The notes under the pieces were generated by a model. The model saw only the letters and a list, made by a program, of their open reading frames with translations. It made no database searches and had not been told where the DNA came from. From an uncultured Ectothiorhodospiraceae bacterium (GTDB lineage Bacteria > Pseudomonadota > Gammaproteobacteria > UBA6429 > Thiohalophilaceae), in assembly GCA_947258695.1 (NCBI GenBank), contig CAMYJG010000007.1:74153-128498 (forward strand): a stretch of DNA of 54,346 nt, read 5' to 3'. A program made the position numbers and the translations under genes. Positions 1-54,346 of the stretch are shown piece by piece (the first letter of the stretch is position 1; every line of letters begins with the position of its first letter).

Positions 1-2
1 AA

Positions 3-257
3 ATGCTGGTAACCGCAGATCATGGCAATGCTGAAATGATGTTTAACAAAGAAACCGGGCAACCACATACAGCACATACAACAAACCCGGTGCCGTTTGT
101 TTACTATGGTCGTGAGGCTAAGATGGAAAATACCGGTGCATTATCCGATGTGGCTCCAACTATGCTTTATTTATTAGGCATAGAACAACCGACTGAAATG
201 ACCGGGCGATCCTTAATCGGGCCGGTTGAAGATGAAAAGCAACCGAGTTTAATATAA
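3..257 (+). CDS. gpmI: 2,3-bisphosphoglycerate-independent phosphoglycerate mutase, C-terminal end (partial)
   Basis: The 5' part lies outside the window; 84 codons remain. The enzyme interconverts 3- and 2-phosphoglycerate in glycolysis and gluconeogenesis using two metal ions. The visible tail holds the alkaline-phosphatase-superfamily metal ligands in TADHGNAE and the downstream His in [10 protein letters not shown], followed by the usual end with [11 protein letters not shown] and MTGRSL. The stop codon TAA shares its last A with the ATG of envC, so translation of the two is probably coupled. The order gpmI-envC-ctpA-deacetylase is common in gammaproteobacteria, which supports the identification. 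Confidence 0.95.
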
Positions 258-1465
258 TGCTTCTAACCTCTGTGCGAACAATCTCAAACAGAGGTCTCTT
301 CTCCCTTCTTTTCTTTTTATTTTTTGCATTTAACCCCTCTATATATGCAGATTTCGATGATGATCAAGATTCTGATTTAAGCGCTGAACAACGCCAGCAA
401 AAAAAACAGGAACTGCAAAAATTACGCGAATCTATGGCAGCGTTGCGTCAAAGTATCGAAAAAAAACAAGAAGAAAAAGATTCGGCTGCTAAAAAATTAA
501 AAGATATTGAAGTTCGTATTGGCGAACGTGCTTATATTTTAAAAAAAATAAACCGGCATTTACGTAAACAAAAACGTGAATTACGAAAATTAAAAAAACA
601 ACAGAATAAAACCCGTAATCAACTTGCTAAGCAGCGTAAGATTTTAAGTCAACAAATTCGAGCTGCTTATATGATAGGCCGTCAGGAATACCTGAAATTA
701 TTATTAAACCAGGAAAACCCCGCCGCAATTGGCCGCACCTTAACTTATTATGATTATTTTCATCAGGCACGTAGTCATCAGATTGATGAGGCGGTTATTA
801 CGATTGATAAGCTTGAACGATTAACCAAACAAGTAAAAATAAAAACGGAAGAGTTAAAAGTCTCGCGGCAACAACAACGTGTTGAAAAACAAAAGTTAGA
901 AGATGACTTTATTGATCGTAGTGTTGTAATGCAAAAGATAGAAAAAGAGATAGCCAGCCAGGGTAACCGTTTACAAAAACTAGCTGCAGATGAAAAAGTA
1001 TTACAAGAGTTACTCAATCAAATACGTAAGATTATGCCGAGCATGCTGACTGAAATTGATAAGCGCGAAACCTTTGGTAAACGGCGTGGTCGATTAAAAT
1101 GGCCGGTTAAAGGCAAAGTTAAGAGGCTTTTTGGTAAGTCTCGACAGGCGGCTAATTTAAAATGGAATGGTGTGCTGATTCCCAGTGCCGAAGGAAAGGA
1201 AGTTAGAGCCATTTCTCACGGTCGCATTGCTTATGCAGACTGGTTACGTGGTTACGGTATGTTGATTGTTATTGACCATGGTGACGGCTATATGACCTTG
1301 TATGGCTATAATCAGGCACTATATAAAGAAACAGGAGACTGGGTCGAAGAAGGTGAAGTGATTGCCACGGTTGGTCGAAGTGGCGGCCAATTAAAAAGTG
1401 GCTTGTACTTTGAAGTGAGAGTGAAAGGGCAGCCGAGTAACCCGGTAAAATGGTGTAAAAGTTAA
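257..1465 (+). CDS. envC: Murein hydrolase activator EnvC (LytM-domain factor)
   Basis: 402 aa. An N-terminal hydrophobic segment (about residues 13-31, ending near SIYA) looks like a signal peptide. Residues about 40-270 are Lys/Gln/Glu-rich coiled coil, and the last ~120 residues are an M23/LytM domain. The LytM domain is degenerate: the first zinc-ligand position lacks His (KWNGVLIPS) and the usual HLHFE motif reads GLYFEV. That is the state of EnvC, which does not cut peptidoglycan but activates periplasmic amidases AmiA/AmiB at the division septum. The start overlaps the gpmI stop by one base. Family membership is clear; the amidase partner is inferred and is not in the window. Confidence 0.93.
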   Translation: MLLTSVRTISNRGLFSLLFFLFFAFNPSIYADFDDDQDSDLSAEQRQQKKQELQKLRESMAALRQSIEKKQEEKDSAAKKLKDIEVRIGERAYILKKINRHLRKQKRELRKLKKQQNKTRNQLAKQRKILSQQIRAAYMIGRQEYLKLLLNQENPAAIGRTLTYYDYFHQARSHQIDEAVITIDKLERLTKQVKIKTEELKVSRQQQRVEKQKLEDDFIDRSVVMQKIEKEIASQGNRLQKLAADEKVLQELLNQIRKIMPSMLTEIDKRETFGKRRGRLKWPVKGKVKRLFGKSRQAANLKWNGVLIPSAEGKEVRAISHGRIAYADWLRGYGMLIVIDHGDGYMTLYGYNQALYKETGDWVEEGEVIATVGRSGGQLKSGLYFEVRVKGQPSNPVKWCKS

Positions 1466-1468
1466 AGA

Positions 1469-1538
1469 AAAACCACCGGGATCACTGGGAGCAGGGGCTA
1501 ATATGGTCGTTTTTCTTCCCTGTGTCCCCCGTGGTTTT
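1469..1538. repeat. Imperfect palindromic intergenic repeat, family A copy 1
   Basis: The element starts with AAAACCACCGGG and ends with CCCCCGTGGTTTT, so its ends are inverted copies. Inside, ACTGGGAGCAGGG faces TTCCCTGTGT. It lies immediately after the envC stop codon. A second copy with the same ends and the same CACAGGGAAG core is present at 15349-15455. No coding potential is seen. Confidence 0.7.
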
Positions 1539-1580
1539 GTCATATTTTTAGAGTTTTGGCGATATTTGTGCAGTAAGTGT

Positions 1581-1610
1581 TTGATCTTACTTTAAAATCA
1601 GCAAGATAAT
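1581..1610 (+). promoter_or_regulatory. Candidate sigma-70 promoter for ctpA
   Basis: TTGATC at 1581-1586 and GATAAT at 1605-1610 are separated by 18 bases, 66 bases ahead of the ctpA start. It lies downstream of the palindromic repeat that closes envC, so ctpA could be transcribed independently. This is a match by eye to the consensus only. Confidence 0.4.
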
Positions 1611-1675
1611 GTGGTACTTTGTGGAAAATGCGCGAAGATAGAGCAAAATATAAGTTTTAGGATAAAGGATAGTAA

Positions 1676-3001
1676 ATGAAAAGCATGACACGTAATACTC
1701 TTATTCTTGGTTTGGGGCTAATGCTCGGCGTCATGCTGGCAATTGGCCAGGGTGTGCTGGCAGAAAAAGAAAGCCTGAGACAGTCGATGCAATCTATCCC
1801 GCTTGAAGATATTCGTTCTTTGAGTGAAGTGTTCGGCAAAGTTAAGCAAAACTACGTTGAAGAAGTCGAAGATAAAGAATTACTGGAAAACGCTATTCGT
1901 GGATTGCTCACTGGTTTAGATCCACATTCAGCCTACCTGGATAAAGATGCATTTACCGAATTACGAGAAGGCACCAGTGGTGAGTTTGGTGGTTTAGGTA
2001 TTGTTGTTGGATTGAAAGACGGGTTTGTTAATGTTATTTCGCCAATCGATGACACCCCGGCGGCAAAAGCAGGCGTTAAAGCAGGTGATTTAATTATTCG
2101 CCTGGACAAGAAAAATGTTAAAGGCATGAGTTTAGAAGATGCTGTTAGCATTATGCGTGGTAAACCCAAAACCGATATTGTTTTAACGATAGTACGTGAA
2201 GGGGCAGATAAACCACTAGAGATTAAAATCACGCGTGCTATTATCAAGATCCAGAGTGTGCGTAGTAAAACTTTAGATAAAGGATTTGGTTATATTCGTG
2301 TTTCAGCTTTTCAGGAACGTACTGGTGCTGATTTAAGAAAAGCTATTTCCAAGTTAAAAAAAGAAAACAAAAAAAAGCTAAAAGGTTTAGTTCTTGATTT
2401 AAGGAATAATCCCGGAGGTTTATTAAGTGCCGCGGTTGAAGTTTCTGATGCATTTTTAGAAGGTGGCACGGTTGTTAGTATTAAAGGTCGTGATATTTCA
2501 AATACCACAACCTACAGTGCAAAAGGTTTAGACCTGATTAATGAAGCTCCGATAGTTGTTTTAATTAACGGTGGTTCTGCTTCGGCTTCAGAAATTGTAG
2601 CGGGTGCATTACAGGATCATAAACGTGCGATCATAATGGGTACCTTGTCATTTGGTAAGGCTTCTGTACAAACAGTCGTACCCTTAGGTAATGGTAGTGC
2701 ACTCAAGTTAACAACTGCCCGTTACTACACGCCATCGGGAGCCTCTATCCAGGCCAAGGGCATCACACCTGATATAGTTTTAGAAGATCTTAATGTCTCT
2801 GAAAAACAAGACAACGGTTTTAATCGTACTAAAGAAAAAGACTTATCCAGGCATTTAAAAAATGGTGATGACGATGAAGCTGATAATAAAGAGAGTAAAG
2901 CAACTAATGGCAATTTAACCCTGGCTAAAGATGATTATGCGTTATATGAAGCATTAAACTTGTTAAAAGGGATTAGCCTGGTTAAAAACATACAAAGATA
3001 A
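1676..3001 (+). CDS. ctpA: Carboxyl-terminal processing peptidase, S41 family
   Basis: 441 aa. An N-terminal signal or anchor (about residues 8-29) is followed by a helical region, a PDZ domain (from EFGGLGIVVGLKDG) and the S41 protease domain. The catalytic Ser is in INGGSASASEIVAGAL and the Lys in GTLSFGKASVQT, forming the Ser-Lys dyad of C-terminal processing proteases. These periplasmic enzymes trim or degrade envelope proteins, including peptidoglycan hydrolases. The C-terminal tail after about residue 375 is acidic/lysine-rich and low in complexity. The neighbouring envC fits a role in cell-wall turnover. Confidence 0.93.
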   Translation: MKSMTRNTLILGLGLMLGVMLAIGQGVLAEKESLRQSMQSIPLEDIRSLSEVFGKVKQNYVEEVEDKELLENAIRGLLTGLDPHSAYLDKDAFTELREGTSGEFGGLGIVVGLKDGFVNVISPIDDTPAAKAGVKAGDLIIRLDKKNVKGMSLEDAVSIMRGKPKTDIVLTIVREGADKPLEIKITRAIIKIQSVRSKTLDKGFGYIRVSAFQERTGADLRKAISKLKKENKKKLKGLVLDLRNNPGGLLSAAVEVSDAFLEGGTVVSIKGRDISNTTTYSAKGLDLINEAPIVVLINGGSASASEIVAGALQDHKRAIIMGTLSFGKASVQTVVPLGNGSALKLTTARYYTPSGASIQAKGITPDIVLEDLNVSEKQDNGFNRTKEKDLSRHLKNGDDDEADNKESKATNGNLTLAKDDYALYEALNLLKGISLVKNIQR

Positions 3002-3017
3002 TATTTTATTAATCTAC

Positions 3018-3851
3018 ATGAAAAAACGAAATCGACAAATTCAGAATGGATTTCGTTTTTTAACTATCAGCCTGTCACTAGTGACAATGTCATTGGTGCA
3101 GGCTGATACTATTTCTGCAACACTAAAATCACAGCAAACAAATTTTCTAAAACCCGCAATCAGTATTATTATTGATGATATGGGTTATCGTTTAAAGTCA
3201 GGTAAGCGGGCAGTTAATTTACCTGGTGCGTTAGCCTACTCTTTTTTACCTCATGCTCCACATGTGAATGTTTTGTCATTACGTGCCCATCAGCAAAATA
3301 AAGAAGTGATGTTACATTTACCCATGGAAGCCGAGAGTGGGAAAAAATTGGGGCCAGGTGGATTAACTGAATGCATGACAGAAAAAAAATTTAGCAAGGT
3401 ATTAGCAGAAAATATTGAATCGATACCTTATATCACTGGTGTAAATAATCACATGGGAAGCTTATTAACCCGTAGTCCAACCTGGATGAAAAAGTTAATG
3501 CAGCAAGTAGCTAGCGATAAAAATTTATTTTTTGTTGATAGTAAAACAACAAGTAACAGCGTTGCTTTTCAAATTGCAAGAGCAGAAGGTGTACAGAGTA
3601 TTCAGCGAGATATTTTTATTGATCATGAAGAATCAGAAGCTTTTATTTTAAAACAACTTAAATTGTTAATAAGGCGTGCAAAACGAAAAGGAACCGCTTT
3701 AGCGATAGCCCACCCGAAAAAAACCACGCTCGCAGTACTAGAGAAGTGGCTGCCATTATTAGAGGACAAGGGTGTGCAACTGGTTCCAGTGTCTAGTCTG
3801 ATTCGTTTACAACAGGAAAGAAAGTTAGCTATGTGGAAACCAGTTAAATGA
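3018..3851 (+). CDS. Divergent polysaccharide deacetylase family protein (YibQ-like)
   Basis: 277 aa with a signal peptide (hydrophobic residues about 13-29, ending QA). The core starts with ISIIIDDMGYRLKSGKRA, typical of the divergent polysaccharide deacetylase family (DUF610/YibQ) with its conserved DD pair. LHLPMEAE, NNHMGSLLTR, FVDSKTTSNSVAF and ALAIAHPKKTT are further family blocks. The substrate is not established; the NodB-like fold and the location after ctpA suggest envelope glycan modification. It lies 16 bases after ctpA and overlaps the next gene by 4 bases (ATGA). Confidence 0.87.
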   Translation: MKKRNRQIQNGFRFLTISLSLVTMSLVQADTISATLKSQQTNFLKPAISIIIDDMGYRLKSGKRAVNLPGALAYSFLPHAPHVNVLSLRAHQQNKEVMLHLPMEAESGKKLGPGGLTECMTEKKFSKVLAENIESIPYITGVNNHMGSLLTRSPTWMKKLMQQVASDKNLFFVDSKTTSNSVAFQIARAEGVQSIQRDIFIDHEESEAFILKQLKLLIRRAKRKGTALAIAHPKKTTLAVLEKWLPLLEDKGVQLVPVSSLIRLQQERKLAMWKPVK

Positions 3852-4414
3852 ATAGCAAAGCAAAAGTACTGGTTCCGCTTGCCCAAAGTTGTGAAGAACT
3901 TGAAGCGGTCACCATCACTGATTTATTAACCCGAGCAGGAATAGAGGTTGTGACAGCGGGGTTAGATGAAAACATTGTCACGGCAAGTCGTGGTATCAAG
4001 CTTGTGCCCGATAAAGTACTGGATGATGTGCTGCAAGAAGAGTTTGATATGATCGTGTTACCCGGTGGTTTACCCGGTGCTGATTATTTAAATAATGATC
4101 CGCGCATCCAGTCTCTGGTAAAAAAAATGGCGGCTAAAGACAAATATACTGCTGCCATTTGCGCTGCCCCCAGGGTATTGGCCACTGCAGGTTTATTAGA
4201 GGGTAAGACGGTAACCAGTTTCCCTGGTGCACTCGATAATTTCCCAGTAAAAAATATGAACTATGTGGGTGATGCAGTCGTTCTTGATGGAAAGATTATT
4301 ACTTCTAGAGGCCCGGGCACTGCAATGGATTTTGCTTTAATGTTGATTGAATTATTAGTGAACAAAGAAAAGCGTGATGAAGTGGAAGCATCATTACAAA
4401 GAGTAAAATGTTGA
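3848..4414 (+). CDS. yajL: DJ-1/PfpI family protein (YajL-like)
   Basis: 188 aa, the normal length for YajL/DJ-1. The start KVLVPLAQSCEELEAVTITD carries the conserved Glu, and the nucleophilic Cys is in YTAAICAAPRVLATAGLLEG. The TSRGPGTAMDFAL block closes the domain. Members act as cytosolic chaperones or deglycases protecting thiols and proteins from oxidative and carbonyl stress; the exact activity is debated. It is translationally coupled on both sides: a 4-base overlap with the deacetylase gene and the DUF389 ATG directly after its TGA stop. Confidence 0.88.
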   Translation: MNSKAKVLVPLAQSCEELEAVTITDLLTRAGIEVVTAGLDENIVTASRGIKLVPDKVLDDVLQEEFDMIVLPGGLPGADYLNNDPRIQSLVKKMAAKDKYTAAICAAPRVLATAGLLEGKTVTSFPGALDNFPVKNMNYVGDAVVLDGKIITSRGPGTAMDFALMLIELLVNKEKRDEVEASLQRVKC

Positions 4415-5410
4415 ATGAGAGTAATTGAAGTCATTACCGATCAGGGTCATGTTGATACATTACGTAGCATTGCTGAGCAACAGGAAATCGTAGATGTTTG
4501 GGTCGGAGTAAGTGATGAAGATGGGCGTTGTAGTACACGCATGTTGGTAACTCCGAAAAAGCAACAAGCTATTCTAGATGCGCTACAGTCTTTAATCAGT
4601 GCATCGGAAAATACACGTATTGTTATTTTACCGGTAGAGGCAACCCTGCCGCGTGTTGAAGAAAAAACTCCAGAAGAAGCAAAACAAAGTAGTATTACTC
4701 GTAGCAGAGAAGAACTTTATGAACAAATTGTAGCGGGTGCCAAGCTCAACAGTAATTTTATTTACATGGTTATTATGTCAACTATCGTTGCTGCGATTGG
4801 TTTACTAGAAGATAACGTAGCCGTTGTGATTGGTGCAATGGTGATCGCTCCCCTTCTCGGACCAAATATGGCATTAGCCTTTGCTACGACTTTGGGTGAA
4901 GGCAAGTTACTCTGGTCTGCAATGAAATCAAATATTACCGGTTTATCAATCGCGCTTGGATTATCTATTTTAATCGGCTTAATCTGGCCGCTTAATTTTA
5001 ATAGCCAGGAATTAATGGCAAGAACGGATGTGGGTTTCGATGGCATTGTTCTCGCACTGGTCTCGGGAGCGGCTGCGGTGTTGTCATTAACCTCAGGCTT
5101 ATCGAGCTCACTGGTAGGTGTTATGGTGGCGGTTGCACTTTTACCGCCAACTGCAACATTAGGACTAATGTTAGGCGCGGCTAATTTTCAATATGCCTTG
5201 GGTGCAGGATTATTACTCGCGGTTAATGTTGTTTGTGTAAATTTAGCTTCTAACCTCGTTTTTTTACTGAAAGGAATTAAACCCAGGACATGGTATGCAA
5301 AACAAAAAGCGAAGCAATCGATGATTATTTTTGTTTTGTTCTGGTTACTAGTATTAATTATTTTAATTATACTGGTAAAAGTAAGGCAAGAATTTTTATT
5401 GGCCGTCTAA
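4415..5410 (+). CDS. DUF389 / TIGR00341 family membrane protein
   Basis: 331 aa. The N-terminal ~85 residues form a soluble ferredoxin-like domain (MRVIEVITDQGHVDTLRSIA). After a charged linker (VEEKTPEEAKQSS) come about six membrane segments from residue ~110 to the end, including the conserved GAMVIAPLLGPNMALAFA and the LLPPTATLGLMLG block. The family is widespread and its function is unknown. The ATG abuts the preceding TGA with no gap, so the gene is likely the last in the gpmI-yajL run. A weak 6-bp hairpin follows the stop. Confidence 0.85.
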   Translation: MRVIEVITDQGHVDTLRSIAEQQEIVDVWVGVSDEDGRCSTRMLVTPKKQQAILDALQSLISASENTRIVILPVEATLPRVEEKTPEEAKQSSITRSREELYEQIVAGAKLNSNFIYMVIMSTIVAAIGLLEDNVAVVIGAMVIAPLLGPNMALAFATTLGEGKLLWSAMKSNITGLSIALGLSILIGLIWPLNFNSQELMARTDVGFDGIVLALVSGAAAVLSLTSGLSSSLVGVMVAVALLPPTATLGLMLGAANFQYALGAGLLLAVNVVCVNLASNLVFLLKGIKPRTWYAKQKAKQSMIIFVLFWLLVLIILIILVKVRQEFLLAV

Positions 5411-5424
5411 GCTAGTATAAAGGC

Positions 5425-5796
5425 TTAGTTACAGTTGTCTGACCACACTGCAAATTCATTTCCGCTAGGCTCAGTAAAATGAAAACGGTAGCCTCCCGGA
5501 AATGAGTAAACTTCTTTAATAATAGTTCCACCATGCTGTTCGATTTTTGTTTGAGTTGAGGAAAGAACATTACTGAAAAAAACGAGAAGTGCGCTGCCTG
5601 AATCAGTAAAGCTACTTAACTCAGACTTAAAAAAACCACCATCAATACCTTGATCAGAAAAAGCGCTATAATCAGGGCCATAATCAACAAAAGACCAGTT
5701 AAAAACTTCTTGAAAAAAAGTTTTTGTTTGTTTTATATCTGTTGCAGGAAATTCTACATAATTAATTTTTTCATGTTCCTTCATTCCTTGCTCCAA
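5425..5796 (-). CDS. VOC family protein (glyoxalase/bleomycin-resistance fold)
   Basis: 123 aa, a single VOC module pair. NYVEFPATDIKQTKTFFQEVFNWSF is the typical first beta-alpha-beta unit, and the end GYRFHFTEPSGNEFAVWSD carries the usual C-terminal metal-site Glu motif. Such small proteins resemble YdjO/CatE-like VOC enzymes or binding proteins; the substrate cannot be inferred. It lies 16 bases downstream of the FMN reductase gene on the same strand and is probably co-transcribed. It converges on the DUF389 gene. Confidence 0.82.
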   Translation of the reverse strand: MEQGMKEHEKINYVEFPATDIKQTKTFFQEVFNWSFVDYGPDYSAFSDQGIDGGFFKSELSSFTDSGSALLVFFSNVLSSTQTKIEQHGGTIIKEVYSFPGGYRFHFTEPSGNEFAVWSDNCN

Positions 5797-5812
5797 ACTT
5801 GGTTGTTGAAAA

Positions 5813-6427
5813 TTACATGCCGTTAGAAAATTTATCGTTATTTATTTCAGTTTCAGCACGCATGGTTTTTAATGCTTTAGCATAGCCAAGTAATATATCT
5901 AAGCACCAGCTGAGCCTTTCTTTATAATATCCATCTGATCTTTGATCATTGTCACTTTCATTGTCGTTAAATACCTTTTCAACATCCCGAATAATTAATT
6001 GCTCTGGAATATAGCACAGGCGATTGTTCTTATAGCTACTCATACGTAATTCAGCAACGGGGTAGGTGCCACCCGTGCCCGATGACACTGAAATAATAAA
6101 AGCCGGTTTATGACCAAGTTCAAAACGGCTTAATAATAAAAATAAATTTTTAAGGCCCGAAGGCACCTGGCCATGCCATTCGGGTGTAATAATTACGAAA
6201 GCATCACTGTTGCTAAATTGTTCTTTCAAGGGTGCCAGGCGTTCAGCCCACTCTGGGTTATCTTCCCAGACACTCTGATCCCAGAGCGGTAAGGGATTAT
6301 CTGCTAATAGGTATAAAAAGGGATCAATGTCAGAAAATTCAGTATTAAATAATTTTTCGACATAGCGACCGATCTTTTCACTTTGAGAAGGGTTGCGATG
6401 ACTGCCGCTTATTATTGATATTTTCAT
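5813..6427 (-). CDS. NADPH-dependent FMN reductase family protein
   Basis: 204 aa flavodoxin-like protein. ISIISGSHRNPSQSEKIGR at the N-terminus is the FMN phosphate-binding loop, and ITPEWHGQVPSGLKNLF is the family's PEYNxxxPxxLKN motif with a Trp-His variation. SVSSGTGGTYPVAELR is the third conserved block. The protein likely transfers hydride from NAD(P)H to FMN or quinone/azo substrates in the cytosol. It heads a probable two-gene operon with the VOC gene. Confidence 0.85.
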   Translation of the reverse strand: MKISIISGSHRNPSQSEKIGRYVEKLFNTEFSDIDPFLYLLADNPLPLWDQSVWEDNPEWAERLAPLKEQFSNSDAFVIITPEWHGQVPSGLKNLFLLLSRFELGHKPAFIISVSSGTGGTYPVAELRMSSYKNNRLCYIPEQLIIRDVEKVFNDNESDNDQRSDGYYKERLSWCLDILLGYAKALKTMRAETEINNDKFSNGM

Positions 6428-6505
6428 AATAGTTACCTTAAGCTTTTTATGAGTTGTATAATTTTAATAACTATGTGGATATTTAAAACATAGCTAATGA
6501 CGAAT

Positions 6506-8158
6506 TTAATTTTTTATCAGGCTAAGTAGTAATGCAGTACCTGTTCCTGCAAATATCAATTTAACTATATTTTCATAACTTGAAAATATAACAGAGAGAT
6601 CAACATTAACTAAAAGTGCGGCCGTTATGAGCAGGCTGCCGCCTGTTATAGCGCGAACAGAACGGTTATTTCCTGATTTAATTTCTTTTTGTATTTCTTG
6701 CATTTGTGTTTCATTTAATTCTACTTTTAATTGTCCTTTTTTTGCCTGTTGCAGAACATCGAAAACAAGATTAGGTATTTTTGGCAGTTGTTCAGCCCAG
6801 AGTGGCGCATTCTCTTTCACATGTTTAATAAATGAACGGGGTCCAATTTTATCCTTCATCCATTGCTCTAAAAATGGTTTAGCTGTTTTCCACAAATCAA
6901 GATCAGGATAGAGTTGGCGTCCTAATCCTTCTATATTGAGTAACGTTTTTTGTAATAAAATAAGTTGTGGCTGAACTTCCATATTAAAACGACGTGCAGT
7001 CTGAAATAAATTCAGAAGTAATTGGCCGAACGAGATATCCTTGAGTGGTTTATCAAAGATAGGCTCACAAACCGCGCGTATCGCTGATTCAAACTCATCG
7101 ATGCGAGTATCTTTGTCAACCCAACCAGAGATGACGTGTAGTTCAGCAACGCGGTGGTAATCCCGGTTAAAGAAGGCAAGAAAGTTTTCAGCAAGATAAC
7201 GTTGATCGGTATCATTGAGGGTACCCATGATGCCGAAATCAACAGCGATATATTGTCCGGTATCGGCAACGAAAATATTACCGGGATGCATGTCAGCGTG
7301 AAAGAAACTATGGCGAAAAACCTGGGTAAAAAATATCTCCACACCACGTTCAGAAAGTTGCTGCAAGTTAATATTTTTATCGATTAAAGCATCAATATTG
7401 CCAATGGGTGTTCCATGAATGCGTTCCATCACCATGATATCTTTGCGGCAATGCTGCCAATATACTTCTGGAATATACAGTTTTTCTGAATTCTTAAAGT
7501 TACGTCGTAATTGTGAAGCATTTGCAGCTTCACGCATTAAATCCAGTTCATCGAGAAGGCTTTTTTCAAACTCAGCAACGACAGCTTTTGGTCGTAGATT
7601 TTTACCTGCAGGCCAATAGCGTTCAATCTTATCAGCAATAATATAGAGCAAATTAATATCACGTTGGATGACAGGTTTAATGTTTGGACGTAATACTTTA
7701 ACAATCACTTTTTCGCCACTGTGTAAGGTAGCTGCATGAACCTGTGCGATAGAGGCAGAAGCAAAAGGCGCATCACTAAATTCACTAAATATTTCTGTAA
7801 GCGGATGGCCAAGTGATTTCTCGACAATTTTGTAGGCTACCGTATTATCAAACGGACTCACCTGATCCTGTAATTTAGCTAATTCAACCGATATATCATC
7901 GGGTAATAAGTCTCGACGGGTAGATAAGATTTGCCCAAATTTCACAAAAATTGGCCCCAGGTCTTCTAATGCTAGCCGAATACGATGACCACGGGGTGTT
8001 TTACGATCAAACCATGTCCATGGCATAAGAAGACGAAGGAAACGAAATGGTCGAAATAGGTGGGTGGCAAGAATAAGTTCATCCAGTCCATGTCGGAGCA
8101 GGACCCAGCTGATACTGGAAAGTCGGATAAAACGCTGGATATATGCCATAGAATTCAA
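6506..8158 (-). CDS. ubiB: Ubiquinone biosynthesis ABC1-family ATPase/kinase UbiB
   Basis: 550 aa, the normal UbiB length. The UbiB-specific KxGQ motif is in [16 protein letters not shown], the nucleotide-binding block in [21 protein letters not shown], and the atypical kinase loop in [17 protein letters not shown] and AVDFGIMG. Two hydrophobic stretches close the protein (about residues 500-545), matching its membrane anchoring. UbiB supports aerobic coenzyme Q assembly, probably by mobilising lipid intermediates to the Ubi complex. In many relatives ubiB directly follows ubiJ; here a ~6.5 kb block lies between them, on a shared strand. Confidence 0.95.
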
Positions 8159-8307
8159 GATAGTCTGTTATATTAACAATTCGCTATTGTACGTATAAAG
8201 TCTGAGAAATAAACCGTAAATGAACAATTTTGCGTGTTATCAATTAAAATAATAATCTTCAATAAAAGATAAATAGACTTTCTTGAATATAGGACGGCTG
8301 AAAGGGA

Positions 8308-9657
8308 ATGAATAAGGTCAAGGGTTCACAAGAATTAACTAAAGACTCAGCTCTTGATGAGATCATTACTAAGGAAACGGTATATTTATTATATCGAGCA
8401 ATCCCAACCTCAGTTGCTGCAACGGTTATTATAGCCGCATTTTTAAGCGCAATTTTATGGCAATTTTACGATGACAATAAGTTAATTCTCTGGTTTGGTG
8501 TTGTAACCGGGGTAAATGTCATTCGCTATATCTTTTTCAGGCTTTACACAAAAGCAGATAATGGTGCCAATAATATAAAGTATTGGGATAATGCATTTTA
8601 TATATTGGTTATATTAAACGGCTTATGTTTTTCGGTGATTGGAATTTTTTATTTACCGGATATATCGTCTAATTATCATTACTTTCCAATTATGGTTTTG
8701 ATAGGTCTGGCTGCTGGTGCCGTATCTACATTGTCATTTCGCATGAAAAATATCATAGCCTATTTTTTATTATTATTATTGCCTGTATTAATCATAGAAT
8801 TATATATCGGAACATTTCTTTCAAATTCGATTGCTGGATTGGTTTTGCTATCTATGATTTTTTCTTTGGCAAATGCAAAAAGAATTCGCCAGACATCAGT
8901 AGAAAATATTACTTTACAAAATGAATCGAAAAAATATAACCAGGAATTAATGGTAAGTAAGGAAGCTGCAGAAAAAGCGAATACGGTAAAAGATCACTTT
9001 GTTTCTATGATAAGCCATGAATTAAGAACGCCTTTAAATGCGATATTAGGTTATGCACAGTTGTTACGAATGTCAGATGTAGTTCAGAAAGACCAAGAGC
9101 ATGATGAACAGTCAGAAGGCATTATATCTTCTGGCAAGCACTTATTAAGCTTGATTGAAGAGTTATTAGATTTATCAGAAATCCAGGCAGACCAGTTAAA
9201 AGTTGAACTTCAGGACGTTTCTTTAAAAAATGCTTTAATAGAAAGTTTAGTTATATTAAATCCTGTTGCGGCAGTATATAAGGCTGAAATTACTGATGAG
9301 ATTGAAGATAAATATTTACTAAAAGCAGATCATAAACGACTTAAACAGGTGTTTATTAATCTTATTGCTAATGCAATTAAATATAACCATCTTCAGGGTA
9401 AGGTGAAGATTACTGCGAATGAACAGCCAGATGGATATGTGCGAATCTCGATAATTGATAATGGTAACGGATTAACAGAACAGCAGCAGTCGCATTTATT
9501 TGAAGCATTCCAACGATTTGATACCAACAAGGAAGGCATTGGGCTTGGACTTTTTATAACTAAAAAGTTGATAGATCTTATGCAAGGTAAAATTGGTGTT
9601 GTTAGTAAAATAGATGAAGGCAGTACTTTCTGGTTTGATTTGCCACAGGCCAAATAA
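8308..9657 (+). CDS. Membrane sensor histidine kinase
   Basis: 449 aa. Residues about 33-187 hold five or six membrane segments with little periplasmic sequence, suggesting sensing within or near the membrane. A short coiled coil leads into HisKA with phospho-acceptor His237 in SMISHELRTPLNAILGYA. The HATPase domain has an N box (NLIANAIKYN), a G1 box (IDNGNGLTEQQ) and a G2 box (GIGLGLFITKKL). It ends soon after (FWFDLPQ) with no receiver. No response-regulator gene is adjacent, so its partner is unknown; the hybrid kinase with receiver and HPt 1 kb downstream is a possible relay partner. It is divergent from ubiB. Confidence 0.9.
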   Translation: MNKVKGSQELTKDSALDEIITKETVYLLYRAIPTSVAATVIIAAFLSAILWQFYDDNKLILWFGVVTGVNVIRYIFFRLYTKADNGANNIKYWDNAFYILVILNGLCFSVIGIFYLPDISSNYHYFPIMVLIGLAAGAVSTLSFRMKNIIAYFLLLLLPVLIIELYIGTFLSNSIAGLVLLSMIFSLANAKRIRQTSVENITLQNESKKYNQELMVSKEAAEKANTVKDHFVSMISHELRTPLNAILGYAQLLRMSDVVQKDQEHDEQSEGIISSGKHLLSLIEELLDLSEIQADQLKVELQDVSLKNALIESLVILNPVAAVYKAEITDEIEDKYLLKADHKRLKQVFINLIANAIKYNHLQGKVKITANEQPDGYVRISIIDNGNGLTEQQQSHLFEAFQRFDTNKEGIGLGLFITKKLIDLMQGKIGVVSKIDEGSTFWFDLPQAK

Positions 9658-9699
9658 CTTCACCAGTGCTTCCATTAATTCATTCACAGTTTGAATCTA

Positions 9700-9715
9700 T
9701 TTAACAATTCTTAAC
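9700..9715 (+). promoter_or_regulatory. Direct hexamer repeat upstream of the PagP-like gene
   Basis: TTTAAC at 9700-9705 and CTTAAC at 9710-9715 repeat with a 10-base period about 70 bases before the gene. OmpR-family regulators such as PmrA bind paired YTTAAK hexamers, normally with an 11-base period, so this is near but not equal to that pattern. It may be a regulator site or chance in AT-rich DNA. Confidence 0.25.
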
Positions 9716-9785
9716 AACAAAAAAATAAAAGCCGTATTATTCTTGCCGATAACTAAAACACCAGTGTTGATAGAGTGTTGCGGTT

Positions 9786-10265
9786 ATGAAAAATCTTGTC
9801 TTAGTTATTGTATTTATTGTGTTTTCTCCGCAAGTTATCGCTGATTCAGTCAATCTAATTATCAACGGTAAGGCATTTCATCAAAATGATAAAAATTATA
9901 ATGAAAATAACTGGGGCCTGGGTTTTGAGTATAATTTTGAAGAAAAGGATAAATGGATAAATTTTGCTAATGGTGGTTACTTTAAAGACAGTAATAGAAA
10001 CCGTTCTAATTACCTGGGCGGCGGTAGTAAGCGACGTTTCCTACTAAGTGATGATAAAGATGGTTGGCATATTGATGCGGGGTATACTGCCTTTGTTATG
10101 ACACGTAAAGATTTTAAAAATAACCAACCCTTTTTTGCTGCTCTCCCCTTCATTTCAATTGGTACCGAAAAGTTTGCGATTAATGCGACCTATATTCCTA
10201 AAGCCAGTCCCAAACTTGAAGCGTTAGTATTTATTCAGGCATCTTTTCAGCTCTCTCAGTGGTAA
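9786..10265 (+). CDS. PagP-like outer-membrane beta-barrel protein (putative lipid A palmitoyltransferase relative)
   Basis: 159 aa with a signal peptide (about residues 3-19, cleavage near VIADS) and a C-terminal aromatic end (SFQLSQW) typical of outer-membrane barrels. Features recalling PagP: YNENNWGLGFEY resembles the E. coli YNERPWGGGF region, GYFKDSN keeps the FKDS box that holds PagP's catalytic Asp-Ser, and a late TYIP segment is shared. By hand alignment the position of the catalytic His appears to be Asn, with a His a few residues later (KAFHQN). PagP moves palmitate from phospholipid to lipid A. The homology is from recall, so the function is a hypothesis; the barrel assignment is firmer. 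Confidence 0.55.
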   Translation: MKNLVLVIVFIVFSPQVIADSVNLIINGKAFHQNDKNYNENNWGLGFEYNFEEKDKWINFANGGYFKDSNRNRSNYLGGGSKRRFLLSDDKDGWHIDAGYTAFVMTRKDFKNNQPFFAALPFISIGTEKFAINATYIPKASPKLEALVFIQASFQLSQW

Positions 10266-10393
10266 CTACTTTAAAAAGAAATATTCTTAAAAATCCGCTC
10301 AAGATATAAGCTGAACATTCGATGTCTGGTCAGTACACCTCTGCTATCCAACTATCTTAGCTCCCTCTATCTATATTAGGTTTTTCTAATTTG

Positions 10394-10422
10394 TTGGTAT
10401 CCGTTAAAAGATCAGGGATAAT
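10394..10422 (+). promoter_or_regulatory. Candidate sigma-70 promoter for the DUF2892-hybrid kinase pair
   Basis: TTGGTA at 10394-10399 and GATAAT at 10417-10422 are spaced by exactly 17 bases, 65 bases ahead of the DUF2892 start. A clear ribosome-binding site (TTAGGAGAC) precedes that ATG. The 221-base gap before it otherwise shows no gene. Confidence 0.45.
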
Positions 10423-10486
10423 GTTAAATATTCAGGCATCCAGGTCGATATAGAGATACTATTTCAGTGGTTTAGGAGACAAAAAT

Positions 10487-10726
10487 ATGGCTTCAACATT
10501 TGTGAGAAAAAATATGGGTCAGATTGACAGGCTCATTCGTGTTATGACGGGTTTAGTAATGATGTACCTGGGTTTTATTAATCAGGAAGTCATCGGTGAT
10601 TTAACAATTAATATTATAGTCGGGATATTTGGCATTATTTCTATCGCTTTTGCCTATATCTCGTTTTGTCCAATTTACACATTGGGAAATATAAGTACTG
10701 CGAAAAAACCATCTGAAGACGCTTAA
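10487..10726 (+). CDS. DUF2892 family inner-membrane protein
   Basis: 79 aa. KNMGQIDRLIRVMTGLVMMYLG is the family hallmark (a short amphipathic start then a membrane helix), followed by a second helix (IIVGIFGIISIAFAYISF) and CPIY, the conserved Cys-Pro motif. DUF2892 domains occur alone or attached to rhodanese domains as in YgaP, and the alone form has no known function. A strong AGGAG site fixes the start. The hybrid kinase gene begins 12 bases after the stop, so the two are probably co-transcribed; the membrane protein could influence that kinase, but this is inference. Confidence 0.85.
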   Translation: MASTFVRKNMGQIDRLIRVMTGLVMMYLGFINQEVIGDLTINIIVGIFGIISIAFAYISFCPIYTLGNISTAKKPSEDA

Positions 10727-10738
10727 GTAATCGTAGCA

Positions 10739-12880
10739 ATGTCTGTCAGAGCACGTTTTATTTTAATATCACTTAGTATCACTATACTTGCATTGTTGTT
10801 GTTTACATCTGTGATGCATGGGCGGGTAATTAAATATAAACATGCACAGGAAACACACTTAAGCCGTTTGTACTTGCAGCATTTACATAAAAAAATGGCT
10901 GGATTGAACCGGCTGGACCAAATAAAAGCTGCATTTAAGAAAGAAGAAGTAAAAGAGTTACAAACTATTCAAATATATGCAGTGCTTGACGAAAATAATA
11001 ATGAAAAGTACATCTCGAAAAACAAAGATATAGCCCGTTCTGATTTAACTAAAATTATTACAGAGATAAAAAATAAAAAATTTGAGGGGCCATTAGAAAT
11101 AGATCATTCCCCTTTTTTTTGGATAGCTATCGGTTTTGATAAAGGGGAGCTTCAAAATAATAATTTGTTAATGATTTATTCATTATCATCGACTGCTTAT
11201 TCAGAATTTTTTAAATTTTTTGGTTTCCCGCTCATAATATCGGGCTTTTTACTATGTTGGCTGATGGTGTGGGCTTCAATTATTTTGTCTTCATTCATCG
11301 TGAAATTAGAAAAACAAAAACTAAAAGTGAGTTCACAAGCTGCAGATGTTGAAAGGGCACGTGATGAGGCCATGCATGCAAACTTAGCTAAAAGCCATTT
11401 TCTGGCGAATATGAGTCACGAGATTCGTACCCCATTAACCGCAATAATCGGTTACGCAGAATCCTCTCTTGATGTTGATCAAACGTTAGAGGAAAGATCA
11501 AAAGCAACCAAAACGATTATTAAAAGCGGTAAACATTTACTCCATATTATCAATGAAATACTGGATTTATCTAAAATTGAAGCGGGTAAGTTAGAGATAG
11601 AGAAATTACCATTTTCTATAGTTCATGTTTTAGAAGATATTAACCAGATCGTTTCAAACATGGCATATGAAAAAGGTTTAAACTTTAAAATTAATTATGT
11701 CTTTCCTATACCTGATAAAATATATTCGGATCAGCTACGCATTAAACAAATACTGTTAAACCTGTGCTCTAACGCAATTAAGTTTACTGATGAAGGTTCT
11801 GTTTTACTCAATGTTTCATATTCAGATGAGACATCGATATTAAAATTTGAAGTTGTTGATACGGGTATTGGATTGACAGAGGAACAAAAAGATAAAATAT
11901 TCAGTTCATTTGAACAAGCTGACTCTTCAATAACGCGTAAATTTGGTGGTACAGGCCTGGGATTAATGCTATCAAAACAATTGCTGGAAATGTTAAACGG
12001 AACATTATCGGTTAAAAGTACAGTAGACTATGGTAGTAAATTTATAGCAACGATTAAGTTAGAAGACGCTGATCAAACAGGTTACATATATGAAATTCAT
12101 CCAAAAGAGACGGCAGCCAGTGGTAATTTGTCTAATGTGGCAGCACCGCTATTAGATGGAAAAGTTCTGGTAGCTGAAGATAATAAAGATATACAGGGTT
12201 TGGTGAATTTATTACTTAAAAAGACAGGTGTTGAGGTAAATATTGTAGAAAATGGTAAGCTGGCGGTTGAAATAGCTGCGGCTGAAAACTATGATTTGAT
12301 ATTGATGGATTTGCAGATGCCGGTTATGGATGGTAAAACGGCAATGAAGCAGCTGATAAGTCAGTCTTGTTCAGTGCCAGTTATTGCGATGACTGCAAAT
12401 GCAATGAAAAGTGATCGGGAAGAATGTAAGCAACTTGGTTTTGCCGGGTTTATTAGTAAGCCTATAGATCGAAATGATTTACATACCGTTTTATTACAGT
12501 ACTTAAAACCAGCACAAAGATCAGAGAATAATGACACCTTGATTACCTCAAATTTATTAGAAAATGACCCTGAACTGATTGACCTGATTGATAAATTTAT
12601 TGGTCGTCTACCAGGTATGCAAAAAGCAATTAATGATGCGTATGATAATAATAATGAAGAACAGCTATCAGGATTAATTCATCAAATGAAAGGTGTCGGT
12701 GGTAATTATGGTTATCCGGCCTTAACTGAACTTTGTGCAAAAATAGAGTTTCAAATAACAAGTCAAAACACAGAAACTATCAGTTCATTAATGCAAGAAT
12801 TTAACCAGATGATCGAAGAAATTATTAGTGGTTACGATCAAAACCATGAGATAGCAAGAAAATCACTTTCAGGTAGTTAA
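10739..12880 (+). CDS. Hybrid sensor histidine kinase with receiver and HPt domains
   Basis: 713 aa. Two membrane helices (about 8-26 and 161-188) flank a ~135-residue periplasmic domain of no recognised family. A coiled coil leads to HisKA with His227 (NMSHEIRTPLTAIIGYA), then HATPase (NLCSNAIKF, DTGIGLTEEQ, GGTGLGLMLSKQLL). The receiver domain carries the phospho-acceptor Asp in LILMDLQMPVMDG and the Lys in GFISKPIDR. An HPt domain ends the chain with His in LIHQMKGVGGNYG. The architecture supports an internal His-Asp-His phosphorelay whose final receiver is encoded elsewhere. A bidirectional terminator follows. Confidence 0.93.
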   Translation: MSVRARFILISLSITILALLLFTSVMHGRVIKYKHAQETHLSRLYLQHLHKKMAGLNRLDQIKAAFKKEEVKELQTIQIYAVLDENNNEKYISKNKDIARSDLTKIITEIKNKKFEGPLEIDHSPFFWIAIGFDKGELQNNNLLMIYSLSSTAYSEFFKFFGFPLIISGFLLCWLMVWASIILSSFIVKLEKQKLKVSSQAADVERARDEAMHANLAKSHFLANMSHEIRTPLTAIIGYAESSLDVDQTLEERSKATKTIIKSGKHLLHIINEILDLSKIEAGKLEIEKLPFSIVHVLEDINQIVSNMAYEKGLNFKINYVFPIPDKIYSDQLRIKQILLNLCSNAIKFTDEGSVLLNVSYSDETSILKFEVVDTGIGLTEEQKDKIFSSFEQADSSITRKFGGTGLGLMLSKQLLEMLNGTLSVKSTVDYGSKFIATIKLEDADQTGYIYEIHPKETAASGNLSNVAAPLLDGKVLVAEDNKDIQGLVNLLLKKTGVEVNIVENGKLAVEIAAAENYDLILMDLQMPVMDGKTAMKQLISQSCSVPVIAMTANAMKSDREECKQLGFAGFISKPIDRNDLHTVLLQYLKPAQRSENNDTLITSNLLENDPELIDLIDKFIGRLPGMQKAINDAYDNNNEEQLSGLIHQMKGVGGNYGYPALTELCAKIEFQITSQNTETISSLMQEFNQMIEEIISGYDQNHEIARKSLSGS

Positions 12881-12883
12881 AAA

Positions 12884-12908
12884 AAAGGCAGCTCTAATAG
12901 CTGCCTTT
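12884..12908. terminator. Bidirectional rho-independent terminator
   Basis: Perfect 10-bp stem AAAGGCAGCT / AGCTGCCTTT with a 5-base loop, flanked by A-rich sequence on the left and T-rich on the right. It sits between the convergent hybrid-kinase and phosphofructokinase genes and can serve both. Confidence 0.9.
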
Positions 12909-12931
12909 ATTTGTTTTTAGAGGCTTAAAAT

Positions 12932-14374
12932 TTAGAGCTCAAACTTAGAAAGTTTTTTCTCAACCGCAACGCCTTTAATGCGTACATACTTTGGCATACC
13001 ATCTTTATAAGGTGGATAATCTTCACCTTTGATTAATGGTTCCATGTAAGTACGGCATGCCTTAGTAATACCGAAGCCATCTTTTGAGATAAAGTTTTCC
13101 GGCATCATTTTCTCAACGTTCGCAACTTTACTCAGGTCTGCCATTCCTACTTTCCATTTGAATGGTTTATTTGATATGCGATCAACAGTTGGCATAACTG
13201 AGTTATGTCCTTGAGCGGCAAAATTAACAGCTGCTTTACCCATTGCATAAGCCATGTCGACATCTGTTTTAGATGCTATATGACGTGCGGCGCGTTGCAG
13301 ATAATCGGCAACTGCCCAATGATTTTTCAGGCCAAGTTCAGACTGAATCATGCCTGATATTACGGTTGCTGCACCACCGAGTTGGCTGTGACCAAATGCA
13401 TCTTTCAGCCCACTTTCTGCCAGGAAGCGACCATCTGGCCAATGTACGCCTTCTGATACAACTACTGAACAGTAACCGTGTTTATCCACATTTTTCTGGA
13501 CCTTGGCGAGGAATTTCTCCTGGTCGAACTCAACTTCAGGGAACAGAATAATCGTTGGAATTGGTGTGTCATCAGTTGATGCCAGACCACCCGCGGCTGC
13601 AATCCAGCCAGCATGACGACCCATTACTTCAACAATGAAAACTTTAGTCGATGTTTTTGCCATGGAGTGAACGTCGAAAGAGGCTTCACGAGTAGAAACA
13701 GCAACATATTTTGCAACAGAACCAAAGCCTGGACAGTTGTCAGTAATCGGCAGATCATTATCAACGGTTTTTGGTACATGAATAGCCTGGATTGGGTAAC
13801 CCATTTCTTTTGAAAGTTGAGATACTTTATAACAAGTATCTGCAGAATCACCGCCACCATTATAGAAGAAGTAGCCAATGTTATGTGCCTTGAAAACTTC
13901 AATTAAACGTTCGTATTCACGGCGGTTTTCTTCAATTGATTTTAGTTTAAAACGGCATGAACCAAATGCACCTGATGGTGTATGGCGTAAGGCCTTGATA
14001 GTTGCGGCCGATTCTTTTGATGTGTCAATCAAATCTTCAGTTAATGCACCGATAATACCATTACGACCTGCGTAAACTTTACCAATTTTATTTGATTTAC
14101 GTGCGGCTTCAATCACACCAGCAGCAGACGCATTTATAACTGCTGTTACGCCACCTGATTGGGCGTAGAAGGCGTTTTTAACAGGCTCTTTTGGCTTACT
14201 GGCTTTTTTCTTAGTTTTCTTTTTAGCTGTTTTTTTCTTGGCAACCTTTTTCTTGGTTTTCTTTTTAGCTACTTTCTTTTTACCAGCTTTTTTCTTGCTG
14301 ACTTTCTTTTTTGCTTTTTTCTTTGCGACTTTTTTCTTCGCAACTTTTTTCTTGGCTTTCTTTTTAGCGGCCAT
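12932..14374 (-). CDS. pfp: PPi-type 6-phosphofructokinase with a lysine-rich histone-H1-like N-terminal tail
   Basis: 480 aa. Residues ~68-480 are a phosphofructokinase domain: AQSGGVTAVINASAAG, FYNGGGDSADT and HVPKTVDNDLPITDN. The Lys in PKTVDND replaces the Gly of ATP-dependent enzymes (PGTIDND), and Ser follows GGGD where ATP enzymes have Gly; both favour pyrophosphate as donor, making the reaction reversible. Residues 3-62 are an almost pure Lys/Ala/Val/Thr tail of repeated KKKVAKKK units like histone H1 or bacterial Hc1/AlgP tails, not part of any phosphofructokinase I know. The ATG follows an AAAGGGGAAAACC ribosome-binding site, and no Met lies between the tail and the domain, so the tail is in the predicted protein. 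Confidence 0.92.
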   Translation of the reverse strand: MAAKKKAKKKVAKKKVAKKKAKKKVSKKKAGKKKVAKKKTKKKVAKKKTAKKKTKKKASKPKEPVKNAFYAQSGGVTAVINASAAGVIEAARKSNKIGKVYAGRNGIIGALTEDLIDTSKESAATIKALRHTPSGAFGSCRFKLKSIEENRREYERLIEVFKAHNIGYFFYNGGGDSADTCYKVSQLSKEMGYPIQAIHVPKTVDNDLPITDNCPGFGSVAKYVAVSTREASFDVHSMAKTSTKVFIVEVMGRHAGWIAAAGGLASTDDTPIPTIILFPEVEFDQEKFLAKVQKNVDKHGYCSVVVSEGVHWPDGRFLAESGLKDAFGHSQLGGAATVISGMIQSELGLKNHWAVADYLQRAARHIASKTDVDMAYAMGKAAVNFAAQGHNSVMPTVDRISNKPFKWKVGMADLSKVANVEKMMPENFISKDGFGITKACRTYMEPLIKGEDYPPYKDGMPKYVRIKGVAVEKKLSKFEL

Positions 14375-14691
14375 GGTTTTCCCCTTTAATTAAAAATGAA
14401 AATTTTGTTAGCGTTAAAAAAATAATGCCCGCATTACGGCAGGCATTATATTTGTTCAAGAATTTGTTTCCTTTACAGCTAGAGCAATAATAAGCGCAGC
14501 GCTGACTAAGCTAACTTCAGCATGAGTGAAATTATTATTGATGGTGTCATTCATAAAAATGTACTCTGGGCTTGTTGGTGAAGCCTTTAAAAATCAGCTG
14601 CAAAGCATACTCGATCAATTTCTGAATTGGAAATTTTAACCTTAAACGAGGCTTTGGAAAATTACATTTTATATAGGAGCAAAAGTAGGAT
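14375..14691. other. Gene-free gap between ubiJ and the phosphofructokinase gene
   Basis: 317 bases. It contains the phosphofructokinase ribosome-binding site at its left edge, the minus-strand terminator at 14416-14449 and otherwise no convincing gene. A 19-codon reading frame on the plus strand near 14521 has no ribosome-binding site. The phosphofructokinase promoter must lie here if the gene is not transcribed from ubiJ, but I could not assign one. Confidence 0.6.
14416..14449 (-). terminator. Rho-independent terminator after ubiJ
   Basis: An 8-bp stem ATAATGCC (14422-14429) / GGCATTAT (14442-14449) with a 12-base loop. Read on the minus strand the hairpin runs directly into a T-tract (plus-strand A's at 14416-14422). 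It would end transcription of the hslVU-ubiEJ genes before the phosphofructokinase gene. Confidence 0.8.
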
Positions 14692-15321
14692 TTATACAGT
14701 GGATTCGAGTTGTTTTTGCAACCTTGAAATACGTGCCTCTAACCTGGCTGCCTGGTCACGTAACTGGCTAACATTATCGGCAAACTGTGCTATTTCAGCT
14801 GAATGGGGAGTCAGCTGACCTTCTTCCTGTAAATATTCACGGGCATCAGTTTGCAGGATATTTAACGCATCTTTACTCCAGTCGCTTAAATTGCGGATCA
14901 TATCCCCCGTTTTATAAGCGATGAGATCGCCAGTGATGCTGGATAACCATTCTTCCCAATCTAAATTGAGTTGATCCAGAATTCGTTTAAAGCGCTGGCC
15001 AAGTTCGATATCTCCTTTGATGCGGATTTCACCACTGAAAAAGCTTTCGCTGGCGTCGCCTAAAGACATATTGATAAATGCAAGTGGACTGCCTTGCAAG
15101 GTAGTATCTGCTTGACCTTCATACAGGTACTGTACTTGTACGCCTTCTGGATGTGGAAATAGATAGAGGATTAAATCGAGTTCACTAAATTCAAAGGCAA
15201 TGACCTTGCCTGAAAGAGAAGAAAATTTATCCAGGGTTGCGGGATCTCGTTTAAGAACAGCATTAATTGAGGTCTCGAGTGCTTCGGTTAAGCTGAGAAT
15301 AATTTCGGTTGTTAAACTCAT
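14692..15321 (-). CDS. ubiJ: Ubiquinone biosynthesis accessory factor UbiJ (SCP2 domain)
   Basis: 209 aa, the usual UbiJ length. An N-terminal SCP2-like lipid-binding domain covers roughly residues 20-120 (LILYLFPHPEGVQVQYLYEG, DTTLQGSPLAFINMSLG, SGEIRIKGDIELGQRF). The C-terminal third is helical and ends in a coiled coil (VSQLRDQAARLEARISRLQKQ). UbiJ, with UbiK, organises the soluble Ubi complex that hydroxylates and methylates ubiquinone precursors. Position after ubiE supports the call. The gap to ubiE holds a palindromic repeat. Confidence 0.9.
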   Translation of the reverse strand: MSLTTEIILSLTEALETSINAVLKRDPATLDKFSSLSGKVIAFEFSELDLILYLFPHPEGVQVQYLYEGQADTTLQGSPLAFINMSLGDASESFFSGEIRIKGDIELGQRFKRILDQLNLDWEEWLSSITGDLIAYKTGDMIRNLSDWSKDALNILQTDAREYLQEEGQLTPHSAEIAQFADNVSQLRDQAARLEARISRLQKQLESTV

Positions 15322-15348
15322 TTATGATTAATCCGTGAAACATAAAAT

Positions 15349-15455
15349 AAAACCACGGGGCACACGGGGTGCACAGGGAAGAGGCTTTTAGGTTTAACTC
15401 GATGCTCCCTGTGTAGTCCTGGCCAGTTTCTCAACTTAGCGTCTTATGTGGTTTT
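15349..15455. repeat. Imperfect palindromic intergenic repeat, family A copy 2
   Basis: It begins AAAACCACGGGGCACACGGG and ends ATGTGGTTTT, with inner CACAGGGAAG facing CTCCCTGTGT. The same ends and core occur at 1469-1538. It fills almost all of the gap between ubiE and ubiJ without breaking either gene. Confidence 0.7.
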
Positions 15456-15462
15456 TAAATAT

Positions 15463-16209
15463 TTAAATTTTATAACCGCGATGCAGTGCAACAACACCAC
15501 CGGTTAAATTAAAATATTCGCATTTTTCAAAACCCACACTGCTCATCATCTCTTTTAACGTTTCCTGATCAGGATGCATACGAATAGATTCTGCAAGATA
15601 GCGGTAACTGTCAGCATCATTGGCAACGACTTTACCCATAAAAGGTAATAGCTTGAATGAATAAGTATCATAAATTTTGCTTAAAAGTTCTGATTCCGGT
15701 TTTGAAAACTCTAAAACCAGTAAAGGCGCACCCGGTTTTAAAACGCGGTACATTGAGCGTAAAGCGGCATCTTTGTCGGTCACATTACGTAAGCCAAAAG
15801 CGATGGTAATGGCATCAAAATGATTGTCTGGGAAAGGTAAACATTCTGCATTGGCCTGGACGTACTGGGTATTACCGGCGATACCTTTATCGATTAAACG
15901 CTCACGACCTACCTTGAGCATTGAATCATTGATATCAGCGACAGTAACGGAACCTTGCTGGCCAACAATGCGTGCAAATTTTGCAGCCAGGTCCCCGGTT
16001 CCACCGGCAAGATCTAACACATGATGGCCGTGACGAACGCCACTCATTTCAATGGTATAGCGTTTCCAGACTCGATGAATACCGAATGACATCAGGTCAT
16101 TCATAACATCGTACTTACTGGCTACTGAGTGAAATACGTCCGCGACTTTATTGACTTTATCGTCGTAAGCAACCTGTTCAAAACCAAAATGTGTCTTATC
16201 GTCTTTCAT
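15463..16209 (-). CDS. ubiE: Bifunctional demethylmenaquinone / ubiquinone C-methyltransferase UbiE
   Basis: 248 aa class I SAM methyltransferase. [17 protein letters not shown] is motif [23 protein letters not shown] motifs II/III are in place (shown here only in part: [18 protein letters not shown]), and the N-terminal THFGFEQV with [19 protein letters not shown] is the UbiE signature. The enzyme methylates the ring carbon of demethyl-quinones in the cytosol. It lies in the conserved hslVU-DUF971-ubiE-ubiJ order. The quinone type (ubiquinone rather than menaquinone) is implied by the presence of ubiJ and ubiB. Confidence 0.96.
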
Positions 16210-16243
16210 ATTTTGATTATACCGTAAATGGAGGAGCTTGCTG

Positions 16244-16344
16244 TCATTGCGAGGAAAAATTCAAAAATACTTTTTGAATTTTGACGTGACAATCTGATGG
16301 TGAGTATTTCGAGAGTGGAGATTGCCACGCTTTGCTCGCAATGA
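16244..16344. repeat. Palindromic intergenic repeat, family B (TCATTGCGAG ends)
   Basis: Perfect inverted 10-bp ends: TCATTGCGAG at 16244-16253 and CTCGCAATGA at 16335-16344. Inside, AAAATTCAAAAA (16256-16267) and TTTTTGAATTTT (16271-16282) form a perfect 12-bp hairpin. The right 28 bases (16319-16346) recur identically at 53305-53332. It occupies the gap between the DUF971 gene and ubiE. The TCATTGCGAG motif resembles small mobile-like palindromes widespread in gammaproteobacterial intergenic DNA. Confidence 0.8.
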
Positions 16345-16352
16345 CGAGAGTG

Positions 16353-16721
16353 CTATTTAGCGTGTTTGGGCTCGGGACGTTCTTTGCCTGCATCTTTTAA
16401 GCGTTGCAGGTAGTTTTTCCAGTTTTCTTCATAGTTTTCACCAAGATCGTACAGGGTTTCCCAGGAGAAAATACCGGTGTCGTGGTTATCATCGAAAAAT
16501 GGTTGGATCGCATAGTTACCGACCATTTCAATTTGGGTGATATTTACGTCCTGCTTGCCAAACTGCAATACTTCCTGCCCGGGACCATGGCCCTGTACTT
16601 CAGCAGAAGGTGAGTGAACGCGTAAGTATTCAACCGGTAGGTCAAATGTTTTCCCATCATCAAATGTGACTTCAAGAACGTGTGAAGCCTGATGAAGTTT
16701 AATATCTGTAGGTTTTGGCAT
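16353..16721 (-). CDS. DUF971 domain protein
   Basis: 122 aa when started at the ATG of MPKPTDIKLH, which follows an AGGAAC ribosome-binding site; an upstream in-frame ATG would add 13 residues reading into the neighbouring repeat and is less likely. The DUF971 fold (also found at the N-terminus of gamma-butyrobetaine hydroxylases) is seen in LEVTFDDGKTFDLPVEYLR, VGNYAIQPFFDDNHDTGIFS and WETLYDLGENYEENW. Function is unknown; the conserved location between hslU and ubiE is typical of gammaproteobacteria. Confidence 0.88.
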   Translation of the reverse strand: MPKPTDIKLHQASHVLEVTFDDGKTFDLPVEYLRVHSPSAEVQGHGPGQEVLQFGKQDVNITQIEMVGNYAIQPFFDDNHDTGIFSWETLYDLGENYEENWKNYLQRLKDAGKERPEPKHAK

Positions 16722-16746
16722 AGTTTGTGTTCCTAAACAAGAGTTG

Positions 16747-16889
16747 GCCACCAAGGGCACGAAGAACTCGAAGAAAAGTTGATAATTATTAAATCACTGG
16801 TGACAAGGGATTTACTATTTAAAATACTCCCCATATACACAGTATTAAATTTTACTCTTTACCTTTGTGTTCTTCGTGTCCTTGGTGGC
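16747..16889. repeat. Palindromic intergenic repeat, family C
   Basis: The left end GCCACCAAGGGCACGAAGAA (16747-16766) and the right end TTCTTCGTGTCCTTGGTGGC (16870-16889) are inverted copies with one mismatch in 20. The centre is AT-rich and non-coding. The element fills the gap between hslU and the DUF971 gene and stops 6 bases before the hslU stop codon. I saw no second copy in the window. Confidence 0.8.
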
Positions 16890-16895
16890 AATAAA

Positions 16896-18236
16896 TTATA
16901 AAATGTATCTGCTGAGATCTTCATCCTGCGCTAATTCAGAAATATTTTCATCCACATATTCTGCAGTGATTTTAATTTCAGAACCGCTGTTATCTGAAGC
17001 GGTGAATGATATTTCTTCTAGCAAGCGTTCGAGTATGGTATGTAAACGACGTGCACCAATATTTTCAGTACGCTCATTCACAAGATAGGCTGTTTCTGCA
17101 ATACGACGAATACCATCATCATCAAAGTTAAGCGTAACATCTTCGGTAGCCATTAAGGCCCGGTATTGTTCAGTCAAAGACGCATCGGGTTCAACCAGGA
17201 TACGCATAAAGTCATCGGAAGATAAAGCATCCAGTTCGACCCGGATTGGAAAACGACCCTGTAACTCTGGAATTAAATCGGAAGGTTTAGTCAGGTGAAA
17301 GGCACCGGAGGCAATAAATAAGATGTGATCGGTTTTCACCATACCGTATTTAGTCGTCACGGTAGAGCCTTCAACTAAAGGTAATAAATCACGTTGTACA
17401 CCTTCACGCGATACATCGGCGCCACTGGTTTCTGCACGTTTAGCAATCTTATCCATTTCATCGAGAAAGACGATGCCGTGTTGTTCCACGTTATGCAGCG
17501 CATCTTCTTTTATTTCTTCTTCATTGATTAAGGCGGCCGCTTCTTCATCAATTAATAATTTAAAGGCTTGTTTAATGGGTAGTTTACGGGTGCGTTTGTT
17601 TTGATTGCTGCCCAGATTTTGAAACATACCTTGAAGCTGGTTGGTCATTTCTTCCATGCCAGGGGGTGCCATGATTTCTACACCAATTTGTTGCGCGCTG
17701 ACTTCAAATTCTATTTCTTTATCGTCTAAATCACCTTCACGTAATTTCTTACGAAACTTTTGTCGGGTTGGATTTTCTTCTTTTTCGCTAGCGCTGGCGT
17801 CGTCTGAGCCAAAATCTCGAGCCGGTGGTAGTAATATATCCAGAATGCGTTCTTCCGCCGCATCCTCGGCTTTAGGTTGTACCGTCTTCATGGCACTTTC
17901 ACGGGTGAGCTTGATTGATATTTCCATTAAGTCACGAATAATCGATTCGACATCGCGACCAACGTATCCCACCTCGGTAAATTTAGTTGCCTCAATTTTT
18001 AAAAATGGTGCTCGAGCCAGCTTGGCAAGGCGACGTGCAATCTCAGTTTTACCCACACCGGTTGGGCCAATCATCAAGATATTTTTCGGCGTGATTTCAT
18101 TACGTAAATCTTCAGATACCTGGCTTCGGCGCCAACGGTTTCTCAGCGCGATAGCGACGGCACGTTTTGCAGCTGATTGGCCAACAATATGCTTGTCCAG
18201 TTCCTGAACAATTTCATGAGGTGTCATTTGAGACAT
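16896..18236 (-). CDS. hslU: HslU, ATPase subunit of the HslVU protease
   Basis: 446 aa AAA+ unfoldase. Walker A is [16 protein letters not shown] (about residues 56-70), Walker B is [13 protein letters not shown], and the I domain lies between (acidic, Gln-rich region about 130-240). Sensor and C-terminal blocks ([26 protein letters not shown]) and the C-terminal end DLSRYIL, which inserts into HslV to activate it, are intact. It starts 2 bases after the hslV stop on the same strand. It feeds unfolded proteins to HslV in the cytosol. Confidence 0.97.
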
Positions 18237-18238
18237 AG

Positions 18239-18778
18239 TTAAAATTCCAGTTCTTCCATAACAAAATTATGATTGGTATAAATGCAGATGTCGCCGGCAA
18301 TATTCAAGGCCTTGTCAGTAATTTCTTTAGCGTTTAGCTCGGTATTGTTGAGTAAGGCACGGGCTGCTGAGAGAGCATAATTTCCCCCTGAGCCAATCGC
18401 GATAATGCCCTGCTCTGGCTCTATTACATCACCATTACCAGAAATGATAAGGGAAGCTTCTGCATCAGCCACAGCCAGTAGTGCCTCTAAACGGCGTAAG
18501 GTGCGGTCTGTTCGCCAGTCTTTTGCCATTTCGACCGCTGCCCGAACCAGCTGGCCAGAGTGTTTTTCTAGCTTGGCTTCAAAATACTCAAATAAGGTAA
18601 AGGCGTCTGCTGTGCCACCGGCAAATCCAGCAATGACCTGGTTATTGTATAGACGGCGTACTTTGCGAGCATTTCCTTTCATAACAGTATCGCCCAGGGT
18701 GACCTGGCCATCGGCGCCAATAACCACCTGGTTACCGCGTCGTACTGAAAGGACGGTGGTGCCACGATATTGTTTCAA
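18239..18778 (-). CDS. hslV: HslV, peptidase subunit of the HslVU protease
   Basis: 179 aa from a TTG start at 18778, chosen because a perfect AAGGAG (plus-strand 18785-18790) lies 6 bases upstream; the longer frame from 18796 would place that site inside the gene. The protein begins [14 protein letters not shown], so the catalytic N-terminal Thr of E. coli HslV corresponds to the first Thr of GTT and a short propeptide must be removed. [38 protein letters not shown] and [18 protein letters not shown] are family blocks. It forms the proteolytic double ring capped by HslU. Confidence 0.95.
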
Positions 18779-18784
18779 AATGAG

Positions 18785-18790
18785 CTCCTT
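18785..18790 (-). promoter_or_regulatory. Ribosome-binding site that fixes the hslV start
   Basis: AAGGAG on the minus strand, followed by CTCATT and then TTG. The spacing is ideal for this TTG and excludes the upstream TTG as the initiation codon. Confidence 0.85.
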
Positions 18791-18962
18791 AAGCAAAAAA
18801 TAAATGGGATAGCAGCTGGATAATAAGGGCGCAGATTGTACACCTGAGCGACTATTGGAACAAACAATAATCCTGGTAATTAGTGTTTATTCAATAACTT
18901 AGCGACTTGTATCGGGATTGAAGGGGGAAATTTTACTGTAATATCAATGATCTAATGAAGTA

Positions 18963-19823
18963 TCACGAGGGGAAGAGTACAGATTCGATTTCTTTGATTT
19001 CTTTTTGAGCCAATTTAATTGCCTCAGGTAAATCTGCTTTAGATAACCCGGTTACATCCCAGGATATCGGACTGATCATGGGTATTTCATGGTCCTCACT
19101 CATGGAATTAAAATCTGCCATTACGGCAACGGCATTTGCAATATTGATGAGTGCGACTTCTACCGGAAAATCTTTAGCATTTTGTGGCTCATGATGAAAA
19201 GCAACACACTCCTGGAGCACCGGTGCCAGCTTCCATTCTTTAATTAACTCCGCACCTACCTGGGTATGATCAAAACCAAAGACATGACGTTCAGCTTCAT
19301 AGGTCTCTAAATCTTCAGTACCTTCCATTAATAATAAAATGGATTCATGCGCTTTATCTGGCATCTGGTTAAACATCAGTAACTGGCCAATGTCATGCAA
19401 CAAACCAGCGATAAAGACAGATTCAATGTTTTTCTTGTTACTTTTCTTGGCGAGAATTTGTGCCAACAAACCACAGTATAAACTGTGGTGCCAAAAGTCC
19501 TGCATTGTAATTAAGTCATTTGGAATACCGTCAAATGCTTCACTGGTAGAGGTGGATAAAACCAGGTCACGAATTTTTTTGGTACCAAGAATGGCAACAG
19601 CACGCGATATGGTTTCTACCTCATTCGATAAGCCGTAATAAGCACTGTTTGCGATTTTTAGCATATGTACAACGAGGGCAGGATCCTGAGAAATAACGGC
19701 TGCCATGTCATCAGCGGTAGAGTCGGGGTCATTGGCAAGCTCATTCACTCGAATTGAAATTTCGGGCAATGAGATTAACTGGCTGGCATTGTTAACTAAA
19801 TCCTGAATTTCAGTCGCTGACAT
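18963..19823 (-). CDS. HDOD domain protein
   Basis: 286 aa. The HDOD domain covers most of the chain: LPEISIRVNELANDPDST, VISQDPALVVHMLKIANSAYYG and VETISRAVAILGTKKIRDLV, then HHSLYCGLLAQILAK and FIAGLLHDIGQLLMFNQ, which keeps an HD-like His-Asp pair, and HTQVGAELIKEW. HDOD proteins are signalling or regulatory relatives of HD-GYP phosphodiesterases, mostly without known enzymatic activity. No receiver or other output domain is fused. It stands alone between hslV and the TlpA-like gene. Confidence 0.9.
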   Translation of the reverse strand: MSATEIQDLVNNASQLISLPEISIRVNELANDPDSTADDMAAVISQDPALVVHMLKIANSAYYGLSNEVETISRAVAILGTKKIRDLVLSTSTSEAFDGIPNDLITMQDFWHHSLYCGLLAQILAKKSNKKNIESVFIAGLLHDIGQLLMFNQMPDKAHESILLLMEGTEDLETYEAERHVFGFDHTQVGAELIKEWKLAPVLQECVAFHHEPQNAKDFPVEVALINIANAVAVMADFNSMSEDHEIPMISPISWDVTGLSKADLPEAIKLAQKEIKEIESVLFPS

Positions 19824-19952
19824 AATAAGTTAAACTCCGTTTACTGTATAAATTTATTGTAGTTAATACAGGCCGAGTTTCTATTAAAAGACCGGTTAGA
19901 ACTCACAATTTTCACTATTAAAACGTAATTTAATTATGTGTTCTGTATCGTG

Positions 19953-21251
19953 TTACTCAGAAATAAGGCCATGTATTTTTTTCACTATGCTTTTTGTTTC
20001 CCAATCCACGCCACCAAAAATGGCATAGCGAATTAGTCCTTTCTTATCAATAATATAGCTGGTAGGGAAAGCAAACACTCCCCATTTTTTTAGTGCTTTA
20101 CCTTCTTGATCAAATAAAATTGGAAATTTCACATTCACTTTAGAGTTTAGAAAATGCTGCACGGTTTTTTTATCCTCTGCCATATTAACGCCCAAAATAG
20201 TAAAACCTTTAGCAATAAAACGATCTTGTAAATTTTGCATGGATGGCATTTCATGCACACAAGGTGGGCACCAACTTGCCCAGAAATTTACCAGTACGAC
20301 CTGACCTTTATAGTGTTTTAGGTCGACCAATTTCATATTGAGATCATTAAGTCGAAGTTCTGGTGGAACCGGGTCACCTTTAAACACCTTTAATGTTCGT
20401 TCTTTCTTACCTGTTTGTAATTTGAGATATTTTTCTTTCGCCAGAACAACAGTACGTTTTTTATAAGGTATTGTTTTTAAAGAGTTGACTGCCTGTAATA
20501 GAGTGTTAGGGAGTTTGTTCGTCACGGTTTTTTCATGTGCGGTGGCATCAGGGCGAAAATAAAAGCGGTCACGCACCCCTTTTATTTTTTTAACGAAGAC
20601 ATCGCTACCACTCGACTCCAGTGCAGGTATCGTTTCATTGAGCTTCCAATACCAGGGTGATTGATCTGGTTGTAAAATAAAAATGGGCAGGTTTGTTTGC
20701 TTAACCACCGGCAGTAATTTTGCTGTGGTACCCGGATCAGGTGTATCAAAATAAAACTTGGGACTCATTAAGATTACACCACCGAGCGCCCGGCTATTTT
20801 GATGCTGAGATTGCCAGTGACGAACACCTCTTAATAAAGGCAAACTACCCCGCCCGGTTGTGACTGGAATAATCTTTTTACCTGTTTTTTGATGAGCATA
20901 TTCAATCATCTGGCTAAAATCAGAATCAGGAATACGATCCATGCTGCTAGCAGCAATCGGTAAAAAATGAGAAGCAAATAAATCCACACGCCATACTTCA
21001 ATATTTTTCTTTACCAGTTGATAGGCGATTTCATCTTCAGCTTGTTGTGGCCCTGCTTCTGAATACAGCCAGAGAAATAAGGTATCGCCTTTTGCTGTAT
21101 ATATTGTGGTTTCAATTTCAGTATTTTCACTGACTGCGATAGATCGAATTTCTTTGGCAAAAAGAGCGTGTGGGTAAAAACTTATAGCCAGCAAGGCTAA
21201 AAAAAATAATCTGCTTGAAAAGTAAACTTTTAAAAATTGAGATGCTTGCAT
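19953..21251 (-). CDS. Exported two-domain protein: alpha/beta-hydrolase-like region plus TlpA/ResA-type thioredoxin
   Basis: 432 aa. A signal peptide or anchor (about residues 10-33, SRLFFLALLAISFYPHALFA) is followed by ~230 residues resembling an alpha/beta-hydrolase fold (TLFLWLYSEAGPQQAEDEIA, KIIPVTTGRGSLPLLRGV, GGVILMSPKFYF, PIFILQPDQSPWY) but without a clear GxSxG nucleophile. The last ~130 residues are a TlpA-like thioredoxin domain with the redox pair in NFWASWCPPCVHEMPSMQ and the cis-Pro in VFAFPTSYIID. The domain probably handles periplasmic disulfides. The combination is unusual; the role of the first region is unknown. Confidence 0.82.
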   Translation of the reverse strand: MQASQFLKVYFSSRLFFLALLAISFYPHALFAKEIRSIAVSENTEIETTIYTAKGDTLFLWLYSEAGPQQAEDEIAYQLVKKNIEVWRVDLFASHFLPIAASSMDRIPDSDFSQMIEYAHQKTGKKIIPVTTGRGSLPLLRGVRHWQSQHQNSRALGGVILMSPKFYFDTPDPGTTAKLLPVVKQTNLPIFILQPDQSPWYWKLNETIPALESSGSDVFVKKIKGVRDRFYFRPDATAHEKTVTNKLPNTLLQAVNSLKTIPYKKRTVVLAKEKYLKLQTGKKERTLKVFKGDPVPPELRLNDLNMKLVDLKHYKGQVVLVNFWASWCPPCVHEMPSMQNLQDRFIAKGFTILGVNMAEDKKTVQHFLNSKVNVKFPILFDQEGKALKKWGVFAFPTSYIIDKKGLIRYAIFGGVDWETKSIVKKIHGLISE

Positions 21252-21365
21252 GGTTTGAATTTTTATTTTTAGGCCTTACTATCTACTTATAGTTTATAGA
21301 TAATCTTATCGCGAAATTGAATAGGATTGATATCTATTTGAGAAGTTTTCTATTAGGAGTAATAA

Positions 21366-21533
21366 ATGAAAAAATGGCAGTGCATTGTATGTGGGTTTAT
21401 TTATGATGAAGCAGAAGGCTTGCCTGGAGAAGGCATTGCTGCAGGAACAAAGTGGGAAGATATACCCGATGACTGGTTATGCCCGGATTGCAGTGTTGGA
21501 AAGTCTGATTTTGAAATGGTTGAACTAAGCTAG
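21366..21533 (+). CDS. rubA: Rubredoxin
   Basis: 55 aa small iron protein. Two Cys pairs, [10 protein letters not shown] near the N-terminus and [12 protein letters not shown] near the C-terminus, bind one iron; [12 protein letters not shown] is typical. TTAGGAGTAATAA before the ATG is a good ribosome-binding site. Rubredoxins carry single electrons in the cytosol to alkane hydroxylases, to superoxide- or oxygen-reducing flavoproteins, or in photosynthetic/respiratory assembly. The reductase gene follows after 4 bases, so the two form an electron-transfer unit; no terminal acceptor gene is in the window. Confidence 0.95.
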
Positions 21534-21537
21534 TTTT

Positions 21538-22704
21538 ATGAGCGCCACAGTTGCTCAACATCCCATCGTTATAATTGGCAGTGGTTTAGCGGGTTATAAC
21601 GTTGCTCGTGAGTTTAGAAAACTCAATAGCGAAGCAGAGCTAGTTATTATCGCGGACGATGATGCCGTATTTTATTCAAAACCGATGTTATCGAATGCCT
21701 TGGCCAAAAATAAAACGCCACATGAACTGGCAATTGCCGATGCAGAAAAAATGGCATCAGATTTAAATGCAAAAATTTTACAACATACCCGGATCGATAA
21801 AATTGATACGGAGAATCATGTTGTTTTTACCTCTGAAAATAAAGCAATAGAATATAGTCAGCTGGTGCTGGCCCTGGGGGCTTCAGCAATACAACTGCCT
21901 CTGCCCGGAAATGCAGCGGATAAAATTTATCGCGTTAATGACCTTAGCAGCTATGCCAGGTTTAGAGAGGCTATAGTTGATAAGAAAAAAATTGCCATTA
22001 TTGGGGCTGGTTTAATCGGCTGTGAGTTTGCTAATGACCTGGTGCTGACTGGTTATGATGTTTCAGTGCTTGACCTGGCTGATTTACCTTTGAATCAATT
22101 GCTGCCTCAACAAGCCGGTGAGTTTTTAAAAAATGCCCTGGCTGAGCAAGGTGTAAACTGGTTGCTTGGCAATAAAACAAAGCAAATTAATTTTACCGAG
22201 TCTGTGTTTAATATTGATTTAGAAAGTGGCGATTCTTTTGACGTTGATGTTGTTTTATCTGCCGTGGGTTTAAGGCCGAATAGTCAGGTTGCCATAGAAG
22301 CAGGAATTGAAGTCAACCGGGGTATTGTGGTGAATGAAAACCTGGAAACCAATAAGCAAGATATTTACGCGCTGGGTGATTGTGCTGAAGTGGCAGGATT
22401 ATTATTACCTTATGTTATGCCCCTAATGAACTCTGCACGTGCCGTAGCAAAAAGTTTAAATGGTGAAAAAACCAAAGTTATTTATCCTGCTATGCCTGTT
22501 ATGGTAAAAACACCTTCATGTTCAGTCGTGGTTGCACCAGCTGCAAAAGGTATCGAAGGTGAATGGAGTATTGAACAAGATGATCAGGGTGTGCATGCTC
22601 AGTACTTTGATAAAGAAGGCAAGCTTCAAGGCTTTGCTTTAGTAGGTAAAGCGGTGGAGGATAAGCAACGGTTAACTAAAGTGTTACCCGGGGTACTGAG
22701 TTAG
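21538..22704 (+). CDS. Rubredoxin reductase-type FAD/NAD(P)-dependent oxidoreductase
   Basis: 388 aa. The FAD-binding Rossmann motif is IVIIGSGLAGYNVAREF at the N-terminus, the NAD(P) motif is IAIIGAGLIGCEFANDL in the middle, and YALGDCAEVAGLLLPYV closes the FAD site. The C-terminal domain is the short type found in rubredoxin/NADH reductases (for example AlkT-, RubB- or NorW-like). It most likely passes electrons from NAD(P)H to the rubredoxin encoded just upstream. Its stop overlaps the stop region of the convergent HPt gene. Confidence 0.9.
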   Translation: MSATVAQHPIVIIGSGLAGYNVAREFRKLNSEAELVIIADDDAVFYSKPMLSNALAKNKTPHELAIADAEKMASDLNAKILQHTRIDKIDTENHVVFTSENKAIEYSQLVLALGASAIQLPLPGNAADKIYRVNDLSSYARFREAIVDKKKIAIIGAGLIGCEFANDLVLTGYDVSVLDLADLPLNQLLPQQAGEFLKNALAEQGVNWLLGNKTKQINFTESVFNIDLESGDSFDVDVVLSAVGLRPNSQVAIEAGIEVNRGIVVNENLETNKQDIYALGDCAEVAGLLLPYVMPLMNSARAVAKSLNGEKTKVIYPAMPVMVKTPSCSVVVAPAAKGIEGEWSIEQDDQGVHAQYFDKEGKLQGFALVGKAVEDKQRLTKVLPGVLS

Positions 22705-23060
22705 TCAGAAATATCTTCTGCCGGGGTATTAATATGAATTTTTAGTTCATCCAGCTGTTGTTGAATTTTTGAGATCGAGCTTTGTTCTAATACAGAATGA
22801 TTTTCTTTTGGCTCTAATAATAACTTCTGAACTTCAAAACAAATATCGGCCTGTTTTACAAAGCCAAATGTAGCCGCAGTTCCCTTGAGAGTGTGAATGA
22901 GCCGGTAAAAAGTCTCAATAAAATCTGTATTCGTTAAGTCAGATTGGTATTCAGTCCAGCTGTCTTCGATTTCCTGGTATTTTTCAGGTAACTGTTTGCA
23001 ATACTTATCATGTAACACTGTCATGCGTTCTTGTAACTTACGTTTTTTATCTTCTGTCAT
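22701..23060 (-). CDS. Stand-alone HPt (histidine phosphotransfer) domain protein
   Basis: 119 aa, all helical. FYRLIHTLKGTAATFGF holds the phospho-acceptor His of an HPt four-helix bundle (HxxKG), followed by QADICFEVQKLLLEP. Such proteins shuttle phosphoryl groups between receivers in multistep phosphorelays. No receiver or kinase is next to it; the membrane kinase at 8.3 kb and the hybrid kinase at 10.7 kb are the nearest candidates in the window. Its TAA stop overlaps the TAG stop of rubredoxin reductase on the other strand. Confidence 0.85.
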   Translation of the reverse strand: MTEDKKRKLQERMTVLHDKYCKQLPEKYQEIEDSWTEYQSDLTNTDFIETFYRLIHTLKGTAATFGFVKQADICFEVQKLLLEPKENHSVLEQSSISKIQQQLDELKIHINTPAEDISD

Positions 23061-23192
23061 AGGCTTAATTATTGTTTTTATTATATTTCTTTGAATATAA
23101 CGATATTGCCATGGCTTTCCAAGTTTTTATTTCACAATAATATAAATTAGGCTTTTTCACATTCAATAGTGACATTTTGTTAGAATAGTAAG

Positions 23193-25367
23193 ATGGATGT
23201 TTCTTATATAATTGACCCTTTAAATGATGCACAACGCCAGGCGGTGTGTGCACCCACGTCGAATATTCTTGTATTAGCTGGCGCCGGTAGTGGCAAAACC
23301 CGGGTTCTGGTTCATCGTATTGCCTGGTTGATGCAGGCGGAAAATATTTCCCCTTATGGCATTTTAGCGGTGACCTTTACCAATAAAGCAGCAGCAGAAA
23401 TGCGTGGTCGGATTGAGAATTTACTCGGTATTCCCTCGAGTGGTCTGTGGGTAGGGACTTTTCATGGCATCGCCCATCGCTTGTTGCGCGCTCACTGGAA
23501 AGAAGCAGAATTGCCTCAAACCTTCCAGATTATGGACAGCGAAGATCAACATCGTGCACTGAAACGGGTTATTCGTGAAATGGGGTTGGATGAAAAACGC
23601 TGGGTACCGCGTGAAGCGCAGTGGTGGATTAATGCGCGAAAAGATGAAGGTCTGCGTCCAGAAAATATCGAGCATCAAAATGATATGTACCTGAAACACA
23701 TGGTAGAAATTTATCGTCAATACCAGGCCATGTGTGAGCGTAACGGTGCACTTGATTTTGCAGAATTGTTATTGCGTGCTTACGAGCTATGGGTAAAACG
23801 TCCTGATGTTTTGCAACACTATCAACAACGTTTTCAAAATATCCTGGTTGATGAATTTCAGGACACTAACACGATTCAATATGCCTGGATAAAAATATTG
23901 GCAGGTGATAGCGCTAATGTGTTTGTCGTCGGTGATGATGATCAGTCTATTTATGGCTGGCGCGGTGCACAAGTTGAAAATATTTATAAGTTTGCTAAAG
24001 ACTATAAAGACACATCAAATTTTCGTTTAGAACAAAATTACCGTTCCACTGGAAATATTCTCGGTGGTGCGAATGCCTTAATTGCCAATAATGCAGATCG
24101 TATGGGCAAAGAGTTATGGACTGATGGTAGTGATGGTGAGTTAATTGAAATTTATAGTGCCTTTAATGAAGTTGAAGAAGCACGATACATAGTCGATAAA
24201 ATTACAGCCTGGACCGACCAGGCGGGATTGCGTAGCGAAAATGCGATTCTTTATCGTTCCAATGCGCAGTCTCGTGTTATAGAAGAAGCATTAATGTTAA
24301 GTGGTACACCGTATCGTATTTACGGTGGTTTACGCTTCTTTGAACGCCAGGAAATTAAAGACGCTCTGGCTTATATGCGTTTATTAGCGAATAAAAATGA
24401 TGATGCTTCTTTTGAGCGTATTGTTAATGTACCAACGCGTGGTATTGGTAATAAAACCATTGATTTAGTCAGAAGTTATGCGCGTGAAAATAATGTTTCA
24501 ATGTGGCAGTCAACGTTAAACCTGATCGAGCAAGGTGAAATTACCTCGCGTGCTTTGAGCGCATTACAACAATTTGTAGATTTAATCAGTGAAATGCAAG
24601 TTGATCTGGATAAGATGGAATTGTATGAGCAGATTGAACACGTTATTCATCAGAGCACGCTTATTCCTCATTATGAAAAAGAAAAAGGGGAAAAAGGACG
24701 CAGCCGTATAGAAAATCTGGAAGAGTTAATAAATGCAGGCCGTTCGTTTGAGCAGGAAGAATGGGATGAGTCAGAGATGGATAAAATGTCTGCCTTTTTA
24801 TCACACGCTTCGTTAGAAGCGGGAGAAGGCCAGGCGAATGAAGGTGAAGATAGCGTGCAATTAATGACGCTACATTCAGCAAAAGGTTTAGAGTTTAAAC
24901 AGGTTTTTTTAGCTGGCATGGAAGAAGGCTTATTTCCACATAGTCGCTCATCCGAAGAAAGTGGCCAGTTAGAAGAAGAGCGACGTTTAGCTTATGTCGG
25001 TATGACACGAGCAATGGAAAAACTCACCCTGACCCATGCCGAGAAAAGACGCTTATACGGCGAGGAAAGTTATGCCCGACCTTCGCGTTTTATTTCTGAA
25101 ATCCCAGACGAATTTACCCAGCACGTTCGACTGCAAGGTAGTGCGGTACCGGCGGCAGGTTATAACGAATCCTATTCGGTGCAAAAAGATAAAGCGGTTA
25201 GAGAAGCGGCACCGGTTCAACTTGGGCAACGCGTTTGTCATGAAAAATTTGGTGAAGGTGTAGTATTAAATTATGAAGGTGAAGGTCGTCATGCTCGCAT
25301 CCAGATCAATTTTGATGATCTGGGGAGCAAGTGGTTAGTAATGGAATATGCTAATTTAATTGTTTGA
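23193..25367 (+). CDS. uvrD: DNA helicase II UvrD
   Basis: 724 aa, normal UvrD length. Walker A is AGAGSGKTRVLVHR (residues ~29-42); FHGIAHRLLRAHW, VDEFQDTN (motif II), GDDDQSIYGWRGA (motif III), LEQNYRST (motif IV), LMTLHSAKGLEFKQVF (motif V) and EERRLAYVGMTRA (motif VI) are all present. The last ~50 residues form the Tudor-like RNA-polymerase-binding fold (GQRVCHEKFGEGVVLNYEGE). UvrD unwinds DNA in mismatch and nucleotide-excision repair. It is divergent from the HPt gene. Confidence 0.97.
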   Translation: MDVSYIIDPLNDAQRQAVCAPTSNILVLAGAGSGKTRVLVHRIAWLMQAENISPYGILAVTFTNKAAAEMRGRIENLLGIPSSGLWVGTFHGIAHRLLRAHWKEAELPQTFQIMDSEDQHRALKRVIREMGLDEKRWVPREAQWWINARKDEGLRPENIEHQNDMYLKHMVEIYRQYQAMCERNGALDFAELLLRAYELWVKRPDVLQHYQQRFQNILVDEFQDTNTIQYAWIKILAGDSANVFVVGDDDQSIYGWRGAQVENIYKFAKDYKDTSNFRLEQNYRSTGNILGGANALIANNADRMGKELWTDGSDGELIEIYSAFNEVEEARYIVDKITAWTDQAGLRSENAILYRSNAQSRVIEEALMLSGTPYRIYGGLRFFERQEIKDALAYMRLLANKNDDASFERIVNVPTRGIGNKTIDLVRSYARENNVSMWQSTLNLIEQGEITSRALSALQQFVDLISEMQVDLDKMELYEQIEHVIHQSTLIPHYEKEKGEKGRSRIENLEELINAGRSFEQEEWDESEMDKMSAFLSHASLEAGEGQANEGEDSVQLMTLHSAKGLEFKQVFLAGMEEGLFPHSRSSEESGQLEEERRLAYVGMTRAMEKLTLTHAEKRRLYGEESYARPSRFISEIPDEFTQHVRLQGSAVPAAGYNESYSVQKDKAVREAAPVQLGQRVCHEKFGEGVVLNYEGEGRHARIQINFDDLGSKWLVMEYANLIV

Positions 25368-25369
25368 TA

Positions 25370-25684
25370 TTAAGGAAGTCCACATACTTCAGCGCCACTT
25401 TGTTCTGCGTACACACCATCAACTGAAGTGTTCGATCGAAGTAAATTCACGATTTTAGTGTAGTCCTTTTCTTTAACCGATTCCGAAAATTTGATTGTGA
25501 CCGAACCACTTTTAGAGATGTTATAAGAAGCTTTATCATTAAGGTCATTGTCAAATAATAGATTGGCAACAACTGCGTCAGCTTTATTTTGAATCGCCAT
25601 TTCTTCTTTTGTTAAGATATTGTTGGATGCGCAAGCAGTAAGCATGCTAAAACTGATTAAAAATGTTATATGTAGAAATTTCAT
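25370..25684 (-). CDS. Small lipoprotein of unknown function
   Basis: 104 aa. A lipoprotein signal ends in SMLTAC (lipidated Cys18). The rest is a short alpha/beta-like domain (DAVVANLLFDNDLN, YNISKSGSVTIKFSESV, YTKIVNLLRSNTSVDGVYAE) with a second Cys near the end. I recognise no family, though periodicity suggests a small periplasmic BON-like or SIMPL-like sandwich. Its GGAG ribosome-binding site directly follows the T-tract of a terminator behind the preceding gene. It ends 2 bases from the uvrD stop. Confidence 0.7.
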   Translation of the reverse strand: MKFLHITFLISFSMLTACASNNILTKEEMAIQNKADAVVANLLFDNDLNDKASYNISKSGSVTIKFSESVKEKDYTKIVNLLRSNTSVDGVYAEQSGAEVCGLP

Positions 25685-25694
25685 TTAATACTCC

Positions 25695-25725
25695 AAAAAA
25701 ATAAGCCATGATAATTCATGGCTTA
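25695..25725 (-). terminator. Rho-independent terminator or attenuator inside the exported-protein cluster
   Basis: Perfect 10-bp stem TAAGCCATGA (25702-25711) / TCATGGCTTA (25716-25725), loop TAAT, followed on the minus strand by seven T's. It stands 23 bases after the stop of the 126-aa gene. The T-tract abuts the GGAG ribosome-binding site of the lipoprotein gene, so any read-through would have to disrupt this hairpin. Confidence 0.85.
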
Positions 25726-25748
25726 ATATTATGAATAAAACAGATGTT

Positions 25749-26129
25749 TTAAATATCTGAATCGCGACCAGGACGGAAGTTGGATAAAGTATGACTGTGC
25801 TCTCCATCTGTTATACCATGATATACACCATCATCCATCTTTTTCATTTTTTTACAGCTATCACCACGTTTACGATGACTTGTGCAATGCGTGGCACCAT
25901 CAGTCCACCATTTTCTTTTAAAAGTTTTATCTTTCCATGGAACATAAATAAAATGTCCACCATCTGCGTCATCATATCCTTTTAAATCTTTACCTTTTGC
26001 TTCATTTCGAACATCAAAAGAATTATTGGTAAATAATGTTTTGATTTCTGCTTCCGTTAAGAATTCATCTGCGAGAGCAGTGTTAAATAAGATAAAACTT
26101 GATAAAGCCATGAGTGCTATTTTTTTCAT
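25749..26129 (-). CDS. Exported protein of unknown function with Cys/His-rich C-terminal half
   Basis: 126 aa. A signal peptide (about residues 1-20, ending ALA) precedes LTEAEIKTLFTNNSFDVR, a start often seen in small exported proteins such as DUF995-like families. Aromatic and basic residues follow (FIYVPWKDKTFKRKWW), then ATHCTSHRKRGDSC with a likely disulfide, and GVYHGITDGEHSHTL with a His cluster. I cannot place it in a family with confidence. It is 40 bases after the 216-aa hydrolase gene and is closed by a terminator. Confidence 0.7.
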   Translation of the reverse strand: MKKIALMALSSFILFNTALADEFLTEAEIKTLFTNNSFDVRNEAKGKDLKGYDDADGGHFIYVPWKDKTFKRKWWTDGATHCTSHRKRGDSCKKMKKMDDGVYHGITDGEHSHTLSNFRPGRDSDI

Positions 26130-26169
26130 TTTTATTACCTCTTTTTTATTTATATTACAAATGTATTTA

Positions 26170-26820
26170 TTAGTTGTTAATCCAGTCAGTCATTGGATCA
26201 CGCCACTGTTCAATAAATTTTTCTTTTGGAATGCGAAATACCTTGTGGCCTTTACCTGAATCGAGATCAATTTCTTCAAACTTGAGTTTTGCTGATGGCT
26301 TAATCGTTTCTTCACACGATTCAAACTTTTCATCACCTGAATCGTATATTGAATATATATGACCTACGGCTTTTGCAGCATCAACGCTATACTTATCATT
26401 TAACTCTTCAGAGCAACCTGCCAACAAAACATAATTTACTTCTGGGTTGTTTATCGATCCTGCCGCTGCAAGCGTAATAATTGAACCTTTCGAAAAGCCA
26501 CTAACCGTAATATTTTTTGCCGGAACACCTTTGCTGATGAGTGTGTTGACCTGCTGTTTAATTTTTTCGGCATAACTGTTTGGATCGGTGTCGCCACGTA
26601 CTTCAGAAATCACGTTATCCACGTTACTGGATATCGCATCAACGGCAGCCTGGTATTTTTCACTATCACCATCGGTCTCTTCAGCTGAACCATGTAAATA
26701 AAATACATATTTTTCTGAGGCGTCAGGTGATGATGGGATATCAGAATCTACCCCGGCATAAGTAACAGATAAAGCAAATGTATATACCAGCAATGAAGAA
26801 AGTAGTTTTAACAACATCAT
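26170..26820 (-). CDS. Exported alpha/beta hydrolase, 216 aa
   Basis: A signal peptide ends near TYA (residues 1-22). FYLHGSAEE provides the oxyanion-hole His-Gly. The nucleophile elbow is NITVSGFSKGSIITLAA (GFSKG), with candidate acid in IYSIYDSGDEKF and candidate His in GKGHKVF near the end. It is short for the fold, lacking a lid. The substrate is unknown. It is third in a row of hydrolase genes, 20 bases downstream of the previous one, and probably shares their transcript. Confidence 0.78.
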   Translation of the reverse strand: MMLLKLLSSLLVYTFALSVTYAGVDSDIPSSPDASEKYVFYLHGSAEETDGDSEKYQAAVDAISSNVDNVISEVRGDTDPNSYAEKIKQQVNTLISKGVPAKNITVSGFSKGSIITLAAAGSINNPEVNYVLLAGCSEELNDKYSVDAAKAVGHIYSIYDSGDEKFESCEETIKPSAKLKFEEIDLDSGKGHKVFRIPKEKFIEQWRDPMTDWINN

Positions 26821-26840
26821 TTACCTCTTGTGATTAAATT

Positions 26841-27620
26841 TCAAAGGGATTTAAGCCAGATAAGAATTTCTTTTTGACCGTTTACTGGGGTTTCTTTATG
26901 TCCGCCATCGACGACAGTATAAGAATTCTTTGGATGTTCAGGTGCTTCACTAAAGGCATAGTCCGGACCGCGATCATACATCCTGTCTTCTTCGCCAATG
27001 ATCCACATAAGCGGAGTTTTTGGTTTAAGCGATGCCACATTTTCAGGCATAACCGCTGAGCCTTCCGGATCAAACCAGCTTAAGTAGTTTTCTGCTTTTA
27101 CATAGATTTCAGACTGCGAACCCTGGTTGCGATCTTTAAAATCTTCTTTTTCCTGTCCTTTGCCTGCCTCAACCATGGCCTGGGCACGTTGCCAGTCGTT
27201 ATCGATTCTTCTTTGGTAACCAGCTAATTCAGGGACATGACCGGGGGCAATCGCCAGGATACCGGCAAGTCCATCTCGTACAGTGCCGTAACCCGTGGCA
27301 GCATTAGCCCCCATGCTGTGCCCACCCACAACTATTTTTGTTGCGCCTTTGCTTTTGAGTTCTTTTACCGCGGCATCAATCTCTAACATGGAGTCTTCAT
27401 AGGTTTTATCGAGTACGCGCTCACGGTGCCAGGGCATATCCGGTGTGATAACGATAATATCGTTACCACGAAGAAAGTCAGCAAGCTCACCAACCGGAGA
27501 GCTGTCATTGGCGGTGCCTGATTTACCATGCATCAACACAACACCAACTTTATCCTGGGCATATAATGGTGAAACAAAAAGAGTCAGTAGCAGAAGTACC
27601 GTACTAATAACAGATTTCAT
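26841..27620 (-). CDS. Exported alpha/beta hydrolase, 259 aa
   Basis: The signal peptide ends at LYA (about residue 21). GVVLMHGKSGT is the oxyanion loop, VVGGHSMGANAATGYG holds Ser in GHSMG, IIGEEDRMYDRG the acid and VVDGGHKETP the His, so the triad looks complete. The general type is a dienelactone-hydrolase or small lipase/esterase-like protein. There is no lid-like insertion beyond about 40 residues in the middle (RRIDNDWQRAQAMVEAG). The substrate is unknown. It lies 18 bases after the first hydrolase gene of the cluster. Confidence 0.82.
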   Translation of the reverse strand: MKSVISTVLLLLTLFVSPLYAQDKVGVVLMHGKSGTANDSSPVGELADFLRGNDIIVITPDMPWHRERVLDKTYEDSMLEIDAAVKELKSKGATKIVVGGHSMGANAATGYGTVRDGLAGILAIAPGHVPELAGYQRRIDNDWQRAQAMVEAGKGQEKEDFKDRNQGSQSEIYVKAENYLSWFDPEGSAVMPENVASLKPKTPLMWIIGEEDRMYDRGPDYAFSEAPEHPKNSYTVVDGGHKETPVNGQKEILIWLKSL

Positions 27621-27638
27621 AGATGATCCTTTTTCTTA

Positions 27639-28418
27639 TTAGTTAGACTTAATAAAACCAGCAATATAATTAACAACCTTTTCTTCTATGCTTTCAAAGC
27701 CATGATAAGAGCTTCCTTTGCAAGCTCGTCCTGATTCACTGCCACCCGAAAACATTTTAATTTCTACTTTTGCGGCAGCTGTTAGCATTTCTTTAATTTC
27801 TTCTGCACCTTCCGGAGGGGTAACATGACAGCCATCATCTTCATGGGCGACGATTAAAGTTGGAATAGTAATTTTTTCTAATTCCATTTCATTGACTGCT
27901 GTTCCCTTGGCATTTTCAACAGACATCGGAGAAGTTAGAACCACACCGTGAGGTTTTTGTTTTGATTCTATAGCAAGATTTGCAGCTGACTCTGTACCAC
28001 GACTTGTTCCAACAAGCCAAACAGGTACGTTTGCATGTTTTTTAAGATAAGCAATTACATAATCCATATCCTTCATATGCTCATCGCTATCTCGAAAGCC
28101 AAATTTCATGCCTTGTTTGTCTTGAGCATCAGAGGGCGCATCTACAATGGCAACAATAAAATTATTATCTAAAAAGTAATCGCGAGATCTAACAAGGAAA
28201 TTATTTTCTTTCTTATTTATCGAGTTTGATCCTGAAATATCAAGAACACCATTTCCACCAGCAAATAAAATAACACTGGCTACAGGTTTATCGGGTGTCA
28301 TTAATATGAATTTTTGTTCTACATCAGGCCGGGTCTTTAAGGTGATAAGTTCGTTTGCTTGTGTGTTTATTGAAAAAGAGAGAAGTAGTGAAATAAAAGC
28401 CAGTTGTATTTTTTTCAT
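27639..28418 (-). CDS. Exported alpha/beta hydrolase, 259 aa, first in the cluster
   Basis: The signal peptide ends near TQA (about residue 21). ILFAGGNGVLDISG is the oxyanion region, PVWLVGTSRGTESAANLA the nucleophile elbow (GTSRG), LIVAHEDDGCHVTPP the acid region and KGSSYHGFES the His. Two Cys (DDGC and RACKG) could form a disulfide, fitting export. The substrate is unknown; the sequence is unlike the other two hydrolases outside the motifs. It is the 5'-most gene of the five exported proteins on this strand. Confidence 0.8.
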   Translation of the reverse strand: MKKIQLAFISLLLSFSINTQANELITLKTRPDVEQKFILMTPDKPVASVILFAGGNGVLDISGSNSINKKENNFLVRSRDYFLDNNFIVAIVDAPSDAQDKQGMKFGFRDSDEHMKDMDYVIAYLKKHANVPVWLVGTSRGTESAANLAIESKQKPHGVVLTSPMSVENAKGTAVNEMELEKITIPTLIVAHEDDGCHVTPPEGAEEIKEMLTAAAKVEIKMFSGGSESGRACKGSSYHGFESIEEKVVNYIAGFIKSN

Positions 28419-28631
28419 AGATGAGGTTATTCCTAGTTTATTTATTATTAAGAGCTTATAGTTTTAGTATAAAATACTTTTTATGCAATTAAGAAGTAGG
28501 AAAGATATGTATTTTTAACAATAAATTAATTATCAAAGTGATTTGAAATCAAGCTTTACCAGGGTTTACCCAGTTAATAATGTAGAGGTGAGTGGTAATA
28601 AAACTAATCCAATGTAATGCTAGATAATAGC

Positions 28632-30014
28632 TTATTCTTTATTTACTGTATTTTCTGCTTTATCACTTTTTCCAAGATACTTCATATTAAACTCGATACG
28701 GTTTCGACCATTATTTTTTGCCGTGTAAAGTGCATTATCTGCTCTTTTTATCAATGAATCAGGGGTTTCATCGGGATAATATATAGCCAAACCTGCTGAG
28801 AAGGTAGGTACTTTTATTTTATTATTATTATGTGTAATAAATGTTTCAGAAACTATATTTTTTACTTTTTGGAAGGCACGTTCAGCGCCTTCTTTATCCG
28901 TATTTGGTAATAAAACAACGAACTCTTCACCACCGTATCTTGCCACCATATCATAGCGACGAAATACAGAAAGAATGTCTTTTGAATATACTCGTAACAT
29001 TTCATCACCAACTGCATGACCATATTTATCATTAATATTTTTAAACATATCTAAATCAATAATTGCAATGGTTAATAAAGTTTCATCACGTTTTGTGCGG
29101 TATATTTCATCTTTAATGCGTCGCATGAAGGCGCGGCGGTTAGGAAGTTGTGTCAGTTCATCAGTAAGACTAAGGACACGAACTTGATTGAGTTCCTCAC
29201 TCAATTTATCAATATTGCCACCAATAAGCTGAAGAAAAGATTGCGTGTCATGCATGATATGAGTCAAGTTGCCTTGCTCTTCTAAAATGGTTGTAATATC
29301 GCGCATAAGGTTATAGCGAAGGTGTTCAGAATTTACATTTTTATCAGGATATTCAAGTTGATCGAGGAAAGATTTCAATTTGTCAGAAAACGTTTCCTGC
29401 TGACGCATCGTGTCTTCAATTTTACTGCCAAGGTTAGATTGAATTTCTAAAATTTCTTTATTATGTTGGCTCAACTTGTTTCTGTAAATTGAATCAATAT
29501 TTTGTTCGATTTTCGTAGAAGTTTTAATCTCTTCTTTAGCTATATCTTTATCTTGATTATCGGCATATTCATTATTGGTAGTCGAAATAACAGGATCATT
29601 GAGAAGCTCTTTGGCTAGTAATGGAGATAAAGCTTGAGTAAAAATATCTTCTTCAAAAGTGGCAACTTCGTTAATAAGTTTTGTTGCGTTACGCAGATAG
29701 CGATGTAACACAGCAAGTTCAGATAAAGCGATGGGGGGATACAATCTTTTTTGTATAAGCTTGAGTTCTAAATAAAGTAATGATTTTTTAGGCAGGGATT
29801 TACGGTAAGCACTTATTAAAACTTGTGTGATAGCTAAACTGCCACGAAAAATTTTATCCTGGGCATAATCTGAACTTTGCAGAATATGTTCTACTTGCTG
29901 GTAAATAATTCTGCCGGAAGAAGAATTATTTAATGCTTCTAGTAGTTCCAGAGCTTTTTTTGTGCCATGGTTTTCAACTACAGGCTGCTTATTTTTGTCT
30001 TTATGATCCGTCAC
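28632..30014 (-). CDS. Soluble diguanylate cyclase (GGDEF)
   Basis: 460 aa, no membrane segment. The N-terminal ~270 residues are helical with coiled-coil stretches (EILEIQSNLGSKIEDTMRQQ), a type of N-terminal region shared with other cytosolic diguanylate cyclases. The GGDEF domain starts at LTQLPNRRAFMRRIKDE and has the active loop ARYGGEEFVVLLP and the metal Asp in IAIIDLDMFKNIND. A clear RxxD inhibitory site was not seen in front of the loop. It makes the second messenger c-di-GMP. It lies next to a PAS-GGDEF-EAL gene on the same strand. Confidence 0.9.
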   Translation of the reverse strand: MTDHKDKNKQPVVENHGTKKALELLEALNNSSSGRIIYQQVEHILQSSDYAQDKIFRGSLAITQVLISAYRKSLPKKSLLYLELKLIQKRLYPPIALSELAVLHRYLRNATKLINEVATFEEDIFTQALSPLLAKELLNDPVISTTNNEYADNQDKDIAKEEIKTSTKIEQNIDSIYRNKLSQHNKEILEIQSNLGSKIEDTMRQQETFSDKLKSFLDQLEYPDKNVNSEHLRYNLMRDITTILEEQGNLTHIMHDTQSFLQLIGGNIDKLSEELNQVRVLSLTDELTQLPNRRAFMRRIKDEIYRTKRDETLLTIAIIDLDMFKNINDKYGHAVGDEMLRVYSKDILSVFRRYDMVARYGGEEFVVLLPNTDKEGAERAFQKVKNIVSETFITHNNNKIKVPTFSAGLAIYYPDETPDSLIKRADNALYTAKNNGRNRIEFNMKYLGKSDKAENTVNKE

Positions 30015-30129
30015 TATAATTTAGGCAATAATTGCACCAGCAATACTTTCAATGGTGAATTTATGAATCAGAAGTCAATAAGTTATTTATTACTCCTTTA
30101 ATTATTACCTTGTCTCCTTTTCCAGTTTT

Positions 30130-30154
30130 TAATCTAAACACCATATTTAGATTA
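30130..30154. promoter_or_regulatory. Perfect 9-bp dyad in the gap between two c-di-GMP genes
   Basis: TAATCTAAA (30130-30138) and TTTAGATTA (30146-30154) are perfect inverted copies around a 7-base centre. It lies 115 bases ahead of the diguanylate cyclase start. No T-tract follows on either strand in the right place, so it looks more like an operator than a terminator. Confidence 0.4.
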
Positions 30155-30186
30155 GACATGTATCATTACTAATGAATATCAAAACA

Positions 30187-33066
30187 TTAGTTGTAAATAA
30201 TTTTTTCAGCTGGGGGAGGCAGAATAATTTTATTAGTTTCAATGGTCGCTGATGGTTTTCCAAAATAATGGCCTTGAGCATAATCAACACCATACTCGCG
30301 CAAGATATTCAGTGTTTTTTCATTTTGAACAAATTCAGCAATGGTTTGTTTACCGAGTGCATGCGCAATTTGATTCATCGACTGTACCATCACGCTATCA
30401 ACCTTAGAGGTATCAAGGGACTGAACAAATGAACCATCAATTTTAAGTTTGTCGACTGGCAGGTTTTTTAAATAAGCAAATGAGCAGAAGCCAGTTCCAA
30501 AATCATCTAAGGCAAATTGGCAGCCCATATCTTTAAGTTTGGCGATAAATTTTTTAGCCGCGGCGATGTTTGCTATCGCTGCTGTCTCAGTAATTTCAAA
30601 TGTTAAGCAGGTAGGTTCTAATCCGGTATTGTCCAGTATACCTTGAATCATTGGCAATAATTCTTTGTCTTCAAAAGCACGACCTGAAAGATTGATGGCA
30701 AAACGAATATTCGGGTTTTGTTCATGTAGTTTGACTAACGAATGCATGGCACGACTAACAGTCCAGCGATCAACGTTATTAATTAAACCAAAGCGTTCTG
30801 CCGCGGGAATAAAACCACCGGGTAATATTCGCTGGCCATCATCCAAATCCATACGCAATAACACTTCGTAATCTTCAACCATGCCATGTTCAATCGAAAC
30901 AATTGGTTGATAGACCAGTGAAAAGAGATCGTTTTCGTAGGCATTTTTAACGCGACTTGCCCAGCCCATATCTTCTGCCATGCCATCAAGTTGCTTGTTA
31001 GCCGGATCATAAATATGAAAACAGTTGCGTCCTTGTTTTTTTGCAATATTACAGGCGATATCAGCATGCGAAAGTGCACTTTCTGCAGATTGAGTCTCGT
31101 TATCAATAATAGTGATCCCCATACTACAGGTAATATTGAATAACTGACTTTTTGAGAAAAAACGATAGGATTCAAAAAACCGGAGTAAATTGTGGGCGAC
31201 AATATCAATGGCATGTTCATTGGTGTTATAAATTAAAATAGTAAATTCATCACCACCAAAGCGAGCCAGTAAATCACCTTCGCGTAATTTATCTTTTAAT
31301 AACTGACTGACTTCGATTAACAGTTCATCACCAGCTGCATGACCAATAGTATCGTTAACGTATTTGAATTGATCGAGATCCAGGTAAATCAGGGCAGAGG
31401 TTTCTCCGCTTCTGGTCGTGCGGCTGATTAAGCATTCGAGCTCTTCCTGAAAGAAGCTACGGTTTTTAAGGGTAGTTAATTTATCGTGTTGTGTTTGATA
31501 GGTGAGTTCAGTTTCGTATTCTTTTTGTTCAGTGATATCACGGGCGGTACCGGTAATATATTGAACTTTACCATCGGCACCAATATGCGGGCAGGCATTG
31601 AAGCTGATATGACGAGAGCGACCATCTTTGTCTAAATGTATTGTTTCATAGCCGAGTAATTCGTTACCTTCAACAACAGATTGAAATGCTCTGTCGTCCC
31701 GATTTTTTGATTCACTGGGCTGTAAAAAATTAAAGGGTTTATTTAAAAGCTCTTTTGCATCGTAACCATAGATATGTTGTGCTGCAGCATTAAGGTATGT
31801 CCAGTTTCCTTTAACATCCATACTCCAGACTAAATCATGCGCGGTCACAACCAGGTTGCGGTAGCGTTCTTCAGCTTCAAGCAACATGATTTCAGTCGCT
31901 TTTCTCTCGGTAACATCACCAACGAGTAAAATATAGTAAAGCGTATTGTTCATGCGCATCTGGCTGATGTGCATGGAAAGCATTAATTTACTGCCACTGC
32001 GGTGAGCCGCTTCAATTTCCTGGCGAATGATTTTTTTAGTACCACTTTCTTTTGGCAGAGTAATGTTTGGTAATAGCCAGGATAGTTCTCTATGATTAAT
32101 TTCGTGTGCGCTATAACCAAAGAGTTGTTCTGCCGCAGGGTTAAACATTTCGATATGTTGTGATTCATTAATCACGATAATACATTCAGCCGCATGTTCT
32201 ACAATGGCTTGCACATATTCATCCTGTTCACCTAAGCGATGAAATAAGCGATTTAAGGTTTGTACCAGAAAACCAATCTCATCATTGGATTGCGGTTGTA
32301 ATTGTTTTGCCAGATCCGCATGACTGGTTGCACCGGTATTCGCCGTCACCATTTCAACCGGTTTTAATGATTGCGATAAACTGCGGAAGGCCACCATGGT
32401 GGAGATAATCGCTATTAATCCCATTAAGACCCAGGCCAGTACGACTTCGGTTGAGATAAAGCCAGTTTTCCACCAGTAATACTTTAATAGTATTGAAGTA
32501 GTTAAAAGCGGTATATAAGCACCGACTAATAACATCTTGGTACGCATACTGACCTGTACACTGGATAAACCGGTGTAGCGTGTGAGTTTGCCAAGTGTAG
32601 ACAATCCATCCAGGTAACCCGGTAAGCCAACCAAAATAACAATGGTTAGCTGTAACAGGATGAACTGGAGTAATGCAGAGACACTGACCGCTTGTCCTGC
32701 CGATTGTAAAAACCAATGGTGAACGGTTGGCAGGGTTAAAACATAGAGTAAAAAGAACATCCAGTAGCGGCTACCAAAACTCTGGATCTGTGTGTTTAGA
32801 TCTTCAGGCAAATAATTATTATCAGGGTGGCGAAGCTTCCAGTTAATGACGGGTTGTAAAAAAGATTTAAAATGAATAGCGCACCAAAGTAGCAAGCTGC
32901 TATAGAGGGCGATTAATACAATACCAGAGTTGCCGGTGAGCAAGCTTTTCAGCTCAACCATGTCAAAAAAACTGGCAGTGGTATAGCCGATCACAGGCGT
33001 CAGCGCAAAGCTGATAAAGGTGACCAGGAATAAGCGTCGTTGGATAGTTAAAAGTGCTTGTTTCAT
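30187..33066 (-). CDS. Membrane PAS-PAS-GGDEF-EAL protein (c-di-GMP turnover)
   Basis: 959 aa. About 230 N-terminal residues hold six or more membrane helices and end in a HAMP-like stretch (LKPVEMVTANTGATSHADLA). Two PAS domains follow (IIVINESQHIEMFNPAAEQL; HDLVWSMDVKGNWTYLNAAA). GGDEF is intact (LLARFGGDEFTILIYN). The EAL domain reads EVLLR in place of EALLR, with NLSGRAFED, LTFEITETAAI, DDFGTGFCSF, LKIDGSFV and YAQGHYFGKP, so the main catalytic and metal residues are present. It may both make and break c-di-GMP; the net activity cannot be read from sequence. The ligand of the membrane part is unknown. Confidence 0.93.
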   Translation of the reverse strand: MKQALLTIQRRLFLVTFISFALTPVIGYTTASFFDMVELKSLLTGNSGIVLIALYSSLLLWCAIHFKSFLQPVINWKLRHPDNNYLPEDLNTQIQSFGSRYWMFFLLYVLTLPTVHHWFLQSAGQAVSVSALLQFILLQLTIVILVGLPGYLDGLSTLGKLTRYTGLSSVQVSMRTKMLLVGAYIPLLTTSILLKYYWWKTGFISTEVVLAWVLMGLIAIISTMVAFRSLSQSLKPVEMVTANTGATSHADLAKQLQPQSNDEIGFLVQTLNRLFHRLGEQDEYVQAIVEHAAECIIVINESQHIEMFNPAAEQLFGYSAHEINHRELSWLLPNITLPKESGTKKIIRQEIEAAHRSGSKLMLSMHISQMRMNNTLYYILLVGDVTERKATEIMLLEAEERYRNLVVTAHDLVWSMDVKGNWTYLNAAAQHIYGYDAKELLNKPFNFLQPSESKNRDDRAFQSVVEGNELLGYETIHLDKDGRSRHISFNACPHIGADGKVQYITGTARDITEQKEYETELTYQTQHDKLTTLKNRSFFQEELECLISRTTRSGETSALIYLDLDQFKYVNDTIGHAAGDELLIEVSQLLKDKLREGDLLARFGGDEFTILIYNTNEHAIDIVAHNLLRFFESYRFFSKSQLFNITCSMGITIIDNETQSAESALSHADIACNIAKKQGRNCFHIYDPANKQLDGMAEDMGWASRVKNAYENDLFSLVYQPIVSIEHGMVEDYEVLLRMDLDDGQRILPGGFIPAAERFGLINNVDRWTVSRAMHSLVKLHEQNPNIRFAINLSGRAFEDKELLPMIQGILDNTGLEPTCLTFEITETAAIANIAAAKKFIAKLKDMGCQFALDDFGTGFCSFAYLKNLPVDKLKIDGSFVQSLDTSKVDSVMVQSMNQIAHALGKQTIAEFVQNEKTLNILREYGVDYAQGHYFGKPSATIETNKIILPPPAEKIIYN

Positions 33067-33199
33067 CCCAATTCTTCGATATTTATTTTTATAAAAGAGA
33101 GCTATATGCTCTTCTAAATTAGAGTAATATCATGTCAGAATCGGTGCCTTGTTTCTATACATAATTACACTACTTATAAATTAAGAATCTACTAATTTT

Positions 33200-33224
33200 G
33201 ATATTTACTTATGTAGTAAATATC
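33200..33224. promoter_or_regulatory. Perfect 10-bp dyad upstream of the TRAP-type binding protein
   Basis: GATATTTACT (33200-33209) and AGTAAATATC (33215-33224) are exact inverted copies around TATGT. The symmetry extends further, with one gap, into flanking AATTTT / AAATTTT. It lies about 45 bases before the gene, a typical operator position, and no T-tract suggests a terminator. Confidence 0.5.
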
Positions 33225-33268
33225 ACAAATTTTGAGAAAAATGATAAATATCTTCAAAAGGGAAAGTC

Positions 33269-34381
33269 ATGAAAAAACGTGATTTAGTAACAAAACTGAG
33301 TGTCGGAGTACTTGCATTTGGCATGGTAGTCGCAGCCGGGTGCTCCAAGCAAGAAAGCGTTTCTGTCGATAAAAAAGTCGTAGCAAAAACCATTCATTGG
33401 AAAATGGTGACTACCTGGCCTAAAAATTTCCCAGGGCTTGGTACCGGTGCAAATAATGTTGCAAAGCTGATCAATAAAATGAGTGGTGGACGATTACAGG
33501 TTAAAGTCTATGGCGCCAAAGAACTGGTACCGGCTTTTGAAGTATTTGATGCGGTTTCGCGTGGCACTGCAGAAATGGGTCATGGCGCGGCGTATTACTG
33601 GAAAGGTAAAAATGAAGCGATCCAGTTTTTCTCTACCGTCCCGTTTGGCTTAACCGCGCAGGAAATGAACGGCTGGTTATACCATGGTGGTGGTTTAAAA
33701 CTGTGGCAAGAAATCTATGCACAATATAACCTGGTGCCTGCAGCGGCTGGAAATACCGGCGTACAAATGGGCGGCTGGTTTAATAAAGAAATTAACTCGC
33801 TGGCTGATTTGAAAGGCTTAAAAATGCGTATCCCAGGTTTAGGTGGAGAAGCATTTAAGCGTGCTGGAGGTACACCGGTGAATCTACCCGGTGGTGAATT
33901 GTATACCGCGTTACAAACCGGTGCGCTGGATGCGACAGAATGGGTTGGCCCATATAATGATTTAGCTTTTGGTTTTTATAAAGTGGCAAAATATTATTAC
34001 TACCCAGGTTGGCATGAACCAGGTACTACATTAGAAGCGATCATTAATAAAAAAGCATTTGAGGCTTTGCCAGAAGATTTGCAGGAAATTGTCCGTGCTG
34101 CCTGCAAGATAGTTAACCAGGATATGTTAGCTGAGTACACTGCACGTAATAATGCCGCGTTAAAAACACTTATTAATGAACATAAAGTTCAGTTACGTGC
34201 TTTTCCTGATGATGTATTAAAAGAACTACGTAAGTTGTCAGATGAAGTGGTTGCCGAGTTAGCCGTAAAAGATGACACTGCTAAACGCATTTACAGTTCG
34301 CTGAAAACATATCGTGAACAGGTCAATGATTGGCATGAAGTTTCAGAAAAGGCCTTTATGCGAGCCAGATCATTAAAATAA
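33269..34381 (+). CDS. TRAP transporter substrate-binding protein (DctP family), predicted lipoprotein
   Basis: 370 aa. A lipoprotein signal ends in VVAAGC (Cys25), unusual for this family, whose members are usually free in the periplasm. WKMVTTWPKNFPGLGTGANN, GGWFNKEINSLADLKGLKMR, ALQTGALDATEWVGPYND and YYYYPGWHEPGTTLEAIIN match the TakP-like branch for 2-oxoacids (also annotated mannitol/chloroaromatic). No DctQ/DctM membrane genes are adjacent, so its transporter must be elsewhere or it acts as a sensor. A strong ribosome-binding site (AAAGGGAAAG) precedes the start. A terminator follows. Confidence 0.88.
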   Translation: MKKRDLVTKLSVGVLAFGMVVAAGCSKQESVSVDKKVVAKTIHWKMVTTWPKNFPGLGTGANNVAKLINKMSGGRLQVKVYGAKELVPAFEVFDAVSRGTAEMGHGAAYYWKGKNEAIQFFSTVPFGLTAQEMNGWLYHGGGLKLWQEIYAQYNLVPAAAGNTGVQMGGWFNKEINSLADLKGLKMRIPGLGGEAFKRAGGTPVNLPGGELYTALQTGALDATEWVGPYNDLAFGFYKVAKYYYYPGWHEPGTTLEAIINKKAFEALPEDLQEIVRAACKIVNQDMLAEYTARNNAALKTLINEHKVQLRAFPDDVLKELRKLSDEVVAELAVKDDTAKRIYSSLKTYREQVNDWHEVSEKAFMRARSLK

Positions 34382-34401
34382 ATACATTCTAATTTTTAAC
34401 T

Positions 34402-34442
34402 AAAAAAGCGGAACCCATCTAACTAATTGGTTCCGCTTTTTT
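34402..34442. terminator. Bidirectional rho-independent terminator
   Basis: Perfect 14-bp stem AAAAAAGCGGAACC (34402-34415) / GGTTCCGCTTTTTT (34429-34442) with a 13-base loop. It serves the TRAP-type gene on the plus strand and msrB on the minus strand. Confidence 0.93.
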
Positions 34443-34480
34443 ATTTAAGTAACTATAAAGTTTTTATTAAAAAACAGGTA

Positions 34481-34876
34481 TTAAGATTCTTTTAAATCTA
34501 AACTAACTGAATTAATGCAATAACGTAATCCGGTCGGTTGTGGTCCATCAGGAAAAACATGTCCAAGGTGCGAACCACATTTACTGCAATGCACTTCCAC
34601 CCGGGTCATACCTAAACTGGTATCTTTCGTTTCTTCTATTGCTGTTGTATTAATTGGTTGGTAATAACTTGGCCAACCTGTTCCTGAATCAAACTTTGTA
34701 TTTGATGAAAAAAGGGCTTCACCGCACCCTGCACAAACATAGGTCCCCTCTGTTTTACAATCATTGTACTTGCCGGTAAAAGGATGCTCCGTACCGTGTT
34801 CACGCATGACTTTATATTGTTCTGCAGAGAGGCTTCCTTGCCATTCTTGTTTAGACTTTTCGATTTTTTCTGACAT
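34481..34876 (-). CDS. msrB: Peptide-methionine (R)-S-oxide reductase MsrB
   Basis: 131 aa when started at [12 protein letters not shown], 4 bases after the mlaC stop; the longer frame overlaps mlaC and lacks a ribosome-binding site. [20 protein letters not shown] is the family start. Two zinc-binding CxxC pairs (VCAGCGEAL and [13 protein letters not shown]) and the catalytic Cys in [11 protein letters not shown] are present. It reduces methionine-R-sulfoxide in oxidised proteins. It is probably co-transcribed with mlaC. Confidence 0.95.
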
Positions 34877-34880
34877 GCTG

Positions 34881-35561
34881 TTATTTAGTATGTTTATTGT
34901 TTGCCAGTAATTCTTTATTTTTTTCTTCAAGTGAAGTGATTAATGCATCGATGCCTTCGGTTTTAAATTGAGTGGCAAAATTGTTTTTATAAGTCGTTAT
35001 CATGCTAATGCCTTCGACCGAGACATCGTAAATTTTCCAACCTTTTCTTGTCAGGTGCATACGGTAACGAATGGGAATAGGTTGACCGGACTCTACTTTT
35101 ACTTCAGCGCGGATAGTCAGTGATTTATCACCTTCTTTAAGTTTAATCGGGAAATAGTGAATCAGGTTTTCATCCAGTGCTTTATCTTTGTCATTTAAAT
35201 ACTCAGCCAATGCGGACGAATAAAAGCGTAAAAGCAATAAGCGGAATTGACGAATAAATTTTAACTTTTGTGGTTTTTTAGCGCGGCGCCAGTATTTACC
35301 CATCACCGCTTTTGAAGCGGCAATGAAGTCGAGATGAGGCAAAATTATTTCTTCAACCAGTGATTTCAGTTTGTCGGGCGATTGTTTTATTTCTGTGCGA
35401 TTTTCATTGATTGAGCGCAGCATTTTCGTGGTTGCGACTTTGAGCATTTCATCCGGTGGTTGAATACTGGGATTGGCTGCAGCGATGCTGTTTGAAATAA
35501 AGAGAAAACTTAAAATGACGGCAAAAAGTCCATTTTTTATGATTATTGGGGTCGCTGACAT
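34881..35561 (-). CDS. mlaC: MlaC/Ttg2D-type phospholipid-binding periplasmic protein
   Basis: 226 aa from the ATG of MSATPII, preceded by TGGAGCACAAT; an ATG 4 codons earlier lacks such a site. A signal peptide ends near SIAAA (about residue 30). The Tol-Tol/MlaC fold is visible in [60 protein letters not shown] and the [13 protein letters not shown] end. MlaC carries phospholipids between outer-membrane MlaA and inner-membrane MlaFEDB. No other mla gene is in the window, so this is an orphan or lies apart from the rest. Confidence 0.9.
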
Positions 35562-35647
35562 ATTGTGCTCCATTTGGACGGGACAAGTATTCGTTTAATA
35601 ATATATAGTAGCAAAGATATCACTATGACACGTAAATATTAAAATAG

Positions 35648-36685
<1,038 letters not shown>

Positions 36686-36749
36686 TTAATGACTTGGTTA
36701 TATTAGCTAAGTGATTAATAACATAGAGTAATTTTAAAGACAAAATTAA

Positions 36750-36788
36750 CTGTCATAAAAGTGTAATAAAAGTGTAATAAAGTGTTTG
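36750..36788 (+). promoter_or_regulatory. Tandem PhoB-box-like heptamers before DUF47-pit
   Basis: CTGTCAT (36750-36756), GTGTAAT (36761-36767) and GTGTAAT (36772-36778) repeat with an exact 11-base period and AAAA spacers, with a weaker fourth unit at 36782-36788. PhoB boxes are 7-bp direct repeats with 4-bp spacers and a first unit CTGTCAT, so the match is good. TATACT at 36808-36813 is a possible -10. The site is 88-126 bases before the gene. Confidence 0.75.
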
Positions 36789-36875
36789 TTATCCAATAAG
36801 CACTTTGTATACTTCGCGCCATACGAAGACTATTTCATTGATACTGAAGTTAGTATCAAACAAAGAGGTAACTGT

Positions 36876-37553
36876 ATGGCACGTACAACTATCGCGAGTC
36901 TTTTCGGCTCATCTCCCGTCGCTCCTTTACAATCTCACATGGCCAGTGTTCAGGACTGTATTGTTGAACTTATTCCATTTTTTAAAGCAGTCTTAAAAGA
37001 AGACTGGAAAAAAGCTAAAGCACAGCAAAAGAAAATTGCCAAGCTTGAAGGTGAAGCCGATAAGCTAAAGAAAAAGCTACGCTTACATTTACCAAAAAGT
37101 TTATTCATGCCTATCTCGCGTCGGGACTTACTCGAAGTACTGACCATGCAAGACAAAATTGCGAATAAATCAAAAGACATCGCGGGCATTATTATTGGTC
37201 GCAAAATGACATTTCCAAAAGAAGTGAGTGACAAGTTAATGGAATTTGTCAAACGTTGTATTGATGCATCAAAGCAAGCACAAAAAGCCATAAATGAACT
37301 CGATGAACTGGTTGAAACAGGCTTTAGTGGCCGTGAGGTGAAGCTGGTCCAGGACATGATTAAAAAGCTGGATGAAATTGAGTCTGACACGGATAAGATT
37401 CAGGTAAAAGTACGTGCCGCTTTATTTAAACAGGAAAAGGACTTACCGCCAGTAGACGTGATGTTTATGTATCGCGTGATTGATGGCATTGGAGATCTGG
37501 CTGATTTGTCACAACGTGTTGGTAGTCGCTTAGAACTCATGTTAGCGCGTTAA
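36876..37553 (+). CDS. DUF47 family (TIGR00153, PhoU-like) phosphate transport accessory protein
   Basis: 225 aa when started at MARTTIASLFGSSPVAPLQS, which has an AAGAGGTAACTGT site; an in-frame ATG 30 codons upstream would run into the promoter region and is rejected. The chain is helical throughout, with coiled-coil stretches (KAKAQQKKIAKLEGEADKLK), the PhoU-like pattern. Proteins of this family sit beside Pit transporters and appear to regulate or assist them. It is 14 bases ahead of pit and preceded by a Pho box. Confidence 0.93.
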   Translation: MARTTIASLFGSSPVAPLQSHMASVQDCIVELIPFFKAVLKEDWKKAKAQQKKIAKLEGEADKLKKKLRLHLPKSLFMPISRRDLLEVLTMQDKIANKSKDIAGIIIGRKMTFPKEVSDKLMEFVKRCIDASKQAQKAINELDELVETGFSGREVKLVQDMIKKLDEIESDTDKIQVKVRAALFKQEKDLPPVDVMFMYRVIDGIGDLADLSQRVGSRLELMLAR

Positions 37554-37567
37554 GGGGAAGAGTTGTT

Positions 37568-38821
37568 ATGGAATATGGAATGATCTTCCTTGGATTAGCG
37601 ATTGTCTTTGGTCTATTTATGGCCTGGGGTATCGGTGCAAATGATGTTGCTAATGCCATGGGAACATCTGTTGGTTCTGGAGCTATTACAATTAAACAGG
37701 CTGTTCTAATTGCAGCCATTTTTGAATTTGCCGGTGCATTTTTAGCGGGTGGCCAGGTTACAAAAACTATTCGTAAAGGCATCGTTGATGCAGACATACT
37801 CTCAAGTACTCCAGAGTTACTGGTGTTCGGTATGCTTGCCGCGTTACTTGCTGCGGGTATCTGGTTATTAGTTGCTTCACGCTTTGGTTGGCCAGTGTCT
37901 ACGACACATACCATAGTTGGTGCAATCGTTGGTTTTGCAGCAGTTGGTATTGGATTTGAAGCTGTACATTGGGGCAAAGTTGGCACTATTGTTATGAGTT
38001 GGGTGGTTTCGCCTGCTTTAGCTGGTGCCCTTTCATATTGGCTATTCCGTAGTGTGCAAAAGTTCATACTGAATACAGAACATCCTTTTGAAAACGCAAA
38101 ACGCTATGTACCTTACTATATCTTTTTAACAGGCTTTATGATCGCGCTTGTTACCATGTTTAAGGGACTTAAACATATTGGTTTAGAAACCTCGGTGGCT
38201 CAAAACTATGGCATGGCATTCATTTTTGGTTTGGTTACCATGTTTGTGAGCATGCATTTTACCCGTAAGATCAAAATTAAACCCGAAGTGGATAAAGACT
38301 TCCATTTTGCTAACGTAGAACGTGTGTTTGGTGTTCTCATGGTTGTAACGGCATGTGCTATGGCCTTTGCCCATGGTTCGAATGATGTGGCAAATGCAAT
38401 TGGTCCGGTTGCAGCAATCGTCGGTATTGTTCAAAGTGATGGCGAAGTTACAACTAAGTCTATGACACCCATCTGGATTTTGATCCTAGGTGGCGTTGGT
38501 ATTGTTGCTGGCTTAATGATGTATGGTAAGCACGTTATTGCAACCATTGGTAAAAATATTACCGAGTTGACACCAAGCCGTGGATTTGCTGCAACATTGG
38601 CTGCGGCAACAACTGTTGTTATTGCATCAGGTACAGGGTTACCAATTTCTACTACACATACTTTAGTGGGGGCAGTATTAGGTGTTGGGTTAGCGCGAGG
38701 TATTGGTGCACTTAATTTAACGGTAGTACGGACTATATTCCTCTCCTGGATTGTCACCTTACCCGCAGGTGCTTTAATGTCGATCGCCTTTTTCTTTATG
38801 TTCAAAAGCATATTTGGTTAA
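37568..38821 (+). CDS. pit: Low-affinity inorganic phosphate transporter Pit
   Basis: 417 aa with ten or more membrane segments. The duplicated Pit signatures are present: GANDVANAMGTSVGSGAIT near the N-terminus and AHGSNDVANAIGPVAAIVG in the second half, and the paired GWPVSTTHTIVGAIVGF and GLPISTTHTLVGAVLGV motifs. It brings metal-phosphate complexes in with protons. A strong ribosome-binding site (AAGGGGAAGAG) precedes it. The tandem with DUF47 is the classic orfA-pit arrangement. A hairpin follows. Confidence 0.95.
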   Translation: MEYGMIFLGLAIVFGLFMAWGIGANDVANAMGTSVGSGAITIKQAVLIAAIFEFAGAFLAGGQVTKTIRKGIVDADILSSTPELLVFGMLAALLAAGIWLLVASRFGWPVSTTHTIVGAIVGFAAVGIGFEAVHWGKVGTIVMSWVVSPALAGALSYWLFRSVQKFILNTEHPFENAKRYVPYYIFLTGFMIALVTMFKGLKHIGLETSVAQNYGMAFIFGLVTMFVSMHFTRKIKIKPEVDKDFHFANVERVFGVLMVVTACAMAFAHGSNDVANAIGPVAAIVGIVQSDGEVTTKSMTPIWILILGGVGIVAGLMMYGKHVIATIGKNITELTPSRGFAATLAAATTVVIASGTGLPISTTHTLVGAVLGVGLARGIGALNLTVVRTIFLSWIVTLPAGALMSIAFFFMFKSIFG

Positions 38822-38833
38822 AGATTTATGACA

Positions 38834-38859
38834 ATACAGGCTGTATTGCCAGCCTGTAT
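38834..38859 (+). terminator. Hairpin downstream of pit
   Basis: Perfect 9-bp stem ATACAGGCT / AGCCTGTAT with an 8-base loop, 13 bases after the stop. The sequence after it is only moderately T-rich, so termination strength is uncertain; it may also be a 3'-end stabiliser. Confidence 0.5.
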
Positions 38860-38919
38860 GCCCACTATTTCTATTTAGCTAATCAATATTCATTAATATT
38901 CTTGTTTAAATTATACTGA

Positions 38920-38948
38920 CTGTCATATTCTTGTAATGAAAATGTAGT
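38920..38948 (+). promoter_or_regulatory. PhoB-box-like heptamers immediately before ppk
   Basis: CTGTCAT (38920-38926), TTGTAAT (38931-38937) and ATGTAGT (38942-38948) repeat with an exact 11-base period, as before pit. The last unit ends 12 bases before the ppk ATG and TATATT lies at 38951-38956. If this is the promoter, transcription would begin at or next to the start codon. Confidence 0.65.
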
Positions 38949-38960
38949 CTTATATTTAGT

Positions 38961-41036
38961 ATGGATGATATTGACTTGAAAGACCCTGAACTTTATTTAA
39001 ACCGAGAACTCAGCCTGATTCAGTTTCAAAGGCGTGTGCTTGCACAGGCGTCGGATGAGTCCGTGCCATTACTGGAGCGTTTACGCTTTCTTTGTATAAG
39101 TGGTAGTAACCTGGATGAGTTTTTTCAGATCAGGGTAGCCGGTTTGATGCATCGGGCTGCACTGGAATCATCCAGTGGTGATTATGAACATATCACACCA
39201 GAACAAGCACTTCAGCAAATTCGGGAAGAAGCGCATGATTTTGTCGATGAACAGTACCGGGTGTTGAATGACATTTTATTACCCGCATTGGAAGAAGAAG
39301 GTATTCATTTCTTAAAGCGCACAGAGTGGGATGAGAAAAGAGCAGGCTGGATTAAAAGATATTTTACCGGTCAAATTGCGCCGGTACTGAGCCCTTTAGG
39401 GCTTGATCATTCGCATCCTTTCCCGCGTGTTTTTAATATGACGCTTAACTTTATTATTTCACTGCAGGGAAAAGATGCTTTCGGACGGGATAGTCGAATT
39501 GCGATTGTGCAAGCACCCCGAAGTTTACCGCGGATGATTAAATTACCCGATGATTATTCAGACGATGATGAATTTGTTCTATTAAGTTCAATGATTCATG
39601 CTCATATCAGTGATTTATTTCCTGGTATGGATGTCACAGGTTGCCATCAATTTCGTGTTACGCGTGATAGTGACTTATTTGTTGATGAAGAAGAAATTGT
39701 AGATTTGATGCGCGCAATTAAAGGTGAATTGTCCTCTCGTCGATTGACCGATGCTGTTCGACTTGAGGTTGCAGATAATTGTACAGAGGAAGCCGCTAAA
39801 TTTTTACTTAAGAAATTCCAGTTAAGCAATGATGATCTTTACCAGGTAAATGGGCCTGTGAATGTTAGTCGCTTCCTTGAAATGATTGATTTAGTCGATC
39901 GACCAGATTTGAAGTTTGCACCCTTTACACCGGGTATACCAAAACGATTACTAAATTCGCCTGATATGTTTGACGTGATTCAAAACGGCGATATATTATT
40001 AAACCATCCTTTTGAATCATTTGCACCGGTTGTTAATTTTTTAAAACAAGCCGCAAGCGATCCTAAAGTTCTGGCAATAAAACAAACGTTGTATAGAACA
40101 GGTGCAAATTCTCCCCTGGTTGAGGCATTAGTCGAAGCAGCAAAAGCCGGCAAAGAAGTCACCGTTGTTGTTGAATTACGCGCCAGGTTTGACGAAGCAG
40201 CAAACATTGAGCAGGCATCGCGCTTACAGGAAGCCGGCGCGCATGTAGTATATGGTGTGGTGGGTTTTAAAACGCATGCCAAAATGTTACTGGTGGTCAG
40301 ACGTGAAGGACGCACAGTCAAACGCTATGTACACATCGGCACTGGTAATTATCATGCCGGTAATGCACGCGTCTATACCGATTATGGATTTTTAAGTTGC
40401 GATAAAGATATTGGTGAAGATGTACATAAAGTTTTCTTACAATTAACAGGCCTGGGTAAAGCAACCAAGCTAAAAAAATTACTACAAGCGCCTTTTACGC
40501 TTCATAAAGAGCTGATTAAGTTAATTGAGCAAGAAGAAGAAAATGCAAAAGCGGGTAAAGCTGCTCGCATTATTATTAAAGTCAATTCACTCGTTGAGAC
40601 TAAAATTATTCGTTCTTTATATAGTGCATCACAAGCAGGTGTGAAAATCGATTTAATTGTTCGGGGCACTTGTCGCTTAAAACCAGGTTTGAAAGGTGTC
40701 TCAGATAATATACAGGTTCGTTCGATCGTCGGACGGTTTCTTGAGCACCCTCGTATTTATTATTTTGAAAACGAAGGTGAACCGAAGGTATTTTGTTCAA
40801 GTGCAGACTGGATGGACAGAAATTTCTTTAAGCGTGTTGAAGTGTGTTTCCCTGTAGAAGATGAAGCATTGAAAAAACAATTAATCAAAGATGGTTTGAT
40901 GGTTTATTTATCCGATAACACACAGGCATGGCAATTACTCTCTGATGGAAGTTATAAACGCATTCAGCCAGCAAGTAATCAAAAAGAACGCTCAGCACAA
41001 AAAACATTATTAGAAAAAATTGCGGCAGAAATTTAG
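38961..41036 (+). CDS. ppk1: Polyphosphate kinase 1
   Basis: 691 aa, the normal Ppk1 length. The head domain starts PELYLNRELSLIQFQRRVL; the two phospholipase-D-like domains carry GFKTHAKMLLVVRR (His near residue 437, the probable phospho-acceptor) and VHIGTGNYHAGNARVYTDYG, with a second His region in VGRFLEHPRIYYFEN. It polymerises the gamma phosphate of ATP into polyphosphate at the membrane. No Shine-Dalgarno sequence precedes the ATG and no later Met occurs before residue ~75, so the start looks leaderless. It converges on ppx with 9 bases between the stop codons. Confidence 0.96.
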   Translation: MDDIDLKDPELYLNRELSLIQFQRRVLAQASDESVPLLERLRFLCISGSNLDEFFQIRVAGLMHRAALESSSGDYEHITPEQALQQIREEAHDFVDEQYRVLNDILLPALEEEGIHFLKRTEWDEKRAGWIKRYFTGQIAPVLSPLGLDHSHPFPRVFNMTLNFIISLQGKDAFGRDSRIAIVQAPRSLPRMIKLPDDYSDDDEFVLLSSMIHAHISDLFPGMDVTGCHQFRVTRDSDLFVDEEEIVDLMRAIKGELSSRRLTDAVRLEVADNCTEEAAKFLLKKFQLSNDDLYQVNGPVNVSRFLEMIDLVDRPDLKFAPFTPGIPKRLLNSPDMFDVIQNGDILLNHPFESFAPVVNFLKQAASDPKVLAIKQTLYRTGANSPLVEALVEAAKAGKEVTVVVELRARFDEAANIEQASRLQEAGAHVVYGVVGFKTHAKMLLVVRREGRTVKRYVHIGTGNYHAGNARVYTDYGFLSCDKDIGEDVHKVFLQLTGLGKATKLKKLLQAPFTLHKELIKLIEQEEENAKAGKAARIIIKVNSLVETKIIRSLYSASQAGVKIDLIVRGTCRLKPGLKGVSDNIQVRSIVGRFLEHPRIYYFENEGEPKVFCSSADWMDRNFFKRVEVCFPVEDEALKKQLIKDGLMVYLSDNTQAWQLLSDGSYKRIQPASNQKERSAQKTLLEKIAAEI

Positions 41037-41045
41037 AGCAAGTAA

Positions 41046-42569
41046 TTACTTCAACTTAAGATTAAAATCACTTTTCTCTAATAGTTGTTTTTCATACAAA
41101 AGATCAGCATGTATTAAGGTATGTGTATCCAGCCAATCTTTGGGAAAGGTAACATTTAGTCCATTCTTTTTAGCTTCAAACTGGATATCTTTAATGGATA
41201 CTTCTCCTCGGCTACGATGAAAAATAATGGCCAGGCGTAAAATAATAACAAGATTAATTGCGGCCTCAGTATACTTATCTGGTAAAGTATCAAATAATTC
41301 AAGATTAAATTTTTGTCGATGGAGCTGTATTAAAACAGCGAGGAATTCTTGATCCTGGTATGAAAAGCCGGGCATATCAGAATTTTTTGCCAGGTAAGCG
41401 CCATGTTTATGATACCCCGCATGCGCGATTGTCAGGCCAACCTCATGTAACAGCGCCGCCCAGCGTAATATATTTTTATATTTTTGCTTGTTGATATCCC
41501 ATGCTTTTCCAAGCTCTGTGAATATATCATTTGCAGTTAATGCAACATTAGAAGCATGCTCAGCCTGGATTGAATAGCGCTCTATCATCCTTTGTACCGT
41601 GTTTTCACGCACGTCTTCATGTTTTATTCTACCCAACAAATCATAAAGCAGGCCTTCACGCAACGCGCCATCTGATGTATCCATACTCTTGATGTTTAAT
41701 GATTTAATAATGGCATTTAAGACAACAAAGCCGCCAATAAACACGGGACGACGTTCATCGCTTAATCCTTTTAGATCCAGTTTGTCGATATGACCACACT
41801 CGATAATTCGATCACTCAATTGTTTCATTGCTTTTTGAGTGATATGTGATTCTTCCATACCTTCATTTCTAATAACATTGGCAATAGAACGAATACTACC
41901 TGAGGTACCAATGACTTCTTTCCAGCCCATATTTAAAAAAGGAAAGGTGACGCGTTCAAGTTCACGACGGGCAAAAATATCTGCTTTTTTTAATTGCTTT
42001 TTAGTTATCGTTCCATCTGCAAAAAATTTTCGAGTCATGCTGACACAGCCCATAAAAAGACTTTCCATCATCAGTGGATCAAATTTTTCACCAATAATGG
42101 TCTCGGTACTACCCCCACCTATGTCAATAACAAGGCGTGTTTTTTTATCATCGGTGGCGATGGTGTGTGAGGCGCCAAGGTAAACAAGACGCGCTTCCTC
42201 AATACCTGAAATAATATGGATTGAATGACCTAAAAGTGTTTGTGCTTGTTTTAAAAACTTTGATGAGTTTTTAGCTTTGCGAAGCGTATTGGTGCCGACT
42301 ATACGGACATTATGAGGTTGTAGTTCCTTTAACCGTTGACCGAACCGTTCAAGACAGGCCAGGGCTATTTTTTGAGAATCTTGTGATAAGTTATTTTTTT
42401 CATCAAGCCCCGCGCCAAGACGAACCATTTCTTTTAGTCTGTCAATTATCTGAAGGCTGCCATCATCGGCTAGTCGTGCCACAATCATGTGAAAGCTGTT
42501 TGAGCCAAGATCAACCGCTGCAAGCATGCTATTCGTGTCTGTATTATTATTGGTTTTTAACTGCGTCAT
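41046..42569 (-). CDS. ppx: Exopolyphosphatase Ppx/GppA family
   Basis: 507 aa. The actin-like ATPase fold begins AAVDLGSNSFHMIVARL, and RLVIDIGGGSTETIIGE is the second phosphate-binding loop; SGIEEARLVYLGASH and TSGSIRSIANVIR are further family blocks. The C-terminal HD-like region (ALLHEVGLTIAHAGYHKHGA) matches long Ppx rather than short GppA-only forms. It degrades polyphosphate from the ends, or hydrolyses pppGpp. Its proximity to ppk supports Ppx. I saw no Pho box ahead of it. Confidence 0.93.
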   Translation of the reverse strand: MTQLKTNNNTDTNSMLAAVDLGSNSFHMIVARLADDGSLQIIDRLKEMVRLGAGLDEKNNLSQDSQKIALACLERFGQRLKELQPHNVRIVGTNTLRKAKNSSKFLKQAQTLLGHSIHIISGIEEARLVYLGASHTIATDDKKTRLVIDIGGGSTETIIGEKFDPLMMESLFMGCVSMTRKFFADGTITKKQLKKADIFARRELERVTFPFLNMGWKEVIGTSGSIRSIANVIRNEGMEESHITQKAMKQLSDRIIECGHIDKLDLKGLSDERRPVFIGGFVVLNAIIKSLNIKSMDTSDGALREGLLYDLLGRIKHEDVRENTVQRMIERYSIQAEHASNVALTANDIFTELGKAWDINKQKYKNILRWAALLHEVGLTIAHAGYHKHGAYLAKNSDMPGFSYQDQEFLAVLIQLHRQKFNLELFDTLPDKYTEAAINLVIILRLAIIFHRSRGEVSIKDIQFEAKKNGLNVTFPKDWLDTHTLIHADLLYEKQLLEKSDFNLKLK

Positions 42570-42653
42570 TATTTTATTAGTTGAATGATCGTCACTTAAG
42601 TATAATACATGAGAGTAATATATAATTCTTGTTAAGTAAAAACGGTTTAATTT

Positions 42654-43505
42654 ATGTCAGACATTTTTGATTTTGGTAAAAAAGTTGATGATTATGCGGT
42701 AATGGGTAATCCCATCTCACATAGTAAGTCGCCCTCGATTCATTCACTTTTTGCTGAACAAACTCAGCAGTCTCTGTTATATACGGCAATACATGTTGAC
42801 GTTGGTGGCTTCGATCAGGCAGTAGGTAATTTTGCTGCCTCAGGCGGTAAGGGTTTAAATATCACGGTACCGTTTAAACAGGAAGCCTGGGATCTGGTTA
42901 CACAGCGTAGTGAGCGGGCTGAACGTGCCGGCGCAGTTAATACCATTAAAATTGATGGCAGCCAGTTGTATGGTGATAACACCGATGGCGTGGGCCTGGT
43001 CAACGATCTCACAATCAATAATGATATTGAGCTGAAAGATAAAAGTATTTTACTTATGGGGGCAGGTGGTGCGGCACGAGGTGTATTAATTCCTCTTTTA
43101 AAACAAAATCCTTCTCTCTTGTTTATTGCCAACCGGACTCCCGATCGGGCGAAAGACCTGGCATCAGATTTTTCTGATGCAGGAAATATTAGTGGTGGTG
43201 GTTATGACGCAATTAAAGATATGAAATTTGATGTGGTCATCAATGCAACTGCAGCCAGTTTGCAAGGTGAGTTACCACCGTTACCAGACACATTATTAAA
43301 TGAGGGGGCAAGTTGTTACGACATGATGTATGGCGCTAAACCCACTACATTTATGGACTGGGCAACTAAGCATCAGGCCGCAAAAGTGATGGATGGTTTA
43401 GGCATGTTAGTGGAGCAGGCTGCAGAGTCATTTTTTCTCTGGCGTAATGTTAAGCCTGAAACAAAAACTGTTATAGAAAAGTTACGTAAAGAACTTCTAG
43501 AATAA
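42654..43505 (+). CDS. aroE: Shikimate dehydrogenase (NADP+)
   Basis: 283 aa. AVMGNPISHSKSPSIHSLF binds shikimate, NITVPFKQEAW holds the catalytic Lys, GDNTDGVGLVNDL the catalytic Asp, and LLMGAGGAARGVLIPLL the NADP-binding loop with NRTPDRA nearby. DGLGMLVEQAAESFFLW is the final helix. It reduces 3-dehydroshikimate in aromatic amino acid synthesis. It is divergent from ppx across an 84-base gap. Confidence 0.95.
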   Translation: MSDIFDFGKKVDDYAVMGNPISHSKSPSIHSLFAEQTQQSLLYTAIHVDVGGFDQAVGNFAASGGKGLNITVPFKQEAWDLVTQRSERAERAGAVNTIKIDGSQLYGDNTDGVGLVNDLTINNDIELKDKSILLMGAGGAARGVLIPLLKQNPSLLFIANRTPDRAKDLASDFSDAGNISGGGYDAIKDMKFDVVINATAASLQGELPPLPDTLLNEGASCYDMMYGAKPTTFMDWATKHQAAKVMDGLGMLVEQAAESFFLWRNVKPETKTVIEKLRKELLE

Positions 43506-43571
43506 TTTTATTTTGCATCCTTATTCCAGGCTGAATTAAAATGAAAATAGTATGAGTGGAAACGTAGTTAA

Positions 43572-43865
43572 CTAACTATCACTTTTGTATGAACGTAATA
43601 TTTCTACAATCTCTACTTTGTATGATTTATACCATTTAGCTATTCCAAGATTTTGTGCTATTAAATGCCTGGCGTCTTGTTTCCATTTTTTTATCTGATC
43701 AAGATCTTGCCAATATGATATTGAAATTTCATGATTATCTTCAGTAACAGAAATGAATTCAGCACAGGAATATTGGTTAATTGCGAGTTTTCTCATTTGA
43801 GATGCCATTTCACCGTATTGATGATCAAGCTCTTTTATCTCTGCTCTGAAAATAACGGCGTACAT
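43572..43865 (-). CDS. Antibiotic biosynthesis monooxygenase-like (ABM) protein
   Basis: 97 aa dimeric alpha-beta barrel half. It starts YAVIFRAEIKELDHQYGEMA and has EISISYWQDLDQIKKWKQDA then HLIAQNLGIAKWYKSYKVEI, the usual ABM/DUF1330-like pattern. Such small enzymes act on quinones or haem, or are of unknown activity. It lies between aroE (convergent) and the coiled-coil gene of the envelope operon, 2 bases apart from the latter, so it may be the last gene of that operon. Confidence 0.82.
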   Translation of the reverse strand: MYAVIFRAEIKELDHQYGEMASQMRKLAINQYSCAEFISVTEDNHEISISYWQDLDQIKKWKQDARHLIAQNLGIAKWYKSYKVEIVEILRSYKSDS

Positions 43866-43867
43866 AG

Positions 43868-44197
43868 TTAAAAAATAGCGCCAATAAATTTTTCGCTGAT
43901 AATATCAATCAGGCCAATCGATAGTTTTTCCAAGTTTGCTCGCGAATTAATTTCTTCAGATAATAAGTACTGTTCAACGACTCTTTTGCGCGCATCAATC
44001 AACGATTGTAATTCATCATCATCAATTTCATTTTTACTGCGCATAATTAGCCATTTTTCAAGTTTTTTACCGGTTTCTTTGATGACCTCGCTGCTTTCAT
44101 TTTTTGCCTGGCTTAACATTTTTTTAAACGATGATTTAATTAAGTCCAGCGCTTCATCGCCTGTTTCTTTAAGTATGTTTTCAATTTCAGATGACAA
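43868..44197 (-). CDS. Small helical protein of unknown function
   Basis: 109 aa, highly charged and helical, no signal peptide. EALDLIKSSFKKMLSQAKN, EVIKETGKKLEKWLIMRSKN and DDDELQSLIDARKRVVEQY suggest a long coiled coil or helical bundle. I recognise no family. It is 15 bases downstream of the lipoprotein gene and 2 bases ahead of the ABM gene, so it belongs to the same transcript, perhaps as a cytoplasmic partner of the envelope proteins. Confidence 0.65.
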   Translation of the reverse strand: MSSEIENILKETGDEALDLIKSSFKKMLSQAKNESSEVIKETGKKLEKWLIMRSKNEIDDDELQSLIDARKRVVEQYLLSEEINSRANLEKLSIGLIDIISEKFIGAIF

Positions 44198-44212
44198 GGT
44201 TAAATCTCCTGG

Positions 44213-44644
44213 TTACTTTTTAACACGCGATAATTCACCGGCAATTGCATAAGAATAATTCTTTAGTATTTGCTCAAGATGTTCGCCCGCCCATGCTTTA
44301 CTGAAATTCTTGTTACGTTTTTTAGCTAAATTACAGTCAGCTTCAAATTGCTCTTTTAATATAGCGACAGCACGTGCACCCGTATTATCTTTATTGTCTT
44401 TTGATTGCGCATAAACCAGTGCTTCTCTAAATTTCAAATCACCGCTGTCACACACGGACAGCAATTTTTTTGCATCCCATGGCTTACTTTTACTGGCTGT
44501 AAAATCGTGGATGAACTTTACATGAAAAGCTTGTAGTTTAGTAAAGTTCTCATGACGCGTGGCATCATAATGCGAGGTAAATAATCCGCAACCCGTTAAA
44601 AATATTAATACTACAACAGCTAAATAATTGATTTTTAATTTCAT
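44213..44644 (-). CDS. Lipoprotein of unknown function
   Basis: 143 aa from MKLKINYLAVVV, preceded by AGAGAAG; an in-frame ATG 8 codons earlier overlaps the upstream gene and is less likely. The lipobox is FLTGC (Cys19). The mature part is helical (YDATRHENFTKLQAFHVKFI, WDAKKLLSVCDSGDLKFREA, AVAILKEQFEADCNLAKKRN). Two further Cys are present. No family is recognised. The gene lies 13 bases after the peptidoglycan-binding gene. Confidence 0.72.
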   Translation of the reverse strand: MKLKINYLAVVVLIFLTGCGLFTSHYDATRHENFTKLQAFHVKFIHDFTASKSKPWDAKKLLSVCDSGDLKFREALVYAQSKDNKDNTGARAVAILKEQFEADCNLAKKRNKNFSKAWAGEHLEQILKNYSYAIAGELSRVKK

Positions 44645-44657
44645 ATTCTTCTCTGTA

Positions 44658-45431
44658 TTAAACCGCATTCTTCCTGTACCAGCTTCTAAAAGCCTCTAGT
44701 GTTCGATAGCCAACATGCCCTAATGGATGTAATATAGCAGCATCCCTTGAAAACTCTGTTGTACCCATATCGTTTTCTATTTTTTCATTGTACGCTTCCT
44801 GAAATGAGATTAAGGCGTCTTTTGTTGCAACTTGTGATCCATTAATATCACTGTTATAAAAACCAAGCTCTAACAATATTTTTTGCAGCAGTATATAAAT
44901 ATCTCGCTTGTTTTCACTATCGTAATGAATGGATATCGATGTGCCATATTGAGGAATTCTTTTTTCAAGAACAAATAATTTAAAAAAATAATTTTGTTGA
45001 AGTTTTAAAAATTCAGCCTCAGATGTAGAGAGTTTCTGTATTTTTGAAATTGCATCATCCGCTGAGCTTGATTCACCGATGTATTGTGTTAAACGATTGA
45101 TGGGAATTGAGTTTGAAATTTTATCTTCACATTGTTGTAAATCTTTATTTGTAGGATGTTCTTTATGACCGTTAAGTTGATCCGAAATAGCTTTTGCTTC
45201 GTTATTGCATTTTTTTAAGTTATCTTGAAGCCCGCTAATTATTTGATCCTGGTTATCAGGGACAGTAAAGGTCATGTCTTTTAAGTTGACCGAACCACCG
45301 CGATATAAGGTGAGAGTAATCACCAGTGTTAATGCTATTAACGTTAATATTAAAATCAGGGCCAGGAGTTTGGGAGTAAGTTTTTTAGCGATCTCTAAAA
45401 AAACATTATTGTTACTATTGTCAGGTGCCAT
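44658..45431 (-). CDS. Single-pass membrane protein with a peptidoglycan-binding-like domain
   Basis: 257 aa from MAPDNSNNNVF (an ATG 25 codons earlier has no good ribosome-binding site). One membrane helix (LLALILILTLIALTLVITLT) sits near residues 24-44. A helical periplasmic region follows (DQIISGLQDNLKKCNNEAKA). The last ~90 residues resemble a PG_binding_1 module: LQKILLELGFYNSDINGSQV, TKDALISFQEAYNEKI and YRTLEAFRSW. It could tether the inner membrane to the wall. It heads the operon with the lipoprotein, coiled-coil and ABM genes. Confidence 0.75.
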   Translation of the reverse strand: MAPDNSNNNVFLEIAKKLTPKLLALILILTLIALTLVITLTLYRGGSVNLKDMTFTVPDNQDQIISGLQDNLKKCNNEAKAISDQLNGHKEHPTNKDLQQCEDKISNSIPINRLTQYIGESSSADDAISKIQKLSTSEAEFLKLQQNYFFKLFVLEKRIPQYGTSISIHYDSENKRDIYILLQKILLELGFYNSDINGSQVATKDALISFQEAYNEKIENDMGTTEFSRDAAILHPLGHVGYRTLEAFRSWYRKNAV

Positions 45432-45593
45432 TTTAAAATTCCATTTAAAAATAAAGCAGGGAAAATTAGCGGTTTTATTATTTGAATTGATTATTGCCGC
45501 TTGCAATCATAGCTAAATCGCTAGATTAATTAATGTATAAAATGCCTCTAATTCAGTATAAATTCAAGTGTTTATATGAGGTAAGCAATAATA

Positions 45594-46250
45594 TTAGGAA
45601 AGAATAATATAATCTGCACCTTCTTTAAACGTTCTTTTTGTGAGCGGATTATTACTACAGTATTTTGCTGCATCATAATCTATAAATCGGTAGAGTAAGT
45701 CCGCATCACGATCCTGGTGAATTCCCAGGCGTGAGGTCTGAATAATTTTTGCCGGGCTTTGATCTATGTCTTCAATATAAAAGCAATTGTACTGAAAGCT
45801 TTTTTTATCCCATTCTGTTACGGTCAAATTTAAAGATTTACATAGCAAGGTTTGACCGGCGCATAGTTTTTCAATAGTTCGTAGTGAACCATTTTTTGCC
45901 GGGTTGAGTTGTTGCATGATTTTAATATTTTGTTGCGGTGATTTTTCATCAAAAAATGGATAGGCCGATTTAATTAAAACGGCATCACCTTTGTTACCAC
46001 AACTGATATTGAGTGAAGCATGTCCCCGGGCATAATACATATAAATGGTCCCCGGTGGCATAAACATGGCTTTGCGTTTTTCAGTATATCCAAGTGATGA
46101 ATGACTGGCTTTATCTGTTAAATAATACGCTTCTGTTTCAATAATACGTGCAGCAAGCCATTTATCTTTATATTTTCGGCGTATGACTTTTCCAATTAGC
46201 TGCTGCGCGACGCGACATGCATCTCGACTAAAGAAATCTGCCTTAAGCAT
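45594..46250 (-). CDS. mpg: 3-methyladenine DNA glycosylase (AAG/MPG family)
   Basis: 218 aa when started at MLKADFFSRDACRVAQQLIG, the usual AAG start, 13 bases after the ldhA stop; a longer frame starting inside ldhA is unlikely. RIIETEAYYLTDKASHSS holds the catalytic Glu and the Tyr that intercalates DNA; GTIYMYYARGHASLNISC and VLIKSAYP are conserved. It excises alkylated purines in base-excision repair. It probably shares a transcript with ldhA and the gamma carbonic anhydrase gene. Confidence 0.9.
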   Translation of the reverse strand: MLKADFFSRDACRVAQQLIGKVIRRKYKDKWLAARIIETEAYYLTDKASHSSLGYTEKRKAMFMPPGTIYMYYARGHASLNISCGNKGDAVLIKSAYPFFDEKSPQQNIKIMQQLNPAKNGSLRTIEKLCAGQTLLCKSLNLTVTEWDKKSFQYNCFYIEDIDQSPAKIIQTSRLGIHQDRDADLLYRFIDYDAAKYCSNNPLTKRTFKEGADYIILS

Positions 46251-46263
46251 AACAAGCAATGAT

Positions 46264-47256
46264 TTATATATGACAACAATGCAAACATTCTGAATGATTT
46301 TCAAAACGTTGAATGTTCATTAAGGTTGTTTCGGCGATATTGGTTAATGCGCGATCGGTAAAAAAGGCCTGGTGTCCTGTAATCAATACATTTGGAAAGG
46401 TAAGTAGTCGCTCAAACATATCGTCTGAAATAATGGTGTCCGAGAGGTCCTGAAAAAATAAATTTTCTTCCTGTTCATAAACATCCAGACCCAGGTAACC
46501 GATATGCTTATTTTTTAGGGCATCAATGGCAGCCTGGGTATCTATCATCGCGCCACGACTTGTATTGATTAGCATAATGCCTTTTTTCATGTCATGAAGG
46601 CTGGATTCATTGATCAAATGATGTGTTTGCTCATTAAGCGGGCAATGCAAACTAATGACATCTGCTTGCTGGCAGAGTGTTTTAAAATCGAGATAGGTCA
46701 CACCAAGATCAACGCATTCATCCGAAGGATAAGGGTCATAAGCAATGATGTTACAGCCAAAGCCGGTTAAAATTTTAGCCAGTGCGGTACCAATTTGACC
46801 TGTACCAACGATACCAACGGTTGCATTATGTAACTCAAAGCCCAATAAACCGTTTAAGGAAAAATTACTTTCACGTACCCGGTTGTAAGCACGATGGATA
46901 TGTCGACTTAAACTTAAGATTAAGGCCAGTGCATGTTCTGCTACGGATTCTGGAGAATAGGCCGGGACGCGAACAACCGTAATACCCAGCTTATCGGCAG
47001 CAGCAATATCGATGTTATTAAAGCCCGCGCAACGTAAGGCAACCAGGCGCACACCTTTGCTATACAGTTTTTCTAAAACTGCCTCTGTCAACTTGTCATT
47101 AACAAATACACAGATACAGGTTATATCCTTAACCAGATCTACCGTGTCTTCATTTAAAGCATAGTCATGAAAAATGAGTGTGTGCTGGTAACTGGTATTA
47201 ACTTTTTCAAAAAAAGTAATATCGTAGGGTTGGCTGCTATAGAAGGCGATTTTCAT
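46264..47256 (-). CDS. ldhA: D-lactate dehydrogenase / 2-hydroxyacid dehydrogenase (LdhA-like)
   Basis: 330 aa, LdhA length. VALRCAGFNNIDIAAADKLG holds the active-site Arg, VGIVGTGQIGTALAKILTGF the NAD loop, MLINTSRGAMIDTQAAIDAL the conserved strand, LGLDVYEQEENLFF the Glu and LITGHQAFFTDRALTNIAE the catalytic His; the EEEN-FF pattern is typical of LdhA. It reduces pyruvate to D-lactate in fermentation. Its ATG overlaps the gamma carbonic anhydrase stop by 4 bases. Confidence 0.92.
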   Translation of the reverse strand: MKIAFYSSQPYDITFFEKVNTSYQHTLIFHDYALNEDTVDLVKDITCICVFVNDKLTEAVLEKLYSKGVRLVALRCAGFNNIDIAAADKLGITVVRVPAYSPESVAEHALALILSLSRHIHRAYNRVRESNFSLNGLLGFELHNATVGIVGTGQIGTALAKILTGFGCNIIAYDPYPSDECVDLGVTYLDFKTLCQQADVISLHCPLNEQTHHLINESSLHDMKKGIMLINTSRGAMIDTQAAIDALKNKHIGYLGLDVYEQEENLFFQDLSDTIISDDMFERLLTFPNVLITGHQAFFTDRALTNIAETTLMNIQRFENHSECLHCCHI

Positions 47257-47780
47257 GTTAGGTGCTGATTTTTAAGTTTGACGTAGTTTTTAGAAGAATA
47301 GTCTATCGATTCAATTTCTTCAGCTGTCAGTGCCCTGATTTTTTTCACCGGGCTGCCCATCCATAGATATCCTGATTCAAGATGTTTGTTCGGTGGTACC
47401 AGAGAACCTGCAGCGATTAATGATTGCGGTTCAATGACGGCACCATCCATAATAATGGCGCCCATACCAATTAAGCATGAATCAGCGACCCGGCAGCCAT
47501 GCAATATTACACGGTGACCTACTGTTACCTTGTTGCCGATGACTAGATCATAACCTCCCGGGTTATAGGGGCCATCATGAGTGACATGGAGTACAGAGTT
47601 ATCCTGTATATTGGTGTTACTGCCAATTTTAATCGAGTTAACATCGCCACGAGCTACCGTGAATGGCCAGATTGAAGAATCTTCACCCATTTCAACATCA
47701 CCGAGTACCAGGGCTGTTTCATCTATAAAACAGGTGCTGTGAATGGCGGGTTGTAGATTGTTAAAGTTGCGTATCGTCAT
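47253..47780 (-). CDS. Gamma-type carbonic anhydrase family protein (YrdA-like)
   Basis: 175 aa left-handed beta-helix protein built of hexapeptide repeats. The putative metal His residues are in NSVLHVTHDG and VTVGHRVILHGCRV. MGAIIMDGAVIEPQSLIAAG and GSLVPPNKHLESGYLWMGSP are typical of the YrdA/PaaY group. Many members bind metal with uncertain carbonic anhydrase activity. It is the first gene of the gamma-CA/ldhA/mpg run. Confidence 0.92.
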   Translation of the reverse strand: MTIRNFNNLQPAIHSTCFIDETALVLGDVEMGEDSSIWPFTVARGDVNSIKIGSNTNIQDNSVLHVTHDGPYNPGGYDLVIGNKVTVGHRVILHGCRVADSCLIGMGAIIMDGAVIEPQSLIAAGSLVPPNKHLESGYLWMGSPVKKIRALTAEEIESIDYSSKNYVKLKNQHLT

Positions 47781-47882
47781 ATGAAAACTATAGTGTAATT
47801 ATGATGTGGTACCATTTTTATCCAGGTGTTAGTGCTAAACTGATTTAAACCATATCACAGAATTATGACGACGAATTTAATT

Positions 47883-48170
47883 ATGAAAACTATTTTATTT
47901 ACTTTTGTTTTAAGTATTTTTATTGTGACAGGCTGTCAGACTAATCCCTCGAGCAAGCTTGCGCGTCAGTGCTGGAGTGGCCTGGAAAAAGCAAAACAGG
48001 AATTGAATTTTGCCAAAGCGCAGGGTTTTTCCGGTACGGTTGAATATACTAAAGCTGCGACCTTAATCACAGGCGCATCTATTCAATATGAGTTTGGTAA
48101 ATACCCAAACTGTATTAACAAGGTAGAACGTGCAAGGCGTTTTATTAAAAATTCCCAGGTAAAAAGATAA
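47883..48170 (+). CDS. Small lipoprotein of unknown function
   Basis: 95 aa from MKTILFTFVLS (an ATG six codons earlier is possible). The lipobox is IVTGC (Cys18). The mature part is helical, with WSGLEKAKQELNFAKAQGFS, YTKAATLITGASIQYEFGKY and NCINKVERARRFIK. It has a DUF4398-like look (short helical repeat with paired Ala-Lys), which I cannot confirm. It is divergent from the carbonic anhydrase and ends at a terminator shared with gor. Confidence 0.75.
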   Translation: MKTILFTFVLSIFIVTGCQTNPSSKLARQCWSGLEKAKQELNFAKAQGFSGTVEYTKAATLITGASIQYEFGKYPNCINKVERARRFIKNSQVKR

Positions 48171-48175
48171 AAAAA

Positions 48176-48194
48176 TGGGCTCTTAAAGAGCCCA
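48176..48194. terminator. Hairpin terminator between lipoprotein gene and gor
   Basis: Perfect 8-bp GC-rich stem TGGGCTCT (48176-48183) / AGAGCCCA (48187-48194), 3-base loop. Read on the minus strand it runs into TTTTTTATCTTTTT, so it ends gor; on the plus strand it follows the lipoprotein stop but the T-tract is weaker. Confidence 0.85.
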
Positions 48195-48220
48195 GTTAGT
48201 GATATTTATTATTATTGTTA

Positions 48221-49570
48221 TTAACGCATTGTAACCAGTTCTTCTGAGCTGGTTGGATGAATAGCAACGACATTATCAAAGTCTTTTTTAGTTGCACCCA
48301 TTTTAATCGCGACGCCAAAGCCTTGCAACATTTCATCTGCCCCTTTACCGATAATGTGAATACCGACGACTTTTTCATCTGCCCCAACACAAACCAGTTT
48401 CATTGCGGTTTGTTGTTTATGTTCGACCAGGGCATGGTACATGGCGGTAAAACTGGTTTGGTAAGTTTTTACCGCATCACCGTGTTCCTTACGTGCCTGT
48501 TCTTCAGTTAAGCCCATTGTACCAATAGGTGGGTGACTAAACATGACCGTGGGTATATTGCTGTAGTCGAGTTTACGATCAGGCATGTTATTAAATAAAC
48601 GATCAGATAAACGACGTGCAGCATTAATAGCAACCGGAGTCAGTTGTGCTTCACCAATCACATCACCGACGGCATAAATGCCATCTATATTTGTTTGTTG
48701 GAATTCATCGGTTGGAATATAACCTTGTTCAGTATGCTTAATGCCAGCTGCCTCTAAATTAAGGGGGGCGGTATTTGGCGCCCGACCGATGGCCCAGATC
48801 AAGGCATCTAAATTTTCCAAAATAACACCACCCTGGCAATGAACGGTAAGCGTACCATCGGTGTTTTTATCCACCTTTTCAACATTAATGCGGGTTATTA
48901 AATTTACGCCTGCATTAACCATGTCTTCCATCAATGTTTCACGCAGCATGGCATCAAAGCTACCAAGGAAGTGCTCACGTCGTAGTAACATCGACACTTC
49001 ACTACCTAAACCATTTAGAACACCAGCAAGCTCTACGGCGATATAACCGGCACCGACCACTGCAACACGTTTAGGTTGTTCTTGTAAGGCAAAGAAACCA
49101 TCAGAAGTAATACCATGTTCTGCGCCAGGGACATCAGGAACAATCGGGTAACCGCCAGGGGAAATTACGATATGATCAGCGGTATACTGAGTGCCATCGA
49201 CATCAACCGTCTTGGCATCGATAAATTTTGCGGTACCTTGCAAGTAATCGATATTAGAATCTTTAAGATAGTTGCCATACCAGTCAGTAATGCCCTTGAT
49301 ATAACCTTCACGCGCTTCAACTAATTTAGCCCAGTTAAAGCCATTGACGCTTACATCAAAGCCGTAGCCCTTGGCATCATCAAGTGCACCCGCAACTTCA
49401 GAGGCAAACCACATGACTTTTTTGGGAACGCAACCAATATTGACACAGGTTCCACCTACGGTTTTGTTTTCAATAACGGCCGTTTTTTTGCCGTATTCTG
49501 CTGCACGTTCTGCTGCAGATAAACCGCCGCTGCCGGCACCAATCGCTAAAAGATCATAATGTTGGCTCAT
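48221..49570 (-). CDS. gor: Glutathione reductase
   Basis: 449 aa from [20 protein letters not shown]; the extra upstream ATGs give a 6-residue longer form with no better site. The redox pair is in [33 protein letters not shown] is the NADP domain; [17 protein letters not shown] and the C-terminal His-Glu in [15 protein letters not shown] are intact. It keeps glutathione reduced in the cytosol. The RHSEH-type NADPH-binding Arg residues look present ([11 protein letters not shown]). Confidence 0.95.
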
Positions 49571-49695
49571 AATATTTCTCATGTTCACTTAATTAAGGTA
49601 TTTCCTGATGAAATGTCAGGACATGTTATGCTGTTACCGTATTATAAACGAATGTAGAATTTGCGCCTTATTAAATATGAATGAAGGATAGAAAA

Positions 49696-50019
49696 ATGGC
49701 TAACGACATTACTTTGTCAGATGAACTAATTAACAATTTATACGGCGTGATTTGTCAGCATGATGAGTCTGCTAAACAAAACATGATTGTTGCTTTACAA
49801 TATTTTTCGGCGGTCTCGGGCTATATGCTGGGTGATTATCCGGGCTCAACCGACGAGCGTGATGAACTCATTGATCAATTGGCGGCTTTTACTAAAAATG
49901 TATCGGCTGATCGGGCAAAGTCACAACAAGAGCAACCAGCTCAACAAGAAGCACCCGCAGCGGCAGGACGCAGTGAAGCAACCGATGATCCAGCTGTAGG
50001 TATATGGAAACCGGAGTAA
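49696..50019 (+). CDS. Small protein of unknown function
   Basis: 107 aa from MANDITLSDELINNL, which has an AAGGATAG site; an ATG 5 codons upstream overlaps that site. It has a helical N-terminal domain (QNMIVALQYFSAVSGYMLG, STDERDELIDQLAAFTK) and a Gln/Ala/Pro-rich tail ending VGIWKPE. No signal peptide. I do not recognise the family. It is divergent from gor, and a short hairpin (TCCTGA / TCAGGA, 49603-49621) lies between them. Confidence 0.7.
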   Translation: MANDITLSDELINNLYGVICQHDESAKQNMIVALQYFSAVSGYMLGDYPGSTDERDELIDQLAAFTKNVSADRAKSQQEQPAQQEAPAAAGRSEATDDPAVGIWKPE

Positions 50020-50179
50020 TATAAAGAGTAAGTATTCACTTACTTAAAGCAGGTAATGCAGTTTAGGCAGTCATCTTGAATGATCCAGTTGATTCACATA
50101 GTATTTATATAGGTTTTAATTAATAGATATTAATAAAATAGTTATTTTCAGCTCGTTATTATATAAATAGGAACTGTAC

Positions 50180-51454
50180 ATGGACGATGCAAATATCAAA
50201 ATGCTTAAGGAAAAGCTAACTGCACAACTTAATACTCAAAGTTTAAAGGCTGTTAAAGATACTCATCAAGAGACAACAGAAAGTTGTGCTGCTATGACCA
50301 CATCAAATACCAAGTTTGATTCCGTTCTGTCGGCAAAAAAAGAATGGGAATCTTGTGTTGATGCTTTAGAGCACCAGGCGATTGTTATTCTTGATGAGAA
50401 TCTGAAAGTCATTCGTACTAACCGTACCATTGAGTTATGGGGCTGGGCCGAAGTTAGAAAAGTACGTGGCACTCATATCTTAAATTTAATTACCCCTGCC
50501 ATCCAGCATGCGTCATCGAATGAATGGATCGATGAATGGTGCCAGTTAGATACCCAGTCAAATGCAGAATGGGTATCGCAAAATTACAAAACCGGGAAAA
50601 TATACCGCTTTTCCTTTTTTCCAAATAAAAATATTAAGAATAGTGATAGTCATGATTACTATTATGCCGTGATGCTAATAACCGATATCTCCGAGCAGAA
50701 TACATTGCAGCCTGAAGAAGAGGGTTTTTCTACTGAAAAAAATAACAACACAGCTGAAACAGAAGAAACCGATTTAATTCGGTTATCAGCTTACCGCTTA
50801 CACCAACTGGCAAACAAATTGATCCAATCCCAGGAAGCAGAGCGAAAACGGGTTTCAAGTGAGTTGCATGATGGCCTGGGACAAATTTTATCGGCGTTAA
50901 AATATAAAATTGAATTGGCGGTGATCGAGGAAGAAACACGCACTGGGGTAGAAAGTGAAGATGGCGTGCTGAATGATATTCTGAGCAATGTCACGGTTGC
51001 ATTAACCGAGTTAAGGCGAGTGTCTTCTGATTTAAGACCTTCGGTGTTAGAAGACTTAGGTATCATCATGACGCTTAAGTGGTTTGCCGATGAATATAAT
51101 AAAATCTACACGAAATTAAATGTTGAATTTATTATCGATGTTGTTGAAGTAGATATTCCAGATGAATATAAAAGTATTATTTATCGCATCGTGCAGGAAG
51201 CCATGAATAATATAGCCAAGCATTCTGATGCGGAAAATATTATTGTCCGGTTATCGAAAATGGAAAGTGGTATTTTATTACGAGTCAAAGATGATGGTAG
51301 TGGTTTTGATTTAAAGAAAGTGAAGCAAAGAAAAAAATCGGGCATGGGCTTAAAGAGCATGGAAGAACGGGCAGTGAAGTCAGGTGCGAAATTCACCATG
51401 AAATCCAACGCTACTAATGGAACAATCGTACAGGTATTCTGGCCGAAGGATTAA
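50180..51454 (+). CDS. Cytosolic NarX/DegS-type sensor histidine kinase with a PAS domain
   Basis: 424 aa with no membrane segment. A PAS-like domain (about residues 60-170: LEHQAIVILDENLKVIRTNR, WGWAEVRKVRGTHILNLITP) is followed by a HisKA_3 domain with the motif RVSSELHDGLGQILSALKY and a HATPase domain (IVQEAMNNIAKHSDAEN, VKDDGSGFDLKK, GMGLKSMEERAVKSGA). This pairs with NarL-type regulators. The NarL-type gene lies next door but on the other strand, and the two stop codons overlap. Confidence 0.9.
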   Translation: MDDANIKMLKEKLTAQLNTQSLKAVKDTHQETTESCAAMTTSNTKFDSVLSAKKEWESCVDALEHQAIVILDENLKVIRTNRTIELWGWAEVRKVRGTHILNLITPAIQHASSNEWIDEWCQLDTQSNAEWVSQNYKTGKIYRFSFFPNKNIKNSDSHDYYYAVMLITDISEQNTLQPEEEGFSTEKNNNTAETEETDLIRLSAYRLHQLANKLIQSQEAERKRVSSELHDGLGQILSALKYKIELAVIEEETRTGVESEDGVLNDILSNVTVALTELRRVSSDLRPSVLEDLGIIMTLKWFADEYNKIYTKLNVEFIIDVVEVDIPDEYKSIIYRIVQEAMNNIAKHSDAENIIVRLSKMESGILLRVKDDGSGFDLKKVKQRKKSGMGLKSMEERAVKSGAKFTMKSNATNGTIVQVFWPKD

Positions 51455-52110
51455 GCCTGGTTTACCAATCCATTTTGAATCGCGTAGTTTGTTAAGCTGC
51501 TAATACTGTGCAGGTTTAACTTTTTCATCAGGTTAGAACGGTGTTTCTCAACGGTTTTAATACTGATAGATAATTGTTCTGCGATATCTTTACTTCTATA
51601 ACCCTCTGCAATGAGTTTAATCACTTCTTTTTCACGGCGAGTTAAAATTTCTTTGGTTTTAATCGGGCTTGCCGTACCAGAGTTATTTAAATAACGATTT
51701 ACTACATTGCTACAGATGCTGGGTGACAAATGTATTTTGCCATTGAGGACATTATTAATCGCAGCCAGTAGTTCTTTATGGCTGTCATCTTTTAAGATAT
51801 AACCATTTGCACCGGCTGTCAGTGCAGCATGAATATATTGCTCACCCGTGTGCATGGTTAAAGTAATTACTTTAATTTCAGGCAAGCGTTTTTTTAGTTC
51901 AAAAATGGTATCCGTGCCATTTTTCTTTGGCATCGAGATATCGGTAATTAATAAGTCAGGTTTTAATGAGATGGCGGCTTTAACAGCATCAAGCCCGTTA
52001 TCAACTTCAGCGATGACTTCCAGATTTGGCTGACTATCCAGAATAGAACGTAGTCCGGTTCTTAGAATACTGTGATCATCGGCGAGTAATATTGTGCACT
52101 TCTTATCCAT
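51451..52110 (-). CDS. NarL/FixJ-type two-component response regulator
   Basis: 219 aa. Receiver: ILLADDHSILRTGLRSIL, phospho-acceptor Asp in LLITDISMPKKNGTDTIF and Lys in GYILKDDSHKEL. LuxR-type DNA-binding helix-turn-helix: LTRREKEVIKLIAEGYRSKD and ISIKTVEKHRSNLMKKLNLH. Its start is 17 bases after the rfbB stop on the same strand, so it can be read from the rhamnose operon. The likely kinase faces it tail to tail. Confidence 0.93.
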   Translation of the reverse strand: MDKKCTILLADDHSILRTGLRSILDSQPNLEVIAEVDNGLDAVKAAISLKPDLLITDISMPKKNGTDTIFELKKRLPEIKVITLTMHTGEQYIHAALTAGANGYILKDDSHKELLAAINNVLNGKIHLSPSICSNVVNRYLNNSGTASPIKTKEILTRREKEVIKLIAEGYRSKDIAEQLSISIKTVEKHRSNLMKKLNLHSISSLTNYAIQNGLVNQA

Positions 52111-52127
52111 ACTGGCGCTAGTTTGCT

Positions 52128-53246
52128 TTAATATTGCTTTTTAATCCAGTCCTGATATTCGCCAGACATCACTGAGCGCCACCACGCTTCATTTTTCAAG
52201 TACCAATCGACGGTCTTTTTAATGCCGGTTTCAAAACTTTCTACTGGTTGATAGCCAATTTCATTGTTACTTTTGCTTGGGTCGATGGCATAGCGACGAT
52301 CATGTCCCGGTCGATCTTTTACATAAGTGATAAGTTCTTTCGCTGTTTTACCCTGGCAAACAGGCGAATTAGGAAATTGTTTTTGTAAGTCAGGATTATC
52401 CTGGATGCATTGATCAACCAGATCACAAACCAGGTTAACGATGTCGATATTCGCCCATTCATTAATACCACCAATATTATAGGCTTCACCCTTACGCCCT
52501 TTGCGCATAATAAGATCAATGCCCCTGGCATGGTCATCAACATACAACCAGTCGCGAATTTGTTTGCCATCACCATAGATGGGCAAGGCCTTGCTCTCGA
52601 GTATATTTGTTATAACTAAAGGGATAAGTTTTTCAGGAAACTGGTAAGGGCCATAGTTGTTAGAGCAGTTTGAGATATTGGTATTTAAACCATAGGTTTC
52701 CTGGTAAGAGCGAACAAAAAAATCAGAAGACGCTTTACTTGCCGCATAAGGTGAATTGGGTGCATAAGGCGTGTCTTCGCGAAAAGGCGGATCATTTGCT
52801 TCTAGTGTGCCATATACCTCGTCGGTAGAAACATGTTGAAATAAATGCGTCATACCTGGATTTTCATCTAACCAGTAGCTTTTTGCTGCCTTCAATAATT
52901 CATGAGTACCTTTGACGTTTGTTTCAATAAACGCATCAGGGCCTGAAATGGAACGGTCAACATGTGATTCAGCAGCAAAGTGTACGATGGTGTCGATATT
53001 TTCTTCACGCAGTAATTTCAACGAGTTTTCATAATCTAAAATGTCTGCATGCACGAATCGAAAATTAGGATTTGATTCAACGGCAGCGAGGTTTGCCACG
53101 TTACCGGCATAGGTCAATGCATCCATCACCACGACCCGGTTATCGGGGTAAGTCTTTAACCAATAGTGGACAAAGTTTGCGCCAATAAAGCCGGCTCCGC
53201 CGGTAACCAGGATGTTTTTAGGGGTGTAGATTTCTTTGTTCGTCAT
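52128..53246 (-). CDS. rfbB: dTDP-glucose 4,6-dehydratase
   Basis: 372 aa extended short-chain dehydrogenase. NILVTGGAGFIGANFVHYW is the NAD loop, VSTDEVYGTLE the active Thr-Asp-Glu triad and SPYAASKASSDFFVR the Tyr-Lys pair; NNYGPYQFPEKLIPLVI and ARGIDLIMRKGRKGEAYNIG are RfbB blocks. It makes dTDP-4-keto-6-deoxyglucose for L-rhamnose. It is the third of the rfbC-rfbD-rfbB genes on this strand, with a palindromic repeat in the gap ahead of it. Confidence 0.96.
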   Translation of the reverse strand: MTNKEIYTPKNILVTGGAGFIGANFVHYWLKTYPDNRVVVMDALTYAGNVANLAAVESNPNFRFVHADILDYENSLKLLREENIDTIVHFAAESHVDRSISGPDAFIETNVKGTHELLKAAKSYWLDENPGMTHLFQHVSTDEVYGTLEANDPPFREDTPYAPNSPYAASKASSDFFVRSYQETYGLNTNISNCSNNYGPYQFPEKLIPLVITNILESKALPIYGDGKQIRDWLYVDDHARGIDLIMRKGRKGEAYNIGGINEWANIDIVNLVCDLVDQCIQDNPDLQKQFPNSPVCQGKTAKELITYVKDRPGHDRRYAIDPSKSNNEIGYQPVESFETGIKKTVDWYLKNEAWWRSVMSGEYQDWIKKQY

Positions 53247-53304
53247 TTCTTTTTTGACCTTTAGTCATTATGAGGCAATCTCAAATAAAACGTATAGCAT
53301 TATA

Positions 53305-53332
53305 AGATTGCCACGCTTTGCTCGCAATGACG
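53305..53332. repeat. Second copy of the family B repeat end
   Basis: These 28 bases, AGATTGCCACGCTTTGCTCG followed by CAATGACG, are identical to 16319-16346. They sit in the 94-base gap between rfbD and rfbB, next to a short dyad TGACG CGCTAG CGTCA that runs up to the rfbD stop codon. Only this half of the longer element seen at 16244-16344 is recognised. Confidence 0.85.
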
Positions 53333-53340
53333 CGCTAGCG

Positions 53341-54219
53341 TCACTTTAATTCGGATAAAACCTGCTGCAGCGAGACTTTCCAATCAGGCATCTCTATAGC
53401 AAAAGTATCAGATATTTTTTCACAGTTTAACATGGAGTTAACCGGCCGCTTAGCAGGTGTCGGGTATTCAGCTGTGGTTATCGCGTTTACTTTAACTTGC
53501 TTTTCAAGCAGGTTCATTTCAAAGGCTTGCTTAAAAATTTCTTTGGCAAAATCACACCAGGATGTTTTCGGTGTACCGCAGTAATGATAGGTTCCCCATG
53601 CCAGTGATTGATTACTTTCGAATTGTTCTGCTAAAGCAATTAAGCTGAGAGCAATATTTTTCGCAGCTGATGGGCCACCAAACTGATCGGCAACGACATT
53701 CAGTTCATCGCGTTCATTGCCTAGCCGTAGCATGGTTTTAACAAAGTTATTGCCTTGTGCACCAAACACCCAGGCGACCCGTAAAATAATATGATGCTTT
53801 AATTGCTGCCGAATGGCTTCTTCACCTTGCCATTTGCTTTCGCCATAGATGCCAAGCGGAGAAACCGTATCACTTTCTTTATAAGCCTCTGCGTTTGAGC
53901 CATCAAACACATAATCGGTTGAAATGTGAAGTAATGGAATATTATGTTCTTTGCAGGTGAGAGCGAGGAATTTAGCGCCATCCCGGTTAATGGCAAAGGC
54001 CAGTTCTTGTTCTGATTCCGCTTTATCGACAGCGGTATAGGCAGCCGCATTAATAACAATATCAGGCTGCTGTGAAAGGATATATTGAGTTACATCAGTT
54101 TCATTTGTTATGTCTAATTCTGTTCTTGCGGCTGCAATGACATCATGGTTTTGTTGTTTGGCTATTTGGACAAGCTCTTTACCAACCTGGCCCTGGGCGC
54201 CCGTAACTAAAATTTTCAT
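53341..54219 (-). CDS. rfbD: dTDP-4-dehydrorhamnose reductase
   Basis: 292 aa. KILVTGAQGQVGKELVQIA is the NAD(P) loop; DIVINAAAYTAVDKAESEQE, HISTDYVFDGSNAEAY and GIYGESKWQGEEAI (Tyr-Lys pair) are RfbD blocks. It reduces dTDP-4-keto-rhamnose to dTDP-L-rhamnose, the donor for lipopolysaccharide or other glycans. It starts 5 bases after the rfbC stop and precedes rfbB. Confidence 0.95.
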   Translation of the reverse strand: MKILVTGAQGQVGKELVQIAKQQNHDVIAAARTELDITNETDVTQYILSQQPDIVINAAAYTAVDKAESEQELAFAINRDGAKFLALTCKEHNIPLLHISTDYVFDGSNAEAYKESDTVSPLGIYGESKWQGEEAIRQQLKHHIILRVAWVFGAQGNNFVKTMLRLGNERDELNVVADQFGGPSAAKNIALSLIALAEQFESNQSLAWGTYHYCGTPKTSWCDFAKEIFKQAFEMNLLEKQVKVNAITTAEYPTPAKRPVNSMLNCEKISDTFAIEMPDWKVSLQQVLSELK

Positions 54220-54224
54220 AGTAA

Positions 54225-54346
54225 TTATTTAGCGGCTTCACTATCTAACATAAAGTCAGAATAGGCCGGTAACTTATCATCAGGCTGATCTTTTAAAAAG
54301 ACATTGTCTTTATCTTTATCTGAGAGTGATATGTCAGTGGCCAGGT
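54225..54346 (-). CDS. rfbC: dTDP-4-dehydrorhamnose 3,5-epimerase, C-terminal end (partial)
   Basis: Forty codons of the 3' end are visible, the rest lies past the window edge. The residues DISLSDKDKDNVFLKD fit the RfbC tail, whose family ends with a similar LSxKD block, and the gene order rfbC-rfbD-rfbB agrees. The enzyme epimerises C3 and C5 of the 4-keto-6-deoxyglucose intermediate. The tail continues about 20 residues past the usual end (KLPAYSDFMLDSEAAK). Confidence 0.75.
   Translation of the reverse strand, partial: LATDISLSDKDKDNVFLKDQPDDKLPAYSDFMLDSEAAK

Follow-up and report, generated by a model that had tools for sequence, protein, structure and literature searches.

Background

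The chlamydial proteins Hc1 and Hc2 are rich in lysine and alanine and have an H1-like composition. In AlgP and PhaF of Pseudomonas a long disordered tail, likewise rich in lysine and alanine and built of a repeated KPAA unit, is joined to a helical partner domain. An enzyme with a lysine-rich disordered tail is found in RNase R of E. coli (S1 and basic C-terminal domain), an RNA enzyme whose basic tail, to our knowledge, is not a regular KKKxA repeat. The part of PMC9239181 on which we draw describes the repeat domain of AlgP as needed for the spacing of polyphosphate granules in P. aeruginosa and ties it to DNA binding. Similarly, according to the part of PMC12345225 used here, the S1 and basic domains of E. 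coli RNase R bind polyphosphate, while its phenotypes in ppk mutants are independent of this binding.

Two annotated enzyme families are also close to the present case; the subfamily of PPi-phosphofructokinases NF010675/PRK14072, with the solved members 3hno and 3k2q, and an adenylate kinase model of 335 positions, NF010381/PRK13808, by which a long kinase is already named in the annotation library. In the open-licence PMC literature we found no account of a fusion as described below, of a tailed adenylate kinase, or of a gene pair made up of adenylate kinase and phosphofructokinase (PFK).

A PPi-type phosphofructokinase with a lysine tail

The window, by which we mean the whole stretch of 54,346 nucleotides that was analysed, encodes the tailed enzyme and PPK1, which are listed in Table 1 together with tailed proteins from the rest of the genome. 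An earlier note on this DNA had claimed an intact PPi-type phosphofructokinase carrying PKTVDND, and the profile and structure matches agree with this. NF010675 (diphosphate--fructose-6-phosphate 1-phosphotransferase) exceeded its cut-off of 273 with 657 bits over profile positions 4-415 of 416, Pfam PFK scored 168 bits, and the top solved relative was 3hno (E 3e-222, residues 65-479). The entire catalytic domain is thus held in common with the subfamily, and the window enzyme differs in its tail, which the solved chains 3hno and 3k2q lack since the match starts at position 3 in both. PPi would be the donor on the strength of the PKTVDND motif in the domain, which we take to be a mark of PPi-using phosphofructokinases. 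No further phosphofructokinase came up in a protein search of the own genome at E up to 10; the three other matches were lysine tails on other proteins.

Table 1. Features of the window and lysine-tailed proteins of the genome it comes from
Feature	Position	Strand	Basis
PPi-type phosphofructokinase ORF with lysine tail, 480 aa	12932..14374	(-)	ORF, profile and PDB matches
N-terminal tail, residues 1-62, 38 Lys, net charge +38	14189..14374	(-)	sequence, tandem repeats, pLDDT
Phosphofructokinase domain, residues 66-477	12944..14179	(-)	NF010675 profile, PDB matches
AGGGG, ribosome-binding-site-like run ahead of tail ATG	14381..14385	(-)	sequence
Polyphosphate kinase 1 (PPK1)	38961..41036	(+)	NF003918, 1110 bits; ~25 kb from PFK
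Second adenylate kinase, C-terminal tail of ~180 residues	own genome		profile
Ribosomal protein S2, C-terminal tail	own genome		profile in relative G008
HU-family protein, N-terminal tail	own genome		profile
DksA protein, N-terminal tail	own genome		profile in relative G008
RNase R, C-terminal tail	own genome		profile in relative G008
FHA protein, C-terminal tail	own genome		profile
LysR-type regulator, short C-terminal tail	own genome		label by eye
TonB-like protein, internal lysine stretch	own genome		label by eye
Stand-alone H1-like ORF with frame break	L177 2026-2311, own-genome contig C55	(-)	sequence

The tail of Lys, Ala, Val and Thr that had been noticed in frame with the enzyme is real. 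Besides lysine it contains 11 A, 5 V, 3 T, 2 S and one each of M, G and P, with no acidic residue, and tandem repeats at the DNA level fall inside 14195-14366, within the tail. This is not chance composition, because the runner-up 62-residue stretch in the stop-to-stop frames of the window (at least 150 aa) holds 16 Lys. AlphaFold gave pLDDT values of 29-37 in blocks across residues 1-60, from a shallow alignment of 14 sequences; since the model is mediocre in the domain (mean pLDDT 64.9), we used it for tail disorder only.

Being predicted as disordered and rich in Lys and Ala, the tail resembles those of AlgP and PhaF, but its unit is KKKxA and its partner an enzyme, and with a single Pro in 62 residues it has no KPAA repeats. 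The composition is also similar to that of Hc1 and Hc2; a Pfam search with the tail, these families included, returned 0 families at E up to 10. PASK-type targets of polyphosphate are acidic tracts rich in Ser and Lys, and the absence of D and E from residues 1-62 means that the tail has no such tract.

The ATG of the tail is preceded by AAAGGGGAAAACC, with a ribosome-binding-site-like run where such a site had been postulated. As also proposed, no Met lies between tail and domain; ATG, GTG and TTG are all absent from codon 1 to codon 87, which lies within the domain, and Met itself does not recur before residue 191. A translation start behind the tail was rejected on these grounds.

Codon-level constraint on the tail

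Across the family, tail and domain vary together in GC3 at four-fold sites (Spearman rho 0.70, P 6e-5, n=27) and, more weakly, in the share of AAG among Lys codons (Spearman 0.49, P 0.012, n=26). Among 185 isolated KKK triplets in the tails AAAAAAAAA occurs once, where the AAA share of the tails themselves predicts 38.9 occurrences and that of the domains 64.2. This rarity strongly suggests selection for maintenance of the frame, albeit from triplets that are related through duplication and hence not independent. Because of the ribosome-binding-site-like run, the lack of a start before codon 87, the silent sites and the rarity of AAAAAAAAA, the tail is very probably translated.

The tail across the family and beyond

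The family sample consisted of 40 genomes from the sole family of its order in the comparison. PFK matches were obtained in 32 of them at E 1e-60, with a fragment added by G007, and 31 loci were read, as the matched genomes G032 and G035 yielded no locus. All 31 loci, which come from different assemblies, have a basic N-terminus of 12-81 residues with 0-1 acidic residues each, the tail being conserved throughout the family. The tail reaches at least 40 residues in 18 loci and measures 12-29 residues in the other 13; the tail of L019 was counted as 62 from an upstream ATG, where ~42 is likelier, and L005 is truncated at a contig end. By eye, a G-rich run precedes the tail ATG in 13 of 13 relatives inspected (of the 31 loci). 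Five Met codons lie at the domain border, and only that of L033 is preceded by even a weak AGG.

Outside the family the leaders in the sampled loci are mostly of ~3-9 residues, for instance MAKKNAFYAQSGG, and they are short in the Nitrosomonadaceae, Rhodocyclaceae and Gallionellaceae read. Longer basic leaders were seen in other families, with 33 residues in L115, 44 in L116 and 27-30 in L122-L124, and leaders of 29-36 residues in L052, L046 and L043, whose records are titled Acidiferrobacterales or Acidiferrobacteraceae. The matches in the plasmid collection (70 records) start at query residue 62 or later in the 20 listed, hence the tail is absent from these.

In a tree of 60 domains 12 family rows with tails of ~42-66 residues group in one clade (100/95), and L006-L008, with tails of 54-81 residues, in a separate one (100/99), which joins the short-tailed L024, L029 and L121 (99/91). 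Long tails therefore had at least two origins, or were transferred, or were shortened in between. The PFK domains of L001 and L005 stand well apart in the tree, in another clade than those of L006-L008, which belong to the same genus; this points to transfer or to an ancient duplication.

The interpretation given in the earlier note holds in part. By the conservation and codon evidence the tail is genuine, its translation is very probable, and a tether-like nature is supported. The picture of a singular fusion between a histone tail and a glycolytic enzyme is not supported, as short leaders grade into long tails and other proteins share the tail. A recent fusion with an H1-like gene is likewise not favoured, because the relatives form a graded length series. 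The repeats might still have been captured from the stand-alone H1-like gene, which starts with similar residues.

Other lysine-tailed proteins in the same genomes

To list further tails we used one DNA pattern, KKKxxKKK, so that tails lacking it escape the count; the sites in L216, L230, L231, L234, L236 and L175 were left out of the tail counts. The own genome has 44 sites, against 6 in a backward control. All 40 family genomes have sites, 36 of them at least 10, whereas among 227 other genomes of the class 124 have any site and 32 at least 10, the latter figure being by eye with a backward control that is also high in several.

In four relatives (G008, G037, G028 and G026) we found tailed S2, H1-like protein and PFK in all four, tailed DksA in three, tailed adenylate kinase in three (G026 being the exception), and tailed HU-like protein in two, with tailed FHA protein, RNase R and thiolase in one each. 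Helical proteins like AlgP and PhaF with a KKKxA tail were recognised by eye in two relatives (L224 and L229), Pfam matches being weak and below threshold. The KKK(V/A/T)A tail, as read from these sequences, is thus common to a set of proteins and not peculiar to PFK.

Some further observations concern single members. A ParB-like protein with an N-terminal lysine tail occurs in two of the four relatives (L213 and L228), under the Pfam cut-off. The thiolase of G008 (L215 279-1667 (-)) has a short KKK tail at its N-terminus, and no PPi link was seen for it. The DksA of the same genome matches HC2 under the cut-off (26.5 versus 40 bits). The stand-alone H1-like gene on C55 starts MAAKKKAKKKVAKKK, and its frame break falls inside the repeat; just upstream, at roughly 2500-3180, several AT-rich tandem copies of ~115 bases were seen by eye.

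A tailed adenylate kinase next to PPi genes

Kinase matches were present in 39 of 40 family genomes at E 1e-40, and 29 had two or more. They are of two kinds. The first, with 69-93% identity to the query in the core, has a long frame and was detected in 32 of 40 genomes, G024 and G034 at contig edges included; the second shares ~50% identity and usually has the normal length. The tailed kinase was thus not found in 8 of 40. The lysine tail is visible in 28 of 30 loci of the first kind, the other two (L186 and L199) ending at a contig edge before it. The three tailed kinases tested are adenylate kinases by NF001380 (297-311 bits versus a cut-off of 251) and miss the cut-off of NF010381 (204-221 bits versus 426, with the best match over residues 1-127 only). 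Many family genomes that have the tailed kinase carry a normal-length kinase elsewhere. In G216 (family f36, L243) the kinase tail closes with GEEKGQEESSQEK repeats, which resemble the lysine repeat in a shifted frame.

In an even sample of the class 119 of 369 genomes match the kinase at E 1e-75. A kinase was here called tailed when its open frame reached at least 300 aa; of the 26 loci read among the 119 (L240-L265), 25 have a basic tail and one is tailless (L263, frame 222). With 150 of 261 PFK matches listed, the positions of both genes are available for 69 of the 119 genomes, and among the matches listed kinase and PPi-PFK are divergent neighbours in 52 of the 69, with match ends 173-882 bases apart. 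Such a pair is formed by 50 of 65 long-frame and 2 of 4 short-frame kinases, again among the matches listed. The 15 non-adjacent long-frame cases include four in the window's family, and two further ones, G296 and G391, where a PFK start stands beside the kinase at the contig end.

Seen from the other side, 80 named PFK loci have a kinase in the flank in 53 cases, of which 50 were read. Eighteen of these kinases are tailed, all on the strand opposite to PFK, and 32 are tailless, on the same strand as PFK except in L053; the latter include the Nitrosomonadaceae, Rhodocyclaceae and Gallionellaceae read. As tailless kinases (32 loci) and 2 of 4 short-framed ones also adjoin PFK, the gene link needs no tail, and by these sequences it is older than the tail or independent of it.

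None of the 30 tailed-kinase loci of the window's family has a PFK match. Here the tailed kinase adjoins a soluble pyrophosphatase in 25 of 30 loci and a membrane pyrophosphatase in three, L171, L218, L238 and L239 being examples of one or the other, with no pyrophosphatase lying within ~1.5 kb at the remaining two; both pyrophosphatase families were confirmed by profile on one example each. All 40 family genomes contain the membrane enzyme, which also flanks PFK in 54 of the 80 named loci. Tailed kinase with a pyrophosphatase neighbour was also found in G060, G207 and G314 of family f22, which are without a PPi-PFK match at E 1e-120. Considering these neighbours, we read the gene order as showing that the tailed kinase goes with PPi genes in general.

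Possible role of the tail

Reactions that convert ATP to AMP and PPi, such as tRNA charging, yield the two products together; adenylate kinase consumes AMP, and PPi-phosphofructokinase or a pyrophosphatase consumes PPi. PPi-phosphofructokinase and the second adenylate kinase are the recurring metabolic members of the tailed set, and we give a probability of about 50% to the reading that the tail serves as a polyanion tether for these enzymes of AMP and PPi recycling. The tail would be a disordered polycation holding PFK on a cellular polyanion, and PFK would be one of a family protein set that shares it. The tails might concentrate kinase and PFK in the nucleoid and ribosome zone, so that the PPi economy would run near its source. 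We infer binding, location and benefit from the observed tail, its conservation, the coding constraint, the tailed set and the gene neighbourhood, which together hint that energy-recycling enzymes may be held on DNA, RNA or polyphosphate in the cell. Because S2, HU-like protein, DksA, RNase R and H1-like proteins carry the tail as well, nucleic acid or ribosomes are favoured as its partner. Against a tether for PPi recycling stand the facts that most tailed proteins are nucleic-acid proteins, that the G008 thiolase lacks a PPi link, that many family PFK tails (13 of 31) are only 12-29 residues long, and that tail lengths of PFK and kinase are uncorrelated (rho -0.17, P 0.52, n=17), as well as the gaps in the distribution of the tailed kinase (8 of 40 family genomes), its presence in the f22 genomes and the existence of the gene link with tailless kinases too.

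It is rather unlikely, in our estimate, that the tail is a non-adaptive expansion, in which an ancestor's brief lysine leader, of the kind of MAKKNAF, was lengthened through repeat slippage in an organism with a tendency to KKK repeats and tolerated with no specific function. The leader lengths, graded from ~3-9 residues in most sampled outsiders to 81 inside the family, the DNA-level repeats and the lack of a length correlation are all consistent with it, as is the abundance of KKKxxKKK sites in the family, with the reservation about the control made above. Slippage alone is countered by the scarcity of acidic residues (0-1 per tail in all 31), the silent sites that track the domain, the near absence of AAAAAAAAA (from triplets that are not independent) and the occurrence of long tails in two or more distinct clades.

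Polyphosphate would be the main alternative ligand of the tails. That it is the true one, with PPi-PFK and the second kinase docked on polyphosphate granules and their PPi and ADP chemistry coupled to polyphosphate turnover, we hold to be improbable. The precedents of AlgP (in the part of PMC9239181 used) and of RNase R (in that of PMC12345225), the latter KKK-tailed here, speak for it, together with the AlgP/PhaF-like proteins sharing the KKKxA tail. The polyphosphate kinase that had been reported in the window, recovered as PPK1, is a further point in its favour; as linkage evidence it was rejected because of its distance from PFK, and PPK was not recognised in the tailed-kinase flanks inspected by eye. 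Furthermore, the PFK tail has neither KPAA unit nor PASK tract, and the tailed S2, HU-like, DksA and H1-like proteins point to nucleic acid instead.

An annotation artefact, with translation beginning past the tail or the tail being an assembly error, is highly improbable and largely refuted by sequence, for although repetitive lysine DNA is prone to misassembly and one lysine-rich own-genome gene (on C55) has a frame break, basic tails occur in all 31 loci from different assemblies and no start codon precedes codon 87.

Returning to the recycling tether, we consider a fuller version of it doubtful. A shared poly-lysine tag would gather PPi-PFK and a dedicated kinase with S2, DksA, RNase R and H1-like proteins on a polyanion where AMP and PPi arise, the genes being linked, in many Gammaproteobacteria, either mutually or with pyrophosphatase genes, so that the waste of translation and transcription would feed glycolysis and the tail would have grown on the second enzyme once the family's gene linkage was lost. 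The PFK tail may have lengthened after the gene pair split in the window's family; a strict rule of this kind is disfavoured, since G170 and G377 keep the kinase-PFK pair intact and yet have PFK tails of 33-44 residues.

Whether enzymes of central metabolism are physically anchored to nucleic acid or polyphosphate is rarely testable in bacteria, and the natural series of tail lengths, the tailed and untailed kinases in many of the same genomes and the conserved PPi-gene pair offer a clean test system. If true, the tether would also explain why many Gammaproteobacteria have long adenylate kinases with lysine tails.

Elsewhere in the window, a PagP-like protein is encoded at 9786-10265 (+), scoring 64 bits, below the model cut-off of 155.
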